From Paramacrobiotus metropolitanus (Eukaryota > Tardigrada > Eutardigrada > Parachela > Macrobiotidae): 64,000 nucleotides of DNA. Each line of letters begins with the position of its first letter. Within the stretch, counting starts at the first letter, position 1. Positions 1 to 64,000 of this stretch are shown piece after piece. Both the position numbers and the translations under genes were made by a program. The notes beneath the pieces were generated by a model, which searched no databases, was not told where the DNA came from, and saw nothing but the letters and a program-made list of their open reading frames with translations. Location of the stretch: positions 234,917-298,916 of the forward strand of contig NW_026570366.1 of assembly GCF_019649055.1 (NCBI RefSeq), read 5' to 3'.

Positions 1-61
1 GTGCCCAGTGTCTGTATGGTTACATGGTGTCTGTGCGTGGCTACACGTGCACGGTTTATGG

Positions 62-1299
62 TTACACGGTGTCTGTGTGGTGCGGACCAAAGGGGGTTGC
101 CGTCACGTAAAATACAATGGCATCAGCCAGACTGGAGCAATAAAAGAGAATGTGCACAACATTTGTGGTGAGTGGATGTCGTCGGCCAATCAGATTGTTC
201 ATACTTCCCGGTATCCAAGTAAGGAGTACAATGAGGGCCATGATCCAAAACACCTGGAAATGCCTTGATCTGGATTTGCACCTCTTCACGTGGTTACGTG
301 CGTCGTGGGAATGCATGCGAACTAATCGAAAAGAACAAACTAAGCAAATACTTTCTGTGTACAATCCAACAGTTTGGCAATTAATGCTCCTACTGAAGCT
401 GAGAGTACTTAAAATTAATAAGAAAGGTCATGCAGCTGCCGGTATAAGTACAATCCCTGTCAAAACCAATAATTCTAAGTAATTTTGAAACGATTCTAAG
501 TAATTTCAATAAAATGCCAAATTATGGGTTACTCTTAAGTCTTACGTAGCTCGCTTTTCCACGTCACAGTGCGACGCTGCGTGGGCGGTCGACTGCTGCT
601 AGTTTCCGGGCTGGCGTGAACTGTCAAGTATTGTCGGTAGCGTTTCCACAGCACATACGGAACCGCTGCGATAATAATCATTGGTAGCGGTATAGATAAA
701 TACCGTACAAACGCAAACAGCTTTGGAATGGAGCGTATTAGCAGGATTTCGCTACAACGTTCTGTTTTACTGTCATACTGCCATAAAGCCTCAATGATGT
801 TCGGCATTCGTGTAGCCACCATCAGCACACCCGTCGCACAGCAAATCAGTATGGCGACCTTTCGGCTATGACGCTCCCGGTAGTGGACGGGAAAAGCAAC
901 CGCCCAGATCCGATTAACGGCCATTAGAACGTGTCCGGACGAGGCCATGGCCTGTGTTAACCACACTTGCAACAGGTACAGCGAGCACCATCCGAGACGG
1001 TCGTTTAACCGCCGGTATCCTACCAGAGAAAATGACTGGCTTGGTAATAGGAACAAAAGTGTGATCGTCTCCAAAATTAATATCTGGATAATGTAGATAT
1101 TAAAAGCAGTATGCAGGCTTGGAGAGCGGAGGTAGTAAATTAATACGGCGCTGGTGAGGATTAAGGAGAGAACGATTTCAATGAATAATATGGCCTGCGT
1201 TATGTTGTCCATGCTGTCGGTAGCCGAAAGAGCGGCAGTGCAGTTTGACGTACACTTCGAATAATTCGCTGGAACCGGGTTGGACGTGTTGGCTGCCAT
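62..1299 (-). CDS. Rhodopsin-type G protein-coupled receptor, two exons
   Basis: A seven-transmembrane receptor in the plasma membrane; ligand unknown. Exon 1 (546-1299) gives an N-terminus with several N-glycosylation sequons and five hydrophobic segments. The E/DRY position at the end of TM3 reads NRIW, so the usual acidic residue is absent. Exon 2 (62-339) gives TM6, with a WIPG motif like the class A CWxP, and TM7. A GTAAGA donor after 546 and a TTAG acceptor before 339 join them in phase; the coding length is exactly 344 codons including the stop. The TM7 NPxxY motif is not clear. It is divergent from the other four receptors in this window. The class A-like call is fairly secure; the subfamily is not. 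Confidence 0.75.
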
Positions 1300-4200
1300 T
1301 CTAAAAAAATTTTAGAACCGTATACAGTTAAGCTGATGACAACAAAGTAAACCAACATATCTGGGATAGCGACACTTTTGGTTGCATTCGGTTACTTCGT
1401 GGTAATGCACTCTACTCTAGAATCCAGAGCACTACCAACATAAAGCCATCGACCTCGACTGAAAACTACAGTTCACCTTGACCGTAAGAAGAACAGTTTG
1501 ACTTCCGAAACAAACAGCAGTTACGCCGGCAGCTTCCTCACGTCACCACGACCCGTTAAGCAGATGGAGACACGCACGAGCTGCCGCCAGAAGGTTTTCA
1601 GTAAAATGATGGTACTCCTATGAAAGTAAAAGAAAGCATCTGATGACGCTGTTAGCGCACTAAATCTTTCCAAATCATTAACGTGAAGTTCACCTAACAA
1701 TGAGTTTGCTAGTGCTCGTAATTACATGACAGTGCAGTGCAAATTTACTGCTCCATGGAACTGTATATTATAACCGTCTTCAGTACGTTGATTTTGTATT
1801 GGTTGTGACACCGGTAATTTTTCGAAAATTATTTCCGGCTTTCATTCAAATCTCACAGTTCATGAACAAGCGCAGTCTGGAAACGGAGAAAATGACGGTC
1901 AGTACCGGTACAGCATCAACAGTACTTCGAAGCATTACTCTCTTAACGAATACAGTAAGTACTAGTGGTAAGTACCAATTCCAACCAATTCAATTTAACA
2001 TCATGATGGTTTCAATACAGGGATGCCGCGCCAAGTTCGGGCAGTTTCTTTTACAAATCACTCTTGGTCATCCACCAACAAATTACTAATTATTCAATTT
2101 TTATTACATTACTGGTGACACTGCCAAAATGGTGGACGACGCCTTTCGAAAGCTCGCACAGGAATCGTGAAAGGTTGAATGTGCCTAGTAGGTAAAAAAA
2201 CTCTTTTGCTAAGCAATGAGCAGTAACCTAAGCTCTTTTTTTGCCCAAAACGCTCGCGACATCCCGTTTTAACACATTTTTGCACCAGCAAAAACTTTAT
2301 TTGGCCACTGCTTTGTCGGTTTTTCTTCCGTTCTTCTGCCAGCTCTACCTTATCGCATGCTTGGTAGATACCAGATAAAATACAAAAAAACTCTACTTAA
2401 ATGAATGTCTCGTTCTTGGAAAACATCACGAAGTTATGTATCTCTGCACGCTAGGCAACTACATTCTTCCGGAAGCATTGTTTAACATACAAGTCTTTGG
2501 GAGGTGCGCCTTCTTTCCGAGTCACCTCGTGCACCAATCACGCAAAAGCTTTCGCTGACCCCTGCCTCATACCTTTTAGGTCCTTAAACAGTTTACAAAA
2601 ATTTTCATGAAAAAAAAGTCACTTGGGGAATTTTCTAGAAGGTCAGTTATAAGCCTTCTGGAAGTGTCCACTACCCCATCCCCGTTTTAACCGGTTTGCT
2701 ACTTACTACTTCATCCACATTTCAAATCTTAGCATACTCTGATCCGCAATAAAAATTTATACTGAAAAAGTGCAAACGAAAAGTAAAACAAAATATCGAA
2801 CATTTTTAAGTTTAATTTACGCAACTGCCCGAACTTGGTTCGGCACCCCTGTATTACTGGATTCAGTATAACTAAGGAAGTATATTATGATGCATGTTGC
2901 CTTCAGACATCCGTACCGCAGAAATGCAGCGCACACAGAATTAAAGGTCATATAGGGCACGTATTTAAAACGTTCTGTGCGGCAGTCAGGGGCATCAGCA
3001 AACACAGAATGCTCTTGACGGTTCAACATTATTTCTCGGTGTGATGAAATGTGCTGAGATAAATATGCTGATATGTTGCCAAATCGTATCTGTTTCCAAG
3101 AATCGCACGGGTTGGTGCTAAAAGTTAGATTTATTGTACGCACGTAGTCAGGGTCACCAAATGAAAATCAGATTGTTCCAGTCAGAAATCACACAGATTA
3201 CGTTCGAAAGTTGCAGGAAATGTAGTAATCAAATAACTAAAATAATTTATACTGCGCTCTTGCGTCAAAAGACAGGAACTACTTAGAGCGACCAGATCAG
3301 CAACAGTGTAGCAATAGATATACTTAATAACTAGTCTGCAGTGTACAGCTGCAATAGTCAGTGATAATGCGTTATGGTAAAAACAGAACATTGTTAAGTT
3401 TAATTCAGCTTTTGCTGGTTTGACGTGCATTATTGGTCCGCTGTTCACTGTTGGGGAGGAACAGGATGTGAATTAAAGTGAATTTTTAATCCGAATTATG
3501 TGGACTTTTCGTGGTAAATTAGTTGCATTTGGGCGTACCCGGTAATTTGATTACGTAATTTATCCGGGTTACCAGGGCAGGGATCGAGTAAGTATTCTAT
3601 GATTGCCATTTCTAATTGCGCAATGCGGAGAGGCAATCATAATTCACCCTTGAGCATTTAAGGTTAGTGGTGTGGCTTTGTGTATTTCAAGCTGTGTCGA
3701 CGCCTGAACAATTCGGTGTAGAGTGAACATAATGGTTACGATTCATTTTATTTTGGATAAGAAGAGATTACAGAAGATTAAGGCATATAACGTCATTACG
3801 TATTCGTTCGCAGATGAAGCAGGAGGAGAATATGTCGATGGGTAATGTAGCGAATTATAAAGATATAAATACTGCTGGATCAAAAAATTAGCAGAAAACG
3901 AGCCCCTTAAACAGCAACAGCAAGACATTGGCATATTCACTGACTCGATAGCGTTTATGTACAAGAACAGCGTGCTTCTCCTTGGTTTACTTTTATCTGG
4001 CGGCGTTATTTTATTAACTATTTCCACTACATACTGTCTAACGATACGATTATAATCGGACATTTTTACAGAAAATAATGGCTGGAACTAAAAATTCAAA
4101 ATGGTAACAAATCAACCACTTCCTAATTTTAAAGCACAAATAGTAAACAATTATGTACAGTCATACTATCAGAAAAAATTAAAATGTTCGTGTTCGTTGC

Positions 4201-4560
4201 ATTCAAGAAGCTGGCTCTGACGCTATCTGCGTATATATACACCGCCTGACATTCCGTCAACACTTAGACAAGTCCTTGAACCTGTAAACAACAAAAAGCA
4301 TTTGTTGTTTTGTCTCCAGACTTAAAGAGCACAAGGATCTCGATCGCTACTTAACAAAAAAAAGTGTTCAGCGAAGCGTAAAATTAACTGACCGCGAAAT
4401 CAACTAATACCACAAATATCACGAATTGAGTGTATGAAAAATACACACAATTTCATGAATAGGCAGTTCAGTGCACAACGTAAAAAGTAGTCAAAAACAG
4501 ACACCTCCGCAAAATTTAGTTAAGTATGCAACAATGACCTTCAGTGTATAAGCCTGCACA
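1300..4560. other. Intergenic, no supported gene
   Basis: AT-rich sequence with only short, composition-driven open frames on both strands. A minus-strand frame at 3743-4063 beginning MSDYNRIV could be an exon but nothing supports it. No RNA gene or repeat array was recognised. Confidence 0.4.
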
Positions 4561-4833
4561 ATGCAACATAAGAAAAAACTGCTTAAAAAAGAAAATCACG
4601 AGCGGGATTCAGAACAAACAAGCAGTGACGATTACAAGCACGATTGCACAGGACGGCAGCATCACCTGGAGCAGTATACTGGAAGATATGTCAAGGATCG
4701 CGTGAAGGAGATGGAACGTATGGTTGAGAGCATGTAATCTGGATTAGAGAAAACACGCGCCACTGTCAAAGAATACACACACAATGCACCAATCGATAGG
4801 GTTTTGCGCTCTGTGGCCGGGATTAAGAAATAA
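4561..4833 (+). pseudogene. Small charged ORF interrupted by an in-frame TAA
   Basis: An ATG at 4561 opens 58 codons of a hydrophilic, Lys/Glu/His-rich, helix-prone sequence and stops at TAA 4735-4737. The same frame continues open for another 31 codons after this stop, to a second TAA at 4831-4833, with the same charged amphipathic character and a short more hydrophobic end (VLRSVAGIKK). That continuity suggests one small protein of about 90 residues broken by a nonsense codon, or stop readthrough. The layout vaguely recalls small membrane-anchored bacterial proteins of the ElaB/YqjD type, but the resemblance is too weak to name. It could also be chance. Confidence 0.3.
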
Positions 4834-6601
4834 CTTGTAATACAATTTCCACCACTTACTTTGCCGGTCTTTGTACGGGAAGCCGCTGGTGCGGAAGAGA
4901 TGCCGTGACGGAAGTGGGAGAGATGAATAACTCCTTAATGCTTAGCAGCGCCGAAAAAGTCAGTAAGATACATCTACAAAATAAATCTTTATGTATACAG
5001 ATATAAGTTTGCGTACATAAAAGCCCATTTCGGCGTCGAATTTCACAGCAACTAACGCCACACCCATATCAGAAACTTGAAGGCTACCATGATTCTAAGA
5101 ACATATATGTAATACCAACCAACCAAGCGGCATAGTTGTCTGAAAAAATTATTTAATACTTGTCCGTAAAATACTGCAAATTTTCCCTAAAATAGTGCGC
5201 GAAAACGTTCAGTAAATGTAGCAGACAAGGAAACAACATTTATTATTTTCTTTGGGTAAAACCATTCGAAAAACTGCTTTTATGAGGGGTTTCATTAAAG
5301 TATCTGTCTGCGTTTTGCGTGCTTTCTGGGTTATGATTCTGTATTTACTTGAAATGTTTCATACTAAAAAAATTAAGATATATATGTATTTGTTATTCTC
5401 TCGTATTTTAGCAAACTTGTCAGGTAAATTGTCAGGTAAACTTTACAACGCGACTCGGTGTAAAACTGCCGTCCATGTTACTCGTCAAAAATATTTTTTG
5501 GATTGTATCTGTCTGCATAAATGTAAACAGTGATGTGGCCGGCTACAGATAGAAAAGTTTCGTATATCAACATTTTTAAGCGTTCTACGTCAGCGGCATC
5601 GAGACGGTTGACTTTGGTACCTATCAAAACACTCTTCCTTACACCTGGATTATTTTATGGACCGCAATCACTTAAGCAATACAGATGACGTCAGCGGTCA
5701 TAGCCATGTCTTATACGCGTGTACACAGAGTTTCTTTAGCATGTTCGATTGGCACTGAACCGGAAATAAACAGCCAATGTCAACCAGACAATTTCCTAAG
5801 TAAGTGCCTTTATCGATTTTGCCGCTATTATCGAATTATCACAGCCCCTCCAGTGCAATTTATGGCGGCTCTCCCGAGACGTTTTTTCCATCTCAGTGCC
5901 AAGAATTAAAACATCACTAAGCAGCCGGATTAATGTCCATGTAATGTGCAAGTGAACAAGACGGTCGTAAAAAAATTGAAATATCACTATGAAACGCGGG
6001 GCTCATAAAACTTTGGTAGAAGTCAGCGGGTAAGGAAGTAAGTGTACATCACACAACTATGGACGCACAGTTAAAGTAATGAAGCTGAGTGCATTGGCTT
6101 TGTAGTAAAATGGCTCAGAAGTTATAGTTTTAGTTGCATCTCACAATGTTCTGAAGCAAATTAGATCTCATCACTTTATTCTTAACTTGCCGTAAACACT
6201 ACTTTTACATATTAATGCCATTTTGTTTTACGCTTTAAAATTTTGTGGTCAAAATTTTTTTGTGATGAAAAATTATATTCGAAGAAATTTCCAGCTCCAT
6301 TGTCACGGCTAAAAGTTCCTACTGTAGATAGAGGAAGCACTTCAAAAAATAGAGTAAATGAACGTTTTATACAAATACTTCTGCAGTACAAATTTTCTCC
6401 ATCGTTTCTATCATTTAAATTCTTATTCTTGTTACTTATTGGACACAAAAGTTATAATAATGCAGTATGTATATAAAAGTATTTTTCGCCCGGAATGCGT
6501 AAGCGAATACCATTATTTTGCGTGATTCGTACAACTTTCCATTTTGTGTAAAACTGGAACATTTTAAAGGCCGATTATCGTATTAAGTAGGGGTAATTTC
6601 C
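4834..6601. other. Intergenic, no supported gene
   Basis: AT-rich, with scattered short frames lacking family resemblance. The last part is presumably the 3' flank of the minus-strand GRAM gene. Confidence 0.4.
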
Positions 6602-9600
6602 TTACAATAAACATCCACAAATAATCAGCGCTCTCTCGGAAATCTGTATGGAAATCACAGGCTGCTCCGCTGACCGGCCTATCCCGCCGTTTCCCAGCGT
6701 CTCCGTCTGACTGCACTGCTCCCGTTTAGGCAGCATCCTCATCATCACCGGCCCATTACACGCCTCTTCCACATCCGGCGGACTGGTGCTGTCACTGCGA
6801 TTCACCAGCGCATAAATGTTATTCTCCGAACTGCTTACCGGCGCACTGCCGGCCACCCGGCTATTCCGCCGCGCCACGTAATCCTGCATGAGCGGACGCA
6901 GGAAGCTGTCATGACTTCCGCTGCTGCTGTTGTTGCTGGTGTTCCCGGCGCCGCTATCATCCTCGCTGAGGCCCTTCCGTTCCAGGGAACACGACGACTG
7001 CGACTTGATGAAACGCGAAGGTCGCCGGTGGTTGAGATCGTCGGGGGAGAGGGGCACCTGAGTGGTCCGGCTGGACAACGGGTGGGGTTGGTGGTTTTTG
7101 GAGGTGATGCGCTTGAGGGTGGTGTAGGCGGCTTGTCGGTTACGGAAGGATTCGAATTGATACTGAAATTTTAAAATAAAGGAATCGGTACTTCGTAGTC
7201 CATCCACGAAATTCACGCAACGATACAGAACACAATTAAAATCTTATTTTAAGTTACACCATATTATTATTCAATACAAATCAACCGACAGACTTTATGT
7301 AAAAATGTTGTAGAAGATAACCGCAAAATTTAGGAACACCGGTTCCTAATATTGTTACACAAACGTACAGTATGTCTGTACCGACTGTACGTACAAAAAA
7401 CATGAAAATTTTTTATTCGAACTGTCACTAATGGTAAGCAAACGCGTTGGAACTCAAGGTAATTTGCCCTAGCACTACACCGTACGACACTTTAACTAGA
7501 GTAGTGATACTGGACTAAAGAAAACCATCCTCATCATTACACAATTTACGCTTAAAATTTACAATTTACTCAACCAGCGTTTTTCTGGTCAGAAACAAAC
7601 GCACAATACCTAAAATCTTCGATTAAACGCAACAGGAATGCAGAGAAAAAGTACGTTGCACAGAAAATGTTGCACTTGACCACTTAATGGTAAGATACAG
7701 GTACAGCCAGTTGTAAGCGACAATACCAATTTTTCAAAGGAACTGCTTGATTTTCTAAGGGCGAGTCAAAAACTCCGTTGTGGTAATTTTCAAGCGCAAT
7801 TCGGCAAATTCAACAGTAAAAATGTTGGTAAAACGAAGCCAACAGGGAGGAAGAATTTTAATCAATAAAATTTTTCGACTAACTAATTAATGCTGTCTTG
7901 AAATCGTGTGGAATTCAAAAACATCAAGCCTTTCCACCTGTCACCGGGTTGGCAAGCACACGCTAATTGGTGATACTTGAATCATCCCGTATTCACCGGG
8001 ACTCTTTGGAGCAAAACATGAGTCACGCATAACCACTACAAAACGCTTCCCAGGAAGCCGCTGCGGTGTACCTTGTGTGTAGCGGTAACAATGACGATGC
8101 CACTTGGGATTAATCGGAAAGTGTTGACTTTCACCACCTTCTGCACATCGCCGGTGGGGATGATGAGTTTGCGCTCCTGACCGAATATGTTGGAGCGGAA
8201 GCAGATGAGGTTGGTGGTGATGTAGATGGCACCGTGCTGGAGATAGTAGTCTTTACTCAGCGCACACGAGTAATCTAAATAAAATACACAAATACGCATC
8301 ACTTTACCGTGTGAAACTACGGATCGCGGTTTCGCTAGGTACTAGGTGAACGTATGACACTAGTACTACGGTGCTTAAATTGCTCTTGTACTCTGGTGTA
8401 GGAATTGAATTGCGGTGTAATTTGTTTATTTGTCGGCAGATGGACAGTTTACAGAGTAGTGATGGGATTGGCAGCCCATCAATGTAAGGATACATTTAGA
8501 CGCGTTACTGTCAGTTAGCGTTGTAAGCCGGATATAGTGTAATTAGCTATTATTTATAGTACGCGCACCGCTAACATTGATTCATTAAGATTCACAAAAA
8601 CGTTAATGAATTGTATTATACGCCGGTGCCATCCAACAAAACATAATGAAACGACATAAAAGTATGCGTGCATATTGCACACGAGGAACAAAGTATCAAT
8701 AAACTCATTAAACAAATACCTATGTAATTACTTCAAAATCGTACAGAAATATACCTAATTATAGTATAATTATTTCTCATGTACGTTGTCACAAAAAACT
8801 GATGAAATATACTAGTGCGAAAAAATGACAGATTAACATCGTGACGCACGTATAAGACTCTTCCACGAACCTTTTAAATGCTTTTATTCTCGATAATGTT
8901 GCAAACATATACACGAAAGTGAAGTGCTTGAATATATTAACACAGTCTTCGATCAATGTACAAGTATTGCAAAAGTGCAGATCGATTTTTTTCCATAGAG
9001 TACAAGCTAAGATCGATGCAGTAATCTCTAGGATAAATGATTCACTCACTGTAAATTTACAGAAATTTATCCATTGTGCCGCTGCATTTTTATGTACAAA
9101 TCCCGGCTGAATGCACTATACACGGAAACATCACCGGTTTGCGTTTTAAATGCTATTGAACGGTGCTAACAACAAATCTGAGTTTTACAGAATTCCTGCC
9201 AGTTAATACAGTTACGAATAACGATTAAAAAAGACTTAATGCCATTTTACAAAATCGTAAACAGAATTAACATTTCAAATTACATATTTTTAATTTAAAT
9301 GTGATAAATTCCTATCCGCGCAGGCGCCGAAGAAACAGCATAAAATTAACCCATGTAAAAAGGTTCGAAAAATTCCTCTAAAGAAATGCACAGAGTGCTC
9401 CAGAACTTTTTTAGACCTGGCTAAATAAACTTCAAAATATTTCAAAACCCAATAAATCTTTGCGCTTAAATTTTTCGTATATGGGTTCAGTTAGCTTTTA
9501 GAAGGACTGGTAAATTTCAATTTAAATAAAAACCAGCAGAAAGCTAGCGTCACTTACAATCAATTAATTCCTCTTCCTTTGGGACCTCAACAAATCGCTT

Positions 9601-9714
9601 GCGGAATTTCTCCTCGCGGTCACTGTTACTCCGATTCACCAGGTGCATGTTGAAGTCCCCTTCCTGCAGATCCAGATCATCACGTACACCGGGACGATGT
9701 CGCATGGTCGACAT
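6602..9714 (-). CDS. GRAM domain-containing protein
   Basis: Three exons: 9558-9714, 8072-8274 and 6602-7162, total 307 codons with the stop, all joined in phase by GT-AG sites (GTAAGT at 9557, GTACAC at 8071, TTTCAG before 7162). Exon 1 starts at MSTMRHRPG and ends in a basic stretch. Exon 2 plus the start of exon 3 form a GRAM domain: YSCALSKDYYLQHG, then ITTNLICFRSNIFG, a run of beta strands, and the closing ESFRNRQAAY. GRAM domains bind membrane lipids; the pattern is like animal GRAMD1/GRAMD2 proteins acting at membrane contact sites. The remaining ~160 residues are Ser/Pro/Arg-rich and probably disordered; no VASt domain is seen. A final hydrophobic ALIICGCLL may be a membrane tip. A short intermediate exon could have been missed. 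Confidence 0.75.
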
Positions 9715-12700
9715 TGGGCACAATTGCCTATTATTTGCCGGTGAACAATCGCTTTATATACGCGTATAAAACCCTCCAACCGCACGAGATGATGATCCAC
9801 ATCAAACCCAACAACGTCCGCAGACGTTGCGTCGACTATCTTATCACCATCCGCTGCACGATGAGCAAATATTAAATGCGCGTCGTCACGTTTTTACTTT
9901 ACGATTTTGCGGTATCAGTTTGCCAACATTCAATATTGTCCGCCGCTTGAGTATTAAACGCCGATCGCTACAGCTGACGAAAAATGTTACTAAAACGCGG
10001 CAATTTTCCGGCTGTTTGATCGGGGCGGATAAAGTGTGCAGCCAACCGGCCGCGGCTGTATATACAAAGTATCCCGGGTTGGTTGAATGAAAATCAATTG
10101 CACTATGCATTGTGACGTCACAGCGTGTATTTGTAATCAGCATAGTGCGCAAATATGAATTGCGATATAGAGAGTGAGTTGGGGTAAGGCGTGTGGCGTT
10201 GTTCAAGAAACGGAAATGTGCTGATTTAAGAAGATTGCAGTGGGTTATTGTTAAGCCGGTTGTGGGAGCTTTTTATGCCAATTCATTAGAAAATTCTGAT
10301 TTACGAAGTAGCTCCACTTGTTGGCCCACTGCTGGGCGGTTTTGTTGTCGTCTCATTTCTGTGTCTGATGACTTTTCCTTTTCAGTCGGTCGATAATACG
10401 AAAAGACATTAAAACTGCGGATGTAACATAAAAGTCGCTGTTACTAAATAATTTCGTTATCGTTACTTCTTTAAATTACGAGTACATCTGTAATGCGACT
10501 TTTTAAAAATTTTTCCGTGCCCAAATCCATATAAAATGGTTTTCAGTAATCTATTGTTAGGTTGGGCAGAAGCGGCACCTCAAAATTCGCACTGAACTCG
10601 TACAACAATTTATGTGAGTTAGTTTACTGTCGCAAGCTGCCGGCACTCCATCATTTGCTACATTTGCTTACTTCATTTACTCCACGATAACTATTTAGTT
10701 GTAAAGGTAAATTAAAAATTCGTAAGCTGTTTACCTTTAAATTTGGTTATTCCACCAGGTACTGGAGGACTTTTTAGATTCTTTCCTGCATAAACCAAAT
10801 TAGAAAAATTATGGATTAAATCACGAACACACCTTTTGCACTGTGAATTGTACTGTAAATCGAAGATGTGCAGTGCGGTATGCTACTATGCACAGAATAA
10901 TTCCTCTTTCCGAGCACAATGGGCCCTTTGTACTGCTGTTTTCACGTAAACATTTTTGCTTTGCTAGTTAAACATAATCGCTCTTCTTTGACACTCAAAT
11001 CATGTTCCCAACTATTCAAGCCGAATCAAGCGTGCATTCGATAGCCGCTATTATGTTCCTTAATTTGGAATGGTAATCTACAGAGTACAAGCAACATTTT
11101 CCAAATCATTTGACCATGTTCTTCATTGAAATCTCCGGATCGACGAGATCTACAGCTCCATTGCAACTTGTAAGTTATCAGCCTTCAAACTTGAGAATAA
11201 GTACGTGTAATAATTTCTTTTTGGCAAAACAAAACCAAAGGACACAAGCATCCCTGACGCAGGAATCCACCAAACAATAACTGCAGTCCAGTTGTACTGC
11301 AGTACAACATGCAAAGAAACAACAGGATTAATGAGTAAGCCGACGGTATACGAGGTACAAAATACATTTCCCGGCACCATTCTAAACGAACCACTGTCAT
11401 AATTCACAACCACGTTATAACTGATGTGGAAGACACCACGCAGAATCCATAACATCCAAGTAATAAGATCATATCTTTACTCTTTAGTATCCAGTATTTG
11501 GCGAGAATTTAAAATACTCCATACATCTTTGCAGAATTTAAGGAAAACTCCTACAAATAAAATGCATGTTAATAAAACAAACCATTTCAACCATTTTAAC
11601 GAACATTAAAACTGTGGAAACAACCAAATACCTACTAACGTTATTAACTATATACTTTCGGTTGTTGTTTTACTTGAAGCACAAGTGAACCGGTTAAAAA
11701 ACATTTTCTCGTGCGCAGTCTTAACATATGTATTTTTCCGGTCTTCGATAGTTTTGGACTAGTTTGTAAAATACCAATCTTTATAGCTACTTCGAAAATT
11801 GTTTGTGCACCTTGGTTTGAGCTGTTTTCGGAGTGTATGGGTTCATTAGAAAGCTCATAAATCGCGCTTTTTAATAGACATAGTTTCAAAATCAACACTA
11901 ATAGCATAAACGCGATAGAAATTTTTCTGTTGTGTGAGCATTAAAAAAATCTAAGCCAAGCACCAGATGGAACATCTTCAGGTCTGATGTTTTCAAATGG
12001 AACTTAAAATTATTTCACACACTGGGTTTATTCAGAAAAAATCTTGAATAAAAAGCTAGGAAGATACAAGTTTTTGAACATGGAACTAATTCTTCTTACG
12101 GAGAAAATCACTGAGCGTTGGAGTTCGAATGACTATATCGCAAAACCAAGAAAACCCAGTGTGTAGAATAATTTTTTCTTTCCAATGGTACCAAGGACGA
12201 CCAATTCCATTGCGGCAGTGGAATGCAATACGCGTAAACTCTCCGAACTTTACTTCCAGTAAATCAAGGTTTTCGGGTTTTGCAAATGGTCCGCTGCATC
12301 GGTGGACCAGTTTGAGCAGACAACCACGCTACCTGCAGGCTGCGCATGGCGTTCATGAAATCGCCGCCTGCGCACGGCTGCAGCGGTACGCAGACACGCA
12401 GCCCGCGTGCGGTTGGGTATGCTTCGATTGAAACTGTGATGGCAGCTACGTGAATCGAACCGTGCTGCTGCACCCCTCCGTCGTTTTGGACCCGCGGTAC
12501 CTTTTGGTTTTAGACGGATTTGGGTTTCTGTTCTGTTCTTTGCTTCTCAAAAGACTTCTCATTTTAAAAAGCATTTTTTTCTGTTCTAGAAAATGTAGTT
12601 ACTGTAACTTCTCTGGGGATGAAGCAAAACCAGTCTATCGCCTTAACCGTACTTAATTACTTAACCGATTGAAGTTACGAAAGTTGAAGAACTTAACTGC

Positions 12701-13107
12701 ACGGAGTTACATGGAGTTTGCGATCTGTGCGAGGAGTTAAACGAATAAAAAAATGTTAAGCCGAGACCAGAAAAATGTTCGTGCCAAATACCGAGGATAT
12801 ACGCATACACACAGGTAGCAGTTTAGAGACACATTTTACGGAAATTAATTTTAGTGCGGCAGAATAGAGCCCGATACATCGGTAAATAATGCAGACTTAT
12901 GGTTAGTTCTTGTTGCAGCGAGAGAGCATCAACTTCCACCGATTTTAAAACTTCAAGTTTTGGGAAAAAGGCACACAAGCGACACAGATTCCCAAAAGTA
13001 CTCAGCTCCCATAAGCAGCGAATTAGCCCGTATACGATTGGGAAGAAACAATAATGGCTCACCTGGAAAGACTCGAACCGAAAAGGTAATGTCATCCCCC
13101 GAAAACT
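9715..13107. other. Intergenic, weak coding hints only
   Basis: No gene is supported. Two minus-strand frames stand out slightly: 11644-11907, which begins with a signal-like hydrophobic stretch, and 11150-11455, which is hydrophobic and receptor-like. Either could be an exon or relic, but splice partners were not found. A GC-richer patch lies at 12280-12440 without recognisable coding content. Confidence 0.35.
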
Positions 13108-15005
13108 TCAAGGGAAATTCCGATCCCGTCGACCACCAGGAGACGATCGTCGATCCGGTAGTGCTTTATAGATCTGCACGGATAATTTCACCGTCTCGCT
13201 GATACTGGAGATAAAATCCCGACGATACAATGCACCGTATAAGCGCGCTGCGCTGGCCATCAGATCCTGAATACCCGTCTGGGTAAAATTCATATTCATG
13301 GAGCGCGTCACATCCAACAACAGGTCGCAGAGGATATCTTCGCTTTCGACTGGAATGGAAAACACAAATAATACGTCATTTTAGGTGTCATTTTCATAAC
13401 CCTATCATACAGCAGTATACTTCATACACATAAAAAATCTCATTATTTTAGAATTTAATATGCTTATTTGTGATACATACGGAGAACTAATAATTAAAAA
13501 ATATTTGCGAGAACTCTCTCCACCTCTATTTCCACAAAACGGCCGTGGGATAAGTAATTTTGAATTTTAAGAACGAACTGAACTGGTGTAAATTCTGTTA
13601 ACGCAGCCATTCAGTAAAAGAACAAGAGAAGAAGAACATACATCAACATACTGATGTATTCAAAAACTAATGCTGCCAAATAAAAAATCCAATGAATTTA
13701 ACTGTAATTTAGACGGCTTAAAACTGTTGCGTGCATCAGATACGACTCGTACGAGTACACTTCACAGAGTTCATTAAGTACTAACTTCATACATAACAGC
13801 CTCCGCACTACAAATTCACACAACCTAGATTGAAGTTAAATAATGCAATACAAATTAAAATATTTACACATTCGATCAAAGCAAAGGGAAAATACTCAGT
13901 TTCGGTAAATATTAACGCTAAGGCACCGTAAAAAGCAAAAACATTTATCCTATTAATTCTGTAAACGACAGTTTTTTACAACTTTAAATTTGCAGCTTTT
14001 ATCAGGCGAAATTTAATTACGAACAGTAATATTATAAAATTGCCAAGAAATATAGCGATTATTCATGCTGCCGATCAGAATGCATTCCGGTCAGCTCTAC
14101 ATTAGCGGAAAATGGTGTAAGCAGTGGACTCACATAATTGCTGCTCGGGAGTTCCCGGAGGCTCTCCAAATAATCCCTCTGACAGACCATCTCGCAGACC
14201 TTGCAGTCCGTATCGGTCGTACACCGAACGTTTTTGGGGATCCGATAGCACATTATATGCGAAGCTGATTTTCTTAAACTGGAAAAAAACACGGATAAAA
14301 TATAAGTACGTTCAATAGGCGGGTGTGCATGGATTTGTCAATTAAGGCAGCAAGATGTGAAACGACAAGATTTTTACAGGAAAAATTAGGAAAACTTTGA
14401 CATAGTCGGAATAAAAAGATAATTACTTAAATTTATACAAGCTATGAATAATATTACTATTACTAATAATGTTTATACTTAATTTACGTAATAAATAATA
14501 AATTTAAGTATTCACTTGCAGTAACTTACTGAAATTATACAGACTATTAATAATTCAGGTAATTAATGCAAGCAATCAATTCAAAACAAATTTAGGTAAC
14601 AGTATGTAGAAGATTATAAGCAGACATTTGTACGCAACTCACCATCAGCTAAAAAAAACAGCTAGCAAAGCATGGAGAAACCAAAACAGTAACTCACCAT
14701 ATCTCCATTCTGTTCGTTAGGATTCTTGTCTGGATGGTATTCGCGAGCTAGACGACGGTACGCCTGCACGATACAAGAAGAAATAAAAATAATCGCAGCA
14801 CTACAGGGCAAATTAGGTCCTTGTAGTTCCTGACTAAACCATATTAAAATTTGCTGTCTTAAATTGTCGCGTAAAGAAATCTGGGTTTTCGCTGGTGGCC
14901 TGGAACTTCAGCGCAGTTTCTCTGCGACGATGTTACCTTCTTGATGTCATCCTCCGAAGCCCCTTTCTCCAAACCCAAAATATCGTACAACTTCGTATCC
15001 GGCAT
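13108..15005 (-). CDS. J-domain protein (DNAJA2-like J domain, short unknown C-terminus)
   Basis: Four exons: 14937-15005, 14698-14763, 14134-14278 and 13108-13349, summing to exactly 174 codons. The start MPDTKLYDILGLEKGAS and the HPDKNP loop in exon 2 identify an N-terminal J domain, which stimulates Hsp70 ATPase through HPD. FKKISFAYNVLSDP and the VYDRYG helix end follow in exon 3. The opening is closest to the DNAJA1/2/4 class, yet the Gly/Phe region is minimal and the CxxCxGxG zinc fingers and client-binding domains of that class are missing. Instead exon 4, phase-compatible, adds about 80 helical residues ending in an Arg-rich tail. It is either a truncated DNAJA paralogue with a new end or a J protein of another class. 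Exon 4 membership rests on phase only. Confidence 0.7.
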
Positions 15006-15749
15006 TTAAAGATTGAGAAGGAGTCGCTGTTAAAGTAGACAGATAAAAAGTAATTTAAAGTATGGCCCTCCGATTACAACCAATTTCAACGGATGATAAC
15101 GCTGATAACAGGGACAGAAAACGTTTCTTTAGTCCAACTTCAATATCACTCCAGTATTCTACGCCAAAAATATAAAAACTGACAGTTCAAAGGAGAACAG
15201 TCTAACAATAAACAGGAGACGTACAAAAAAATCTGGACTAGCGTCACTAGCTGGATCCACTGTTAAAAACAAATTGTTCCAAAATCCGAAATTCCGAATC
15301 AGCAAAATTGTAAAAACGGCAAATTCTTTTATCCAATGCAGCAATCAGCATCGCATGCGTCATTTGGATGAGTCAACTGGGGTTGTAATTATAAGATTCC
15401 GCGCACCCGCTCACGTGTGTGGCGTGGAACCGGTCCGTAACCGTTAGACCCCTCGGGTTGGCGGTTGCAGGAGATATGAGTCATTATTGTTGCTTTTATT
15501 GATTATCGGCAGTTCGGCACACTTTGCGTGTCCCGATGCCCGGGGTATTAGCCGTGTACGGCACCTTGCATGAAATTGCAAGTGCGGAAAAAGTCAAAAA
15601 GCTCTAGATCTATTAAAATATAATTTAGATATAAGTACTACTTTTTCCTCAAATAGCAACAGTTCAGTGAGGAAATGTTGTCAACTTGTCATTGACGGGT
15701 CTGGCACCACAATGAAAAATAATATTTCAACTGCTCATCGGCGATAGTG
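15006..15749. other. Host flank between J-domain gene and element
   Basis: Upstream region of the J-domain gene. Around 15400-15560 it is GC-richer than the surroundings and may hold the promoter. No further gene is seen before the target duplication at 15750. Confidence 0.4.
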
Positions 15750-15755
15750 CTCGTA
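15750..15755. repeat. Target site duplication, left copy (CTCGTA)
   Basis: CTCGTA directly precedes the left terminus and recurs directly after the right terminus at 36563-36568. Six bp is the size known for Polinton integrase. Confidence 0.95.
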
Positions 15756-15901
15756 AGAAGATATAGCGCTAGCTTAGCGTCAGCTCCGAATCGGTCCGGT
15801 TTTCGACCGGTCTGCGGTTCGGCTCGTGATCGGTTCGGTTTTTAGCCGGTTTTTAATCGGTTGTTCCCCTTTCTTTGGTTTATTTTTCCCCACCCTCTTT
15901 T
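15756..15901 (+). repeat. Left terminal inverted repeat
   Basis: About 146 bp that match the reverse complement of 36408-36562 with a few substitutions and a short indel near the middle. It contains repeated CGGTTCGG/ACCGGT motifs and, at its inner end, the shared 3'-end motif of the IAP gene. Confidence 0.93.
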
Positions 15902-15903
15902 TT
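15863..15903 (-). terminator. Shared 3'-end motif, copy 1 (after the IAP gene)
   Basis: Read on the minus strand: an A-run, AGAGGGTGGGGAAAAA, an AATAAA hexamer and AAGAAAGGGG, about 40 bases beyond the IAP stop codon. Near-identical copies follow PolB (27144-27185) and the right-end gene (36408-36446) in the sense direction. AATAAA is a polyadenylation signal, and the G-rich tract would suit a downstream element. Function is inferred. Confidence 0.65.
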
Positions 15904-15944
15904 CTATGAACATGAATGAACATGCATGATACAGACAATAAAAA

Positions 15945-16712
15945 CTAACAGAAGAAAGCCCAGCACTTATGGAAAATGACACCCCGACAAATCGGACACA
16001 ACAGTAGCTTGCTTGAACATTTTGCACAGCAAACTAAATGACCACATGGTCTGAACATGATTTCCGAATCATTTTCATAGCAGACTTTACAGCGTAATTT
16101 CTCTTTGTGGTCTTCAGAAGTTGTAGGTGCTTGAGCTTTTCGTGTTAGTCCACAACAGGTTGTTTCGGCTTCTTGGCGTTTTTTACGAACATCGTTGATG
16201 AATGTTGAGCCCTTTGTTTGTACAAGATACGGACATTTCGGGTAAGTCCAAGCGTGCTCTTCCCACGGAACATCATCTTTGTCCCAAGCATTAAGTGCAC
16301 CACCACAGTGAAAGCAGCGTACACAGTCATCTCGGCCTTCATAATAAAAACCGGCTGCAGCCATATCTCTGGGTTGCTGGTGTTTGTTAGCAGGCCATTC
16401 AGCGTAAGTAGCAAAGCGTGTCTTATAGTCTTTCATTGCCGGTGAGTGCGGAATGTGTTTTCTTGATCCGGATTCCTCCATAGCCCTAACACAGTCTGGA
16501 CGTGCTAAACGGTGTCGGTAGTATGGTTTATACCGTGAGTTCACCCAGTCACCCATAATATAGCCACAGTACGCGCAGTGGATTTCGTCATGCTGCCCTT
16601 GATAAAAGAACCCTTGGCTTGCCAGTTCCTCAGGGGCAAGGGACTGATCCGGCCAGTTTTCAAAACTCCCGAAGCGATTGCTCATCTGTGTCATATCCAT
16701 TTTGGCTACCAA
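15945..16712 (-). CDS. IAP: Inhibitor of apoptosis protein, two BIR domains plus RING
   Basis: A 255-residue protein with the layout of baculovirus and insect IAPs. BIR1 covers roughly residues 12-80 (zinc ligands C46, C49, H67, C74). BIR2 covers 97-165 (C133, C136, H153, C160). A C-terminal C3HC4 RING starts at LRCKVC near residue 207 and contains FRPCGHLVC and CPICRG. BIRs bind caspases or IAP antagonists and the RING is a ubiquitin ligase, so the likely role is to delay death of the cell in which the element is active. A TATA box at 16740-16748 lies 28-36 bp upstream of the ATG. The gene runs outward, ending just inside the left TIR, which supplies its 3' signal. An origin from a host or viral IAP by capture is likely. 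No introns. Confidence 0.92.
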   Translation of the reverse strand: MVAKMDMTQMSNRFGSFENWPDQSLAPEELASQGFFYQGQHDEIHCAYCGYIMGDWVNSRYKPYYRHRLARPDCVRAMEESGSRKHIPHSPAMKDYKTRFATYAEWPANKHQQPRDMAAAGFYYEGRDDCVRCFHCGGALNAWDKDDVPWEEHAWTYPKCPYLVQTKGSTFINDVRKKRQEAETTCCGLTRKAQAPTTSEDHKEKLRCKVCYENDSEIMFRPCGHLVCCAKCSSKLLLCPICRGVIFHKCWAFFC

Positions 16713-16739
16713 CTGAACAGCCGCACTGAAATGCTAGGG

Positions 16740-16748
16740 TTTATATAG
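16740..16748 (-). promoter_or_regulatory. TATA box of the IAP gene
   Basis: CTATATAAA on the minus strand, about 30 bp before the start codon, implying a very short leader. Confidence 0.6.
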
Positions 16749-17600
16749 TATCTATCAGTCGTGTCAACTCAAGGTAAAACCCCTAGCACAGTGTGCTCGC
16801 CAGCTATTGGTTCATCACCGTGTAGTCCAACCCCTAGTTATACTGCGATATTATCGTATGGGTCGGATTCGTCGTCCCCACGTACAGCATTACTAGGAGT
16901 ATTAAACTTGAACTATTGGTCACTATCTTGTGTCTTTGTGGTAGATGTTTAGCCTGGAACTAATGTTGTGGTATCTTGTACTACTGTTGTACTAATGTTG
17001 TACTAGCCGACTGTGTTATGTTGTAGTGGGTGGCGATTTGTATTAAACTACGTTAAACACAGTGTGTGGTGCCATGTATTAAACTATGCTGTCTAGCTTG
17101 TTTATAAGCACGAAGAAGCTCTGTCTAGCTTAGTCATTAAATCAAGTTTTTAGTCTATCTGTATTGGTTTAATTGTAACAAGGATAGGTCCGGCTGTATA
17201 GGTTAAGATACTATTACATTTTGTGCCCATTCATTAAGTAAAAGAATGTCATGATTAGCTCCGGTTAGCTTTCCATGAATACGGAACTACCGTATTGTTT
17301 TATGAGATGAGTGGCATCGTTCTTTGAATATTAAATGCTTTTAATCCGGGTTCAACGTGTTTGTAGTCGGGAGGTTATTGTAAATCAAATTATACACTAG
17401 CGGTCTATGGGTCAATAAAACAAAACCCTTTTATCAACAGAGGTTTCATTAGTATCCGGGTTAATAAGACAGCTAGTGACGTAACACAGTGGTCCGAGCG
17501 AAGCGAGGACCACGCGCTCCTCTCGGTGTGTGCGCGTGAAGCCGATGCCCAATTTCAAGTCTGTGTAATAGCTGGCTGTTGTATCAGTACGCTCGTATTA

Positions 17601-17815
17601 GTTTAAGCCCACCCACATGGGTTCTCTCTGATATTAGCGCGTTTCAGTCACTCATTGTTTTAGGAACGGTTTTATTGGTTGATTCAAAACTGAAGTACGC
17701 CCACGTAGGTTTCTCTCTGATATTAGCGCGTTTCAGTCACTCATTGTTTTAGGAACGATTTTTACTGGTTGATTTGAAACTGAAGTACGCCCACGTAGGT
17801 TTCTCTCTGATATTA
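17601..17815. repeat. Tandem repeat, ~90-bp unit, about 2.3 copies
   Basis: TTCTCTCTGATATTA recurs at 17622, 17711 and 17801, spaced 89 and 90 bp. The first two intervening units share the TTAGCGCGTTTCAGTCACTC stretch and the GGAACG...TGGTTGAT stretch with few differences. It lies about 120 bp upstream of the TATA box of the next gene, so an enhancer-like or origin role is possible. Confidence 0.85.
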
Positions 17816-17926
17816 ACAAAATTAATTTATTCAGTTTACACTAGTCTAAACGTCAATTTTAAACAGAGTTCAGTTAACGGGTGGCGTAGTACAAGTAACA
17901 AAACAATAGTTAATACGTACCTTGAG

Positions 17927-17933
17927 TATAAAA
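17927..17933 (+). promoter_or_regulatory. TATA box of the small spliced gene
   Basis: TATAAAA about 90 bp before the ATG at 18020, leaving a leader of roughly 60 nt. Confidence 0.55.
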
Positions 17934-18019
17934 CCTCAGCGGCCAAGCAAATGTTTTTTTAATCCAATGGAATACCTGCCTGATCATATTTTCAGTTAGT
18001 TCAGTTTATCTTTTACTCC

Positions 18020-18483
18020 ATGGCTCCCTTCAAGTATCTTGCGGATTATCAGGAGTGGTGCCGCCAGCAATGTGGTAAGTCTTATCCCTTTTTTAAAAAT
18101 CTTTATAATTTTTTATTATTAAAACTATTTAATATTATTGTTCTAAGAAAAAAAATATTGCTAGGTATAATCAAGGGGTTGGAAACCCAGTGGGACGGTT
18201 TTTCGGAACAAGAGCAACGGGAGTGTGCCCAGTATAATATCGGTACGTTTTCTCGTTATTATTTGTTAAAAGGTTTGAACTTAAACAATGATAATTTAAT
18301 TTATTAGATCTGTGTGCAAGTGTCAAGAAGTTTGTCGGCAGCTGTACATGGAGTAAGCCGGGAAAGGTGGTAGACCGTTTGCTACATGCGGTCAACCGGT
18401 TGGAGGTATATTGATTTTTTATTTTATTTCACAAAATTAATGGTACATCTGTATAATATGTTTAGTGGTCGGTTGCCTTTTGA
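18020..18483 (+). CDS. Small spliced element gene, unknown function
   Basis: Four exons fit GT-AG rules and phase: 18020-18074, 18165-18242, 18308-18405 and 18466-18483, 83 codons with the stop. The start MAPFKYLADYQEWCRQQC is in good context (CCATGG). The product is about 82 residues, soluble, with several Cys and Trp residues; no family is recognised. Introns are 60-91 bp. The last exon is only 18 bp, so the 3' end is the least certain part; another acceptor could fuse this gene to the basic frame at 18546-18728. It overlaps the 3' end of the oppositely transcribed proline-rich gene. Confidence 0.55.
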
Positions 18484-20178
18484 GTTGTGACATTGTTCCC
18501 GATCCGCGTCGTACCAACTTACAACTGGATACGGTCCCCATTATAATGGCAGGCAGTGTGGAGCGTGACCGAAAGAAGAAAGAGAAGCTCAAGGCCAAGT
18601 CTTCGTCATCAGTGAAGCCATGTACTTCCAAAGCCAAGCCGAAGAAGAAGAAGCAAAACCAAGCCAAGCGGGTAATCCAGTCACCAACACCCTCTCCACC
18701 GTCAAGCCGTTCTCCAACCCCGGTCTGATTCATTCGGCGAATCGGTGGAACGCTTTCGCGTAGTCGGCTGGCTGTAAATTTCCTCCGGTCCCTCGGTGAG
18801 TTAGCGATGCGGTTAATTTGGTCAAGGATAAAAGGTTGGGAAAGAAGGCTATTGATTGTTTCAACGGCGGTCTGGTCCTCTGGTGAATAGTCTTGTACTG
18901 GCGTTGATGCGCGCGGAGTCGTTGAATGGAACGGTGTTGGCGGGCGGCGGCGGCGTTGCGGTGCATTCACAAAGCGTGATCGGCATGGATTGCGAGTCGG
19001 TGTAGTAAAAGCATCAGACGTGGAAGGCATTGTGGGTGACGGCGGAGTTGAAGAGCGGCGGCGTCCACCTCGTGGCGCATCCAAAAGACGTGCGCGGTAT
19101 GGACTGCTGGGAGAAGATGGTGACGTCAAGCGAATCAAATTGAAGGGCTGTGTGCGAATCGGTGAAGGCATTCGATCCCGGGCAACGCGGGCAACGTTCC
19201 AACGAGAGGTATGTGCTGGCTGCGTAAGGTAATGGCTCAAAGTTGACATGTCAGGAGAAGCAGGACTGTACTCCACCATCTGGGTCGGTTCCGGTGTGCG
19301 AGAACGTTGTGGCAGGGAAAATGCTAGCTCTTGCTCGTGGTCGTCAGGCAACGGAGAGTAGACGCTGCCGTAAGCAGCAGTATAGACGCCGCCGTCGTTG
19401 ATTGGAGTGTAGATGTGGTGGGTGTTGTCTGGAGGATAGTCATTGGCTGGAGGATAGTCATTGGCTGGAGTGTAGAAGCCAGTAGCTGGTTGTGGTGGTG
19501 GTGGGCTTGGCGGTGCGTAAGGCTGCGAGGCGGGTAAGGGGTTCTCACCAATGAACGGCACGGTGCCGGTCACGCCAAACTGGTAGACTGAATTGTAGGC
19601 GGCGCAAGGGCCATACGGACCAACCAAAGAAATAAGACGGGCGTCATGGAAAAACTGAATGTCTCCCTATAAAAGGCAGACAACTATACTATATAAAGAA
19701 TCCGGCTAATATATTTTGCTAACAAATAATATCACTCCTTTGAAGGTGGGGCAAAAAAACAAAACCAAATCTATCGTGGAACTTACCAAAATCATATTAG
19801 CCAGATGGATAGCATGCACCCAGGCATCAGGAAGATTATCCATGGCGCTTACGTTTGGACGCCGGGCCAGCATATCACGACGTATACGGGTAGCAATTTC
19901 TGTTTAATTTAATTTTGTTGTAATAATAGACAGAAAATCAATTGGAAAATTATCTTACCGAATGCTCTATTGGAGATGGCAGCCAGCTCTGCAGTCGTTG
20001 GCGTGCGAGTGAACACATGAAAAAACTGGTCAATCTCCAGACAAGCATTAGCAAACGGACAACCAGGATCCACCAAGTTGTATGGGCGATACACGCCATC
20101 GGAGGAAGTAGATGATGCGTAGGACAATGAGGATGAAGAAGATCCGGTAGGTGCTACTGAATCTGCTCGGGAAGACAT
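18437..20178 (-). CDS. Spliced proline-rich element protein, unknown function
   Basis: Three exons, 19959-20178, 19787-19899 and 18437-19666, total exactly 521 codons. Exon 1 has a Ser/Thr-rich N-terminus and then a folded-looking region (PGCPFANACLEIDQFFHVF) that continues through exon 2 and the first ~50 residues of exon 3. The rest is long, low-complexity, rich in Pro, Tyr, Asn, Arg and Ser with PPANDYPP-type repeats, probably disordered. No family is recognised; a virion-associated or regulatory role is conceivable. A TATA-like TTTATATC lies at 20310-20317. The final ~100 codons are antisense to the plus-strand frame 18546-18728, and their odd Phe-rich stretch suggests that the true minus-strand end might come earlier. 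Confidence 0.6.
18546..18728 (+). CDS. Possible 60-residue Lys/Ser/Pro-rich basic peptide
   Basis: An ATG at 18546 opens a 60-residue frame that is strongly basic (KKKEKL, KPKKKKQ) and ends in Ser/Pro repeats, like small viral DNA-binding or core peptides. It lies downstream of the small spliced gene and is completely antisense to the last exon of the proline-rich gene. It may be a separate cistron, an alternative last exon, or only the mirror of the opposite gene. Confidence 0.35.
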   Translation: MAGSVERDRKKKEKLKAKSSSSVKPCTSKAKPKKKKQNQAKRVIQSPTPSPPSSRSPTPV

Positions 20179-21263
20179 TATGTAAAGGTCACTCGTTAAC
20201 TGATGCTTACTAAGTCTACAGCGCTGTTATGAGCTAACAGTAAAAGATCCAAGAAGCGTCCAAAAACTGCTGCTCGAGCAACTGATGGATTAACTGTGGC
20301 TGCAGTTGGTTTATATCAGCGAAAATTTGGTTTCCAGATTTTTCACCGTACTTGTTCTTTTGTTTCCTTACAGTCGGTCTGGTTAAGGCTCTTTCTCCTT
20401 CGTAAGACTAAACCTTACTGTTTCCATACATACGTGTAAGGAAAAAGTTCAAACCAACAAGGCACGAAGCGTACGGTTGAGTTTCTTAGTACAAATGTTA
20501 AAAGAAAAGACAAGTTTCTGTGGAATTTTGGTATGTGTTGAAGTAAAGGAAAGTTGAGAGGAGACCTATGACAAGAGGTTAGAGCGCAAGCAATAAACAG
20601 TAATCCGTCTCGCGACCCGGATAAGAGCCATTATGTTCTTGTTTTTCTGGGTCAAGCGACGGTTTGATTTACCCTGCATCCGTATCTTAGATCCTGAATA
20701 AGTCGCGTCAGCGACCTGGTTTCTATTGTTTGAGATTTTTGGTATAATGGCTGTCGTTCTCCTGTTCATTTACCCTGTTGCCTAGCTAATATCCCGGATT
20801 CGTCGCGACACTGACCAAGATTGCATTGTTTCGCTACCGACATAATCCTGTTTATCTGGGTTACACGTTCCCTTTGATTTGGTCTGGTAGCTTGATATCT
20901 GCGAGCCGGATTCCGTCGCGACTTCCATTGTTCAAAACACGGTTTTTCCGGATTCTTACAATGGTTCTCCCTCGGGCCTTTTTACCTAATAGGTCAAAAG
21001 GAATTTTCCTTGGTAGCTTCACGTATCATACAGCCCAACCCACATCGTTAGAGAACCAGTGTCCACCAGACCAAAAACTCTCTGCTTCGGACCACATCAG
21101 TCTGGTCAAGGGTAGTGGGAGTTTACAAATCACCTGCAGCCAATGGTTGCGCACCAGAAAAAATGTTGAGTTCCAAGCCAGAGGATATAAGTCGATTTCT
21201 CTAACACAAAATCAAATCATTCGAACAGTTTTATTTTACGCACCACTGCAACTGGATTTTCAG
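20179..21263. other. Divergent spacer with degenerate repeats
   Basis: About 1.1 kb between the diverging proline-rich and exon-duplicated genes. It contains four TCGCGAC-type repeats (listed separately) and probably the first exon(s) of the plus-strand gene, which could not be placed. A plus-strand frame at 20826-21311 exists but is not in the frame of the later exons. Confidence 0.4.
20601..20925. repeat. Degenerate ~95-113 bp repeats around a TCGCGAC motif
   Basis: TCGCGAC or its variant recurs at 20610-20616, 20702-20715 (as GTCGCGTCAGCGAC), 20803-20809 and 20916-20922. Each is followed within 15-50 bases by CATT(A/G)T or ATTGTTT and a CTGTTT/GTTTTTC-like stretch. The spacing and divergent promoter position suggest binding sites for an element or host factor. 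Confidence 0.5.
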
Positions 21264-22566
21264 CATCTCCCATGGCTATTCCTGTTTTCCGGGCGAGTTT
21301 CCACTGCTTGAAGAGTACACTGGTAAGTTAAAACAGTATGTATTGCTAACTTATGTATTTACAAAAGCTGTCAAATTTATTTTTCTAACATTAGTAATGC
21401 TGACCTTTCATAGTTAGATTGAGGCTCTTTATAACACGATTATTGCTCCATTACCTAAAGAAAACCTCGGCTTCTTATAGAGATCGCAAATGAATTGTTT
21501 TCGGATTGGTTGGCTTTCAACCACTGCCGCAGAATCCGGCGTTATTCTGGCTATTTCAACCTAGCCTATGCGTTGTGGATTGACCTTGCTTACTACATCC
21601 GCCATTATGATGCTCTCGTCTTGTTTCTCCATGTCGCTGAATTTCTGGTAAGCAGCCACTGTAAATCTTATTCTTCACCTAGATTTGCATTTCTTAATTC
21701 TCCTTTGACTTTGGTTTACGATTTATCGCTAATTTCAAAATTTTCCATGTAGAAACAACTTCACGATTTCTACTATCGGCTCATTGTTCCCACTCCGGAT
21801 TTGCCTGACGAATTTCCACAACTTGCACAGTACATTGGTGAGCCACTGCATTTTCGTCAAGATTTTCGTGTTTGTCTGTTCCGATACTTATAACATATTT
21901 AACCTTTTAGAGCAAGCCAACGACTTGATTTCGGACTGGGCTTCACGTACTGAGTTTGACCAGATCCACACCTACTACACGTACTATCAGCGGGCCAAGA
22001 ATATGTGGTTTGATCTTCAGCGTTACACCCGCAATGCCGGCGTCCTTCTCCTGTTTCTCCGTCTAACTGATTTTATGGTAAGAACCCGCGCCGTTGATGT
22101 ACTTTTTCTGTGCATAATTTAAGTTATATTCAATGCTTGATGTTTATAGAAGCGGCTGCACGACTTCTACTACGAACGCATTGCTGGCGCCCCGGACAAC
22201 TCGCTTGACTCGGGTTTCTTTGAGGGCGATCCGTCGGATGAAGCTGAAAGCGACGTGGGTGACGAAAACGAAGAAGAAGAAGAAGGTGAACACGTTCTCG
22301 CGGATGACACGTTGGAGAGTGAGCCGGCGACTGAAGCTGAAGAAGGAGAAATCGACGCGGTTCCGGAGACCGAAGCCGAAGAGGAATTGGACGACACTCT
22401 CCTGGTAGGAGACATTGACTTGGACGAGTACCTGAACGGCACTGAGCTTGTGGACACTGTCGAAGGCGGCAACAAACGAAAGCATTCGGACGACGACGAC
22501 GACAACAACGACACCGAGGAACCGCCTGCCAAGAAGCAAGAGACTGAGGTGAACACGCAAAACTAA
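21264..22566 (+). CDS. Spliced element gene with duplicated exon pair and acidic tail; 5' end not resolved
   Basis: Supported exons: ?-21322 (start uncertain, shown from an acceptor at 21263), 21481-21647, 21753-21837, 21911-22077 and 22150-22566, all phase-consistent. Exons 21481-21647 and 21911-22077 are both exactly 167 bp and encode related segments (ANELFSDW and ANDLISDW, ending VAEFL and LTDFM). Each is followed by an exon starting KQLHDFYY or KRLHDFYY. So the protein contains at least two copies of a ~85-residue helical, aromatic-rich module, and the first exon ends FPLLEEYT like the module end FPQLAQYI. The C-terminal ~120 residues are very acidic (Glu/Asp runs) and include a basic KRKH and a PPAKKQ stretch that could be nuclear targeting. 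The layout recalls a nuclear transcription activator or histone-binding protein, but no family is recognised. Confidence 0.6.
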
Positions 22567-22829
22567 AATGTCGTAGTGTTTTTCTTTTATGGTTTTGTTT
22601 TTACATACAATACATACCATGGGCTAATGGCAGTACAGTTTTCATACCTCTCATTTGATACCGCATTCCGTGGGATAATGGTTACAGTAATAGCGGAATT
22701 ACAGTGTTGTGGTAATGGTGTAGACTGTTTTCGATGGAGATGGTTGTTGTTGTTGTTGAAAATAATACAACGCGGCGCTTTTCCGTTAGATTTTTACGTT
22801 AAAACATGTCGAAAAAAAGGCCGAGCGGT

Positions 22830-22860
22830 TACTTACCGGCGCTGCTAGCGCCGGTAAGTA
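22830..22860. promoter_or_regulatory. Perfect hairpin, 14-bp arms, 3-nt loop, upstream of PolB
   Basis: TACTTACCGGCGCT, loop GCT, then its exact reverse complement. It lies 174 bp upstream of the PolB ATG. Both arms end in a consensus splice donor (GGTAAGTA), one on each strand. Possible roles are an operator, a replication signal or a donor for a non-coding leader intron. Confidence 0.6.
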
Positions 22861-22975
22861 TCCACCCGCGCCCACTGGAACGCCCAAAGGTGTGGCTTAA
22901 ACACTGTTAACCAATTGCATCGCATTACAGAAAACATCAGACCAATAAGCACACGCTGCAGTAATTCAGCTCGTG

Positions 22976-22983
22976 TATAAAAG
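22976..22983 (+). promoter_or_regulatory. TATA box of the DNA polymerase gene
   Basis: TATAAAAG 51-58 bp before the ATG at 23034, giving a leader of about 25-30 nt. Confidence 0.65.
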
Positions 22984-23033
22984 CCGCGCGGCACGAGATT
23001 TTTCTTCATTTAAATCCTTCACGACTGGCGAAA

Positions 23034-26000
23034 ATGACTTATCAGTTATCTGCTTCTGATCATGCGGCTATTGCGGCCATACTTAGTGAGCCGTGGATGG
23101 ATGTTGATGATGAGCAGCAGCAGCAGCCGCAAGTTAATGATGCGTACCAGTTAACCGCTGAAGATCAAGCAGCTTTTGATCACATGCTTGCTAATCCCAA
23201 TGAGTTCAACGAACATGATGAACAGACTCTAGCAACGACTTTGCTGCATCTGGATCAGGTTGATCGGTTAAGCCCAGGATCTTTAGCTGCCGCTCTTGCT
23301 CTTGCGCAACTGGACGACTGGCAGTATGAAGATCCTCCAGCGCCGCAAGCTGGTGGAAATGCGGTCCGAGATGAATCGCTGCCCGATTTCTCAGGTCTGT
23401 TCCAATTGGTCAAAGAATCGGAACGCGTTTTCAAAACCTTCAACAGCACTGAACAGAAATACCGTGTCCAAATAGCCTCGCTACCGCGAATTTTTGCAAA
23501 AGAAGAAACCATGCTTATCATGCCAGAAATCTTGCGCGTCATAATGGATTTGTGCTTTAAAGAATTTGCCCCGACGGACCGTGTTGTTGTGGCTCTCAAA
23601 TCGGATGGGCTTGAAAGAGCGTTCTATTTAACCATGCGAAAACTTTCTGACTTTAGCATACCCGCTTTTATGCATCGTATTGAGCTTCTGAACTCCGGCC
23701 AGAAGTTGGTTATTGACGATTCTTTCACCATACGGATCTGGCGCTCTATTATGCCGGCTGGTGGATCCTGGTTTCTCAGGCATCAGCACGTTAAGCATGA
23801 CAGAAATCGTTTCAAGAAATCCATTGTAAGCGTCCGTGTAGAAAATAACCTGTGCTTGCCCGCCGCGTTGTTCCTGGGGAAATTTCGGCTAACGCATGAC
23901 CTTGAAGTTGCGCCGCATAAGAGTAAATGGAAAAACTATATTCGCGCTAACCGCAATCGGAACTTGGAAGCGGAGGCCACTAAGATAATGAATAACTGCG
24001 ATCTGCAGCCTGGCCATTACTGCGACCTTGATGCCCTAAGCGTGCTTCAGGAAAATGAATTTCCCGAGTTTCAAATTAAAGTTATATCGGCCAATCAAGG
24101 CGACATGATTATTGCACGGGTACCCGAGCGTAAAACCCATGATATGCAGGAGATTTTTTTGTTGCTGGACAATGAGCATTTTGACCTGGTCACAACCGCG
24201 ACAGGCTTTTACTGCTCACCCTACTTCTGCAATGATTGCGATCGACCGTATCATCATAAAGAACGTCATCGTTGCGAGGGGAAATGTAGGTCGTGCTACC
24301 GCAACAAGAGCGACTGTCTGGTGGACAATACAATCTCCTGCACTGAATGCAGCCGTCGGTTCCACAACCAACAGTGTTACGATATCCATAAGAAGAAAAG
24401 GAAAAATGGAAAGAATTATTGCGAGCAAATGTTCATCTGCCAGACATGCGGTGTTTTTGTGAATCTGTCCAGTCGTGGCAAAAACGTAACACACCAGTGC
24501 GGGGAAATTTATTGCAACACGTGCAATGGTTTTTTTCTCCAAGCTACGCATTTGTGCTACATAAAACCACTCAAGGCACCGCCACCATGGCAGCAAGAAG
24601 AAATGAAATACATTTTCTTCGATTACGAAACCTACAACGATCCGGTGAATGGTCACGTGCCCACATGCATCGTTGCGCAATATGCTGATGGTTCGGAAGT
24701 ACGTTTTCCGGAAGATGGTCAGCCGATGAATGCGGAAGTTGATGAGGCATTTGGGCGCTGGCTGTTTCAAGAAAAGCATCGGGGATTTACTATCGTAGCA
24801 CACAATTTTCGAGGCTATGATGGACATTTTGTCCTGAAGTACATGTTGGACAATGGTTTGAAAGGAGTGGAAGTCATCAAGCGTGGGACGCAGTTGTTGG
24901 AATTGCGGTACCGCAAACTGGGGATCCGGTCACGCGATACCCTCAACTTTCTGGCTTTGAAGTTGAGTCAGTTACCAAAAGCGGTTGGCTTGGAAATCGA
25001 GGTGCAGAAAGGCGACTTCCCACATCGATTTAATAAGCCTGAAAATTGGGATAAAACTGATTTGCCCTGGCCCGAGCCAGAACAGTACATGATTGATGGA
25101 ATGCGAAAAAAGCAAAAAGAAGAATTTCTAAAGTGGCACGCTGAAGCTAAAGCGGCCGCCAATGGGGTGTTCAATTTTCGCGAGCAGATGATGACATATT
25201 GCTCGAACGATGTTACGGTTTTGCGTGTGTGTGCGTTAAAGTTTATCAGCGATTACCAAGCTCTGACGTCGCTGAATCCAATGGAAAGTATGACCATGCC
25301 TTCGGCCTGCTACCGGTACTGGAGAATGTTCCACCTTCCCGAGAACAAAGTTGCCGCGTTATCCAGTCACGGACCGCACAGAAACCGACGAACTAGTATT
25401 CAAGCCACGCAATGGCTGGAATGGGAGAACATGAGCGCAAACGGCCGTATACGCCATGGTCGGAACGGCAAAGAAGTTAAAATTGGGCGATACTTTGTAG
25501 ACGGTTTTGACAAGGAAACACAAACCGTTTACGAGTATAACGGCTGCGTCTTCCATGGACATCCTTTCTGTACTGAAGAAAACGATGTTGTACCATACTC
25601 CAAAAAGAAAATGCGCGAAGTTTACGAAGAGTTCCAGGAACGCGAACGCTTCCTTGAAAGTCAGGGCTACACTGTGGAGGTGAAATGGAGCTGTGAGTGG
25701 CTTAAAGAACGACAAGATCCCGATATTGCCGCATTTCTGCTGAATATGAACATTCGTGAGCCAATGAATCCTCGTGACGCCTTCAAAGGAGGCAGAACGA
25801 ATGCCAGTCGTTTGTATTACCAAGTGAAGGATGACGAAGAAATTAGGCACTATGACGTTGTTAGCTTGTACCCATTCGTGAACAAGACCAAGGCATACCC
25901 GGTCGGCCATCCTGAAGTAATCGTATCCAATTTCAAGGATGCCAAAGATTATTTTGGACTGGTCTACTGCAAAGTAGCGGCTCCGGATCAATGCCTGTAT

Positions 26001-27143
26001 CCAGTCTTACCGGCCACGATAAACGGCAAACTCATGTTTGTTCTATGCAAAAAATGCGCGATGGAAAAAGCGGCGAACCGCTGTGCGCATACAGACGATG
26101 ATCGCTGTTTCGAAGGGGTTTGGGCGACACCCGAACTACATCATGCAATCGATGTGGGGTATCGTGTTGTGGAAATGTATGAAGTGTGGCACTGGACGCA
26201 TTCTGACACCAAGCTCTTTGCGGCATACATGGACAAGTTTTTAAAAGTGAAAATGGAAGCCAGTGGTTGGCCTGCGTGGTGCGATACCGATGAAAAGAAA
26301 GCCAAGTTTATTCAGACGGTTAAAGAACGCGAAGGCATTTCCTTGGATCCGGATGCTATGGTTTTTGATGCTGGAAAGAAGAGCACCACCAAAATTGTGG
26401 TGAACAGTCTTTGGGGTAAAACCGGTCAAAGTTGCGATATGAACTCAACGGAGTTTGTCTACGACCCCAAACGGTATTCTGATCTGTGTCGTTCAAAAGC
26501 TATTGAAATACATGATGTCTATGGCGTAAACCCAACGTGTCTGATGGTAACACACTCGAAAGTGGATGACTACAATGAAGGTAGCAACGGTACGAATGTT
26601 GTCATTGCCGCTTTCACCACCAGCCATGCGCGACTTATACTGTTATCCCTCATGGAAAAGTTGGGCGAGCGCCTCCTGTACTACGACACGGATTCCGTGA
26701 TATTCATTCACCGACCTGGCGACTGGCTTCCTGATACCGGCAGTATTCTTGGGGATTGGGATAACCAGCTAGAAGCTGGCGAGAATCACATCGTCAAATT
26801 TGTTTCCTGTGGTCCAAAAGTGTACAGCTACGAAACCGACACGGGGCGCATTGAGTTGAAAGTGAAAGGGATGATGCAGAACGGATTTACGGAAGATATT
26901 CTGGATTGGGACTCGGTCACGAAGGAGCTGACGCGGACTGGAAAAGCCTTGGATTTTAACCAGCTGAAGCGGTTACTGGATGGTGTGGATGGGCACGTGC
27001 AGGTTGTATATCCAGAATACATCAAACGAAATGGAAAAACCCAAGAAATTAATACTGTTCAGTTAGCTAAGAAATTGAAGCTTGTTTACGACAAGCGCAT
27101 CATGTTGGATGATTTTACAACGCTGCCTTTTGGCACGCGATAG
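23034..27143 (+). CDS. polB: Protein-primed family B DNA polymerase (Polinton PolB)
   Basis: A 1369-residue polymerase that replicates the element, expected to use a protein primer as in adenovirus. The N-terminus has two copies of a short motif (YQLSASDHAAI, YQLTAEDQAAF) and a Gln tract. Residues ~400-510 form a Cys/His-rich zinc-binding region with many CxxC pairs. The exonuclease motif I is FDYETY (D530). Polymerase motif A is YDVVSLYP (D941), motif B is VNSLWGKTG (N1124) and motif C is YYDTDSV (D1218, D1220), so all catalytic residues are present. Length and order match Polinton polymerases. The gene has no intron and is uninterrupted. A TATA box lies upstream and the shared 3'-end motif begins right after the stop codon. 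Confidence 0.97.
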   Translation: MTYQLSASDHAAIAAILSEPWMDVDDEQQQQPQVNDAYQLTAEDQAAFDHMLANPNEFNEHDEQTLATTLLHLDQVDRLSPGSLAAALALAQLDDWQYEDPPAPQAGGNAVRDESLPDFSGLFQLVKESERVFKTFNSTEQKYRVQIASLPRIFAKEETMLIMPEILRVIMDLCFKEFAPTDRVVVALKSDGLERAFYLTMRKLSDFSIPAFMHRIELLNSGQKLVIDDSFTIRIWRSIMPAGGSWFLRHQHVKHDRNRFKKSIVSVRVENNLCLPAALFLGKFRLTHDLEVAPHKSKWKNYIRANRNRNLEAEATKIMNNCDLQPGHYCDLDALSVLQENEFPEFQIKVISANQGDMIIARVPERKTHDMQEIFLLLDNEHFDLVTTATGFYCSPYFCNDCDRPYHHKERHRCEGKCRSCYRNKSDCLVDNTISCTECSRRFHNQQCYDIHKKKRKNGKNYCEQMFICQTCGVFVNLSSRGKNVTHQCGEIYCNTCNGFFLQATHLCYIKPLKAPPPWQQEEMKYIFFDYETYNDPVNGHVPTCIVAQYADGSEVRFPEDGQPMNAEVDEAFGRWLFQEKHRGFTIVAHNFRGYDGHFVLKYMLDNGLKGVEVIKRGTQLLELRYRKLGIRSRDTLNFLALKLSQLPKAVGLEIEVQKGDFPHRFNKPENWDKTDLPWPEPEQYMIDGMRKKQKEEFLKWHAEAKAAANGVFNFREQMMTYCSNDVTVLRVCALKFISDYQALTSLNPMESMTMPSACYRYWRMFHLPENKVAALSSHGPHRNRRTSIQATQWLEWENMSANGRIRHGRNGKEVKIGRYFVDGFDKETQTVYEYNGCVFHGHPFCTEENDVVPYSKKKMREVYEEFQERERFLESQGYTVEVKWSCEWLKERQDPDIAAFLLNMNIREPMNPRDAFKGGRTNASRLYYQVKDDEEIRHYDVVSLYPFVNKTKAYPVGHPEVIVSNFKDAKDYFGLVYCKVAAPDQCLYPVLPATINGKLMFVLCKKCAMEKAANRCAHTDDDRCFEGVWATPELHHAIDVGYRVVEMYEVWHWTHSDTKLFAAYMDKFLKVKMEASGWPAWCDTDEKKAKFIQTVKEREGISLDPDAMVFDAGKKSTTKIVVNSLWGKTGQSCDMNSTEFVYDPKRYSDLCRSKAIEIHDVYGVNPTCLMVTHSKVDDYNEGSNGTNVVIAAFTTSHARLILLSLMEKLGERLLYYDTDSVIFIHRPGDWLPDTGSILGDWDNQLEAGENHIVKFVSCGPKVYSYETDTGRIELKVKGMMQNGFTEDILDWDSVTKELTRTGKALDFNQLKRLLDGVDGHVQVVYPEYIKRNGKTQEINTVQLAKKLKLVYDKRIMLDDFTTLPFGTR

Positions 27144-27185
27144 AAAAAAGAGGGTGGGGAAAAATCAATAAAAGAAAGGGGAAAA
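27144..27185 (+). terminator. Shared 3'-end motif, copy 2 (after PolB)
   Basis: The same A-run, AGAGGGTGGGGAAAAA, then AATAAAAGAAAGGGG as in the TIR inner ends, beginning one base after the PolB stop codon. It sits between converging transcripts. In copies 1 and 3 the AATAAA lies a few bases earlier. Confidence 0.7.
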
Positions 27186-27186
27186 C

Positions 27187-27387
27187 CTAATCTGTTTGCG
27201 TCGCTTCGTCGCTCACCATCACATCAAGCACCTCTTTCGTAATTTTTCTTGATTCTTCCAACTGCGTACGATTGGTGGACTTGATAAAATAGGAAACAAT
27301 TTCTAAAGTATTGAAGACTACCAGCAGCATGGTGACCAGTACTGCAAAGAATACTGATGCTGCTTTTTTAGCTAACGGCTTAACCAT
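27187..27387 (-). CDS. Small single-pass membrane protein
   Basis: 66 residues: a short basic N-terminus, one transmembrane segment (VFFAVLVTMLLVVFNTL) and a polar tail. The start overlaps the protease stop by a few bases, so it is the last gene of the minus-strand structural block. Small membrane proteins occur at this kind of place in viral clusters; a role in virion assembly or release is a guess. Confidence 0.55.
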   Translation of the reverse strand: MVKPLAKKAASVFFAVLVTMLLVVFNTLEIVSYFIKSTNRTQLEESRKITKEVLDVMVSDEATQTD

Positions 27388-27880
27388 TTCTTATAAGGTC
27401 GCGTATAAATGTTGCGTCACGGACTACAGTCCTTAGTCGGAAGAACTTGTTGATGAATTTACATACAAATTTATCATTCACCCCTTTATGCTTAGTGAGA
27501 GCAGACATGACGTCTTTATACGAAAACCCGTAGCAACGTAATAAAACGAAAAACATACAATATTGACCACATACAGTACTATCAGAGTTTTGTCGCTCAG
27601 TATTCGACATTATAACAAAGTCATTGTCTATCCATTTTTCAATGTCATCTGAATAGTCACCGGGATTTTTTCCGTACGAATCAAAAACTTCTATCGTACC
27701 GGGTTTTGTACAATAAAATGCTACCCAGTGTTCACCCGCCGCACCTGACGGTTGAGTGTTAGATATGTATGCACCTGGAAATTCTTTTACTGGCAGTGTA
27801 TCACTGGCAAATACTCCGACAAAAATGTCGCGAACGTTAGGATCTTGTTTCAGCGCTGAATCTATTTGTAGGCTGTTCAT
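27380..27880 (-). CDS. pro: Adenain-like cysteine protease
   Basis: 166 residues matching the Polinton/adenovirus maturation protease (C5/C48-type fold). The catalytic triad is visible: H51 in GEHWVAFY, D67 in IEVFDSYG and C108 in CGQYC, with Q97 placed for the oxyanion hole. It should cleave capsid precursors during virion maturation. A likely substrate is the neighbouring 127-residue protein, which has an MKGG site. The start overlaps the stop of the major capsid gene by 4 bases. Confidence 0.92.
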   Translation of the reverse strand: MNSLQIDSALKQDPNVRDIFVGVFASDTLPVKEFPGAYISNTQPSGAAGEHWVAFYCTKPGTIEVFDSYGKNPGDYSDDIEKWIDNDFVIMSNTERQNSDSTVCGQYCMFFVLLRCYGFSYKDVMSALTKHKGVNDKFVCKFINKFFRLRTVVRDATFIRDLIRNG

Positions 27881-29223
27881 GGCGCAAAGTCGAAAAGTAC
27901 TTGGCGATTGTTGTTAATTTCGATAATGTTATCGAAGACCATCATAGCTACGCAAACTATACCTTCAGGTAGCGGTTTTGCAAATTTAACATTGATGTTT
28001 AAATTACCTTGCCTTATCAGCGACAGCGCTCCTCTGCCCGTATGACCACGAGTGAAGTCAAACCCAAAAATATTGAAACCACCTTTGTTAAATACGGACC
28101 TGTCAAACGGTAGTTCGCCATGACCTTCATGCAGCCGCTCTAGAGTATCTAACAACCCTTCATATCCCTCAATTGACGCACCGTTTTGGAAATCTAAGTT
28201 ATACCCTCGCGTAGGAAAAAGCTGTCCATCAATTTCAGCACTTAAGTTAGATATGTTGAAATGATGGAAATTGAACGGAGTTGACTTAAAATCGCCAACG
28301 AACGAGCGATTGGGTGACATTGCAAAGAACATAACCTTGGGTAACTGTCCAATAACAATATTCGCCCAGGATAGTTGCTGCTGGCCTGATTGCATTGTGG
28401 TCTGTCTTAAAGCAACCCGTTCGATGTGATATTTTGCATTAGTTGTGACTAGTTGCTTTGTCATGGCTGCTAAAAAGTCTGGAGAAGGTTCATACTTTCG
28501 AACTTTCAGCTTGGGGTTTCGAATAGCAAAAGCCTTTGGAGCCGCTACATCATTATCAGTAAGAAAACAAAGATTAGCCCTGTTTCGTATCAGTTTAATG
28601 CTCAACTCTACACCAGGAATTAGTGGTCGGTCTTGCTGGAACAAATCGCAGTGTAGTTTACCAGACAACTGCAACGGACGGAAAGTCTGCAACCATGTTC
28701 TTCGCGTTTCGGCACCCTTACTATGAAATGTTGTTGCCCCATTTATCTCATTCATGTATAACGGGTCTTTGTCAAGGTCAGTGTCCAACGCAAATCCACA
28801 CAGGCTCAACTGACTGTTCTGAGCCTGAACAGTGAAACCCAGAAGGGATTCAATGTACGCTCGAATGTGATACAAAGGACTGTTATCGGTTATGTTGCGA
28901 CCTCCCAATGAAACCGTAACTGATTGAAATAAACTATGCAAAATATTGTTAATTGGTGCAAGACAGTCTTTTTCTGTTGGAACAGTTCCAGCAGAATTAG
29001 TAACGTGTAAATCACATGAAAATCTAATGTCAGCTAAGCTGATAAGCTCGGTTTGACACGGTGAAATTGTAAATACAATATCGTTTGAATCGTCGGTTAC
29101 GGCTTGAGACGGCCCCAAGTCATAGTCATGTGTATTCCACCTTTCCGTTAGCGTAGCTGGAAGATAAAACAAGTGACTTTCCAACAGCATGGAGGGTTCT
29201 GAGCCAGCTTCAATAAGAGCCAT
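27877..29223 (-). CDS. MCP: Major capsid protein (double jelly-roll type)
   Basis: 448 residues in the capsid position of the Polinton block, between the protease and the cleavage-site protein. The segment PLYHIRAYIESLLGF matches the conserved region of Polinton capsid proteins, where an ETLL/ESLL motif follows a tyrosine-rich strand. The protein is rich in beta-prone segments, as expected for a double jelly roll forming hexon-like trimers. Length is in the usual range. No signal peptide or membrane segment. Confidence rests on context plus this motif. Confidence 0.85.
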   Translation of the reverse strand: MALIEAGSEPSMLLESHLFYLPATLTERWNTHDYDLGPSQAVTDDSNDIVFTISPCQTELISLADIRFSCDLHVTNSAGTVPTEKDCLAPINNILHSLFQSVTVSLGGRNITDNSPLYHIRAYIESLLGFTVQAQNSQLSLCGFALDTDLDKDPLYMNEINGATTFHSKGAETRRTWLQTFRPLQLSGKLHCDLFQQDRPLIPGVELSIKLIRNRANLCFLTDNDVAAPKAFAIRNPKLKVRKYEPSPDFLAAMTKQLVTTNAKYHIERVALRQTTMQSGQQQLSWANIVIGQLPKVMFFAMSPNRSFVGDFKSTPFNFHHFNISNLSAEIDGQLFPTRGYNLDFQNGASIEGYEGLLDTLERLHEGHGELPFDRSVFNKGGFNIFGFDFTRGHTGRGALSLIRQGNLNINVKFAKPLPEGIVCVAMMVFDNIIEINNNRQVLFDFAP

Positions 29224-29225
29224 CG

Positions 29226-29609
29226 TTACAGTTTGTCTTTTATAGCGTCTATTGCGCGTTGACGTTTCGTGGTTTTGATCATTCTCTTTCGACGACGACC
29301 CTTAATACCCGACCCCTGTTGTTGAGCCGTGTTGCGTAATTTCTCGCTAACACGCTCAACAGCTTTATCGATTACGGATTCCACAGCTTTGCTGGCCATT
29401 GTTTTCATGTGAGGTTGGGCCGTTGCAATTAAATTGTTTATATGCGGCGCAGCTTTACTGAACAAACCCTTTGCAAATCCAATCACACGTCCCCAGAAAC
29501 TACCACCTTTCATGGGTGCGCCACGATAATATGGCATACCGTACCCATGCTGTTTGGTAAAGATCTGGGTGTAGCGGTGCTCGTCAAATTTTAACTCCTG
29601 TAGAACCAT
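29226..29609 (-). CDS. Small basic virion protein with a protease-site motif
   Basis: 127 residues. An N-terminal segment (residues ~22-36, MPYYRGAPMKGGSFW) contains MKGG-S, which fits the adenain consensus (M/I/L)xGG-x. Next comes an amphipathic helix (VIGFAKGLFSKAAP), then a long helix and a strongly basic C-terminus (RRRKRM, KTTKRQR). This recalls adenovirus pVI or core proteins, which are cleaved on maturation and act on membranes or DNA. It lies directly between the minor and major capsid genes. Confidence 0.7.
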   Translation of the reverse strand: MVLQELKFDEHRYTQIFTKQHGYGMPYYRGAPMKGGSFWGRVIGFAKGLFSKAAPHINNLIATAQPHMKTMASKAVESVIDKAVERVSEKLRNTAQQQGSGIKGRRRKRMIKTTKRQRAIDAIKDKL

Positions 29610-29610
29610 T

Positions 29611-30354
29611 TTAATGCTTTTTTGGTCGAAAGTGTAATTTAATTACTGATGTACCTGGATGAAAGAGTACTTCTTTCCCTAAATCATCGCGCATCGCTAT
29701 TTCTATAGTTTGAAACGTATGGTAGGCTAGCGGCATATAATGCGGATTTTCAAAACGAATTACTGTCTCTCGAAATGAATTCGCTTGAGTCGATAAGGTG
29801 CGTAGTAAAGGCACCATTGAGTCGCCTACCAACCCATGTGTAATCACGTCACAATACACATGCACGAGACGATTATGCTGTCCCGGATATAACATATGAG
29901 ACAGAGCATCTCTGCTGTTATATGTGTACTGGTGTACTATACCTAGTGCGCGCGCGTATTCGGAGCCCGTAAAAGTTAAAGCGAGGCCCGGTGTGATGTT
30001 TAACTGAGCTGCTTGACCACTCACTATTATCTGGCCGTAGGTTTTCGAGTCCCTATCATCTACGTTTTCCCTCAGCAGTTTGTTAACCGTACGAATTAAA
30101 TGATTTTCATCCTCAAAAGCATGTAGATCGACGAATCTATGAATTCTAGACGGGAAACCGTCACGCGAGACAGCAATGGCTAATCCGGTATTAAACTTTA
30201 TCCGCATAGGCGGTAGAATAATTTCCGAAAGACCTACTTCCCACGCACCGTCTAAATCTATAGGTCTAGCGAGAAGCGTTGTAAATTTACCAGGGCAGTT
30301 TTCAGAGTATAACCCCTCTGAAGCCGAAGACGGCAATGTCATGTAAAAACTCAT
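29611..30354 (-). CDS. mCP: Minor capsid (penton-like) protein
   Basis: 247 residues from the chosen start MSFYMTLPSSAS; an ATG eight codons earlier reads into the integrase end and is less likely. The opening, with NCPGKFTTLLARPIDLDG and AWEVGLSEI, is the conserved N-terminal region of Polinton minor capsid proteins, which form the pentameric vertices with a single jelly roll. The start overlaps the integrase stop codon by 4 bases, as elsewhere in this block. Confidence 0.87.
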   Translation of the reverse strand: MSFYMTLPSSASEGLYSENCPGKFTTLLARPIDLDGAWEVGLSEIILPPMRIKFNTGLAIAVSRDGFPSRIHRFVDLHAFEDENHLIRTVNKLLRENVDDRDSKTYGQIIVSGQAAQLNITPGLALTFTGSEYARALGIVHQYTYNSRDALSHMLYPGQHNRLVHVYCDVITHGLVGDSMVPLLRTLSTQANSFRETVIRFENPHYMPLAYHTFQTIEIAMRDDLGKEVLFHPGTSVIKLHFRPKKH

Positions 30355-31421
30355 TTCAAATCTTCTTTGTTTTCCCAAGAGTCATAAGCAGGACCGTATC
30401 CATACCAACGTACTAAGTATTGTACTTTTCCTTTATGTTTCCTTTCCCTTAATATCCTAGATATCCTATGATATGGCTTTTCTGCCATCGTGACTTTAGA
30501 TAACTCTTCCGGATAAAACTTACCGTCTACAGGTTCGCCAGCTAAATCTTCGACCGTGTAAACGTAATGGCTCCCGCTTCGTGTAGTGTGGGTTATTTTA
30601 AAAATTTCTTCTGTGAAACGAGTCTCGTACCCTTTTTCAAATGTCTGTTTCTTTTTTGCCAAACGTACATGATCGCCAACAGAAAATGTTGGTTTTGGAG
30701 TTTTCATACCTTTTTGTTCATCAACCATCTTCTGGAGAATTTGCTCAGCTTCCTCAGGACCGACGTCTTTAGGGGCTACTCCTGTAGCCGAGTGTTTTGT
30801 AGAATTGTAAGCGGATAAAACCTTAGGAAGGATATCTATGAATCGGTATGTGTTGTTTTCGGTCATGAACACATACAACCGGTCTTCAATTGTACGATTT
30901 AGACGTTCAACCATCGCACATTTTACATCATCGTTTTTTGTTGTAAAAAATGTCACATTACATTCTTCAAAAAACTTACGCATGTCTTTACTAACAAATT
31001 CCTTACCATTATCGCTTTGAACGCGTAATGGAGGATAATCACTCTTGTATATTTTCAAAAGCGCTTCACGAATATCAGCAGGCCGTTTGGATTTAACCGG
31101 CTCAGCCCATGCATAACGAGAAAAGCAGTCGATACACATAAGAATATACTTAAACCCATCGTTATAACTAGCAAATTTTTGAAAATCCACAAGATCAATT
31201 TGATGTTGGTCACCCACATTAACGGAAATAATTTTTCGGCGTTTGAACTTAGACCGAAAAGGTTTGTGTTGTGTATATGCGTCTTTGGTTTCTAAGTAAG
31301 CTTTAACTTGCTTTCGTGTATATCCATGTTTCCTGGCTTCTTTGTACAAGCGGTCTATGCCACCTAAACTCCCTTGAGAAACAGGATTCAAATACAAATC
31401 ATCTAATGTGGGCTTCATCAT
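30351..31421 (-). CDS. int: Retroviral-type integrase with C-terminal chromodomain
   Basis: Catalyses insertion of the element DNA. The RVE core shows the DDE triad: D in QIDLVDF, D in VQSDNGKEF and E in AMVERLNR about 35 residues on. The C-terminus from YHRISRIL to SWENKEDL is a chromodomain with the aromatic WY...W pattern, which may direct integration to methylated histone tails. The start is set at the MMKPTLDD methionine (31421); earlier codons in frame lack an ATG. A canonical HHCC zinc finger is not obvious. The beginning overlaps the tail of the broken upstream gene. The 6-bp target duplication shows that integration was normal. Confidence 0.93.
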   Translation of the reverse strand: MMKPTLDDLYLNPVSQGSLGGIDRLYKEARKHGYTRKQVKAYLETKDAYTQHKPFRSKFKRRKIISVNVGDQHQIDLVDFQKFASYNDGFKYILMCIDCFSRYAWAEPVKSKRPADIREALLKIYKSDYPPLRVQSDNGKEFVSKDMRKFFEECNVTFFTTKNDDVKCAMVERLNRTIEDRLYVFMTENNTYRFIDILPKVLSAYNSTKHSATGVAPKDVGPEEAEQILQKMVDEQKGMKTPKPTFSVGDHVRLAKKKQTFEKGYETRFTEEIFKITHTTRSGSHYVYTVEDLAGEPVDGKFYPEELSKVTMAEKPYHRISRILRERKHKGKVQYLVRWYGYGPAYDSWENKEDLK

Positions 31422-32515
31422 GTGTAGGAGAGCCAGCCGCCTTTTGTATACCACCTTTGTGTCTTTTAGCGGGAGGTCCTGACGGTTTATTACGTTTTCT
31501 CAACTGAATTTTGTTCTGACCTGAACTTTCAGCTTTATTTGATTGTTCGAATGTTAAAGCCTTAAGCGGCGGTGCGTCGGTAATGGCTGCCTGCTCTTTC
31601 TCACTGGCTTCTATTGCTAATCTTTGAGAACCACTAGCAATTGCAGCCCTTTGCTTAGGTTTTGGTGTGGTTTTTGGAGCTTGTTAGAGGTTTTTGGCTT
31701 AATTACCACCGTCTTCGACCCTTCAATAGCAAGTTGCTGATCTTTGTCCTTTGCCGGAGCCGGTTTGAAGTTTTCGGTTTAACGACCAGCGCTTTTAACC
31801 CTTCAATAGCTAGTTGGTTACTTTCCAAAGCCGGAACAGATCCATTGTCAGGTACTTGATATTCTAACACACCATCAGCAGGAAATTCTACTATCGGAAC
31901 ACTAGGCGGAGTAGGAGCGTATTCTATAGCGGCATTTAAAGTGTTATCGGATTTCGGAATGCGTCTAACATGGACTTTTTTGACCAAAGGGGGTTTTTTC
32001 GGCTTCCGATAAACATGTTTGACTACCGGTTTGCTTGGAACAACTTGTATTTGCGGCTCACCAGGCACTTGTACATATTGTACAATTGGTTGTGATGGTA
32101 CCTCGACATACTTATATTCAACTAACGGAGGGGCTGTTGCTTGAGTACCCTGTTCATGAAATGTCGGAACAGCCTGCACAACTTGATGGGTTACATTTGG
32201 ACCCGCTTGACTATATTGATCTTTAAGAACACCTGTAGAATGAGCTTGTATACTTTTATCAATCATTATGGGTGATGTATTGGTAGCAGGAGCAGCAGAT
32301 TCAACTTGCACTGTTTCCAACAATGGAGTCGCGACTGGAGCGTTACCCGTATTGTTTAAACGCTGGTAATCAAAAGCAGCCTTCGCCATGAGCTGCTGTG
32401 TAATTTCATGACCAATGTCTTGGGCCTTTTTCCAAGCAGTCGGCGCGGGAACACCTTCCCGAGCATGCTTCTGTTTTAAAAACTCGGTTTCGGGAACTAA
32501 AACGTACGTCTTCAT
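31399..32515 (-). pseudogene. Polinton protein starting MKTYVLVPE, broken by frameshifts
   Basis: The reading frame from 32515 gives a protein starting MKTYVLVPETEF, a start typical of one of the structural-block proteins of Polintons. A Pro/Val/Gln-rich, repetitive middle follows (PKTS/PKPV repeats). The frame ends at 31703, but the sequence character continues in the other two frames down to a stop at 31399. There it is basic (RKRNKP, PAKRHK) and overlaps the integrase start. Two frame changes lie inside an imperfect direct repeat at about 31690-31810 that encodes LAIEG and KPKTS twice. Either the gene is decayed or the repeat is misassembled. Function unknown, probably virion associated. 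Confidence 0.6.
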
Positions 32516-32834
32516 TTTGCTAGAAAAGTGGAGACTAACGTTCCTAATACTGGAAGTAAAACGTTGAGAAATCCTCCTTTTTTGTTGCAATATTTTACGT
32601 TTCTTTGAACGGTCTGTACTGCGGTCAGCTAGACGCTTAATTGTTGAAGAATGTTTTCGAGCCCGAGCTAAATCAACTTTGCTAAGACCGGTGGGTTGCT
32701 TAACTAGGTTTAAGCAGGCTTCTTCGATTGCGCTTATTTGTTGTTTAGTTGCCAGCTGGAAAAAAGCTTCTTCTCTGACGTGGTGTCAGAAGCTTTAACG
32801 CTTCAATAAGTCGAAAAATATCTTCTGGTTTCAT
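32512..32834 (-). pseudogene. Small Polinton protein with hydrophobic tail, two frameshifts
   Basis: ATG at 32834 overlaps the ATPase stop codon. The frame opens with a helical segment (MKPEDIFRLIEALKLL) and soon hits a stop. The coding pattern continues in the next frame (ATKQQISAIEEACLNL, then basic SKKRK), then changes frame again at an A6 run near 32580. After that run it ends in a Gly/Leu-rich hydrophobic tail (GGFLNVLLPVLGTL) whose stop overlaps the next ATG. The length of 323 bases is two over a multiple of three, as expected for two one-base insertions. A basic segment with a GGFL hydrophobic end is a recurrent Polinton small-protein pattern. Confidence 0.6.
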
Positions 32835-33466
32835 TTTTCTACATATATTCGTCTATACTCAAACACGTGCGACTGAAGACGAACATTGTCTGGAGCTTCG
32901 GGTCTAAGATTTATCAGTAAATAACCAAAGGGTTCCTTTATAGCCTTTCGGTAGGCCTCCAGCATATGTGGCATACCTAACTGACGTGCAAGTGTTTTAA
33001 CTTGCTGAACATCGCGAACTGATTTAAAAATTACCAAGTACTGAGAATTCAGCGCAATATCACGCATGCTCCTTCCTTGTTTGTATAAATTTTGAGATAT
33101 AAAAATTACAGAAACATTTTTATGATGAACGTCGCGAGTGAAAATCGAGGAACACCTTGGCGTTCCAGCAATTTCTTCCATTAAATCATCTAAAACTAGC
33201 AGACTCGGGACGTCTTTGTCAAAAAAATTCTCATCTTCTACGATGGGATTAAGACCTTGGACAAGTTCAATATCTTTTCCAAAATCCTGGAAGGCATCTT
33301 GCCAAGTACCATAAGCATATACTATTCTAACAGGGGGTGGATTGAAACTCTCCGTAAGATTTCGCAAGAGCTTCATTGTAAAAGTCGATTTTCCTGACAT
33401 AGTTGGACCAGAAATATATATCGCGCAGGGAGTTTTAAAGCGGAAATCAAAACTCAGTTTTTCCAT
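32831..33466 (-). CDS. atp: Genome-packaging ATPase (A32/FtsK-HerA type)
   Basis: About 211 residues from the chosen start MEKLSFDFRF (33466); a longer in-frame start at 33538 is possible and would overlap the TBP stop. The Walker A motif GPTMSGKST follows the start closely, and the Walker B is LLVLDDLMEE. A later segment (VSVIFISQNLY) carries the usual sensor Gln/Asn. It pumps element DNA into the capsid. Length and motif order match other Polinton ATPases. Confidence 0.92.
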   Translation of the reverse strand: MEKLSFDFRFKTPCAIYISGPTMSGKSTFTMKLLRNLTESFNPPPVRIVYAYGTWQDAFQDFGKDIELVQGLNPIVEDENFFDKDVPSLLVLDDLMEEIAGTPRCSSIFTRDVHHKNVSVIFISQNLYKQGRSMRDIALNSQYLVIFKSVRDVQQVKTLARQLGMPHMLEAYRKAIKEPFGYLLINLRPEAPDNVRLQSHVFEYRRIYVEK

Positions 33467-33534
33467 TTTTAATTTCTCCTGAGTTCTGTTGCTAACTATC
33501 GGCCACTTCACAATACACTCAATTACAAAAACTC

Positions 33535-34137
33535 TCAAATGGTGCTTTTGAAACGATCAGATTTTTCACTTTTCCACACCGTAGTGGTATACTTTTCAAG
33601 GAGGTTTTTAATCTGTTCAATTGTGCGTTGAATCTGCAACAGTGATCTCGCTCCAAGAACTACACACTTTCCAGTATGGAAAACGTTTACGGTAGTTTTC
33701 AATAACGGAAACCGCAATTTGATCGCTGGAAAAAGCTCAGGTTCATAGAAAAATGCGACACCCGTTGGCTTTTCTTTCAAAATCTGGCTATACAGCTTAT
33801 TTAAATTTATTATTTTACTGTAAGCATACGTACAGACTATATTTGCCACAAAGCGCTCCTTAATAGTCACGTCGATGCAGTTTACCCTTAACATTCTCAA
33901 ATACTGTTCTAATAGCCCATTTGATTCCTCTATGGACTTACCACCTATTACAATTACCTTACCATTCTGGAAGATCTGGCAGAATGTATGTGACTGGTCT
34001 ACAAGTCTGATGTTAACTGCGTTGAAATTTTTAACCTTGGTAGCATGTTCCCCGAAAACTTCTAAAACATGCTGCAGATCAACTTTCTCGTTGAACTGCA
34101 CCGCCAGAATAATGTTGTGGATATCCATGACTGAACG
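33535..34137 (-). CDS. TBP: TATA-binding protein (TBP), two-lobed
   Basis: About 200 residues covering both halves of the saddle-shaped TBP core and little else. Lobe 1 runs from MDIHNIILAVQF through GKVIVIGGKSIEES. Lobe 2 starts FVANIVCTYAY, contains YEPELFPAIKLRF (the TBP signature is YEPELFPGL) and ends in a FHTGKCVVLGARS strand plus helix. TBP places RNA polymerase II pre-initiation complexes on TATA boxes in the nucleus. The protein is strongly diverged from animal TBPs: both lobes keep the G-K-V/C-x-(I/V)-x-G strand but differ at many DNA-contact positions. The start is set at 34137 because a TATA box at 34167-34175 predicts transcription from about 34145; an upstream ATG at 34161 would be missed. 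It heads the minus-strand structural block. An archaeal- or giant-virus-type origin is conceivable. Confidence 0.85.
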   Translation of the reverse strand, partial: RSVMDIHNIILAVQFNEKVDLQHVLEVFGEHATKVKNFNAVNIRLVDQSHTFCQIFQNGKVIVIGGKSIEESNGLLEQYLRMLRVNCIDVTIKERFVANIVCTYAYSKIINLNKLYSQILKEKPTGVAFFYEPELFPAIKLRFPLLKTTVNVFHTGKCVVLGARSLLQIQRTIEQIKNLLEKYTTTVWKSEKSDRFKSTI

Positions 34138-34166
34138 CATTACTTGCAACAGTGTCAGCAAGAAGG

Positions 34167-34175
34167 CTTTATATA
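34167..34175 (-). promoter_or_regulatory. TATA box of the TBP gene
   Basis: TATATAAAG on the minus strand, 30-38 bp before the favoured start codon. The TBP gene may therefore be autoregulated. Confidence 0.6.
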
Positions 34176-34308
34176 CTTCACTGCTGAGACTGTCGCAAAT
34201 AGTGGCGTTTTTCAGCCTTTTTTTTTCATAACAAAAGGGACTAATAGGAAAAAAACAAGAATAACAACAGCAACAATTTTATAGTGTTACAAAACGTGAA
34301 AAGAGCGG

Positions 34309-34755
34309 TTAAACAATAAGAGATTGCGCTTTAAAGCTATCGTCCAAGATGCGAGCGACATCGATGAATCCCATGTACGGTAGCTGAACAGAGCGCCCGG
34401 GCTGAGAAAACCTGATCGTGCGCCCGTACTTTTCGTGCACCTTTAAAGTCAATTCCAGGCAAGCAGGGCCATCAAATTTCATTTTCTCCTGTTTGCCTTC
34501 CGATGCTGCGTTGTCCAGTGAATCTTTCAAATGTCCACTCTTCAGGATCTTTAGCAATTCAGTGATTTCATTGTATCCGAATCGGATTCCTTTATTCCAT
34601 GCTTTACGCAAGCCCTCAGCATCCGCATTTGCTTCGAACACAAGAAATGCCCGTACTTCTTTAGCATTCCAGAACAGGCTTACCACACTATTGACTTTGT
34701 ACACAGTGTAGCCATCATGATCACCAACAACATCTAAAATGCGTGCGAAATCCAT
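34309..34755 (-). CDS. 148-residue orphan protein
   Basis: A compact soluble protein with no recognised family. Residues 2-7 (DFARIL) echo a C-terminal DVARIL near residue 131, so the ends may be related segments. In between are a Trp-containing strand region, a helical FGYNEITELLKILK stretch and a basic KYGRTIRF strand. Its position beside the TBP gene and its own TATA box (34830-34838) suggest an early or regulatory protein; a nucleic-acid-binding role is possible but unproven. No frame damage. Confidence 0.6.
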   Translation of the reverse strand: MDFARILDVVGDHDGYTVYKVNSVVSLFWNAKEVRAFLVFEANADAEGLRKAWNKGIRFGYNEITELLKILKSGHLKDSLDNAASEGKQEKMKFDGPACLELTLKVHEKYGRTIRFSQPGRSVQLPYMGFIDVARILDDSFKAQSLIV

Positions 34756-34829
34756 TTTTTCTTGAGATATGACAAAAAACTTGCTCTCAACTTTTTTTCA
34801 GACTGATTTGGAAAAGGCCAGTCGCGCCG

Positions 34830-34838
34830 CTTTTATAC
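34830..34838 (-). promoter_or_regulatory. TATA box of the 148-residue gene
   Basis: GTATAAAAG on the minus strand, about 80 bp before the ATG. Confidence 0.55.
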
Positions 34839-35153
34839 TCTCCAGCTGTGTCTGAGAAAACCAACCGCTTACCCCATTGGTCGTAAATTCCGACAAGACT
34901 CCGCCTTTTTCACACTTACGTCATTCAAAACTAAAAATACTTTATTACATCGATGATTGGCTGAAAAATCGACAATAGCTACGCCCTTATATACTGTAGG
35001 CTCATACCGATTGGCTAAACCGCAAGTGACGTAGGTCGGAAACCCGAAATTTTTTAAAAAATGAGAGCGGTGATTGGTTGTAAATAAAGCAACTTTTTTC
35101 TATAGAATATTTAAACTCTAGTTGCACTGGGAAATCTATCATTCGCAAGGAAA
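34839..35153. other. Divergent promoter region
   Basis: About 315 bp between the 148-residue gene (-) and the ADPRH-BIR gene (+). AT-rich TTATATAC at about 34986 and ATATTTAAA at about 35106 are candidate TATA elements for the plus-strand gene. No ORF. Confidence 0.4.
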
Positions 35154-36377
35154 ATGGAGAAGGACCAATTTCGTGGTTGCTTAGTTGGGGGTTTGCTGGG
35201 GGAATGCTTGTGCGTTCCCTTGAAGGCGTATCATGGTATTGTTCACAAGGTTGCGCAGTTGTTCGTTGATACACGAGACTACCGCTCTTATCGTGAGAAG
35301 ACTGTCTTAACAAACGCGCTGGGTAATGCATTGCTGAATGATGGGGGTTATGATGCAGTGTCTGCCGCTCGAGCGTGCGTTGAAGCTTATTACAGCGCAC
35401 ATCCCGTCATACGTTCGGCTTTCGGGAAGCTTAAGGATATAATACATCACTGGAAGTGGAGCAATTACAACACCTTTGACACATTACCGAAAAACATTGT
35501 ACCGAAAACGTTCCTCAAGGGATACGGCCCAGCTGCGTGGATTTCAGCGTACCCACTATACTTTAGACATCAGACAGAGCTGATGATCCGCAACGTTCGT
35601 AGCGTTGCCGAACTCACACATCCCGCAATGGAAGCTTACGGAGCATGTGAACTTCAAGCCTACGCTATTGCAGTAGCATTACAATACCCCTACTTTACTC
35701 CAGAACAGTTTCTGGACATGCTAATCACGCTGTGTGACTCCGGCATTAACCTTCAGCTGTATCAACCAAAACTAGTACATTTAAAAACACTGCTGTCTGA
35801 AGAAACGAGTGTTGTGGTGAAAGCCCTTGGTAATGATTCCGCGGGACTGGAAGCTGTACCTATGGCTATTTACTGCGTACTAAAAGGAACCAGTCTAGCG
35901 CCTGAAAATGCTTTTGAAGCGACCATGGCGCTTACAATACGGGTTGGTGGATGCACTGACGGAATTGCAACCTTGGCGGGTGCTATTGCCGGAGCTTGGC
36001 ACGGTCTCAAAAGTATACCGCAGGCATGGCTCCAACTGTGTGATGGATACAAGAACAGCATTATGCTCGCCGACAAACTTGCCGAACACGCCAGCAACAC
36101 CCTAACCAATCGCGAAATATATGATTTCGGCAATTACGACACTTTAGAGTCACGATTGGAATCGTTCAAAGGATGGCCACATCTAAAACCCTCACCCATG
36201 GAACTAGCTGGAGATGGATTTTTTCATTTTGGCACACAAGATTGTGTTCAGTGTTATTACTGCAACTGTAAACTTAGAGATTTTGAGCCTCTCTCTGATC
36301 CCCGTTGGGATCATTTATGTAAGAAGCACAACTGTCCTGCCTCCAATGGTCCTGATAATTTATATTTTCACTTGTAA
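35154..36377 (+). CDS. ADP-ribosylglycohydrolase-like domain fused to a BIR domain
   Basis: 407 residues. Residues ~5-310 resemble the all-helical DraG/ARH fold that removes ADP-ribose from proteins: GCLVGGLLGE at the start, GNDSAGLEAVPMA in the middle and GGCTDGIATLAGAIAGA near residue 265. Metal ligands of active ARH enzymes are lost. The usual TDDT is REKT (residues 47-50), and GGDTDTIA has become GGCTDGIA (C267, D269, G270), so it is probably a non-catalytic ADP-ribose binder. Residues ~328-400 form one BIR domain starting RLESFKGWP with zinc ligands C367, C370, H387 and C394 in canonical spacing. I know no such fusion. The gene points outward, ending 31 bases before the right TIR, mirroring the IAP at the other end. 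A role in countering host death or ADP-ribose signalling is inferred. Confidence 0.8.
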   Translation: MEKDQFRGCLVGGLLGECLCVPLKAYHGIVHKVAQLFVDTRDYRSYREKTVLTNALGNALLNDGGYDAVSAARACVEAYYSAHPVIRSAFGKLKDIIHHWKWSNYNTFDTLPKNIVPKTFLKGYGPAAWISAYPLYFRHQTELMIRNVRSVAELTHPAMEAYGACELQAYAIAVALQYPYFTPEQFLDMLITLCDSGINLQLYQPKLVHLKTLLSEETSVVVKALGNDSAGLEAVPMAIYCVLKGTSLAPENAFEATMALTIRVGGCTDGIATLAGAIAGAWHGLKSIPQAWLQLCDGYKNSIMLADKLAEHASNTLTNREIYDFGNYDTLESRLESFKGWPHLKPSPMELAGDGFFHFGTQDCVQCYYCNCKLRDFEPLSDPRWDHLCKKHNCPASNGPDNLYFHL

Positions 36378-36407
36378 ATACCATAAAATAAAATGTCATG
36401 AATAAAT

Positions 36408-36446
36408 AAAAGAGGGTGGGGAAAAATAAACCAAAGAAAGGGGACA
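36408..36446 (+). terminator. Shared 3'-end motif, copy 3 (after the ADPRH-BIR gene)
   Basis: AAAAGAGGGTGGGGAAAAA, then AATAAA and AAAGAAAGGGG, in the sense direction 31 bases after the stop codon; it forms the inner end of the right TIR. Confidence 0.65.
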
Positions 36447-36562
36447 ATCGGCTCCAGTCCGGTTCAAACCGGCTGAAAACCGAACCGATCACGAGCCGAA
36501 CCGCGGACCGGTCGAAAACCGGACCGATTCGGAGCTGACGCTAAACTAGCGCTATATCTTCT
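36408..36562 (-). repeat. Right terminal inverted repeat
   Basis: About 155 bp, reverse complement of 15756-15901 with scattered substitutions and a ~9-bp length difference; the outer 90 bp are nearly identical. Confidence 0.93.
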
Positions 36563-36568
36563 CTCGTA
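36563..36568. repeat. Target site duplication, right copy (CTCGTA)
   Basis: Exact direct repeat of 15750-15755, immediately outside the right TIR. Confidence 0.95.
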
Positions 36569-36774
36569 CTATGCGCCATTGAAGACAGTCAGATACTTTA
36601 TCAATTTTATCTTTCGTTTCTTTTTGGAGTACGTGCACTAAAATTTTACAGTTCTTTACAGTAAGGAAACAAGAAACTGTACCCGTAATAGTATCGTAGC
36701 AGACAGTACACTGGTAAACTTTAACTGTAAGACATCAGGAAATATACGACGGAAGTGACCTTTTACGGTAACCG

Positions 36775-36895
36775 TTAACAAACTTACCCGTTCTTTTTGT
36801 CAAAAGTAGCGAAACATTTTCTTGATCGCTTCTTAGAGAGCATTTAGATTTGAATGGTAGATTATGGGGCTAAAAAAACAGCTATATTGACGGGA
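36775..36895 (-). pseudogene. GPCR exon-2 relic (TM7 and tail)
   Basis: Read against the next receptor, this stretch aligns with the region 37480-37610: GAAACATTTTCTTGAT, the TGAATGGTAGATTATGGGG region (antisense of the NPIIYH segment) and a shared C-terminal part. It contains stops and indels in every frame. It is the tail of a former receptor copy about 210 bp from the right TIR. Confidence 0.6.
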
Positions 36896-37140
36896 TATCG
36901 TTCGCTTAGAATGATCACAAACGCCCAGTAAAATTTATTAGTGTGGGCACTTATTGTGCTTACGCTGTGTTCTTAGGGTGAAATTAACATTATTAATACT
37001 GGCTAAGACACCCACAAAATGTAAACTGATAGGAAGTTCCTTTGATTCTAAACTAAACCTTATGGTCCCGAAGCCCCAAGGCAGTCGTGCGAAAAGCTGG
37101 ACCTATTTCTCGAAATAAGAGTGTCACCTTCAAGAGGAGA
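36890..37140. repeat. Duplicated GPCR 3' flank, copy A (copy B at 38990-39260)
   Basis: Both contain AAAATTTATTAG, TACTGGCTAAGACACCCACA, a GTAAACTGA stretch, CCGAAGCCC and TTCAAGAGGAG in the same order and similar spacing. This shows that the two receptors to the right arose as a tandem duplication unit of roughly 2 kb. Confidence 0.75.
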
Positions 37141-37522
37141 TATCATTACATAACGTATGTCAATCGGCGAAACTCTGATTACACGAAATGCGCATCAAAT
37201 TTTAGCAATTTCTTTTGTTACAGTGGTATGATACGTTTAATATAACCGTTGCAAGTGCTCAAAGCCGCATCCACAGTAAACAGGCCCTGAGATGCGTGTG
37301 TACACACAGGCTGCAGCTGTCTCTAGGTGTCCCGGTAACACGTACGACGGATTTGAGATTCTCTGAAGCTTGTTTGATGAAAGATCTTTCTCGAAACGAC
37401 GTGGCATATTCCCATTCCGGAAAAAGACGGCTGTGTGCTAGTAAAGAACTTTCGGCCTTTACGCAAATTTTGACGAGAGCACAGTATTTTCCTTGTTAGC
37501 TAACTTGTCCCTGGATTTCTTC

Positions 37523-38709
37523 TCACGGGAAGCGAAACATTTTTTTGATTGCTCGTTGGAGAGCAGGGAGACTGGAATGGTAGATAATGGGGTTGAAAAT
37601 ACAGCTCACATACTGCAAACAGGTGACGATCGCAAAAACTTTGTCACTCCAGTAGTTTGTGAATTGTGCAACCAAATAGTATAAGACTGCCGGAACGAAG
37701 CACACTAGTTCGCATAGCGCCAGTAGTGCGAACAACCGGTACAATTTAATCTCTTCCCGCTTACGGAGTCGATGCGGTGCAGAATCTTTGGATGCATCTG
37801 TGCTTTCAGTCGTCTGGGGCGAATTAGCATCCTCCCGTTGACCAGAGCGAGCTTGGCAACACAAAAGAGCATATTATATTATGTATTAGATATTCGGATT
37901 TAATGCAATACACCTATGTTTTAACATTTACGGTCTATTTTCTTCTCGCATACATAATAGAATATTTCTTTAGCGTGACCGGAAGCAGACTTACTGGAGC
38001 CCAGTGACACGGATTTTACAGAACTTGGTAAGACTCGTTTTCTCAGCGAGCGAAGGGACAGCTTGTAAAATATCACCGCGTAACTGCACAAAATAAACGC
38101 TGGCGGAAAGTCAAATCCCAATACGTTAATCAGCATAGAATATTTGGGCTGTGCACCATAATTAACCGTGCATCCAGCGCCTTCGTGTAGGTTGTACCAC
38201 ATAGTGTCCATGATAACATACGGTGTAATGAAGGACGCAATGAATAACCACATAAGTGCGCAGCTGACGCATGTCCACTGCACCGATCGGAATCGTCTGT
38301 AATGCAACGGGACAAACAACGAACACAGTCGGTCAATAGTGACCATCACCACTGTGTAACCGGTTCCCACGAAGATGTGCTTATCGATAAAATTGTAATA
38401 CGGGCAGAATGCTGCACTGGACACTGGTGACAGGATGAACCACACGAAAGATGACATATCGAATACCGCTAGGAGGAGATCGCATACAGAGACGTTGAGA
38501 AGGTAATAAGCGAAAGGAGTACGGACTGCTGCGTCCCGGATAAATGCCGTGATGAAGAGGAGATTGTATACAATGGTGCCGATGCAGATGACACCGACAG
38601 CCGCTGTGAAAGCGTACGGTTTTGGGTAGCCAGAACCACTACTGGTGTTGCTGACGGAATTATTAAAGATGAAGGACTCATTGATGTTGCTGTAGTACGA
38701 TGAATTCAT
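37523..38709 (-). CDS. Rhodopsin-type GPCR, cluster copy 1
   Basis: Two exons, 37995-38709 and 37523-37851, total exactly 348 codons. The start is taken at MNSSYYSNINES because the cluster members all begin MN with glycosylation sequons; a methionine 11 codons earlier is also in frame. Exon 1 gives TM1-TM5, with DRLCSLF at the DRY position, LLNVSVCDL in TM2 and a conserved Cys at the TM3 start (FCPYYNF). Exon 2 gives intracellular loop 3, TM6 and TM7 with NPIIYH (NPxxY). The donor is CCA-GTAAGT and the acceptor CCAAG. Ligand unknown; small-peptide or amine receptors are the general class. Intact. Confidence 0.85.
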
Positions 38710-39496
38710 GGTTTGTGCCAAGCGGAAAACGTACTTCTCCAAGAAGAACTTTTAAAATTGAATGAAGCCAGATTTACTACCATGCATTCGATCAGCTGGT
38801 AGTGTAACCTTTAGAAATCCTTCAGTAACATTATTATCCGTACCCCATGGGAGCTCGGTAATCGGAATGTATAAAGGAAGCATAAACTTGCGTCGGTCGT
38901 CCTTGTGAAAAGAACTCTTGTTCTTAATGTACATTCATACGAAGGAATAAAGGCTAATAATGGACCTAATGGTTCAAAACTTCAAGGATCAATGAAATCA
39001 GTCGTTTGGAGTACGCTCTAACCGAATGCCGAGTCAAAATTTATTAGCGTTGATACATACTGAGTATACTTGCGGCGTGCCCATTTTCTACGTTGAAATT
39101 GACTCGCTAAATACTGGCTAAGACACCCACAAACTGTAAACTGAGAAGTAATGTCTCATTAGATCTCAACTTCCGAAGCCCGAAGGATATTTGGGTAGAA
39201 AGCAGAAATCAATTCACACATTGAAAGTGTTACCTTTCAAGAGGAGGTGCATTAACGTGCTTGTGACGGTGCATTTCTAATTTAAATGCGTGTTAAATTT
39301 TAAGGAGTATTCACAACAGTACATTTAATGAAGATCGCTGCAAGTGCTACAGTACAGTCAGCAATATCTACGATCATTAATGTAAAGATTAGGTTGAGTG
39401 ACAGCTCTTTCTTGAATTGATCTGGTAATTCCCATTTATCTGGAAAAGACGGGGGTTTTGATGGAATGGAAAACGCTTTGAGCGTTTTCGCAAATT

Positions 39497-40704
39497 TTAA
39501 CGGGTGAACAGTATTTTTCTTATGGCTTTCTTGAGGTCAGGCAAACTGGAATGGTAGATCAGGGGATTGAAGACGCAGCTGAGATACTTTAAACATACCA
39601 CCGTTGTGAAGAGAGTGTCATTCCAATAATTAGTAAGTTCCACGATGATAAAGTATATCATAGATGGAACGTAGCAAACGAGAACGTTAAGGGTCAGAAG
39701 AGCGAATATTCTGTGCATTTTTGCCTCTTCTTGTCGCCTGCCGCGAGATTTGCCCTTCGTGGCATCCTCATGGGAGGAAGCATTTCCGCTAATCCGAGGC
39801 GCAGATGTGTCAGGCCGAGTGCTGAAATGACCTGTGACATAACAAGATTAAATAACAATGGCGAAGCGTTAATACATAGTTGGATTAACAGTTTTTCAAG
39901 GTCAACCTGCCAACGTAGACTTGGATCAAATTCTACATGATAATTAAATCTTTTCAAATCAAATCTGAATAGCATACAGCGGATATACAGTTGTATATTT
40001 GAATCCTTACTGATTGTGTTAGAAACGGCATTGGATGGATAAGTACGCTTCTTTATCGACCGTCGCGAAAGCTTGCAAAAAATTATCCCATAACGACCCA
40101 AAACAAACACCAGTGGTAGATCGAAACCCACGTATTCGATAACCATAGAATAAGTCGGTTGAGCATCGTAATTAACGGCGCACGGTAAGGTCATTCGATC
40201 ATACCAAACAGCGTCCATCAGAGTATAAGGAGTAATTAATGTAATTAGAAACAGCCACATCAAGCTGCAGATCAAGGATGTGCATCGAACCGATCGAATA
40301 TTGCGATAATACACAGGAGCAAATAGGGAGAAAAGCCGGTCAAGACTGACCAGCATGACAGTGTAACCGATACCAACAATGAGAGGCTTGTCAATGACAT
40401 TAAAGTACGGACAATAACGGGAGGCAGTGGATTTCGGGAGGAAAGCCAGCAGCACGGAACCCAGCATATCGAACATTGCTAAACCAAGGTCACACAAGGC
40501 CACGTTCAAGAGGTAGTAAGTAAAAGGATTACGGATAGTAACATCTCGAATAAATGCAGAGATGAAAACCAAATTGTACGCTATTGTAGTTGTGCCGATT
40601 ATGGTTACGATAGCGTGATATGCGTAAGGTACAGAATCCGGCACAGTTGCGGTATTGTTGTTCAAAGCGCGTAATGTCTCATTTCCATCAACTGAATGGT
40701 TCAT
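39497..40704 (-). CDS. Rhodopsin-type GPCR, cluster copy 2
   Basis: Paralogue of the preceding receptor: exons 40011-40704 and 39497-39831, exactly 343 codons. The start is MNHSVDGNET. TM3 ends DRLFSLF and TM7 has NPLIYH. The acceptor at 39832 (CACAG) is chosen over TTTCAG ten bases downstream because only it keeps the frame. Loop 3 is Lys/Arg/Gln-rich. The spacing to copy 1 and the shared 3' flank show a tandem duplication. Intact. Confidence 0.85.
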
Positions 40705-41528
40705 TTTTGGAATATCCAATGAAAAGTGTCCGTAGAATGTCAAAATGTCTAGCAACTATGAACAATTTACGATAAAAGCGAGATCACAGTTTTGAAAGTC
40801 CCAATATGACGAAAGACACCTGCGATGTTTGATGGTGTACAAAATGACGAAGAACATAGATACTTGTTATTTTCACATCCGGATTTAGGTCTTGTCCATT
40901 AAAAATACACTACGCAAAGCGGAAGTATGATGTCAAAGCGTTCGGAATTGCATTAAATTGATTGAAGCAAGAGCAGCCAGGTAACTCCGAAGAGGTGTAG
41001 TGTGTTACGGTACTGTGTACTAATTAGCAGACTTATTTAGAAGACTGCAAAGGTGCGTGACGGATCTTCCTCATTTCTTTTGCAGTCAATATTCTTCGGG
41101 TCGGGTTTCTTGCCTTCTGGAGATCAATGTAATTCGTTTGGTAAGTGAGCAAATATTAAAGTTGCACTTCCAGTAAGTTGTGAAGAGGTGCAGCTGTGAA
41201 CATCATCAATTTTTATTCCGGTATTTTATTTGATCTCCTTCTTAGCAGGTGTTAACCAGCAAGCGCCTTCTCATATATACTGTACATAATTATGCCGAAG
41301 GGAATACGTTTTTTACTTTATGCACAATATATCTTTGCAATAGGTAACTGCATTCAATAATTTAAACTAACGCAGTGACATTTTTATGGCAGTCACATCT
41401 TTCTAGATCTATTCCAGATATATACGAAAGCAAGTGAAATGTCGTATTAATTGCATAGTTAAAACGGTAGAAGGTAGGTACAGACATTGGATTCCTTTGC
41501 TTAGATCATCTAGGACTGCTAACTGGTT
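40705..41528. other. Intergenic, no supported gene
   Basis: 5' flank of GPCR copy 2 and 3' flank of the small gene. Nothing further seen. Confidence 0.4.
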
Positions 41529-41990
41529 TCACCAAACGGTCGACGACTGGTGACGCTTCCCCGCAGTATCCACCCAAACATTTCCCGGCTGAGCGGTGAA
41601 CGCTTCCCCCTCAGGACTAATAATCAGACCCTCTTCTTTGTCCCCTTCGAGATTTTTGCAAACCCATTTGTTGTCTTCCGTAATCACGGAAATGTAGACT
41701 TTTCCAGATTCTGTTTTTGGCCGAAACGTTAAGAAAGTGCCTGGAGCAATTTTCGTAAAACCGTTCTTATGTGCTCCAGCATCTGCAAAGGATTAGTAAC
41801 TTGCACCAGTACTAACGGTGATCTGCACGTCATGTGCTTTCAAACAATAATAAGAATTAAATAGACTATAAAAGGGTTAAAAATTTTTACCAGCTCCATC
41901 CGGTAAATCTGCCGGAATTCCGAGGACTTGCACGTAGATATTTTTTGAGTAAGCGTTAGCCACGCTAACATAACTGGAGTTGTTGCCCAT
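41529..41990 (-). CDS. Small two-exon gene, 117-residue orphan protein
   Basis: Exons 41891-41990 and 41529-41782 join in phase (donor GTAAAA, acceptor TTTGCAG) to give 118 codons with the stop. The protein starts MGNNSSYVSVANAY; a Gly at position 2 would allow N-myristoylation. It continues with alternating hydrophobic/polar beta-like segments (NIYVQVLGIP, TFLTFRP, KVYISVITED, LIISPEGEAF) ending in KRHQSSTVW. It looks like one small beta-sandwich or barrel domain. I do not recognise the family, although similar short MGN-starting proteins often occur as multigene families in invertebrates. No signal peptide. Confidence 0.6.
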
Positions 41991-42645
41991 CTTACAGGTT
42001 CTGCGTTACAACGATCCAAACAATACGAAATAGAATCTTTTATAAAAGAAAGTGAATTGATTTCGATTTCTAGTGAAGTGTCAATGGTCGGAGAATGCAC
42101 GAGTCCTACAATTTGCTATCTAGTTGAAATGCTAGCGTAAATATCAAATGGTGTTTATCGCATTTGTCGATTACACAATTTAGTGGTAGCATGAGTGATA
42201 ACGCACAAAAGATATCGAACAATTTGGATAAGACTAAATCTGGATTTCTTACTGTAAACCGGAGTTTGAAACCATTGATACCGCATCGGGCGATATATTG
42301 TTTTAGGCTAGTTTGTTCACTTTTGTTGCCATTCAAAGCATGGCGTTTCCAGAGTTAACGAGAAACAGTGGCAAGTAAGTTATTCGCCAATGAAGAAACA
42401 ATATCACAAAGGGCAGTGACATAAATAAGCAGATTCTTTAATAAGGACATTTGATTTATTGCAGCTCCCATTAAATGCAAAGGTACAGATATGTGCCAAA
42501 CGTTTTCCGTAATTAAGATGTAATCATGTACATAGTATATACCGCATCAGTTAGTGCCCGGTTTCGCCTCTATCTAGACTATCACAATCTTCCAGCAGTT
42601 CCGCTGAAATTCTACATGAAATTATTTGCTGAAGTCTCATTATTT

Positions 42646-45600
42646 TTAAACCAAACTTTGTGGCGTAAATACCACATAGCGATAATTTAAAGCATCGACT
42701 TGCAATCGCTGCAACTTGTTGTTCAGCGAATCGAAACTTGGTCGTTCCGACTTCTTCCACTCCCAACAACTGAGCATGATATGGTACCTGCCAAAAAGAT
42801 TTTATTATGGTCGGTGCATCTCATTCAGTATACTTTTGAAATACAATAGTTAAATGACTGCGTACACTTCATCGGGTGATGGCTCCGGTTGCTTTAAACG
42901 ATTGCCGCTGTCAAGAAAGTTCAGAATATCTTGAGCCATGCAGCTTCCCAACTGATCGACGTATGGCAGCTGACACCATGTGAAGATCTCCCAAACAACT
43001 ACGCCGAATGACCATACATCAGTGGAGTAGCTGTACTCGCCGATGAGAATGGACTCGGGTGACATCCAGGCAATGGGCGAACGGATCTAGTCATACGAAT
43101 TATACAGGCTACAAATCAAGTCCATCTGTAACCGTGTTGGATATCTTGCCCTCAGATCTACTTACATCTTTTCTGATTTCGCTGTACACTGGACCACATT
43201 TGGCCATTCCGAAATCCGATATTTTGAGAACGTCACATTGGCTGACCATGATGTTTCGTGCTGCAAGATCACGGTGGATAATTTCTTTGGACGCCAGATG
43301 CTGCATACCGCTGCAGATCTGACGCGCATAATCCAGAAATTGTTGATTATTAGAAGTTTGATTGGTGGTACCACACAGTCGCTTATTTCGGAGATATACA
43401 TCCAGAGATCCGTGCTCGCAGTATTCCATTACAAGCTTAACGCAACCTGAAACAAGTGGGTGATGCCGGAAAATTAAAAGCGAGTTTAATGGGACCCCTT
43501 CTCTTCTTTAGGGCCATGGCAAATAAAACTACCTAATAAAGGCTTATTGCCTATTAATTAAATAAATTAATTTAGTGAACTGGTGCAAGCTTACCTTCCG
43601 TTACGATGCCAACGAGCTGGACAACGTTGACATGGGACGCAGCTTTGGCCATCATGGCGATTTCCTCCATGAACTCCTTCTCGCTAACCGCACTGCCTGA
43701 TTGACGTCGCTTAATGGCCACTGCACTCTGGGCATGCGAAGCGCTCTGCATGCTGGGACTCACTGAAAGCTGTCGTAGTCGCTCAGGACTGGTCGTAAGA
43801 ATGCCCTTCCAGACCATTCCATAACAGCCACTTCCAACGGCATCCGTGTCTAGAAACGAATTGTTTTTCGTAAAGTTGGTACGATTAGCGTCAAATGAAG
43901 TAGGAAGTATTACCAGCTTTTAAATTCCAAGCTTGGATTTTGTATTCGTCGTAGAGTGAACCCAGAAATCGACGAGCAAGTCTGGTGGATACGGTGCTGG
44001 GATTGGTTTTCTGTCCAAGCGTAAGATGTATCAGCCGCTTCAGAAAACGTTAACCTTCGTTGATTTTGTCTGCACAGCATATTACACGTACCTGCTGCTG
44101 ACGTTTTCTGGCATATGCGAAGACAAGGCCGGCAGTCAGACCAACTGCCACTGAGGCAAAGGTCAACGTGATCCATAGCCAGGTAAAATAGTTTTTGTCG
44201 TCTGTAGTAAACGATATAACGCTTATGCTAGTTCATTTGTCGTTCATAACTAAGTCCAGACATTACAAACACTTTTTTTATGAATCGCGATAATTTTATT
44301 GCTTTTTTAGACCTGGACTCGTTCTTATGTACCTATGTAGTACATTTATACATTCTGGCAAGTCATTTTAGTGGTCGTTCGCTAATACCTGCGCTGTCGA
44401 TTATTTGTTGTATTTACTGATTTTTGACTAACCTGGTTTAACTTCCTGATTTGGGCAAATGCAGGAAAATTGTGACAGAATATAAGACGAACGGGGCGGA
44501 AGAATCAAGTTGTTGGTTGTTGAATTAGCCATACTCGACCGTGAGTTTTCGGATATATAGTACAGCATGCAGGATTGCTGCAGCTTAAGGGAGCGGATTT
44601 TGGGGATGTCTTTCTGACGCACACCTTGCTTCTGAGCGGAATCTTCCACAATATTTAAAACCATTCCGTTAAAATCTGGTTCGGAAAATACAGTAGCGCA
44701 AACGTTGTAGGGTTCCAACGCCAAACGGAACCCGCGATCAGCTGCATTAGGATGTGAACGAAAGGTCAAAGTCTGCAAAACGCATCACAATATTAGTTAT
44801 TCGAATCCGCCATTAAACCGAAATCTGACTTACGAAATTTTGGCTGTATAGAATATAAGTGCGATTTTGATGGTTCTTGTTGAAACAGAGACGATCGTCG
44901 CGCAGGATTAGGGTGCCGGCATTATGTGCAAGAGAAGATTCGACGATGCCATAGTCTGTTGAAATTAACCAGTAAATATTTAAACTGCACCAGTCGACTG
45001 AGAACTATCTGTTCAGCTTGACTACGGTTTAACCTTTCTCTTGTATTTCAAGATATTCCTCTTCGCAGACGACATATTCCCGACGGTCATCGTTATAAGG
45101 CAACGGCTCGGGTAGGTAAATAGGTAGGTGTAACTATAGATAGCACAGAAATGCGGTAAAACTGGCTTGTTGCTTGAATGCTACTCGTAGTAAGCTGTAC
45201 CTACATTCTCAACTCGCAGCAGAGTTTGTGCGCCTTGCGGTATAAAGATGTTCCACTGGCAGAATGTTTCCCGTGGATTTTTTCTTTCATACTGGATTAT
45301 TGCTCCATCGCTACCAATCGTAAGATTTCTGTTGCATGAAGCTGAAAGTTTTATGATTTCAGGAACACTGGGAACACATTCAGTCACGAAAAAGATTATT
45401 AATATTTACCTGATGGAGCCGGTTGACTCACAGCTGCAATCATGAAAAACGTAAGAAATTTATGAAAACTGTTTACGTATGTTATGTATGGGAGAAGAAA
45501 CTGTTTGTTAACTGTTTATGTTATGTATGGGGAAATGTACCTCGAATGGCAATTCTGAAGCCGAAATGGTGATTGTTGTCGTCGTTAGTAATAAAGGTTG

Positions 45601-46279
45601 CGTGCTGTAGTGAAAAATTCCATTTATCGTTGTTTCAATGCCACATAAGTAAGTGCACTACAGCTGAAAATTTTATTTACCAGCTTGTTTGTGTTCGGGA
45701 AGAGAACCCCTTCCGGGGCCTTATTTCCGACATACTGCGCACCGGATGCCAAAGAAGCGAATCTAGTAGAATTTGTCGGCACAGGTGGATCTGCAACAGA
45801 AATATATGTAATAATTACTTAATAATTTTAACATGCCTGCAAAAAGTTGACTTTACCGAGTGATAAATATAGATAATCCGCTGAACGAGAAAATATGTTT
45901 GGAAAGTAGTTAGTGTAGTCGACCTCAAATTCTCCACCTAAAAACTATTCAAGGCTCCAGTTTCAGAAAACTATTGGTGCTGAAATAACAGTTATCTTAC
46001 TTCCACATCATAACCTTCTGGAGTGTAAAGTATCCAGTCGCATCTCAAATTTGGCGCAAGCTGTGCCGGATAACCCGGAGTTTGGAAGGTGTAATTGCGA
46101 CCCGGAAGAATATCGATTTCGCCACCACATTGTCCTGTATTTCACAACATAGTAAAAACAAATATTTTGTAATTAGAGAAAATTCTAAAAGAAGTATGGC
46201 AATTACCTGGAATACTGGAGTGCGAATAAATAATGCAGCAGGAGACGATTAATAATATTCCCAGATTGGAAAATGTCAT
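42646..46279 (-). CDS. Receptor tyrosine kinase with CUB-like extracellular domains
   Basis: At least a dozen exons. The first (46207-46279) is a signal peptide (ILLIVSCCIIYSH). Exons at 46010-46130, 45859-45945, 45681-45792 and 45540-45600 carry a CUB-like module (CGGEIDIL, FQTPGYPA, DWILYTPEGYDV, then NHHFGFRIAI). A second CUB-like stretch begins CVPSVPEIIKLS (about 45180-45380), and more extracellular sequence follows at 44430-44780. A transmembrane helix (FASVAVGLTAGLVFAYA, then RKRQQQ) is at about 44100-44190. The kinase has GSGCYGMVWKG (glycine loop, ~43820), AVAIKR (lysine), IIHRDLAARN, ISDFGMA, WMSPESI and a final CWEWKKSERPSF, so all catalytic motifs are present. HRDLAARN marks a tyrosine kinase. 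The stop is at 42646-42648. Exon borders inside the ectodomain are approximate. The CUB architecture does not match a vertebrate RTK class that I can name. Confidence 0.8.
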
Positions 46280-47525
46280 TGTTCGACGGAAATCCACAAT
46301 GTTTGCAAACACTTAAATGTCAATTTAGCGATTATAGGTTTGCGGTCTGATATGCAATGTTTAATAATAACGAATCGACGCTGACATCCGCGTGCGGTGT
46401 TTAGCCAAAAGTGTGAATGTGGCAAGTGACAAGCCTTATACACAGTACGGTAACTTTCTTGGTACATTGCGACTCGGTATCAACTCGCAACCGAAGTCCA
46501 CGGCGTTTCCATGTATTATGTCGTCAGTTAATTAAGCACAACAACCTTTAGGCAGCTTAATTAAGTGACTATCGATTTTTTGTTTAATATTATGGTGAGA
46601 TTCCTCGTTTTCCGAATACATATTTTTGCGCAGTACCAATAAATAAACGTGTACAACTGGAAAAAAACGCTTGAAACGGTGTTTTATTATTGTTTTAATA
46701 ATTTTTATTTTCTTTTAACTTTTTTATTTATTTTTCCAACCGATTTTTTGTTTACATCGTCCAATGCTCCAAAATTTTGGAGTAATTCTGCAGTAAAAAA
46801 AGTAAAGCCCACACTTTGTCGTGTATTCGTTTTACATGATTTCCAAGCGCACAGAGTCTGTATGTTTTTGATGCGCGTAGATGCAGCGGTGCCAATTCGT
46901 TGGATCCCTTGCGTGTGTAAAGAACCAACTGGTAGCCTATGTATTCCAGAGTTGCCGTTCGGAAACGTCAATATTTTTTGTTTGCTTCCGGTTAATAAGA
47001 ATGTGTTAGTTCCGCATAAGGATCTGATATCTGTCAACTTAGCTCAAGATAAGAAAGTGATAAAATGTTAAATTAGCGGTATGGGTTTTGCTGACTAATA
47101 CAGAGACTGTATCAAAATACGGATGTGCTCCGAATCAGATGGCAACATGTCGGCTTAAGTGGCAGCATTTTGTAGCTGCGTATGGCATTACTTCCGTCGG
47201 AAATAGAAATTCAAAGGATTGCGACAACTGTAAATCAGCGCTTGTATTTGACGCAGCGATTTCATGTATAAATAATCTGATAAGGTTCATCCTGACTTCA
47301 TAGGTTGCTTTATAATAAAACCTGCGATTTAAAGCTGAACTTGCTGGTTAATTTAATAAGTAATTCGAACTTTCAACTTCGCGCCCGTACAATACATCGG
47401 TATCATCTTCGATCAACGATTGCGAAAACGATATAAATCGACACAACTGCCTCTGCAATACTACAGAGTTTGCGGTCCCAGAATACTTACAACTGTTTCA
47501 AGATTTCTGTTTTGCTGCTTAAAAA
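46280..47525. other. Intergenic with one unexplained ORF
   Basis: Holds the promoter side of the kinase gene and a plus-strand frame at 46649-47071 (140 codons). Its second half (from about 46780) has a coding-like composition, with several Cys and a PELPFGNVNIF segment, but no recognised family; the first half looks non-coding. A TATA-like TATAAAT at 47436 precedes the next gene. Confidence 0.35.
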
Positions 47526-47908
47526 ATGGCTGCCAGCAGCGTAGCGGTGCTCTGCATGTTTATGGTGATGACCTTAGTCGTTAAGAGTCAGGCTCAATGC
47601 TTAAATGAAGGAGCGCGTTGCCGAACGGGATATGGACACACTTGTTGCAGTGGCTTCTGTCTGCATGACATTGGCAAGTGGGGATACTGTCTACCGGCAC
47701 ATCCATACACATCGTACGTCAAAATTTTGCATAACCTAACCGCCCCGTCCAAAGCATTAGCTGCATTACCGTAAGCTCGTCCTTTTTTTACAGCGGGCCA
47801 CCAACTTGTCTTCCCTTAGGTGCGAGATGTCGTACCGGCGAACACCAGTATTGCTGCAGCACACGATGCCAGCATGAACCGGGGCAATTTGGAGTATGTG
47901 TCGTCTGA
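47526..47908 (+). CDS. Secreted peptide with two cystine-knot-like modules
   Basis: Two exons, 47526-47713 and 47794-47908, total 101 codons, joined in phase (GTACGT donor, TTTACAG acceptor). Residues 1-23 are a signal peptide ending SQA-QC. Two similar modules follow: C-x6-C-x6-CC-x3-C-x8-C in exon 1 (CLNEGARCRTG, then TCCSGFC) and CLPLGARCRTG with YCCSTRC in exon 2. The six-cysteine C...C...CC...C...C framework is that of inhibitor-cystine-knot peptides, which include defence, venom and regulatory peptides; nothing here says which. The one-module-per-exon layout indicates exon duplication. An alternative donor at 47771 would leave a 23-bp intron and is less likely. Confidence 0.7.
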
Positions 47909-50900
47909 TCCGCATTAGGACTTCCCATGCGCGTCGCAAGTGTTTTTTCACACCCATGAATCTTTCGTTCTTTCAGTTTAAACCTGGAAGTAAATTATAC
48001 AGCATGTTCTTATTATTTTCGGATGGCACTTTAATAATCTTATTATCTTCTCATTGTTATGGTACACTCTTCCTGGCTAACTTAAATACCATACATATTA
48101 ACTTTACCGAATTTGTTCGCCCATTTAGCAAACACGTAATAAAACCCTAATATGTTGTTACTTGAAGCATCGCATATTTTTTTCCGGTAAGAAATCTGTG
48201 CTTTCGATAAGACCTGATCATCAAAACCATCTAGAAAACGCGCATTAACGATCATGACCTTTAAAAACAGCACCGCGTTATTTCGGCCGCAAATCGCATT
48301 TGAATGCATCTGAGAGGTGTAGACTACAGAGTACAGTAAATACTTCTATAGCAGTTCTCAAAATAACGATAAATTTAATCTTGTTAGTACTGTCACTGCA
48401 AAAATATGCGGTGCGACATCATTTTCTGTTACTTTAATTTAGAGAGGGTGGCTACCCAGCTTCGTCTGACCAGGCTAGAATGGATAGTAGTAAATTCTGA
48501 GTGCCCTTATTGATTGACCAATACAGTATAATTACGCCTGCAGCGGCTTGTTGCAGAATTTACTAGGGTTGCCAACCACAAGCGTTACCATTATCGACAA
48601 CATCCTCCTCTTTTTCGATGGCTCAGCACAAGGATTCTGATCAAGTGGTTTCGCGTTGCAGTTTGTGTGTAGAAGTATGCATGGATGGATCAACAGCAGT
48701 CAGGGGCTCAAGTGAATCGTTAGTTTGCCTGCAAAACCGACAGGCAAACTAACGCAAGCGAATCTAATTAAATAATAACTTATTATTATACTGTATTGTA
48801 CTCGACGAGGCCTACTCGTAGGTTCTAAGGCACTGCGTCACTGCAGCGTCAGATATCTAAAGACCGATGAATAGGTATAACGCATACATGAAAAGAAAAA
48901 AGACGCGATTCTGATCATGATCTGGATGCAATACGAGCTGTTTTTATCCTCGAGGGATCACAAGTGCTATTCAGTCGGTCCATTTTGTGCGAAAAACTTA
49001 TTCCGAGATATAAGCAATTATTTCAATAATTGGTATAAATTATAATGAGGATATGAGCAATTATTTCAATAATAAAAATTGGTGACCTTTCCATCTGCAA
49101 CAATTTCTCCGTTTCTGTATAGATTTTTTGGTAGTTCACAATTTGGTTGTTACACAGGCTGTTGCTGCTCATGTAATCCTACTGCAAACAGGCAAAGTGT
49201 GCACAGGGTACTATAAAATTTAATATTTTTTCGATAACCTTCGAAAGCCGCGAAAAAGTACAGTAGTACTTCGATGTGTCTTAAAAACTGGTCACTTTGA
49301 GTATGAGGTTCAAAACGCCGATCACTGGCCTTGGCTCAGAGTTTTAATTCATAGGTCTTGTTTCTGTGAGAGAATAGCTTCCGACTAAAATAACCGTGTG
49401 GCTGGTTCACGAAAACAGCGCTTAGTATGAAAAACCGGTCATTTTACAAGTTTTGTTCTTTAAAGTGGTTTCAAGGAGTGATCGGTGTTCGAAGTCGTAC
49501 ACTCATAACGACCAGACTTTGAAGCACATCGGAGTACTGCAGATAGACCTAAGTGCAGACACTGACGGAATGGAGTAGGCAAGGTCACGCATTACCCATA
49601 ACGCGAATAATTTATTATCACATAATAATTATAGTACTTTATTTTTTTTCTTTAGTAGTTAGCTTATTCTGGCGTCCAGCAGGGGTATTGCCACGTGTCA
49701 CCACCGCCCCGTTTCTTGTATCACGCGGTGCGGTGATGCGTACAGATACGCTGCTGACTCATGGACTAAATGAAGACAGAAACCGAAATGGAATCAGCCA
49801 AACTTCCTGCTGGTTACAGAACGTTACTTCTCCCTTTAATTCAAGGTATTTTCCATATCGTTTGCGGCGTTAAATTTGTTTTTCTTGAGGTTAATTCCAG
49901 GGTTTTCTATACGACGTTGCTTTGTCGAACGCTTTATTTGGTTGGAAATCCGGGTCCACGGTAACCGCACCTTCAGAAAAGCAGTCGGCCGGTACTGATA
50001 AATGCTAATTTGTGAAAAGTCGATATAATGACCGTAATGCACATAACAATTGGACAACTCCTTTCTTTCGTCCGTGAAAATGCCGTTTAGACAAGAAATT
50101 AATGCAAAGCTTTATCCTTAAAAGAAAAATTATTTTTGCTTCGTATGGCAATTGGCATTATGGAGCAGTAATTACACGGTCTTGAAAGGATGAATCGAGA
50201 TTTGTTTGCTCCCTTTTCAAAGGTAATGTGGCTTTCGACAGAAGCCTAGAATTTTGCGCTTTTATGACCAGTGAGCAACCGGAGAAAAACAGTGCTGTGT
50301 GATACCTTGAGCACCTTGAAAAGTAACGTTTGGTTCCACAGCAACGTTGGTTTATTTCACTTGTTAGTTCGAAGGTTGAAAACTTTAAGGATGTCCAGGT
50401 AAGGATGCATGGTCCAGTAGCGTCTCAACGAGTCTATTTGTCGTAAATCGTTAACAGTGTTACCCGAACTAATTTACTGGAGCTCTATGTAAACTAATTC
50501 AATATTTTTCTCGAGGTCACACTGAATTAGCTGTTTTCCTCCGTCGACCTCAGTACGACCGGCAGCTTCGAATTCGGAACAGAGCCTCCAGATAAACTTG
50601 CACGTGTAACAGTCGCCAGATATTGTACCGAAAGTTAAATAATTTATCTTCGTAATTTTTGATTATAGTATTTATTCGTATTTAGTATTTATAGCAAATG
50701 TAGACCTGTGTCAACAGAATTGGCAGTTATTGTGATACTGGCAATATTACTATCATTCTAATTATACTGCCTGGTAGTGTGTGCCATTTTTAAGTCGTCC
50801 ATTGTGCGATTTCCTTCGCTTTCATGAGCCTCATAAATGAAAAGCAAATCTGAGGTAAATTGGGTAGTGCGTGACTGTTACGAAAGCAGCATAGCTGGAT

Positions 50901-51307
50901 AGTGTTTGTTCACAACTGAACAACAATTAAGAGTCAGAAGCGCTTCTGCTGTGGATTAATTTATTCCTCGGCTTTTCGCAATACTAGTACCTTACTTTTG
51001 TAACTAAATGTATAATAATTATGATACGCAAAATGCAAAAACCAATATGATCGCATTTTTGTGAGTTTTCATAAATTCGAAAATTTTGCAAAACTACTCT
51101 GTAACTTCCTTCCTATTTACAGCCGTACCATTTTGCTGTATAAATTATACTGTCTAATGCTACGAAACAGAAATAATGCCAAACGTAGATGTCTTTTTAT
51201 CATTCAAATAATTAAAATAATTATTCAACAGTACAACAAGTTTTCTTTGCTTCAAAGAAGAAAACTGAAGTTAATCACAGCATGATGCGCGATCGTACAT
51301 ATGACTT
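47909..51307. other. Intergenic, no supported gene
   Basis: About 3.4 kb, AT-rich, with a hairpin at 48718-48754. Short frames on both strands show no family features. Confidence 0.4.
48718..48754. repeat. Perfect inverted repeat, 14-bp arms, 9-nt loop
   Basis: CGTTAGTTTGCCTG, loop CAAAACCGA, then CAGGCAAACTAACG. Flanking AATC/GAAT bases extend it imperfectly. Could be a small foldback element or an RNA hairpin. Confidence 0.7.
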
Positions 51308-52436
51308 TCAGCGACCTCGAAGCAACTTCCTAATAGCTTCTTGGAATGCAGGTAGACTGGTGTGATAAATCAGCGGATTGAAAAGGCAGCTAAGGTACTG
51401 CAGGCATATTACAAAGGCAAAAATGGAGTCGTTCCAGTAATTCGTGAACTCGACGTACAAGAAGAAAATCATCGGCGGTATGAAACAGATAAATACGCAA
51501 AGAGCCAGCAAAGCAAACAGCCGGTACATTTTGCCATCGTCGCTTCGACTAGTGCGGGTTAGGGCATTATCCACGGAACCCATGCTGTTGGATTCTTGAC
51601 TCTGATTTTGTCGCTGGCTAGTGCGAGCTAAATTGAAGCAAACATAATTTAGTACCAAAAAATGCTAAGATGGAGAGCAAAATTTATTGATGAATTCGGA
51701 ATTTATATTATTTATATTGAAATGTGTTTTTTTAAGTCAGACTTACACATCGTATTCGATCTCGTTCCAAAAGGTATCACGCGCTTCTGGAGTGCTCGAC
51801 GATGGATTTTGGTAAGTATGACAATATTACTACACGCAATAAAGACTATCGGAAAGTCGTATCCCAGAAACTCGATAACTTCTGAATAAATTGGCTGCGC
51901 ACCGTAGTTCACGGAGCACTTGGGATTATACCACAAAGTGTCCATGATGACGTATGGAGTAAGGAATGCGACAAGGAGCAGCCACGTTGCGCCGCAAACT
52001 ACATATAGCAGTCAACCGCATCGAGCTTTTGCTCCTGTAGTATAGTGGTGCAAATAGTGACAAAAGCCGGTCGATGCTGACCAGCATCACAGTGTATCCG
52101 ATGCCGACAAGCAGATATTTGTCGATGAAGATGTAAAATGGGCAGTAGTCCGCGCAGGAAGAAGGCCAGGCGGTGAACCAGACAAAACCTGACATACTAA
52201 AAATTGCCAGACAAAGGTCACATATGGATACATTCAAAAGAAAGCCAGTAAACGGATTTCTGACAGCAGCATCGAAAGAAGATGGCAATGAACAGCAAGT
52301 TGTACAATACAGTGCCGGCGCAAATGATACCGACTATTGTAGCTATTGTAAGCTGCACAAAACTTGGAGTTCCCTCTTCCAGGGTAATATTTGTGATACT
52401 GTCAGTTGTTAAATTTTTTGCGCGTGAAAGATTCAT
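51308..52436 (-). pseudogene. Rhodopsin-type GPCR, cluster copy 3, frameshifted
   Basis: Same two-exon plan as copies 1 and 2: exon 1 51747-52436, starting MNLSRAKNL, and exon 2 51308-51627 with TM6, TM7 and NPLIYH. Exon 1 changes frame twice. One break is near 52255, at the end of TM1 (the frame ending AIFFR, resumed by DAAVRNPFTGF). The other is near 51995, in TM4 (resumed by MDTLWYNPKC). Exon 2 is open. Splice sites are conserved (GTAAGT donor, TTTAG acceptor). Either a recent pseudogene or a gene with two sequencing indels. Confidence 0.75.
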
Positions 52437-53053
52437 TCCCAAGGAGTGGTAAGTTATACGGTTTTTGCTACAAGTGATAATAGGCTCACGCGATAATAAA
52501 AATTTTGGAGTAGCTCTCCCGTCAGTGCTTTATACAAAATGGACGAGATGAATGAGATTCGTGATCTCTCGAGGATAAACACAGATCGTTCCGCCATCCA
52601 AATCAGCAAGAATGCATGTTTTGTAACAGTTTCTAGAGTGTCTCAGGTTCATCTGCACGCTATGTCGTGCCTATTCATTAGTGATTGTTCATTCATTAAT
52701 GATTCCCAGTATCTTCGATGTGGTTGAGCGAAGCACATAATTTTTATTCACTTCTGCTTGTTTCACGGTCGCTTTTGCATAATACACGTGAGCTCGCTAC
52801 CTGCTAGAATTTATCGAGCTTTGTACGCACATTAACTGCTATAATACTTTGTATATGTATGTAAAGCCAGTTGACCAAAATCCTTTTTCTGAGCCATCGA
52901 GAGACAAAAGAACTTTGTGGAATAAGTAGTTTTGCATTTGGCATTCTTGATAGCATATGCAATACCCAGCTGCAGTCATAACTGTATACCTACAGATAGA
53001 ATGCTCCAGATACGTGACTGTATAAGACTTCGTATGAGGGTCTGGACACTTCG

Positions 53054-53112
53054 TCCAAGCTAATGTTTGTGATACTGTCAGCTGCTATATTTTTAGCGCG
53101 TGAAAGATGCAT
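53054..53112 (-). pseudogene. GPCR N-terminal relic
   Basis: On the minus strand a short open stretch starting MHLSRAKNIAADSITNIS is plainly related to the start of copy 3 (MNLSRAKNL...DSITNIT). The 5' flank is also similar for some 40 bases (TAATAAGTTAT versus GTGGTAAGTTATA). Nothing of the rest of the receptor is present here. Confidence 0.65.
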
Positions 53113-53392
53113 ATTTCAAGAATAATAAGTTATGATATAACGTGGAGCTACCTCGTCCTAGGTAACTTGGAGGTAATTAGGAGATACATCCATCACATTT
53201 GATGTTGATGCCCTTTAATGTGTTATTTTTTACCAAATTAACCGGCGAAAACTGAAAAAAGTGAAAAGGGGTTTCCAACGTTCCTAATTCCGTTCTCACT
53301 TAGAATTCCGAAATCCACTTTTTCCACTTTTTTATGTAATCAACTTTTCGCGCTTGTGCTGAAATTTGTACAAATGTCCCAACGTTTCAACG

Positions 53393-53489
53393 CTCATGTT
53401 GCTCTCATTCATGTTGCTCTCATTATTCAGCTTCGCTATAACCGCAACATTCATGTTGCTCTCATTATTCAGCTTAGCTATAACCGCAT
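53393..53489. repeat. 42-bp tandem repeat, about 2.3 copies
   Basis: Unit TCATGTTGCTCTCATTATTC followed by AGCTT(C/A)GCTATAACCGCA; a partial first unit then two full ones, followed by degenerate ACCGCATC steps to about 53540. Confidence 0.8.
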
Positions 53490-55099
53490 CGCTTACCACC
53501 GCATCTTACCACCGCATGTTTACTACAACCGCATCGCTTTCCTAATACGTATTATTTTATTACGTAAATGTCACTAAATTATGGCCACAAGTGGTAATAT
53601 ACTACCGTAGTAACAAATACGCTGCATAACAACCGTTAATTCCTCGAACGCTTTTGTGGACAGTCAAGGTGCAGAATGTTGGTACGGACTGGTATCTGCG
53701 TTAGTTTCAATGAAAGAAATACAGTATGTAAATTGAACGAATCACACGACCGATCGAAAACTGTAACATACCACCAAAATGCAACGTACAATGTGCACAC
53801 ATAGATAAACAAGTTTATTCCGATTGTTATGCCTTGAAAATCACTCGAAACCAGCATGCGCCAGGCGTATCTGCTTGTCCAGGCCGAATTTCGGCTTACC
53901 AAAGGTGCAGCCTGTATGTACTTTTAACGGCACTTGTGACTTGATTGTGCGTTTGTGTTGAAGACTTGGATACGCAAATGTGAAACCATAATGACTTATC
54001 GTATCTCACAATGATATCAGCTGCCGTACCTACGTTTATTGTGTTCGAACTCAAATCACATCATGATTACCTCATCGCTTTTCTTTGCATTACAGTTTCT
54101 AGAGGGCTGTTTGCTCGAGATTCACGGAGCAGCGGCTGTATATAAACCGCCGGTAATAAAAAATGCCAGTATGTAGATTTGCGCTTTTGTGCTGGTGAGG
54201 CAACTTGTGCTGTCACACTTGTTAAGTCAGCAATCGCATTTTTATCTCTGATACTCCAGAAATTCGGATGCCGCTTGGCCTATTCGATCACAGATTCACG
54301 AGAGCAACTGCTTCGTTTTCAGTCTCGTCTTTCAGGTTAGTTCTAAGAATTCGTTCTTGAAATCTTAAGGATACAACTGATTTTTTGCTCTGAAACCGTA
54401 GACCAAGCAGACTGACTGCAGTGACGCAGTCATACTGAGGTCACCTTCCATGACGCATCTCATAAATACATGTCGGGTGGCCAAAACTTAGATTTCGAAG
54501 CCTTTGCAACTGGTCGGCCCTACATTCGGACAAATTCTAACTTTATATTTTTACAGGCATATTATTTATTGCTAGTCCACTAAACTCCCATGGTGTTTAC
54601 GTTTATTTTAAAAAAAGTACATAATCAGCCAGTCGCAGCGCCCTCCACTACACTGGAAATGTTAAGAACAAAACTACAGTAAACTCTGTGAGATTGAACA
54701 ACTGTGAAAAGTAGAACACCCTCGTATATTGAACGCCCAGTAAGGAACCGCCGCACCTCGTTAACTGCAAATGTTACTGCGAATATTGAAAAGTTGCTTA
54801 CATTGAACACTTTTTAAGGAACCGAAGTAGGTGTTCAGATTACACAGGTTTTACTGTACCAAAATAATTAGAGGTTTAGTCAGATTTCAACTAAAATGTA
54901 CTAATTTTTTTGTGCGCTAGTTATTGCTATTTCGCGGACTGGCTAAACCTCATATGTCATTGGGACTACTATGGTTCAGTTCTTTGATTTTTGGGCAAAA
55001 TATTCAGAATACAAGTTACAATAAACTCTGTCAGGGTACGATTTTTCTTTGTGTTAATCTTATAACGAAACCACTACATATGTTCAGGCAGTGGATAGG

Positions 55100-55366
55100 A
55101 TGTCGTCATCAAGAATATGGATCGCCGTAGTTATAATGGCCATGTTGCTGACGGTTTCACCACCAACAGAGGCTGGACCGGCAGCGTACGGGATCTGCCA
55201 GGCCGGATGCGCTGCTGTCGCGGTAGCGTGCTACGCAGCGGGAGGCGCCGTGTTCGGCACAGTGACGGCCGGTGTCGGTATCCCGGCCGCCATTGTGGCT
55301 TGTAACAGCGCGTTCGGGACGTGTCAGGCAGCGTGCTGGGCAGCTCTGCTCGCTCCTACACCGTAG
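55100..55366 (+). CDS. Small secreted Cys/Ala/Gly-rich protein, copy A
   Basis: 88 residues: signal peptide to about residue 25 (IAVVIMAMLLTVSPPTEA), then a hydrophobic domain with six cysteines in a regular pattern (CQAGCAAV, ACYAAG, VACNSAFGTCQAAC) and a Pro-rich end. This pattern resembles the short zygote-specific class V (Zys3-like) proteins first named in Chlamydomonas and seen in scattered eukaryotes; that identification is from memory and moderate. The start is the ATG at 55100. A second copy lies inverted at 61820-62086, about 84% or more alike over the mature part. A 63-bp palindrome follows 11 bp after the stop. Confidence 0.7.
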   Translation: MSSSRIWIAVVIMAMLLTVSPPTEAGPAAYGICQAGCAAVAVACYAAGGAVFGTVTAGVGIPAAIVACNSAFGTCQAACWAALLAPTP

Positions 55367-55377
55367 TCCGGGTAAAT

Positions 55378-55440
55378 CCCAGTTGTCAAGTGCTATGGTA
55401 AGACGTTGTACCTTGCTGACCATTGCCCTTGACAACTGGG
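55378..55440. repeat. 63-bp palindromic element, copy A
   Basis: CCCAGTTGTCAAG at one end and its exact complement CTTGACAACTGGG at the other, with a 37-bp centre. The same element, reverse-complemented, is at 61738-61800 next to the second gene copy. A partial further arm (CCCAAGTTGTCAAAG) follows at about 55458. Confidence 0.85.
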
Positions 55441-56520
55441 GTGGACGAAGCATCGACCCAAGTTGTCAAAGAGCGTGGAGGCGATAATTTCGGTTTTACT
55501 TTTGTGCTTTAATCGTCAATGCTTACCATAAGTTCATCAGTTATTTGGCCTACAATTCTCAAGGTCAATCGTTTTTCTTTGTTATAGGTATATCGTTATC
55601 AGAGTGATCCGTCTGCAGTTCCAAATGTTCGCGGTGATTAAAATGAGCAAGTGCGTCATAATACTTTGATAATTTTGTTTAAACCACTGATTTGGTCTAC
55701 TGTCATGCTATTTATTCCTGTATTGGAATTTTGTAGCAATTTATCGAGCACATGCAAACTGTTTAGTATCAAAAATTTTGTGTTTTAAATTTGTTAGCCA
55801 TGGCACAATAATTAAAACTAAACATTAACCTGTGATAACGAAGCACGATTCGCATTTCGCACTTAATCTGGCAGCGGTTGTGGCTTTGTCATAAAACGAC
55901 AAACAGACCGTCAATAATACTTTGATATAATTTTCAGTTTTTGCTGATAGACATGTCACCAAACTGCCTGTAGCTGTGTTTTGCCTGGATTGGATATGTT
56001 TAACACATAATATTCTGAAGTACAGTAAGAGTCAATTTTTGTGAATGCTGTGTTATATATATCCTGTAAGCAATTCGGCCGTTATGCATACTTATTATAC
56101 GAGTATTGCTGTTATTTCTGTACTGAAGTACCTATTATCTTGGCATGTTTAGTGGCAGTGAAGAGGTTGGCAGTGAAGAATCATTATCATTTCGATACTA
56201 GCTTCATTATGTTATGGTTGTTTACAGCACTCGCTTATCAAGTCATAAAGTTTTCGAGATTGATGTTGTGTAGACAGAATTAACATTAAGTAACTTATCA
56301 AGATAAAATTAAGAATAACAACAGTCATAAGAATAAGTTCTACTAAATTCGGATACTTGTTTTCACGATTTGTCTGGGTCGAGCACAGAATGTAAAAACA
56401 AATTAGCTGCATAATTTATTGTCATAATTGAATTACGAATACAAACCGACAGAAGTGCGAGGTACCTACGCAAATATGTACGAGTATCAAAGATCAGTAA
56501 AATTTTATTGTTTCAAGTTT
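55441..56520. other. Intergenic, no supported gene
   Basis: AT-rich; only short frames. Confidence 0.4.
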
Positions 56521-57784
56521 TCAACAACACCACAAGAGTTTCCGAATTGCTTTCTGCACAGCAGGCAACGTCGAATGATATATAAGGGGATTGAAAACAC
56601 AGCTTAGGTACTGCAAGCACACTACAACAGCGTAGAGGGTACCGTTCGAGTAATTCGTGAACTCCAGGACCAAGTAGTAAATCATTGGTGGAATGTAGCT
56701 TAGAAAAACACATAGAGCCAGTAGTCCAAACAGCTGGTACATTTTGAAGTCATCATCCGTGAGCTGCAGGCGGGTTTAAGAGGCACCAGATGCTGTATAT
56801 TTCGATGCGCAGGCACGTTTTGGTGTTGTTCACCAGAGTGAGCTGCAAAAGTACAGTCGGGAAATAGGTTTTAAAGTTATTTTTTCCCAAGCAAGAAATC
56901 GCTTACCACAGGATTGGTACTTTAGAGCTGAAAGTGTTACTGCGCGTAATTCAATAAAGCAAAAGCCACTAGTTGCGAACAAAATACTGCTTTGTTTTTC
57001 CCCAAAACGAGATTCTGTGGTAATCGTGTTATTCGAAAGCGGCTTCGAATATCAAAGTGCTGTACCTGTTTACTGCGGACAACTTACAATTTGTTGGTGA
57101 TGTATTCCTTGCCACAGGGACACGTTTTTTTAACGACCGGTGTGAGATTTTGCGGAATATGATCAGATAACTACATATGATGAAAATCGGTGGCAAATCG
57201 AAGCCAATCACTTCAATGACCTTTGAATAGGCTGACTGAGCAGAAAAGTTTACAGAACAAGGCAAGGTCATCGTGTTATACCACAGCGCGTCCATGAAAA
57301 CATATGGTGTGAGGAGCGCCAACAGGAATAACCACATTGACACACACAGTATCAGTGACAAGCGCACCGATCGCACATTCCGATAGTAAACGGGAGTAAA
57401 CAGAGACAACAGCCGGTCGATACTGATTAGCATCACCGTATAACCCGTGCCAACAAAGAAATATTTGTCAATGACGGCAAAATAAGGGCAATATGCTGGA
57501 TCAGACTGCGGTAACAAAGTAAACCATACAAAACCGGACATACTGAAAACAACCAACCCGAGATCGCAAATGGATACATTCAGCAATAAGTACGTGAACG
57601 GATTGCGGACCGCGGCAAACCGGATGAAAACAGAAATAAATACCAGATTGTATGCAATAGTGCACAAACCTATTACGGCCACCACGGTTACGAATGTATA
57701 CGGGATTGGTTCAGGAGCGTTAGTATTGTTAAATGGGCTCCGAATTTCGAAGAGGTTAAAGGAATCACGAACTGAGTTATTCAT
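56521..57784 (-). pseudogene. Rhodopsin-type GPCR, cluster copy 4, frame break in exon 2
   Basis: Exon 1 (57088-57784) is fully open: MNNSVRDSFNL start, TM1-TM5, DRLLSLF after TM3. Exon 2 (56521-56842) has TM6, TM7 and NPLIYH in one frame, but that frame is closed by a TAA at about 56777 before it reaches the acceptor. With the conserved splice sites the exons total 1019 bases, not a multiple of three. One missing base in loop 3 would explain it. So either a very young pseudogene or a one-base assembly error; an alternative acceptor downstream of the TAA is also possible. Confidence 0.75.
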
Positions 57785-59901
57785 TTTTTGATCGCCGTTT
57801 TACAAGAATTAGCGCAAACTCGTAATCCAGCGTCGAAGCCTCGGGTTGAAAGAATGGTTTTCACTTTTCCTTGCACTTGGTTTCATCAACCATAGATAGC
57901 TTCACTAGTGAAAAAAAATGCACGAATGGTAAACATCGACACACGATACTACTGCGCTTCCTGGTATTCCTGATGCCCTCCATCACAGTAAGAAACTAAT
58001 GCAACATTGGCTGCAGCTCCATACGACACTATATTGTATTTCCACGGTTCGTGACTTCAAAAACGGGATGATATCAAGTGGAATCGAATCCCGTTTTAGC
58101 GGCACAGACATCACGTTTGCACTGAACTTGAGCGATCCCACGATACGAATGCTGCGTGGATTCTGTCTTGTTTCTTGCCGAGTTGGCGATTTTGTATGAA
58201 ACACTTGACGTTGGAGATGAGAGTGACGTTGATGGGATTCTCATATCCGTAAATCTGGGGACTACTCGAAACGCTGTCATGAAGATATTGAAACGCAAAG
58301 TTGATTAATACACAAGTCATAAGTACTTATCGTTAATTACGAGGCAATGAGAACGGCGTGCAAGCAGTTTTGGCTGTTGATTGGCGACTGTCTAACAAGG
58401 GACGTTAGCATTACGGGGTACCTGGGTACGTTAGCATCCGTTGATTTCGCTTCGAAATTCAGCCTTCTTATGCCGCAAAATTTTTTATGACAAGGCAGAG
58501 CGCAAACCCAAAGGTACCGGTAAGAAAGGCTCGGTCCTTCTTGCATTCTTGATTTTTATGTGCTGTCCTTCATTGATTTACGAAACAACCGGCCAGTATT
58601 TTGGCGCTTTCCCTGTTTATTTTCTCGTTTATTATTGCTTAACATATTTCCGATGATGCGTTTTGATCTGATTCTGTCAGAATTTTAGGTGGTCAGTGTA
58701 GGATAGACAAGAGCCTTGTGTTGCAACGATTTGTATGACGTTGCTGGTATCCAGAATTTCACAGTTGAGTCGGGTTGACAAGACTGAGTCCACTACGTTC
58801 TGGAGACTTCCCATTTTCCTATACGTAAGGTTAGATTTCACGCTCCAGTGGAGAAGTGTCGTAGGAGCTTTTGCTTCTAACAAAATTTTAATAGCAAACG
58901 GGCACGCAGAGCAAAGGGCCAAAGGATGTTATGGTTGTTAACATTAATTTTACACCCGAAGGATGTAAAATTACGGTTATCTTACAGATAGATCGTGCTT
59001 GGATGCGTGTGGAAAGCTTTGCATGCATGCAAATGCATGCTCTGTAGAGCACAGTTGGTGCCCAGGAGGTTTGGAAACCTGAAAAGTGTAAACATCCTTG
59101 TTTTTGCACATTTCTTGTCCTTCGCCTTTCGGCACTTTTAATTTTTAAACGGTACAGTTTACACTGCTAATTCTGCTGTTGCACCGGTACTGGGAATTAA
59201 TTCTGTTGTTGTTATTGCACCGGTACCGGGTACGAACAGGAACCAAGCCACAGCAGGTATTTATTATTAAAACTTACTGCAGTACAGTTACGCTACACGG
59301 CAACACGCTTACATTCTACAAGCTATAGTAGAACTTCCAAGTCGATTACGAGTACAAGTACAAAGACTTATTTGCTACCGGTAATACTGGCGCTGATGTT
59401 TGCTTGTTACCGTGTTATTGCAATCTGTATTAAAGCATACAGTCCGGAATGTACGAGTATTGTGATTCTACGAATGTTGCGCGGTGCAGTAATTGCACCG
59501 CAGTTGACGATAAATACCGATGTGCGGTATACGTTACGTATATTACATAATAGAAGAATGATTCAAGTGTCTATAGAACGGCTCTACTTGTAAAGTACTT
59601 ACTGTATTTGCCGTTACAGGCTACAATCATAAGGTTTTCCATGTGTAATACAGAGTACAATTTCTCAAACTGACAATAATCGTTGATCTTTAATCGCTAC
59701 ATTTCATCGCGATGGTCAGTGCGATACTTTAAAGATCTCTCAGTGCTATTACTGTGCATCCCAGCACAATTTTTGTGCGTGATTTAAGTTATTTTGTTTC
59801 CCATATAAATTTTACTTCATATCTATACCGTCTCGTTTGTGCTGGTTTGTGAAAAGCTGCAGTGTTCCATAAGGTTCAAGGTCTCGCACAGAAACACGGC
59901 A
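57785..59901. other. Intergenic, no supported gene
   Basis: Contains short unplaced frames (for example 58441-58656, hydrophobic end) and a small duplicated TTGCACCGGTAC(T/C)GGG at about 59178-59230. Nothing convincing. Confidence 0.35.
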
Positions 59902-61168
59902 ATGACGGATTCGGAACAAGGCTCTTACAACGATATTGGCGTATGGTTAGAGAAAAGTAAGGACCAATTTCATCCACCGGTTTGTAACAAACTAATGCAC
60001 GGTCCTGATGGCCAGTTATTCGTGATGTACGTTGGCGGACCAAATCAGCGCAAGGATTTTCACATGGAAGAAGGTACTGGAACTACTCGTATTTTACTGA
60101 CAATATTATGAGGCAATTCTGCACATTTTAAAATACCTCGTAATTCCAATCGGTTCACAGCGAGCAGTTATGTAGACGTAATTTGATGTGCTTTGTACAG
60201 TATTGTTTTACCATTAATTGTCGATAAAGTTTAACTTTGGTCAATAATGATAATGTGGTAGCTTTGGCCTTTGCTTTAATGGTAACTAGCAAAGAAAGGC
60301 AGAAACGCAATCTTCACTCTTCATGCAGGTGAGGAACTGTTTACATGGTGAAAGGCGATATGACTTTGCGAGTCCTGGAACGAGGCACAATGCGCGACAT
60401 AGTTATCAAAGAAGGCGAAATCTTCCTCCTTCCTAGCCGCATTCCACACAGTCCACAGCGTTTCCCCGACACAGTGGGATTGGTGATCGAGCGTCAACGT
60501 CTTCCGGTTGAAAAAGACTGTCTTCGCTATTTTATGGACAACTCCGTCCTTCCATTATGGGAACGCTGGATCCAGTGTACCAATCTCGGAACGCAGATTG
60601 CCGAGCTGATCAAAGAGTATTTTGCTTCACCAGAACACCGCACCGGCAAACCGACCAGCTCCGAACACTTCACTCCGCCGCCTTACATTCCGGATTCGGA
60701 AAGGCGACTTGGCGATCCGTTCGTTCTGAACCAGTGGCTGGAAGAGAATGCGGAGAGAATTGAGAAACAGCGCGTTGTCAGTATTTTGACCATGATTATC
60801 AGTCAAAGGTAGTCGTTGTCGGCGGAACAGACGCCACTGACTTCGCAGCCAATCAGAACGCGGAACGGTGGATTTGGCAGGTAGGGTAACCTTTTGTTAA
60901 GTGACCAATGGAGAATGTTATTCTTAAAAGTTTTCAAATAAAAGTTTCATTTGGCGCTTTTATTTATTCAGATACGAGGAAGTGCGAACCTGCAGTACGA
61001 TTTATCAGCCAATGGTGATGAATATTTTCTGCAAATGAATAGCTCATTTCTGATCAAGAAAGGCCAGAGTTTCGTTTGAAACCGAGACAGGAAGAGGACG
61101 AGCGAAGCTACAGTTTGGTAGTGGAAATGGATCCTAAGCAAGGTCGCTGGGGCCACCAGATTCTGTGA
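59902..61168 (+). CDS. HAAO: 3-hydroxyanthranilate 3,4-dioxygenase, with frame breaks
   Basis: Cytosolic iron enzyme of the kynurenine pathway, opening 3-hydroxyanthranilate on the way to quinolinate and NAD. Three exons: 59902-60073, 60329-60880 and 60972-61168. The cupin iron ligands are visible: H in DFHMEEG and the following E, and H in RIPHSPQR. Typical segments are VMYVGGPNQRKDF, KEGEIFLLPSRIPHSP and, near the end, RSYSLVVEMDP. The frame breaks at the start of exon 2 (a T3 run at about 60339 where the family needs one base more), near 60777 and near 61068. Total exon length is nonetheless 921. Domain content is otherwise complete. Either a decaying gene or homopolymer errors in the assembly. 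Confidence 0.8.
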
Positions 61169-61737
61169 ATCAGAAGTAGCCATTGGCGCTCAAAGTAGTA
61201 AATGGCTAAACTAAATGCAACATACTACTACTCTTTTCCCCCTTTTTTTCCTTATTTAAAGTCGTTCAATACCGCATTGCGATCACAAGTTGCTCCAAAA
61301 TTACTGTGAGTAAAATGCTGTAAATCTTTACCACATATGCTCTGTCATATTATTTGATTTTATTTTGTCACTGCTTGACCCAAGGAAACCGATTTCTGGA
61401 CACCGCTCATTTTATGTCATTTCAATAAACTGGCATTCGTAATTCGTATTAGGACCAAGCGAGCGACAACGGAATACAAAATCAATATCGACGAAAATAA
61501 ACTCCAAAATTGTAGTTTACTCGCTTATGCTGGAACTGTAGGCGAAATTCTTGGAAGATTAATACCTGCAACAAAAGCTGCAAACAAAAATTAACATGCT
61601 TGCTTGAATCGTAAGTTAAATTGACCCCTATGCTTCCGCTAAGCAAGTACCAATGCACCAGAAAACCACTGCTCGTACAAAATCAGGGACTAAATACCAA
61701 AAATATCGCTCTTCAGCTACTGGGTCAACGTTAATTT
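61169..61737. other. Intergenic, no supported gene
   Basis: AT-rich 3' flank of the dioxygenase gene; no ORF with family features. Confidence 0.4.
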
Positions 61738-61800
61738 CCCAGTTGTCAAGAGCAACAGTCAGCCAAGTACAACGTCTTACCATGTCACTTGACAACTGGG
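61738..61800. repeat. 63-bp palindromic element, copy B
   Basis: Identical 13-bp arms to copy A; the centre matches the reverse complement of copy A at most positions (ACATGGTAAGACGTTGTAC versus CTATGGTAAGACGTTGTAC). Confidence 0.85.
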
Positions 61801-61819
61801 GATTAAGCCGACTACGCCA

Positions 61820-62086
61820 CTACGGGATAGGAATGAAAAGCGCTGCCCAGCACGCTGCCTGACACGTCCCGAACGCGCTGTTACAGGCCACAATGGCGGC
61901 CGGGATGCCGACACCGGCCGTCACGGTGCCGAAAACGGCACCTCCCGCTGCGTAGCACGCTACCACGACAGCAGCGCATCCGGCCTGGCAGATCCCGTAC
62001 GCTGCTGGTCCAGCTTCGATTGGTGGTGGCCCTGCCAACAGCATGGCCATCATAACGATGGCGCTCCAGATTCTCGCGGGATGCAT
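61820..62086 (-). CDS. Small secreted Cys/Ala/Gly-rich protein, copy B
   Basis: 88 residues, inverted paralogue of 55100-55366, starting MHPARIWSAIVMMAMLL. The cysteine-bearing region is almost unchanged, whereas the signal peptide and the last few residues (FIPIP) differ. The stop codon is 19 bp from palindrome copy B, so gene plus palindrome form one inverted duplicated unit. Confidence 0.7.
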   Translation of the reverse strand: MHPARIWSAIVMMAMLLAGPPPIEAGPAAYGICQAGCAAVVVACYAAGGAVFGTVTAGVGIPAAIVACNSAFGTCQAACWAALFIPIP

Positions 62087-63539
62087 CTTATTGGGGACCT
62101 AAAATTATGGTTTCGTAACGTTAGTTGCTTCACAATCCGTTGCAACAAGTGCCAATTCTCGAAGTTGACGGTGACGCTTCCAAATTCTTAAACATAATTA
62201 TTGTACCAGCAAATCATAGGAGCGGACATACTCCTCAATTTTGTAAGTAATGATTAAGTTAAAAAACATAGCAGTAACTGGAAAAGCGAAAAACGTGCAT
62301 GTTCATAAGTCGCTGGTGCTGCCTGGGTCGTCAAATCAATAAGCAAGAAAATGCGTCATTGACTGGCGACCAGAATGATAGTACAGAATGCATAGCATGA
62401 CTTCATTCTATGCATTCTGTACGAACGAATTGGGAGCTACCGTTTTAACTTTTAAAAATTTGGGTAAATACGTTTACCACCAACCTGGAAATGAGATACT
62501 TGGAAAGGAATAGTCAATCTGAAGGCGCTTCCTAACGCCAACAGATATTCGAAACCCGAATGAAAAGATCAAAATACGGCTACGGTTTTGTAAAAAAGAA
62601 GTTTAAATACTGACACCACAACAGTGACAAGTGACAATGTATACGTAGCACACGTTCCCGTCATTTGTGCGGTGTGGCATTGAAAAAGCTGCATTCTTCT
62701 GCTTGTTATCGGCGAATGACGCACTGTATAATTATGCAATCGCCACACGGTGGGGACTTGAGCCGGCACTTGTGACATTTCGTAAAAAAATACTACGCAA
62801 ACAAAAACTGCGATTTTTGGTTTCACTTTTCAACGCAATGATGCCAATGAACTGAGGCGCAGGCAGCTGATATCACTGCACGATGGTGATAAAAGTTTAG
62901 TTTTCATTGTTCTAAATTATACCAACACAGACAGGATGCTCAACGCATACAAATCACATTAAAATCAGTGCCTGTGGGTTGTAACCGTATCACATACTTA
63001 TGGTTAGAAGTTAGCATTTACAATTACTTACCCACAAAACGGGTACATACCGGGTACGGCTGAGATACTGAACAGCTAGTCCTAACTTCCTACCGTCTGA
63101 ACGCATGCCGGTTTCAGTGATTATGATTGAGTTTTCAAGGGCGCAGAAAATTTTCATGCTGACAAGCGCAGACATACGCATTTAATTACTTAAGCGCGGC
63201 ACTTCGATAATTTATGAAAAATGTCTTATGACCCTACTTTACCAACCGGTGTTTTGGTTGTTTCCTTTCTTAATCTCCATATAACCGCTTAAATAATTAT
63301 TGTATTTACAAACATTTGTGTGCCCAATCCTGAGTACATTAAACTTTAACTTTAAGTGCTCCTGAGCACAGGTATGTATCTGTATGTCTTTGCATATATT
63401 TACTTTCGAAACGTGCTATCACGCCGTAAATTACAAAACCCTGTTAGAGACCACAAAGGCACAAACGTACAGAATTATAAACAGTTATAATATTGTACAG
63501 TCCGATTGCTAACCCGTAACAAAACAATAAAATTTAATT
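62087..63539. other. Intergenic, hairpin only
   Basis: Holds the hairpin at 62381-62422. The minus frame 62569-62826 has a hydrophobic start but no supporting features. Confidence 0.4.
62381..62422. repeat. Perfect inverted repeat, 15-bp arms, 12-nt loop
   Basis: GTACAGAATGCATAG and its exact complement CTATGCATTCTGTAC around CATGACTTCATT. Confidence 0.7.
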
Positions 63540-64000
63540 TTAGGAATTAGATATGGCACTTCGTGTTTCTACATCGTCATCAGCACTGGGCGGTTTGAGG
63601 ATCATTCGTGATAATTCTATCGACGTAACAAAAGCACATAAAACAATGGGTCCCACTATGACACCTTCGATTCCCATTGTCATCAATCCACCGGCCACAC
63701 TGAGGCCGAATAAATAAGGATGGGCTCTACAAAAAAATCAGTCAAAAACTGCATTAATTCAATCAGTCAAATAGGTGAAATTATTTGGTTATTCGAATAT
63801 TAGTACGTAATTAGCACACAAGTACGTAACCTACCGTAAATATTTTGAAAATAATTTTTATCAACGAAATAATTTGAATCACCTAAGCATGCACTGACAG
63901 AGGAAATATGTAGTATACAAATGATTGTATAAATAGAAAAACTTCCTTACGTTTTAACTTCTTTGTACATCACTTCGTCCACAAACGTAGTCGGTATATA
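63540..64000 (-). CDS. TMEM245-like membrane protein, last two exons (runs off the window)
   Basis: Exon 63951-64000 (5' part outside the window) encodes YIPTTFVDEVMYKEVK. The last exon, 63540-63726, encodes HPYLFGLSVAGGLMTMGIEG, VIVGPIVLC and a polar tail to the TAA at 63540-63542. The donor GTAAGG and acceptor TTGTAG join in phase. The HPYL-GL-VAGG and GxxxGP pattern is the conserved end of TMEM245/AI-2E transporter family proteins, multi-pass membrane proteins of poorly known function. Only the C-terminus is visible, so intactness cannot be judged. Confidence 0.7.

Follow-up and report, generated by a model that had tools for sequence, protein, structure and literature searches.

Polintons are usually pictured as wholly reliant on host transcription. 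Virus-encoded TATA-binding proteins (TBPs) are already known from giant viruses, mirusviruses and archaeal viruses. For giant viruses they are documented in PMC7221094 and PMC11410667, and, according to the former, a TFIIB-like protein is also encoded by almost all viruses with a TBP. In PMC10132985, a TBP is reported for 59% of mirusvirus genomes. Mirusviruses are elsewhere reported to be predicted to reproduce in nuclei. ORF24 of the herpesvirus KSHV is reported to be a TBP mimic that brings host Pol II to late genes. Animal Polinton/Maverick elements and adintoviruses have in common with the element described here a family B DNA polymerase (PolB), an rve integrase, a protease, terminal inverted repeats (TIRs) and a 6-bp target duplication; the main text of PMC11071308 and PMC11071296 makes no mention of a TBP.

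In the window, by which we mean the whole 64,000-nt stretch of DNA of the tardigrade Paramacrobiotus metropolitanus that was analysed, an insertion of 20,807 bp at 15756-36562 is taken as an intact Polinton. Its limits were set by the TIRs, the flanks, the target duplication and the right boundary of similarity. Comparison of the left TIR (15756-15907, plus strand) with the right TIR (36402-36562, minus strand) revealed a 97-nt outer arm that is 97% complementary and a 43-nt inner arm that is 95% complementary, and a 6-bp direct repeat, CTCGTA, abuts the TIRs on the left (15750-15755) and on the right (36563-36568) as target-site duplication. The right boundary at 36562 is the end of similarity to the copies L017, L018 and L020; similarity to L019 stops at 36444. 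Assignment to the Polinton class follows from the TIRs and the duplication together with PolB and the integrase. PolB (23034-27143, plus strand, 1369 aa; Pfam DNA_pol_B_2 7.5e-45) is of the protein-primed type by family, with priming itself being predicted, and the integrase (30351-31454, minus strand) is of the retroviral type and carries a chromodomain (rve 9.9e-14, Chromo 2e-9). The inner TIR segment recurs inside the element at 27140-27183, directly 3' of the PolB stop codon. Rfam gave no match within 15700-36600. A first-pass annotation, made from the letters of the window, had called the Polinton intact, which is borne out by the inverted repeats and the CTCGTA duplication; it had also placed the TBP gene between the ATPase and the capsid-side genes, and here the order had to be corrected, the flanking genes being the ATPase (ATG at 33466) and p148, with the capsid-side genes lying beyond the ATPase.

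Several further genes of the element are located on the minus strand. The cysteine protease of the adenovirus-endoprotease type (27380-27880) was recognised via its relative at L035:2617-3126, which is 42% identical and matches Peptidase_C5 (8.6e-5) above the cut-off; the window protease itself gave no Pfam match above the cut-off. The 448-aa product of 27877-29223 is, by position and conservation, presumably the major capsid protein (double jelly-roll type); it had no Pfam or PDB match, and its single-sequence fold was uninformative (pLDDT 32). A small basic protein of 127 aa (29226-29609), for which we assume a possible virion role, and the product of 29611-30354, which we take to be the probable minor capsid protein and which has no Pfam match, are both conserved in most of the 20 loci read (see below). 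The probable packaging ATPase (32831-33466) gave a weak Pox_A32 match of 0.0069, below the cut-off, and is conserved near the TBP gene. Single-protein queries of IMG/VR, which reach close relatives only, returned no relatives of the ATPase or the 448-aa protein. The 148-aa gene p148 (34309-34755), adjoining TBP in the window's lineage, was delineated by conservation across the loci read; Pfam gave no match and the homology search no homologues. By eye, p148 had seemed to be a tandem PC4 protein, and this assignment was rejected (hhalign probability of 0.5% against the PC4-containing group). Near the element ends, an IAP-like protein with two BIR domains and a RING finger is encoded at 15945-16712 on the minus strand (Pfam BIR 7.6e-36 in two stretches, RING 7.7e-12), and an ADP-ribosylglycohydrolase fused to a BIR domain at 35154-36377 on the plus strand (Pfam 4.1e-29 and 2.5e-13). 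These two BIR genes are perhaps directed at host cell death or ADP-ribosylation responses.

The element-encoded TBP is a protein of 197 aa at 33535-34128 on the minus strand. The open reading frame initially proposed (33535-34161) does exist on that strand, but position 34161 corresponds to a TTG codon, and the start is the ATG at 34128. This ATG is present in 18 of 18 group I loci examined, and an alternative ATG at 34140 is absent in L022 and L023. An N-terminal extension by the upstream in-frame peptide was considered and discarded, because a 1-nt length change in the loop of the stem-loop described below breaks the frame between copies. The open reading frame does contain the two TBP repeats noticed at first pass, with their YEPELFP motif and paired GK strands, and the two checks that had been suggested with them, a TBP Pfam profile search and a structure prediction, gave clear results. 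PF00352 matched significantly with E 4.1e-26 and 91 bits versus a cut-off of 22.9, with two stretches above threshold, so that both lobes were matched, and the AlphaFold model adopted the saddle fold with a pLDDT of 94.4 and a pTM of 0.85. In addition, PDB TBPs match residues 9-192 at about 1e-10, and a Foldseek search with the predicted model yielded TBP chains at all of ranks 1-44.

With cellular TBPs (PF00352; host TBP) the window protein has in common the two-lobe saddle, the intercalating aromatics and the stirrup glutamates. It keeps the intercalating residues F35, F53, F133 and F150 as well as the DNA-contact residues N5 and N96, whose correspondence to the cellular TBP numbering is our assumption. 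Across 18 tardigrade element TBPs, the four intercalating phenylalanine positions are aromatic in 71 of 72 residues. Binding of TATA DNA and support of transcription by the window protein are predicted from these kept contacts. The C-lobe acidic pair, E129 and E131, is likewise kept, and we take the glutamates of YEPELF to be those termed C.L3.2 and C.L3.4. Among the tardigrade sequences 17 of 18 have kept the glutamate equated with C.L3.4, as have 64 of the 66 environmental ones; that equated with C.L3.2 is kept in 12 of 18 and 38 of 66, and lost in six and 28, respectively. In PMC7221094, the C-lobe acidic pair is described as contacting TFIIB in TBPs and C.L3.2 as conserved in about 40% of viral TBPs. 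In some lineages where C.L3.2 is lost, binding to host TFIIB may be weak.

A search of the P. metropolitanus genome revealed at least 152 matches to the window TBP, and PF00352 gave 150 scored matches among 493 candidates. Merging of 275 listed matches, five of them from the PF00352 search, with repeated places and the host TBP left out, resulted in at least 228 TBP loci, gene pieces included. For the 448-aa gene, 99 listed matches merged into 92 loci; a TBP lies within 10 kb of 86 of these, compared with a chance expectation of about 2.7%, and the corresponding numbers are 82 within 7 kb and 88 within 15 kb. Since the other six loci of the 448-aa gene had no TBP within 10 kb among the matches listed, the TBP gene may not be strictly required by the element. 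Examination of further Polintons, as advised at first pass, was carried out in the P. metropolitanus genome: 20 loci, which were chosen by hand, not at random, to capture the spread of identities among the 152 listed matches, and which cover 22-99% TBP identity to the window, were read, and all 20 carry Polinton genes beside TBP.

Co-inheritance was assessed by correlating TBP distances with the distances of other element genes. The correlation was r 0.88 for the ATPase and 0.86 for the integrase (13 loci each), 0.98 for p148 (8 loci) and 0.97 for the minor capsid gene (12 loci), with a value as high in 0 of 2000 permutations in each case; for PolB it was 0.97 (6 loci; 6 of 2000 permutations) and for the protease 0.99 (5 loci; 52 of 2000), while the major capsid gene, comparable at 2 loci, yielded no correlation. 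The dN/dS of TBP was 0.03-0.31 in the 11 of 14 pairs with unsaturated dS; in this set, dS was saturated in the other three pairs and above 2 in two more, and the L028 slice ends in a partial codon. As judged from sequence comparison, the element TBP is a long-kept component under purifying selection. A Polinton-carried TBP is supported by the profile match and the predicted fold, by the neighbouring genes, by the number of copies and by the signature of selection.

Upstream of three genes of the window, TATA boxes were found: TATAAAAGC at 22976-22984 (plus strand), 58 nt before the PolB ATG, TATATAAAG at 34167-34175 (minus strand), 47 nt before the TBP ATG, and TATAAAAG at 34830-34837 (minus strand), 82 nt before the p148 ATG. 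At the 11 loci with placeable starts, TATAWAR was present in the range of -110 to -26 at 10 of 15 PolB, p148 and TBP starts and at none of the 38 starts belonging to the ATPase, p295, integrase, capsid and protease genes, with a background of 98 in 2400 windows of 80 nt. The five TATA-less starts among the 15 are all the TBP starts tested in the L030-L036/L015 branch. The ADP-ribosylglycohydrolase-BIR gene of the window has no TATA box upstream, and, within the open reading frame that precedes the 448-aa gene of the window, one TATAAAAG occurs 21 nt ahead of that gene, outside the tested range. A search for a late-promoter motif gave a best six-mer with P 2e-4 among 1521 and a best seven-mer with 6e-5 among 1904, and none survives. 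The two-class promoter layout fits a putative early/late switch. As a separate observation, a conserved open reading frame overlaps the TBP start in the second branch (L034:4334-4834, L035:4369-4869, L030:5230-5685); no TATA box was seen upstream of TBP in this overlapping-frame branch, and the L030 copy of the frame is without a Pfam match.

Directly before the TBP ATG, a stem-loop, or palindrome, with TATATAAAG in its loop was identified at 34143-34195 on the minus strand and analysed for pairing, covariation, folding and recurrence. In 8 copies (7 distinct), 92 of 93 cells are paired, and the covariation score and percentage paired were reached by 0 of 500 shuffles, with the structure being derived from the same related sequences that were used in this test. 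Pairs with two-sided changes numbered six versus a shuffle mean of 4.1 (23 of 500 shuffles as high), and pair types 10 versus 10.1 (357 of 500 as high), so that two of the five measures compared with shuffles are unremarkable. Folded as DNA, the window stem-loop is 5.1 standard deviations better than shuffles (z -5.1). Of 31 sources, 15 gave a single match to the covariance model, located upstream of TBP (8 of these 15 are in the model), and matches also appeared at the same places on the opposite strand, as expected of a palindrome; within the window's branch there is one per element. A pure DNA operator is the less favoured explanation of the palindrome, since 8 of the 9 non-Watson-Crick cells are G-U, favouring RNA. 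The evidence leans towards a stem-loop that acts as RNA; it may also be a DNA palindrome around the TATA box.

Regarding possible partners, PF00382 for TFIIB gave 6 matches at 3 loci, and the contigs carrying these hold none of the merged TBP loci; a TFIIB that has drifted too far to be recognised by the Pfam profile would escape this search. Because the TFIIB-contact glutamate is kept and no element TFIIB was found, the element TBPs look built for host TFIIB. Within the second branch, some elements have a PC4 cofactor gene next to TBP, and 9 of 10 PC4 matches in the genome lie at 1.2-1.9 kb from a TBP locus, with the tenth being a host-like gene. PC4 genes adjoining TBP scored above the Pfam cut-off at L041:1123-2055 and L043:1126-2205 and below it at L034:2873-3826 and L035:3214-4113. 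Long C-terminal tails were seen in another branch, on the TBPs at L027:4202-5281 (360 aa in all) and L029:3983-5284 (434 aa in all); they are rich in acidic and aromatic residues and, by eye, resemble activation domains.

The TBP inside the element could in principle derive from the host, either as a TBP gene that the element lately captured or jumped into, or as a host paralogue that happens to lie within a transposon, and an NCBI entry points that way: protein P0070, an element TBP at locus L038 (G000:C112), is publicly annotated as a TBP-like protein of P. metropolitanus. At G000:C112, the N-terminal 110 residues and the C-terminal 16 can be read verbatim, the latter in another frame, which fits the predicted intron. 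At least one tardigrade "TBP-like" gene thus belongs to an element. A nematode host had also been considered and was dropped, the SL1 pattern being absent. The host's own TBP is encoded elsewhere (G000:C4:406165-406662; PF00352 lobes of 115 and 97 bits) and is very near human TBP (294 bits over 156 residues); its core is 27% identical to the window TBP, which is element-borne and present in many copies. For the N-lobe stretch tested, the window TBP has a net charge of -1, the host TBP of +3 and other element TBPs of -3 to +5. The profile search returned 166 related proteins, and most of the 120 listed are environmental. In the phylogeny, which had likewise been advised and was run with host, oomycete and archaeal TBPs, the element and environmental TBPs group apart from these with an SH-aLRT of 94; the tree used 99 of 142 rows and a quick method without bootstrap, with short rows and part of the weaker matches left out. 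The group holds 18 tardigrade element TBPs and 63 environmental ones, which are mixed in both of its two large subgroups. Together with the Polinton genes beside TBP at 20 of 20 chosen loci, this makes a host origin very improbable. We infer that the TBP family is older than its spread in P. metropolitanus and that the environmental relatives are probably also Polinton-derived. IMG/VR gave no relatives for five TBPs queried as single proteins, a search reaching close relatives only, and among phage records three archaeal-virus records match the L030 TBP.

The TBP fold, the kept TATA- and TFIIB-contacting residues, purifying selection and co-inheritance with element genes argue for a bona fide TBP of a tardigrade Polinton/Maverick that serves as the element's own core-promoter factor, a reading to which we assign a probability of about 0.72. 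The kept DNA- and TFIIB-contact residues would also suit a decoy or competitor that occupies host TATA boxes or host TFIIB and so damps or redirects host transcription without serving element promoters, and the element does carry IAP-type genes seemingly aimed at host responses; this is unlikely, as TATA boxes stand before PolB, p148 and TBP of the element itself, and as TBP is accompanied in other lineages by PC4, which belongs to that pathway as a cofactor; both fit use on the element's own genes. TBP folds bind and bend DNA generally, so the protein might instead have been recruited for a different job on DNA, for example to bend it during replication, integration or packaging, and for packaging it could be noted that, in the window and in loci such as L017-L023, L027 and L029, the ATPase gene follows immediately downstream of TBP in the same orientation. 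However, the ATPase is on the opposite strand in L030-L033, the 9.9-kb loci L034-L036 have no ATPase match, and the second stirrup glutamate, which packaging would not need, is kept in 81 of 84 sequences; we therefore regard such a task as a poor candidate for the protein's main role.

For a TBP acting as the element's own core-promoter factor, the following course can be proposed. The TBP gene would be expressed early from its own TATA promoter, and the protein would bind TATA-like DNA on the element, either the element's own early TATA boxes or the later ATPase-to-protease promoters. It would then capture host TFIIB and Pol II and, together with host TFIIB, most likely seed the assembly of Pol II complexes at the genes of the element, with a PC4-type cofactor presumably taking part in one branch. 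As a result, element transcription would be less dependent on host TBP and its regulators. Recruitment of Pol II independently of host TBP, as put forward at first pass, is thus conceivable from the gene content; dependence on host TFIIB and Pol II would remain, because no element TFIIB was found. A broader scenario is tentative and may well prove wrong: these elements could form an old clade of animal-associated Polintons with a semi-autonomous preinitiation system, consisting of a TBP without its own TFIIB (plus PC4 in one branch and acidic TBP tails in another), which would use host TFIIB and Pol II and shift expression from early genes with TATA boxes to virion genes lacking them, while the covarying stem-loop around the TATA box of the TBP gene would control how much TBP is made.

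Among the known systems, the best matches in the viral structure library were Nucleocytoviricota TBPs (Heterosigma akashiwo virus 01; B263R family), which share a virus-encoded fold with the window TBP at 22% identity at the best rank; unlike in those viruses, with the near-universal TFIIB-like partner mentioned above, none was found in the tardigrade elements. Mirusviruses also carry a TBP but are herpes-related large viruses of protists, and they are likened here by description, not by sequence; for KSHV ORF24, the likeness is by description only. The first-pass statement that no Polinton TBP is established agrees with the literature searched, mostly open-access and available in part (PMC10675990, PMC10132985 and PMC7786948 included), in which no such report was found among the papers listed; the search covered the tardigrade genome and Polinton literature. 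We file the TBP of this Polinton as a virus-encoded TBP in an element class where we found it undescribed, without a TFIIB partner found.

The many TBP copies in the P. metropolitanus genome suggest that the elements bring part of their own transcription machinery. If this is true, Polintons would join giant viruses and mirusviruses as eukaryotic mobile DNA with core transcription machinery, and a natural TBP that has to work with host TFIIB yet diverges elsewhere would provide a direct means of testing which surfaces of the protein are indispensable.
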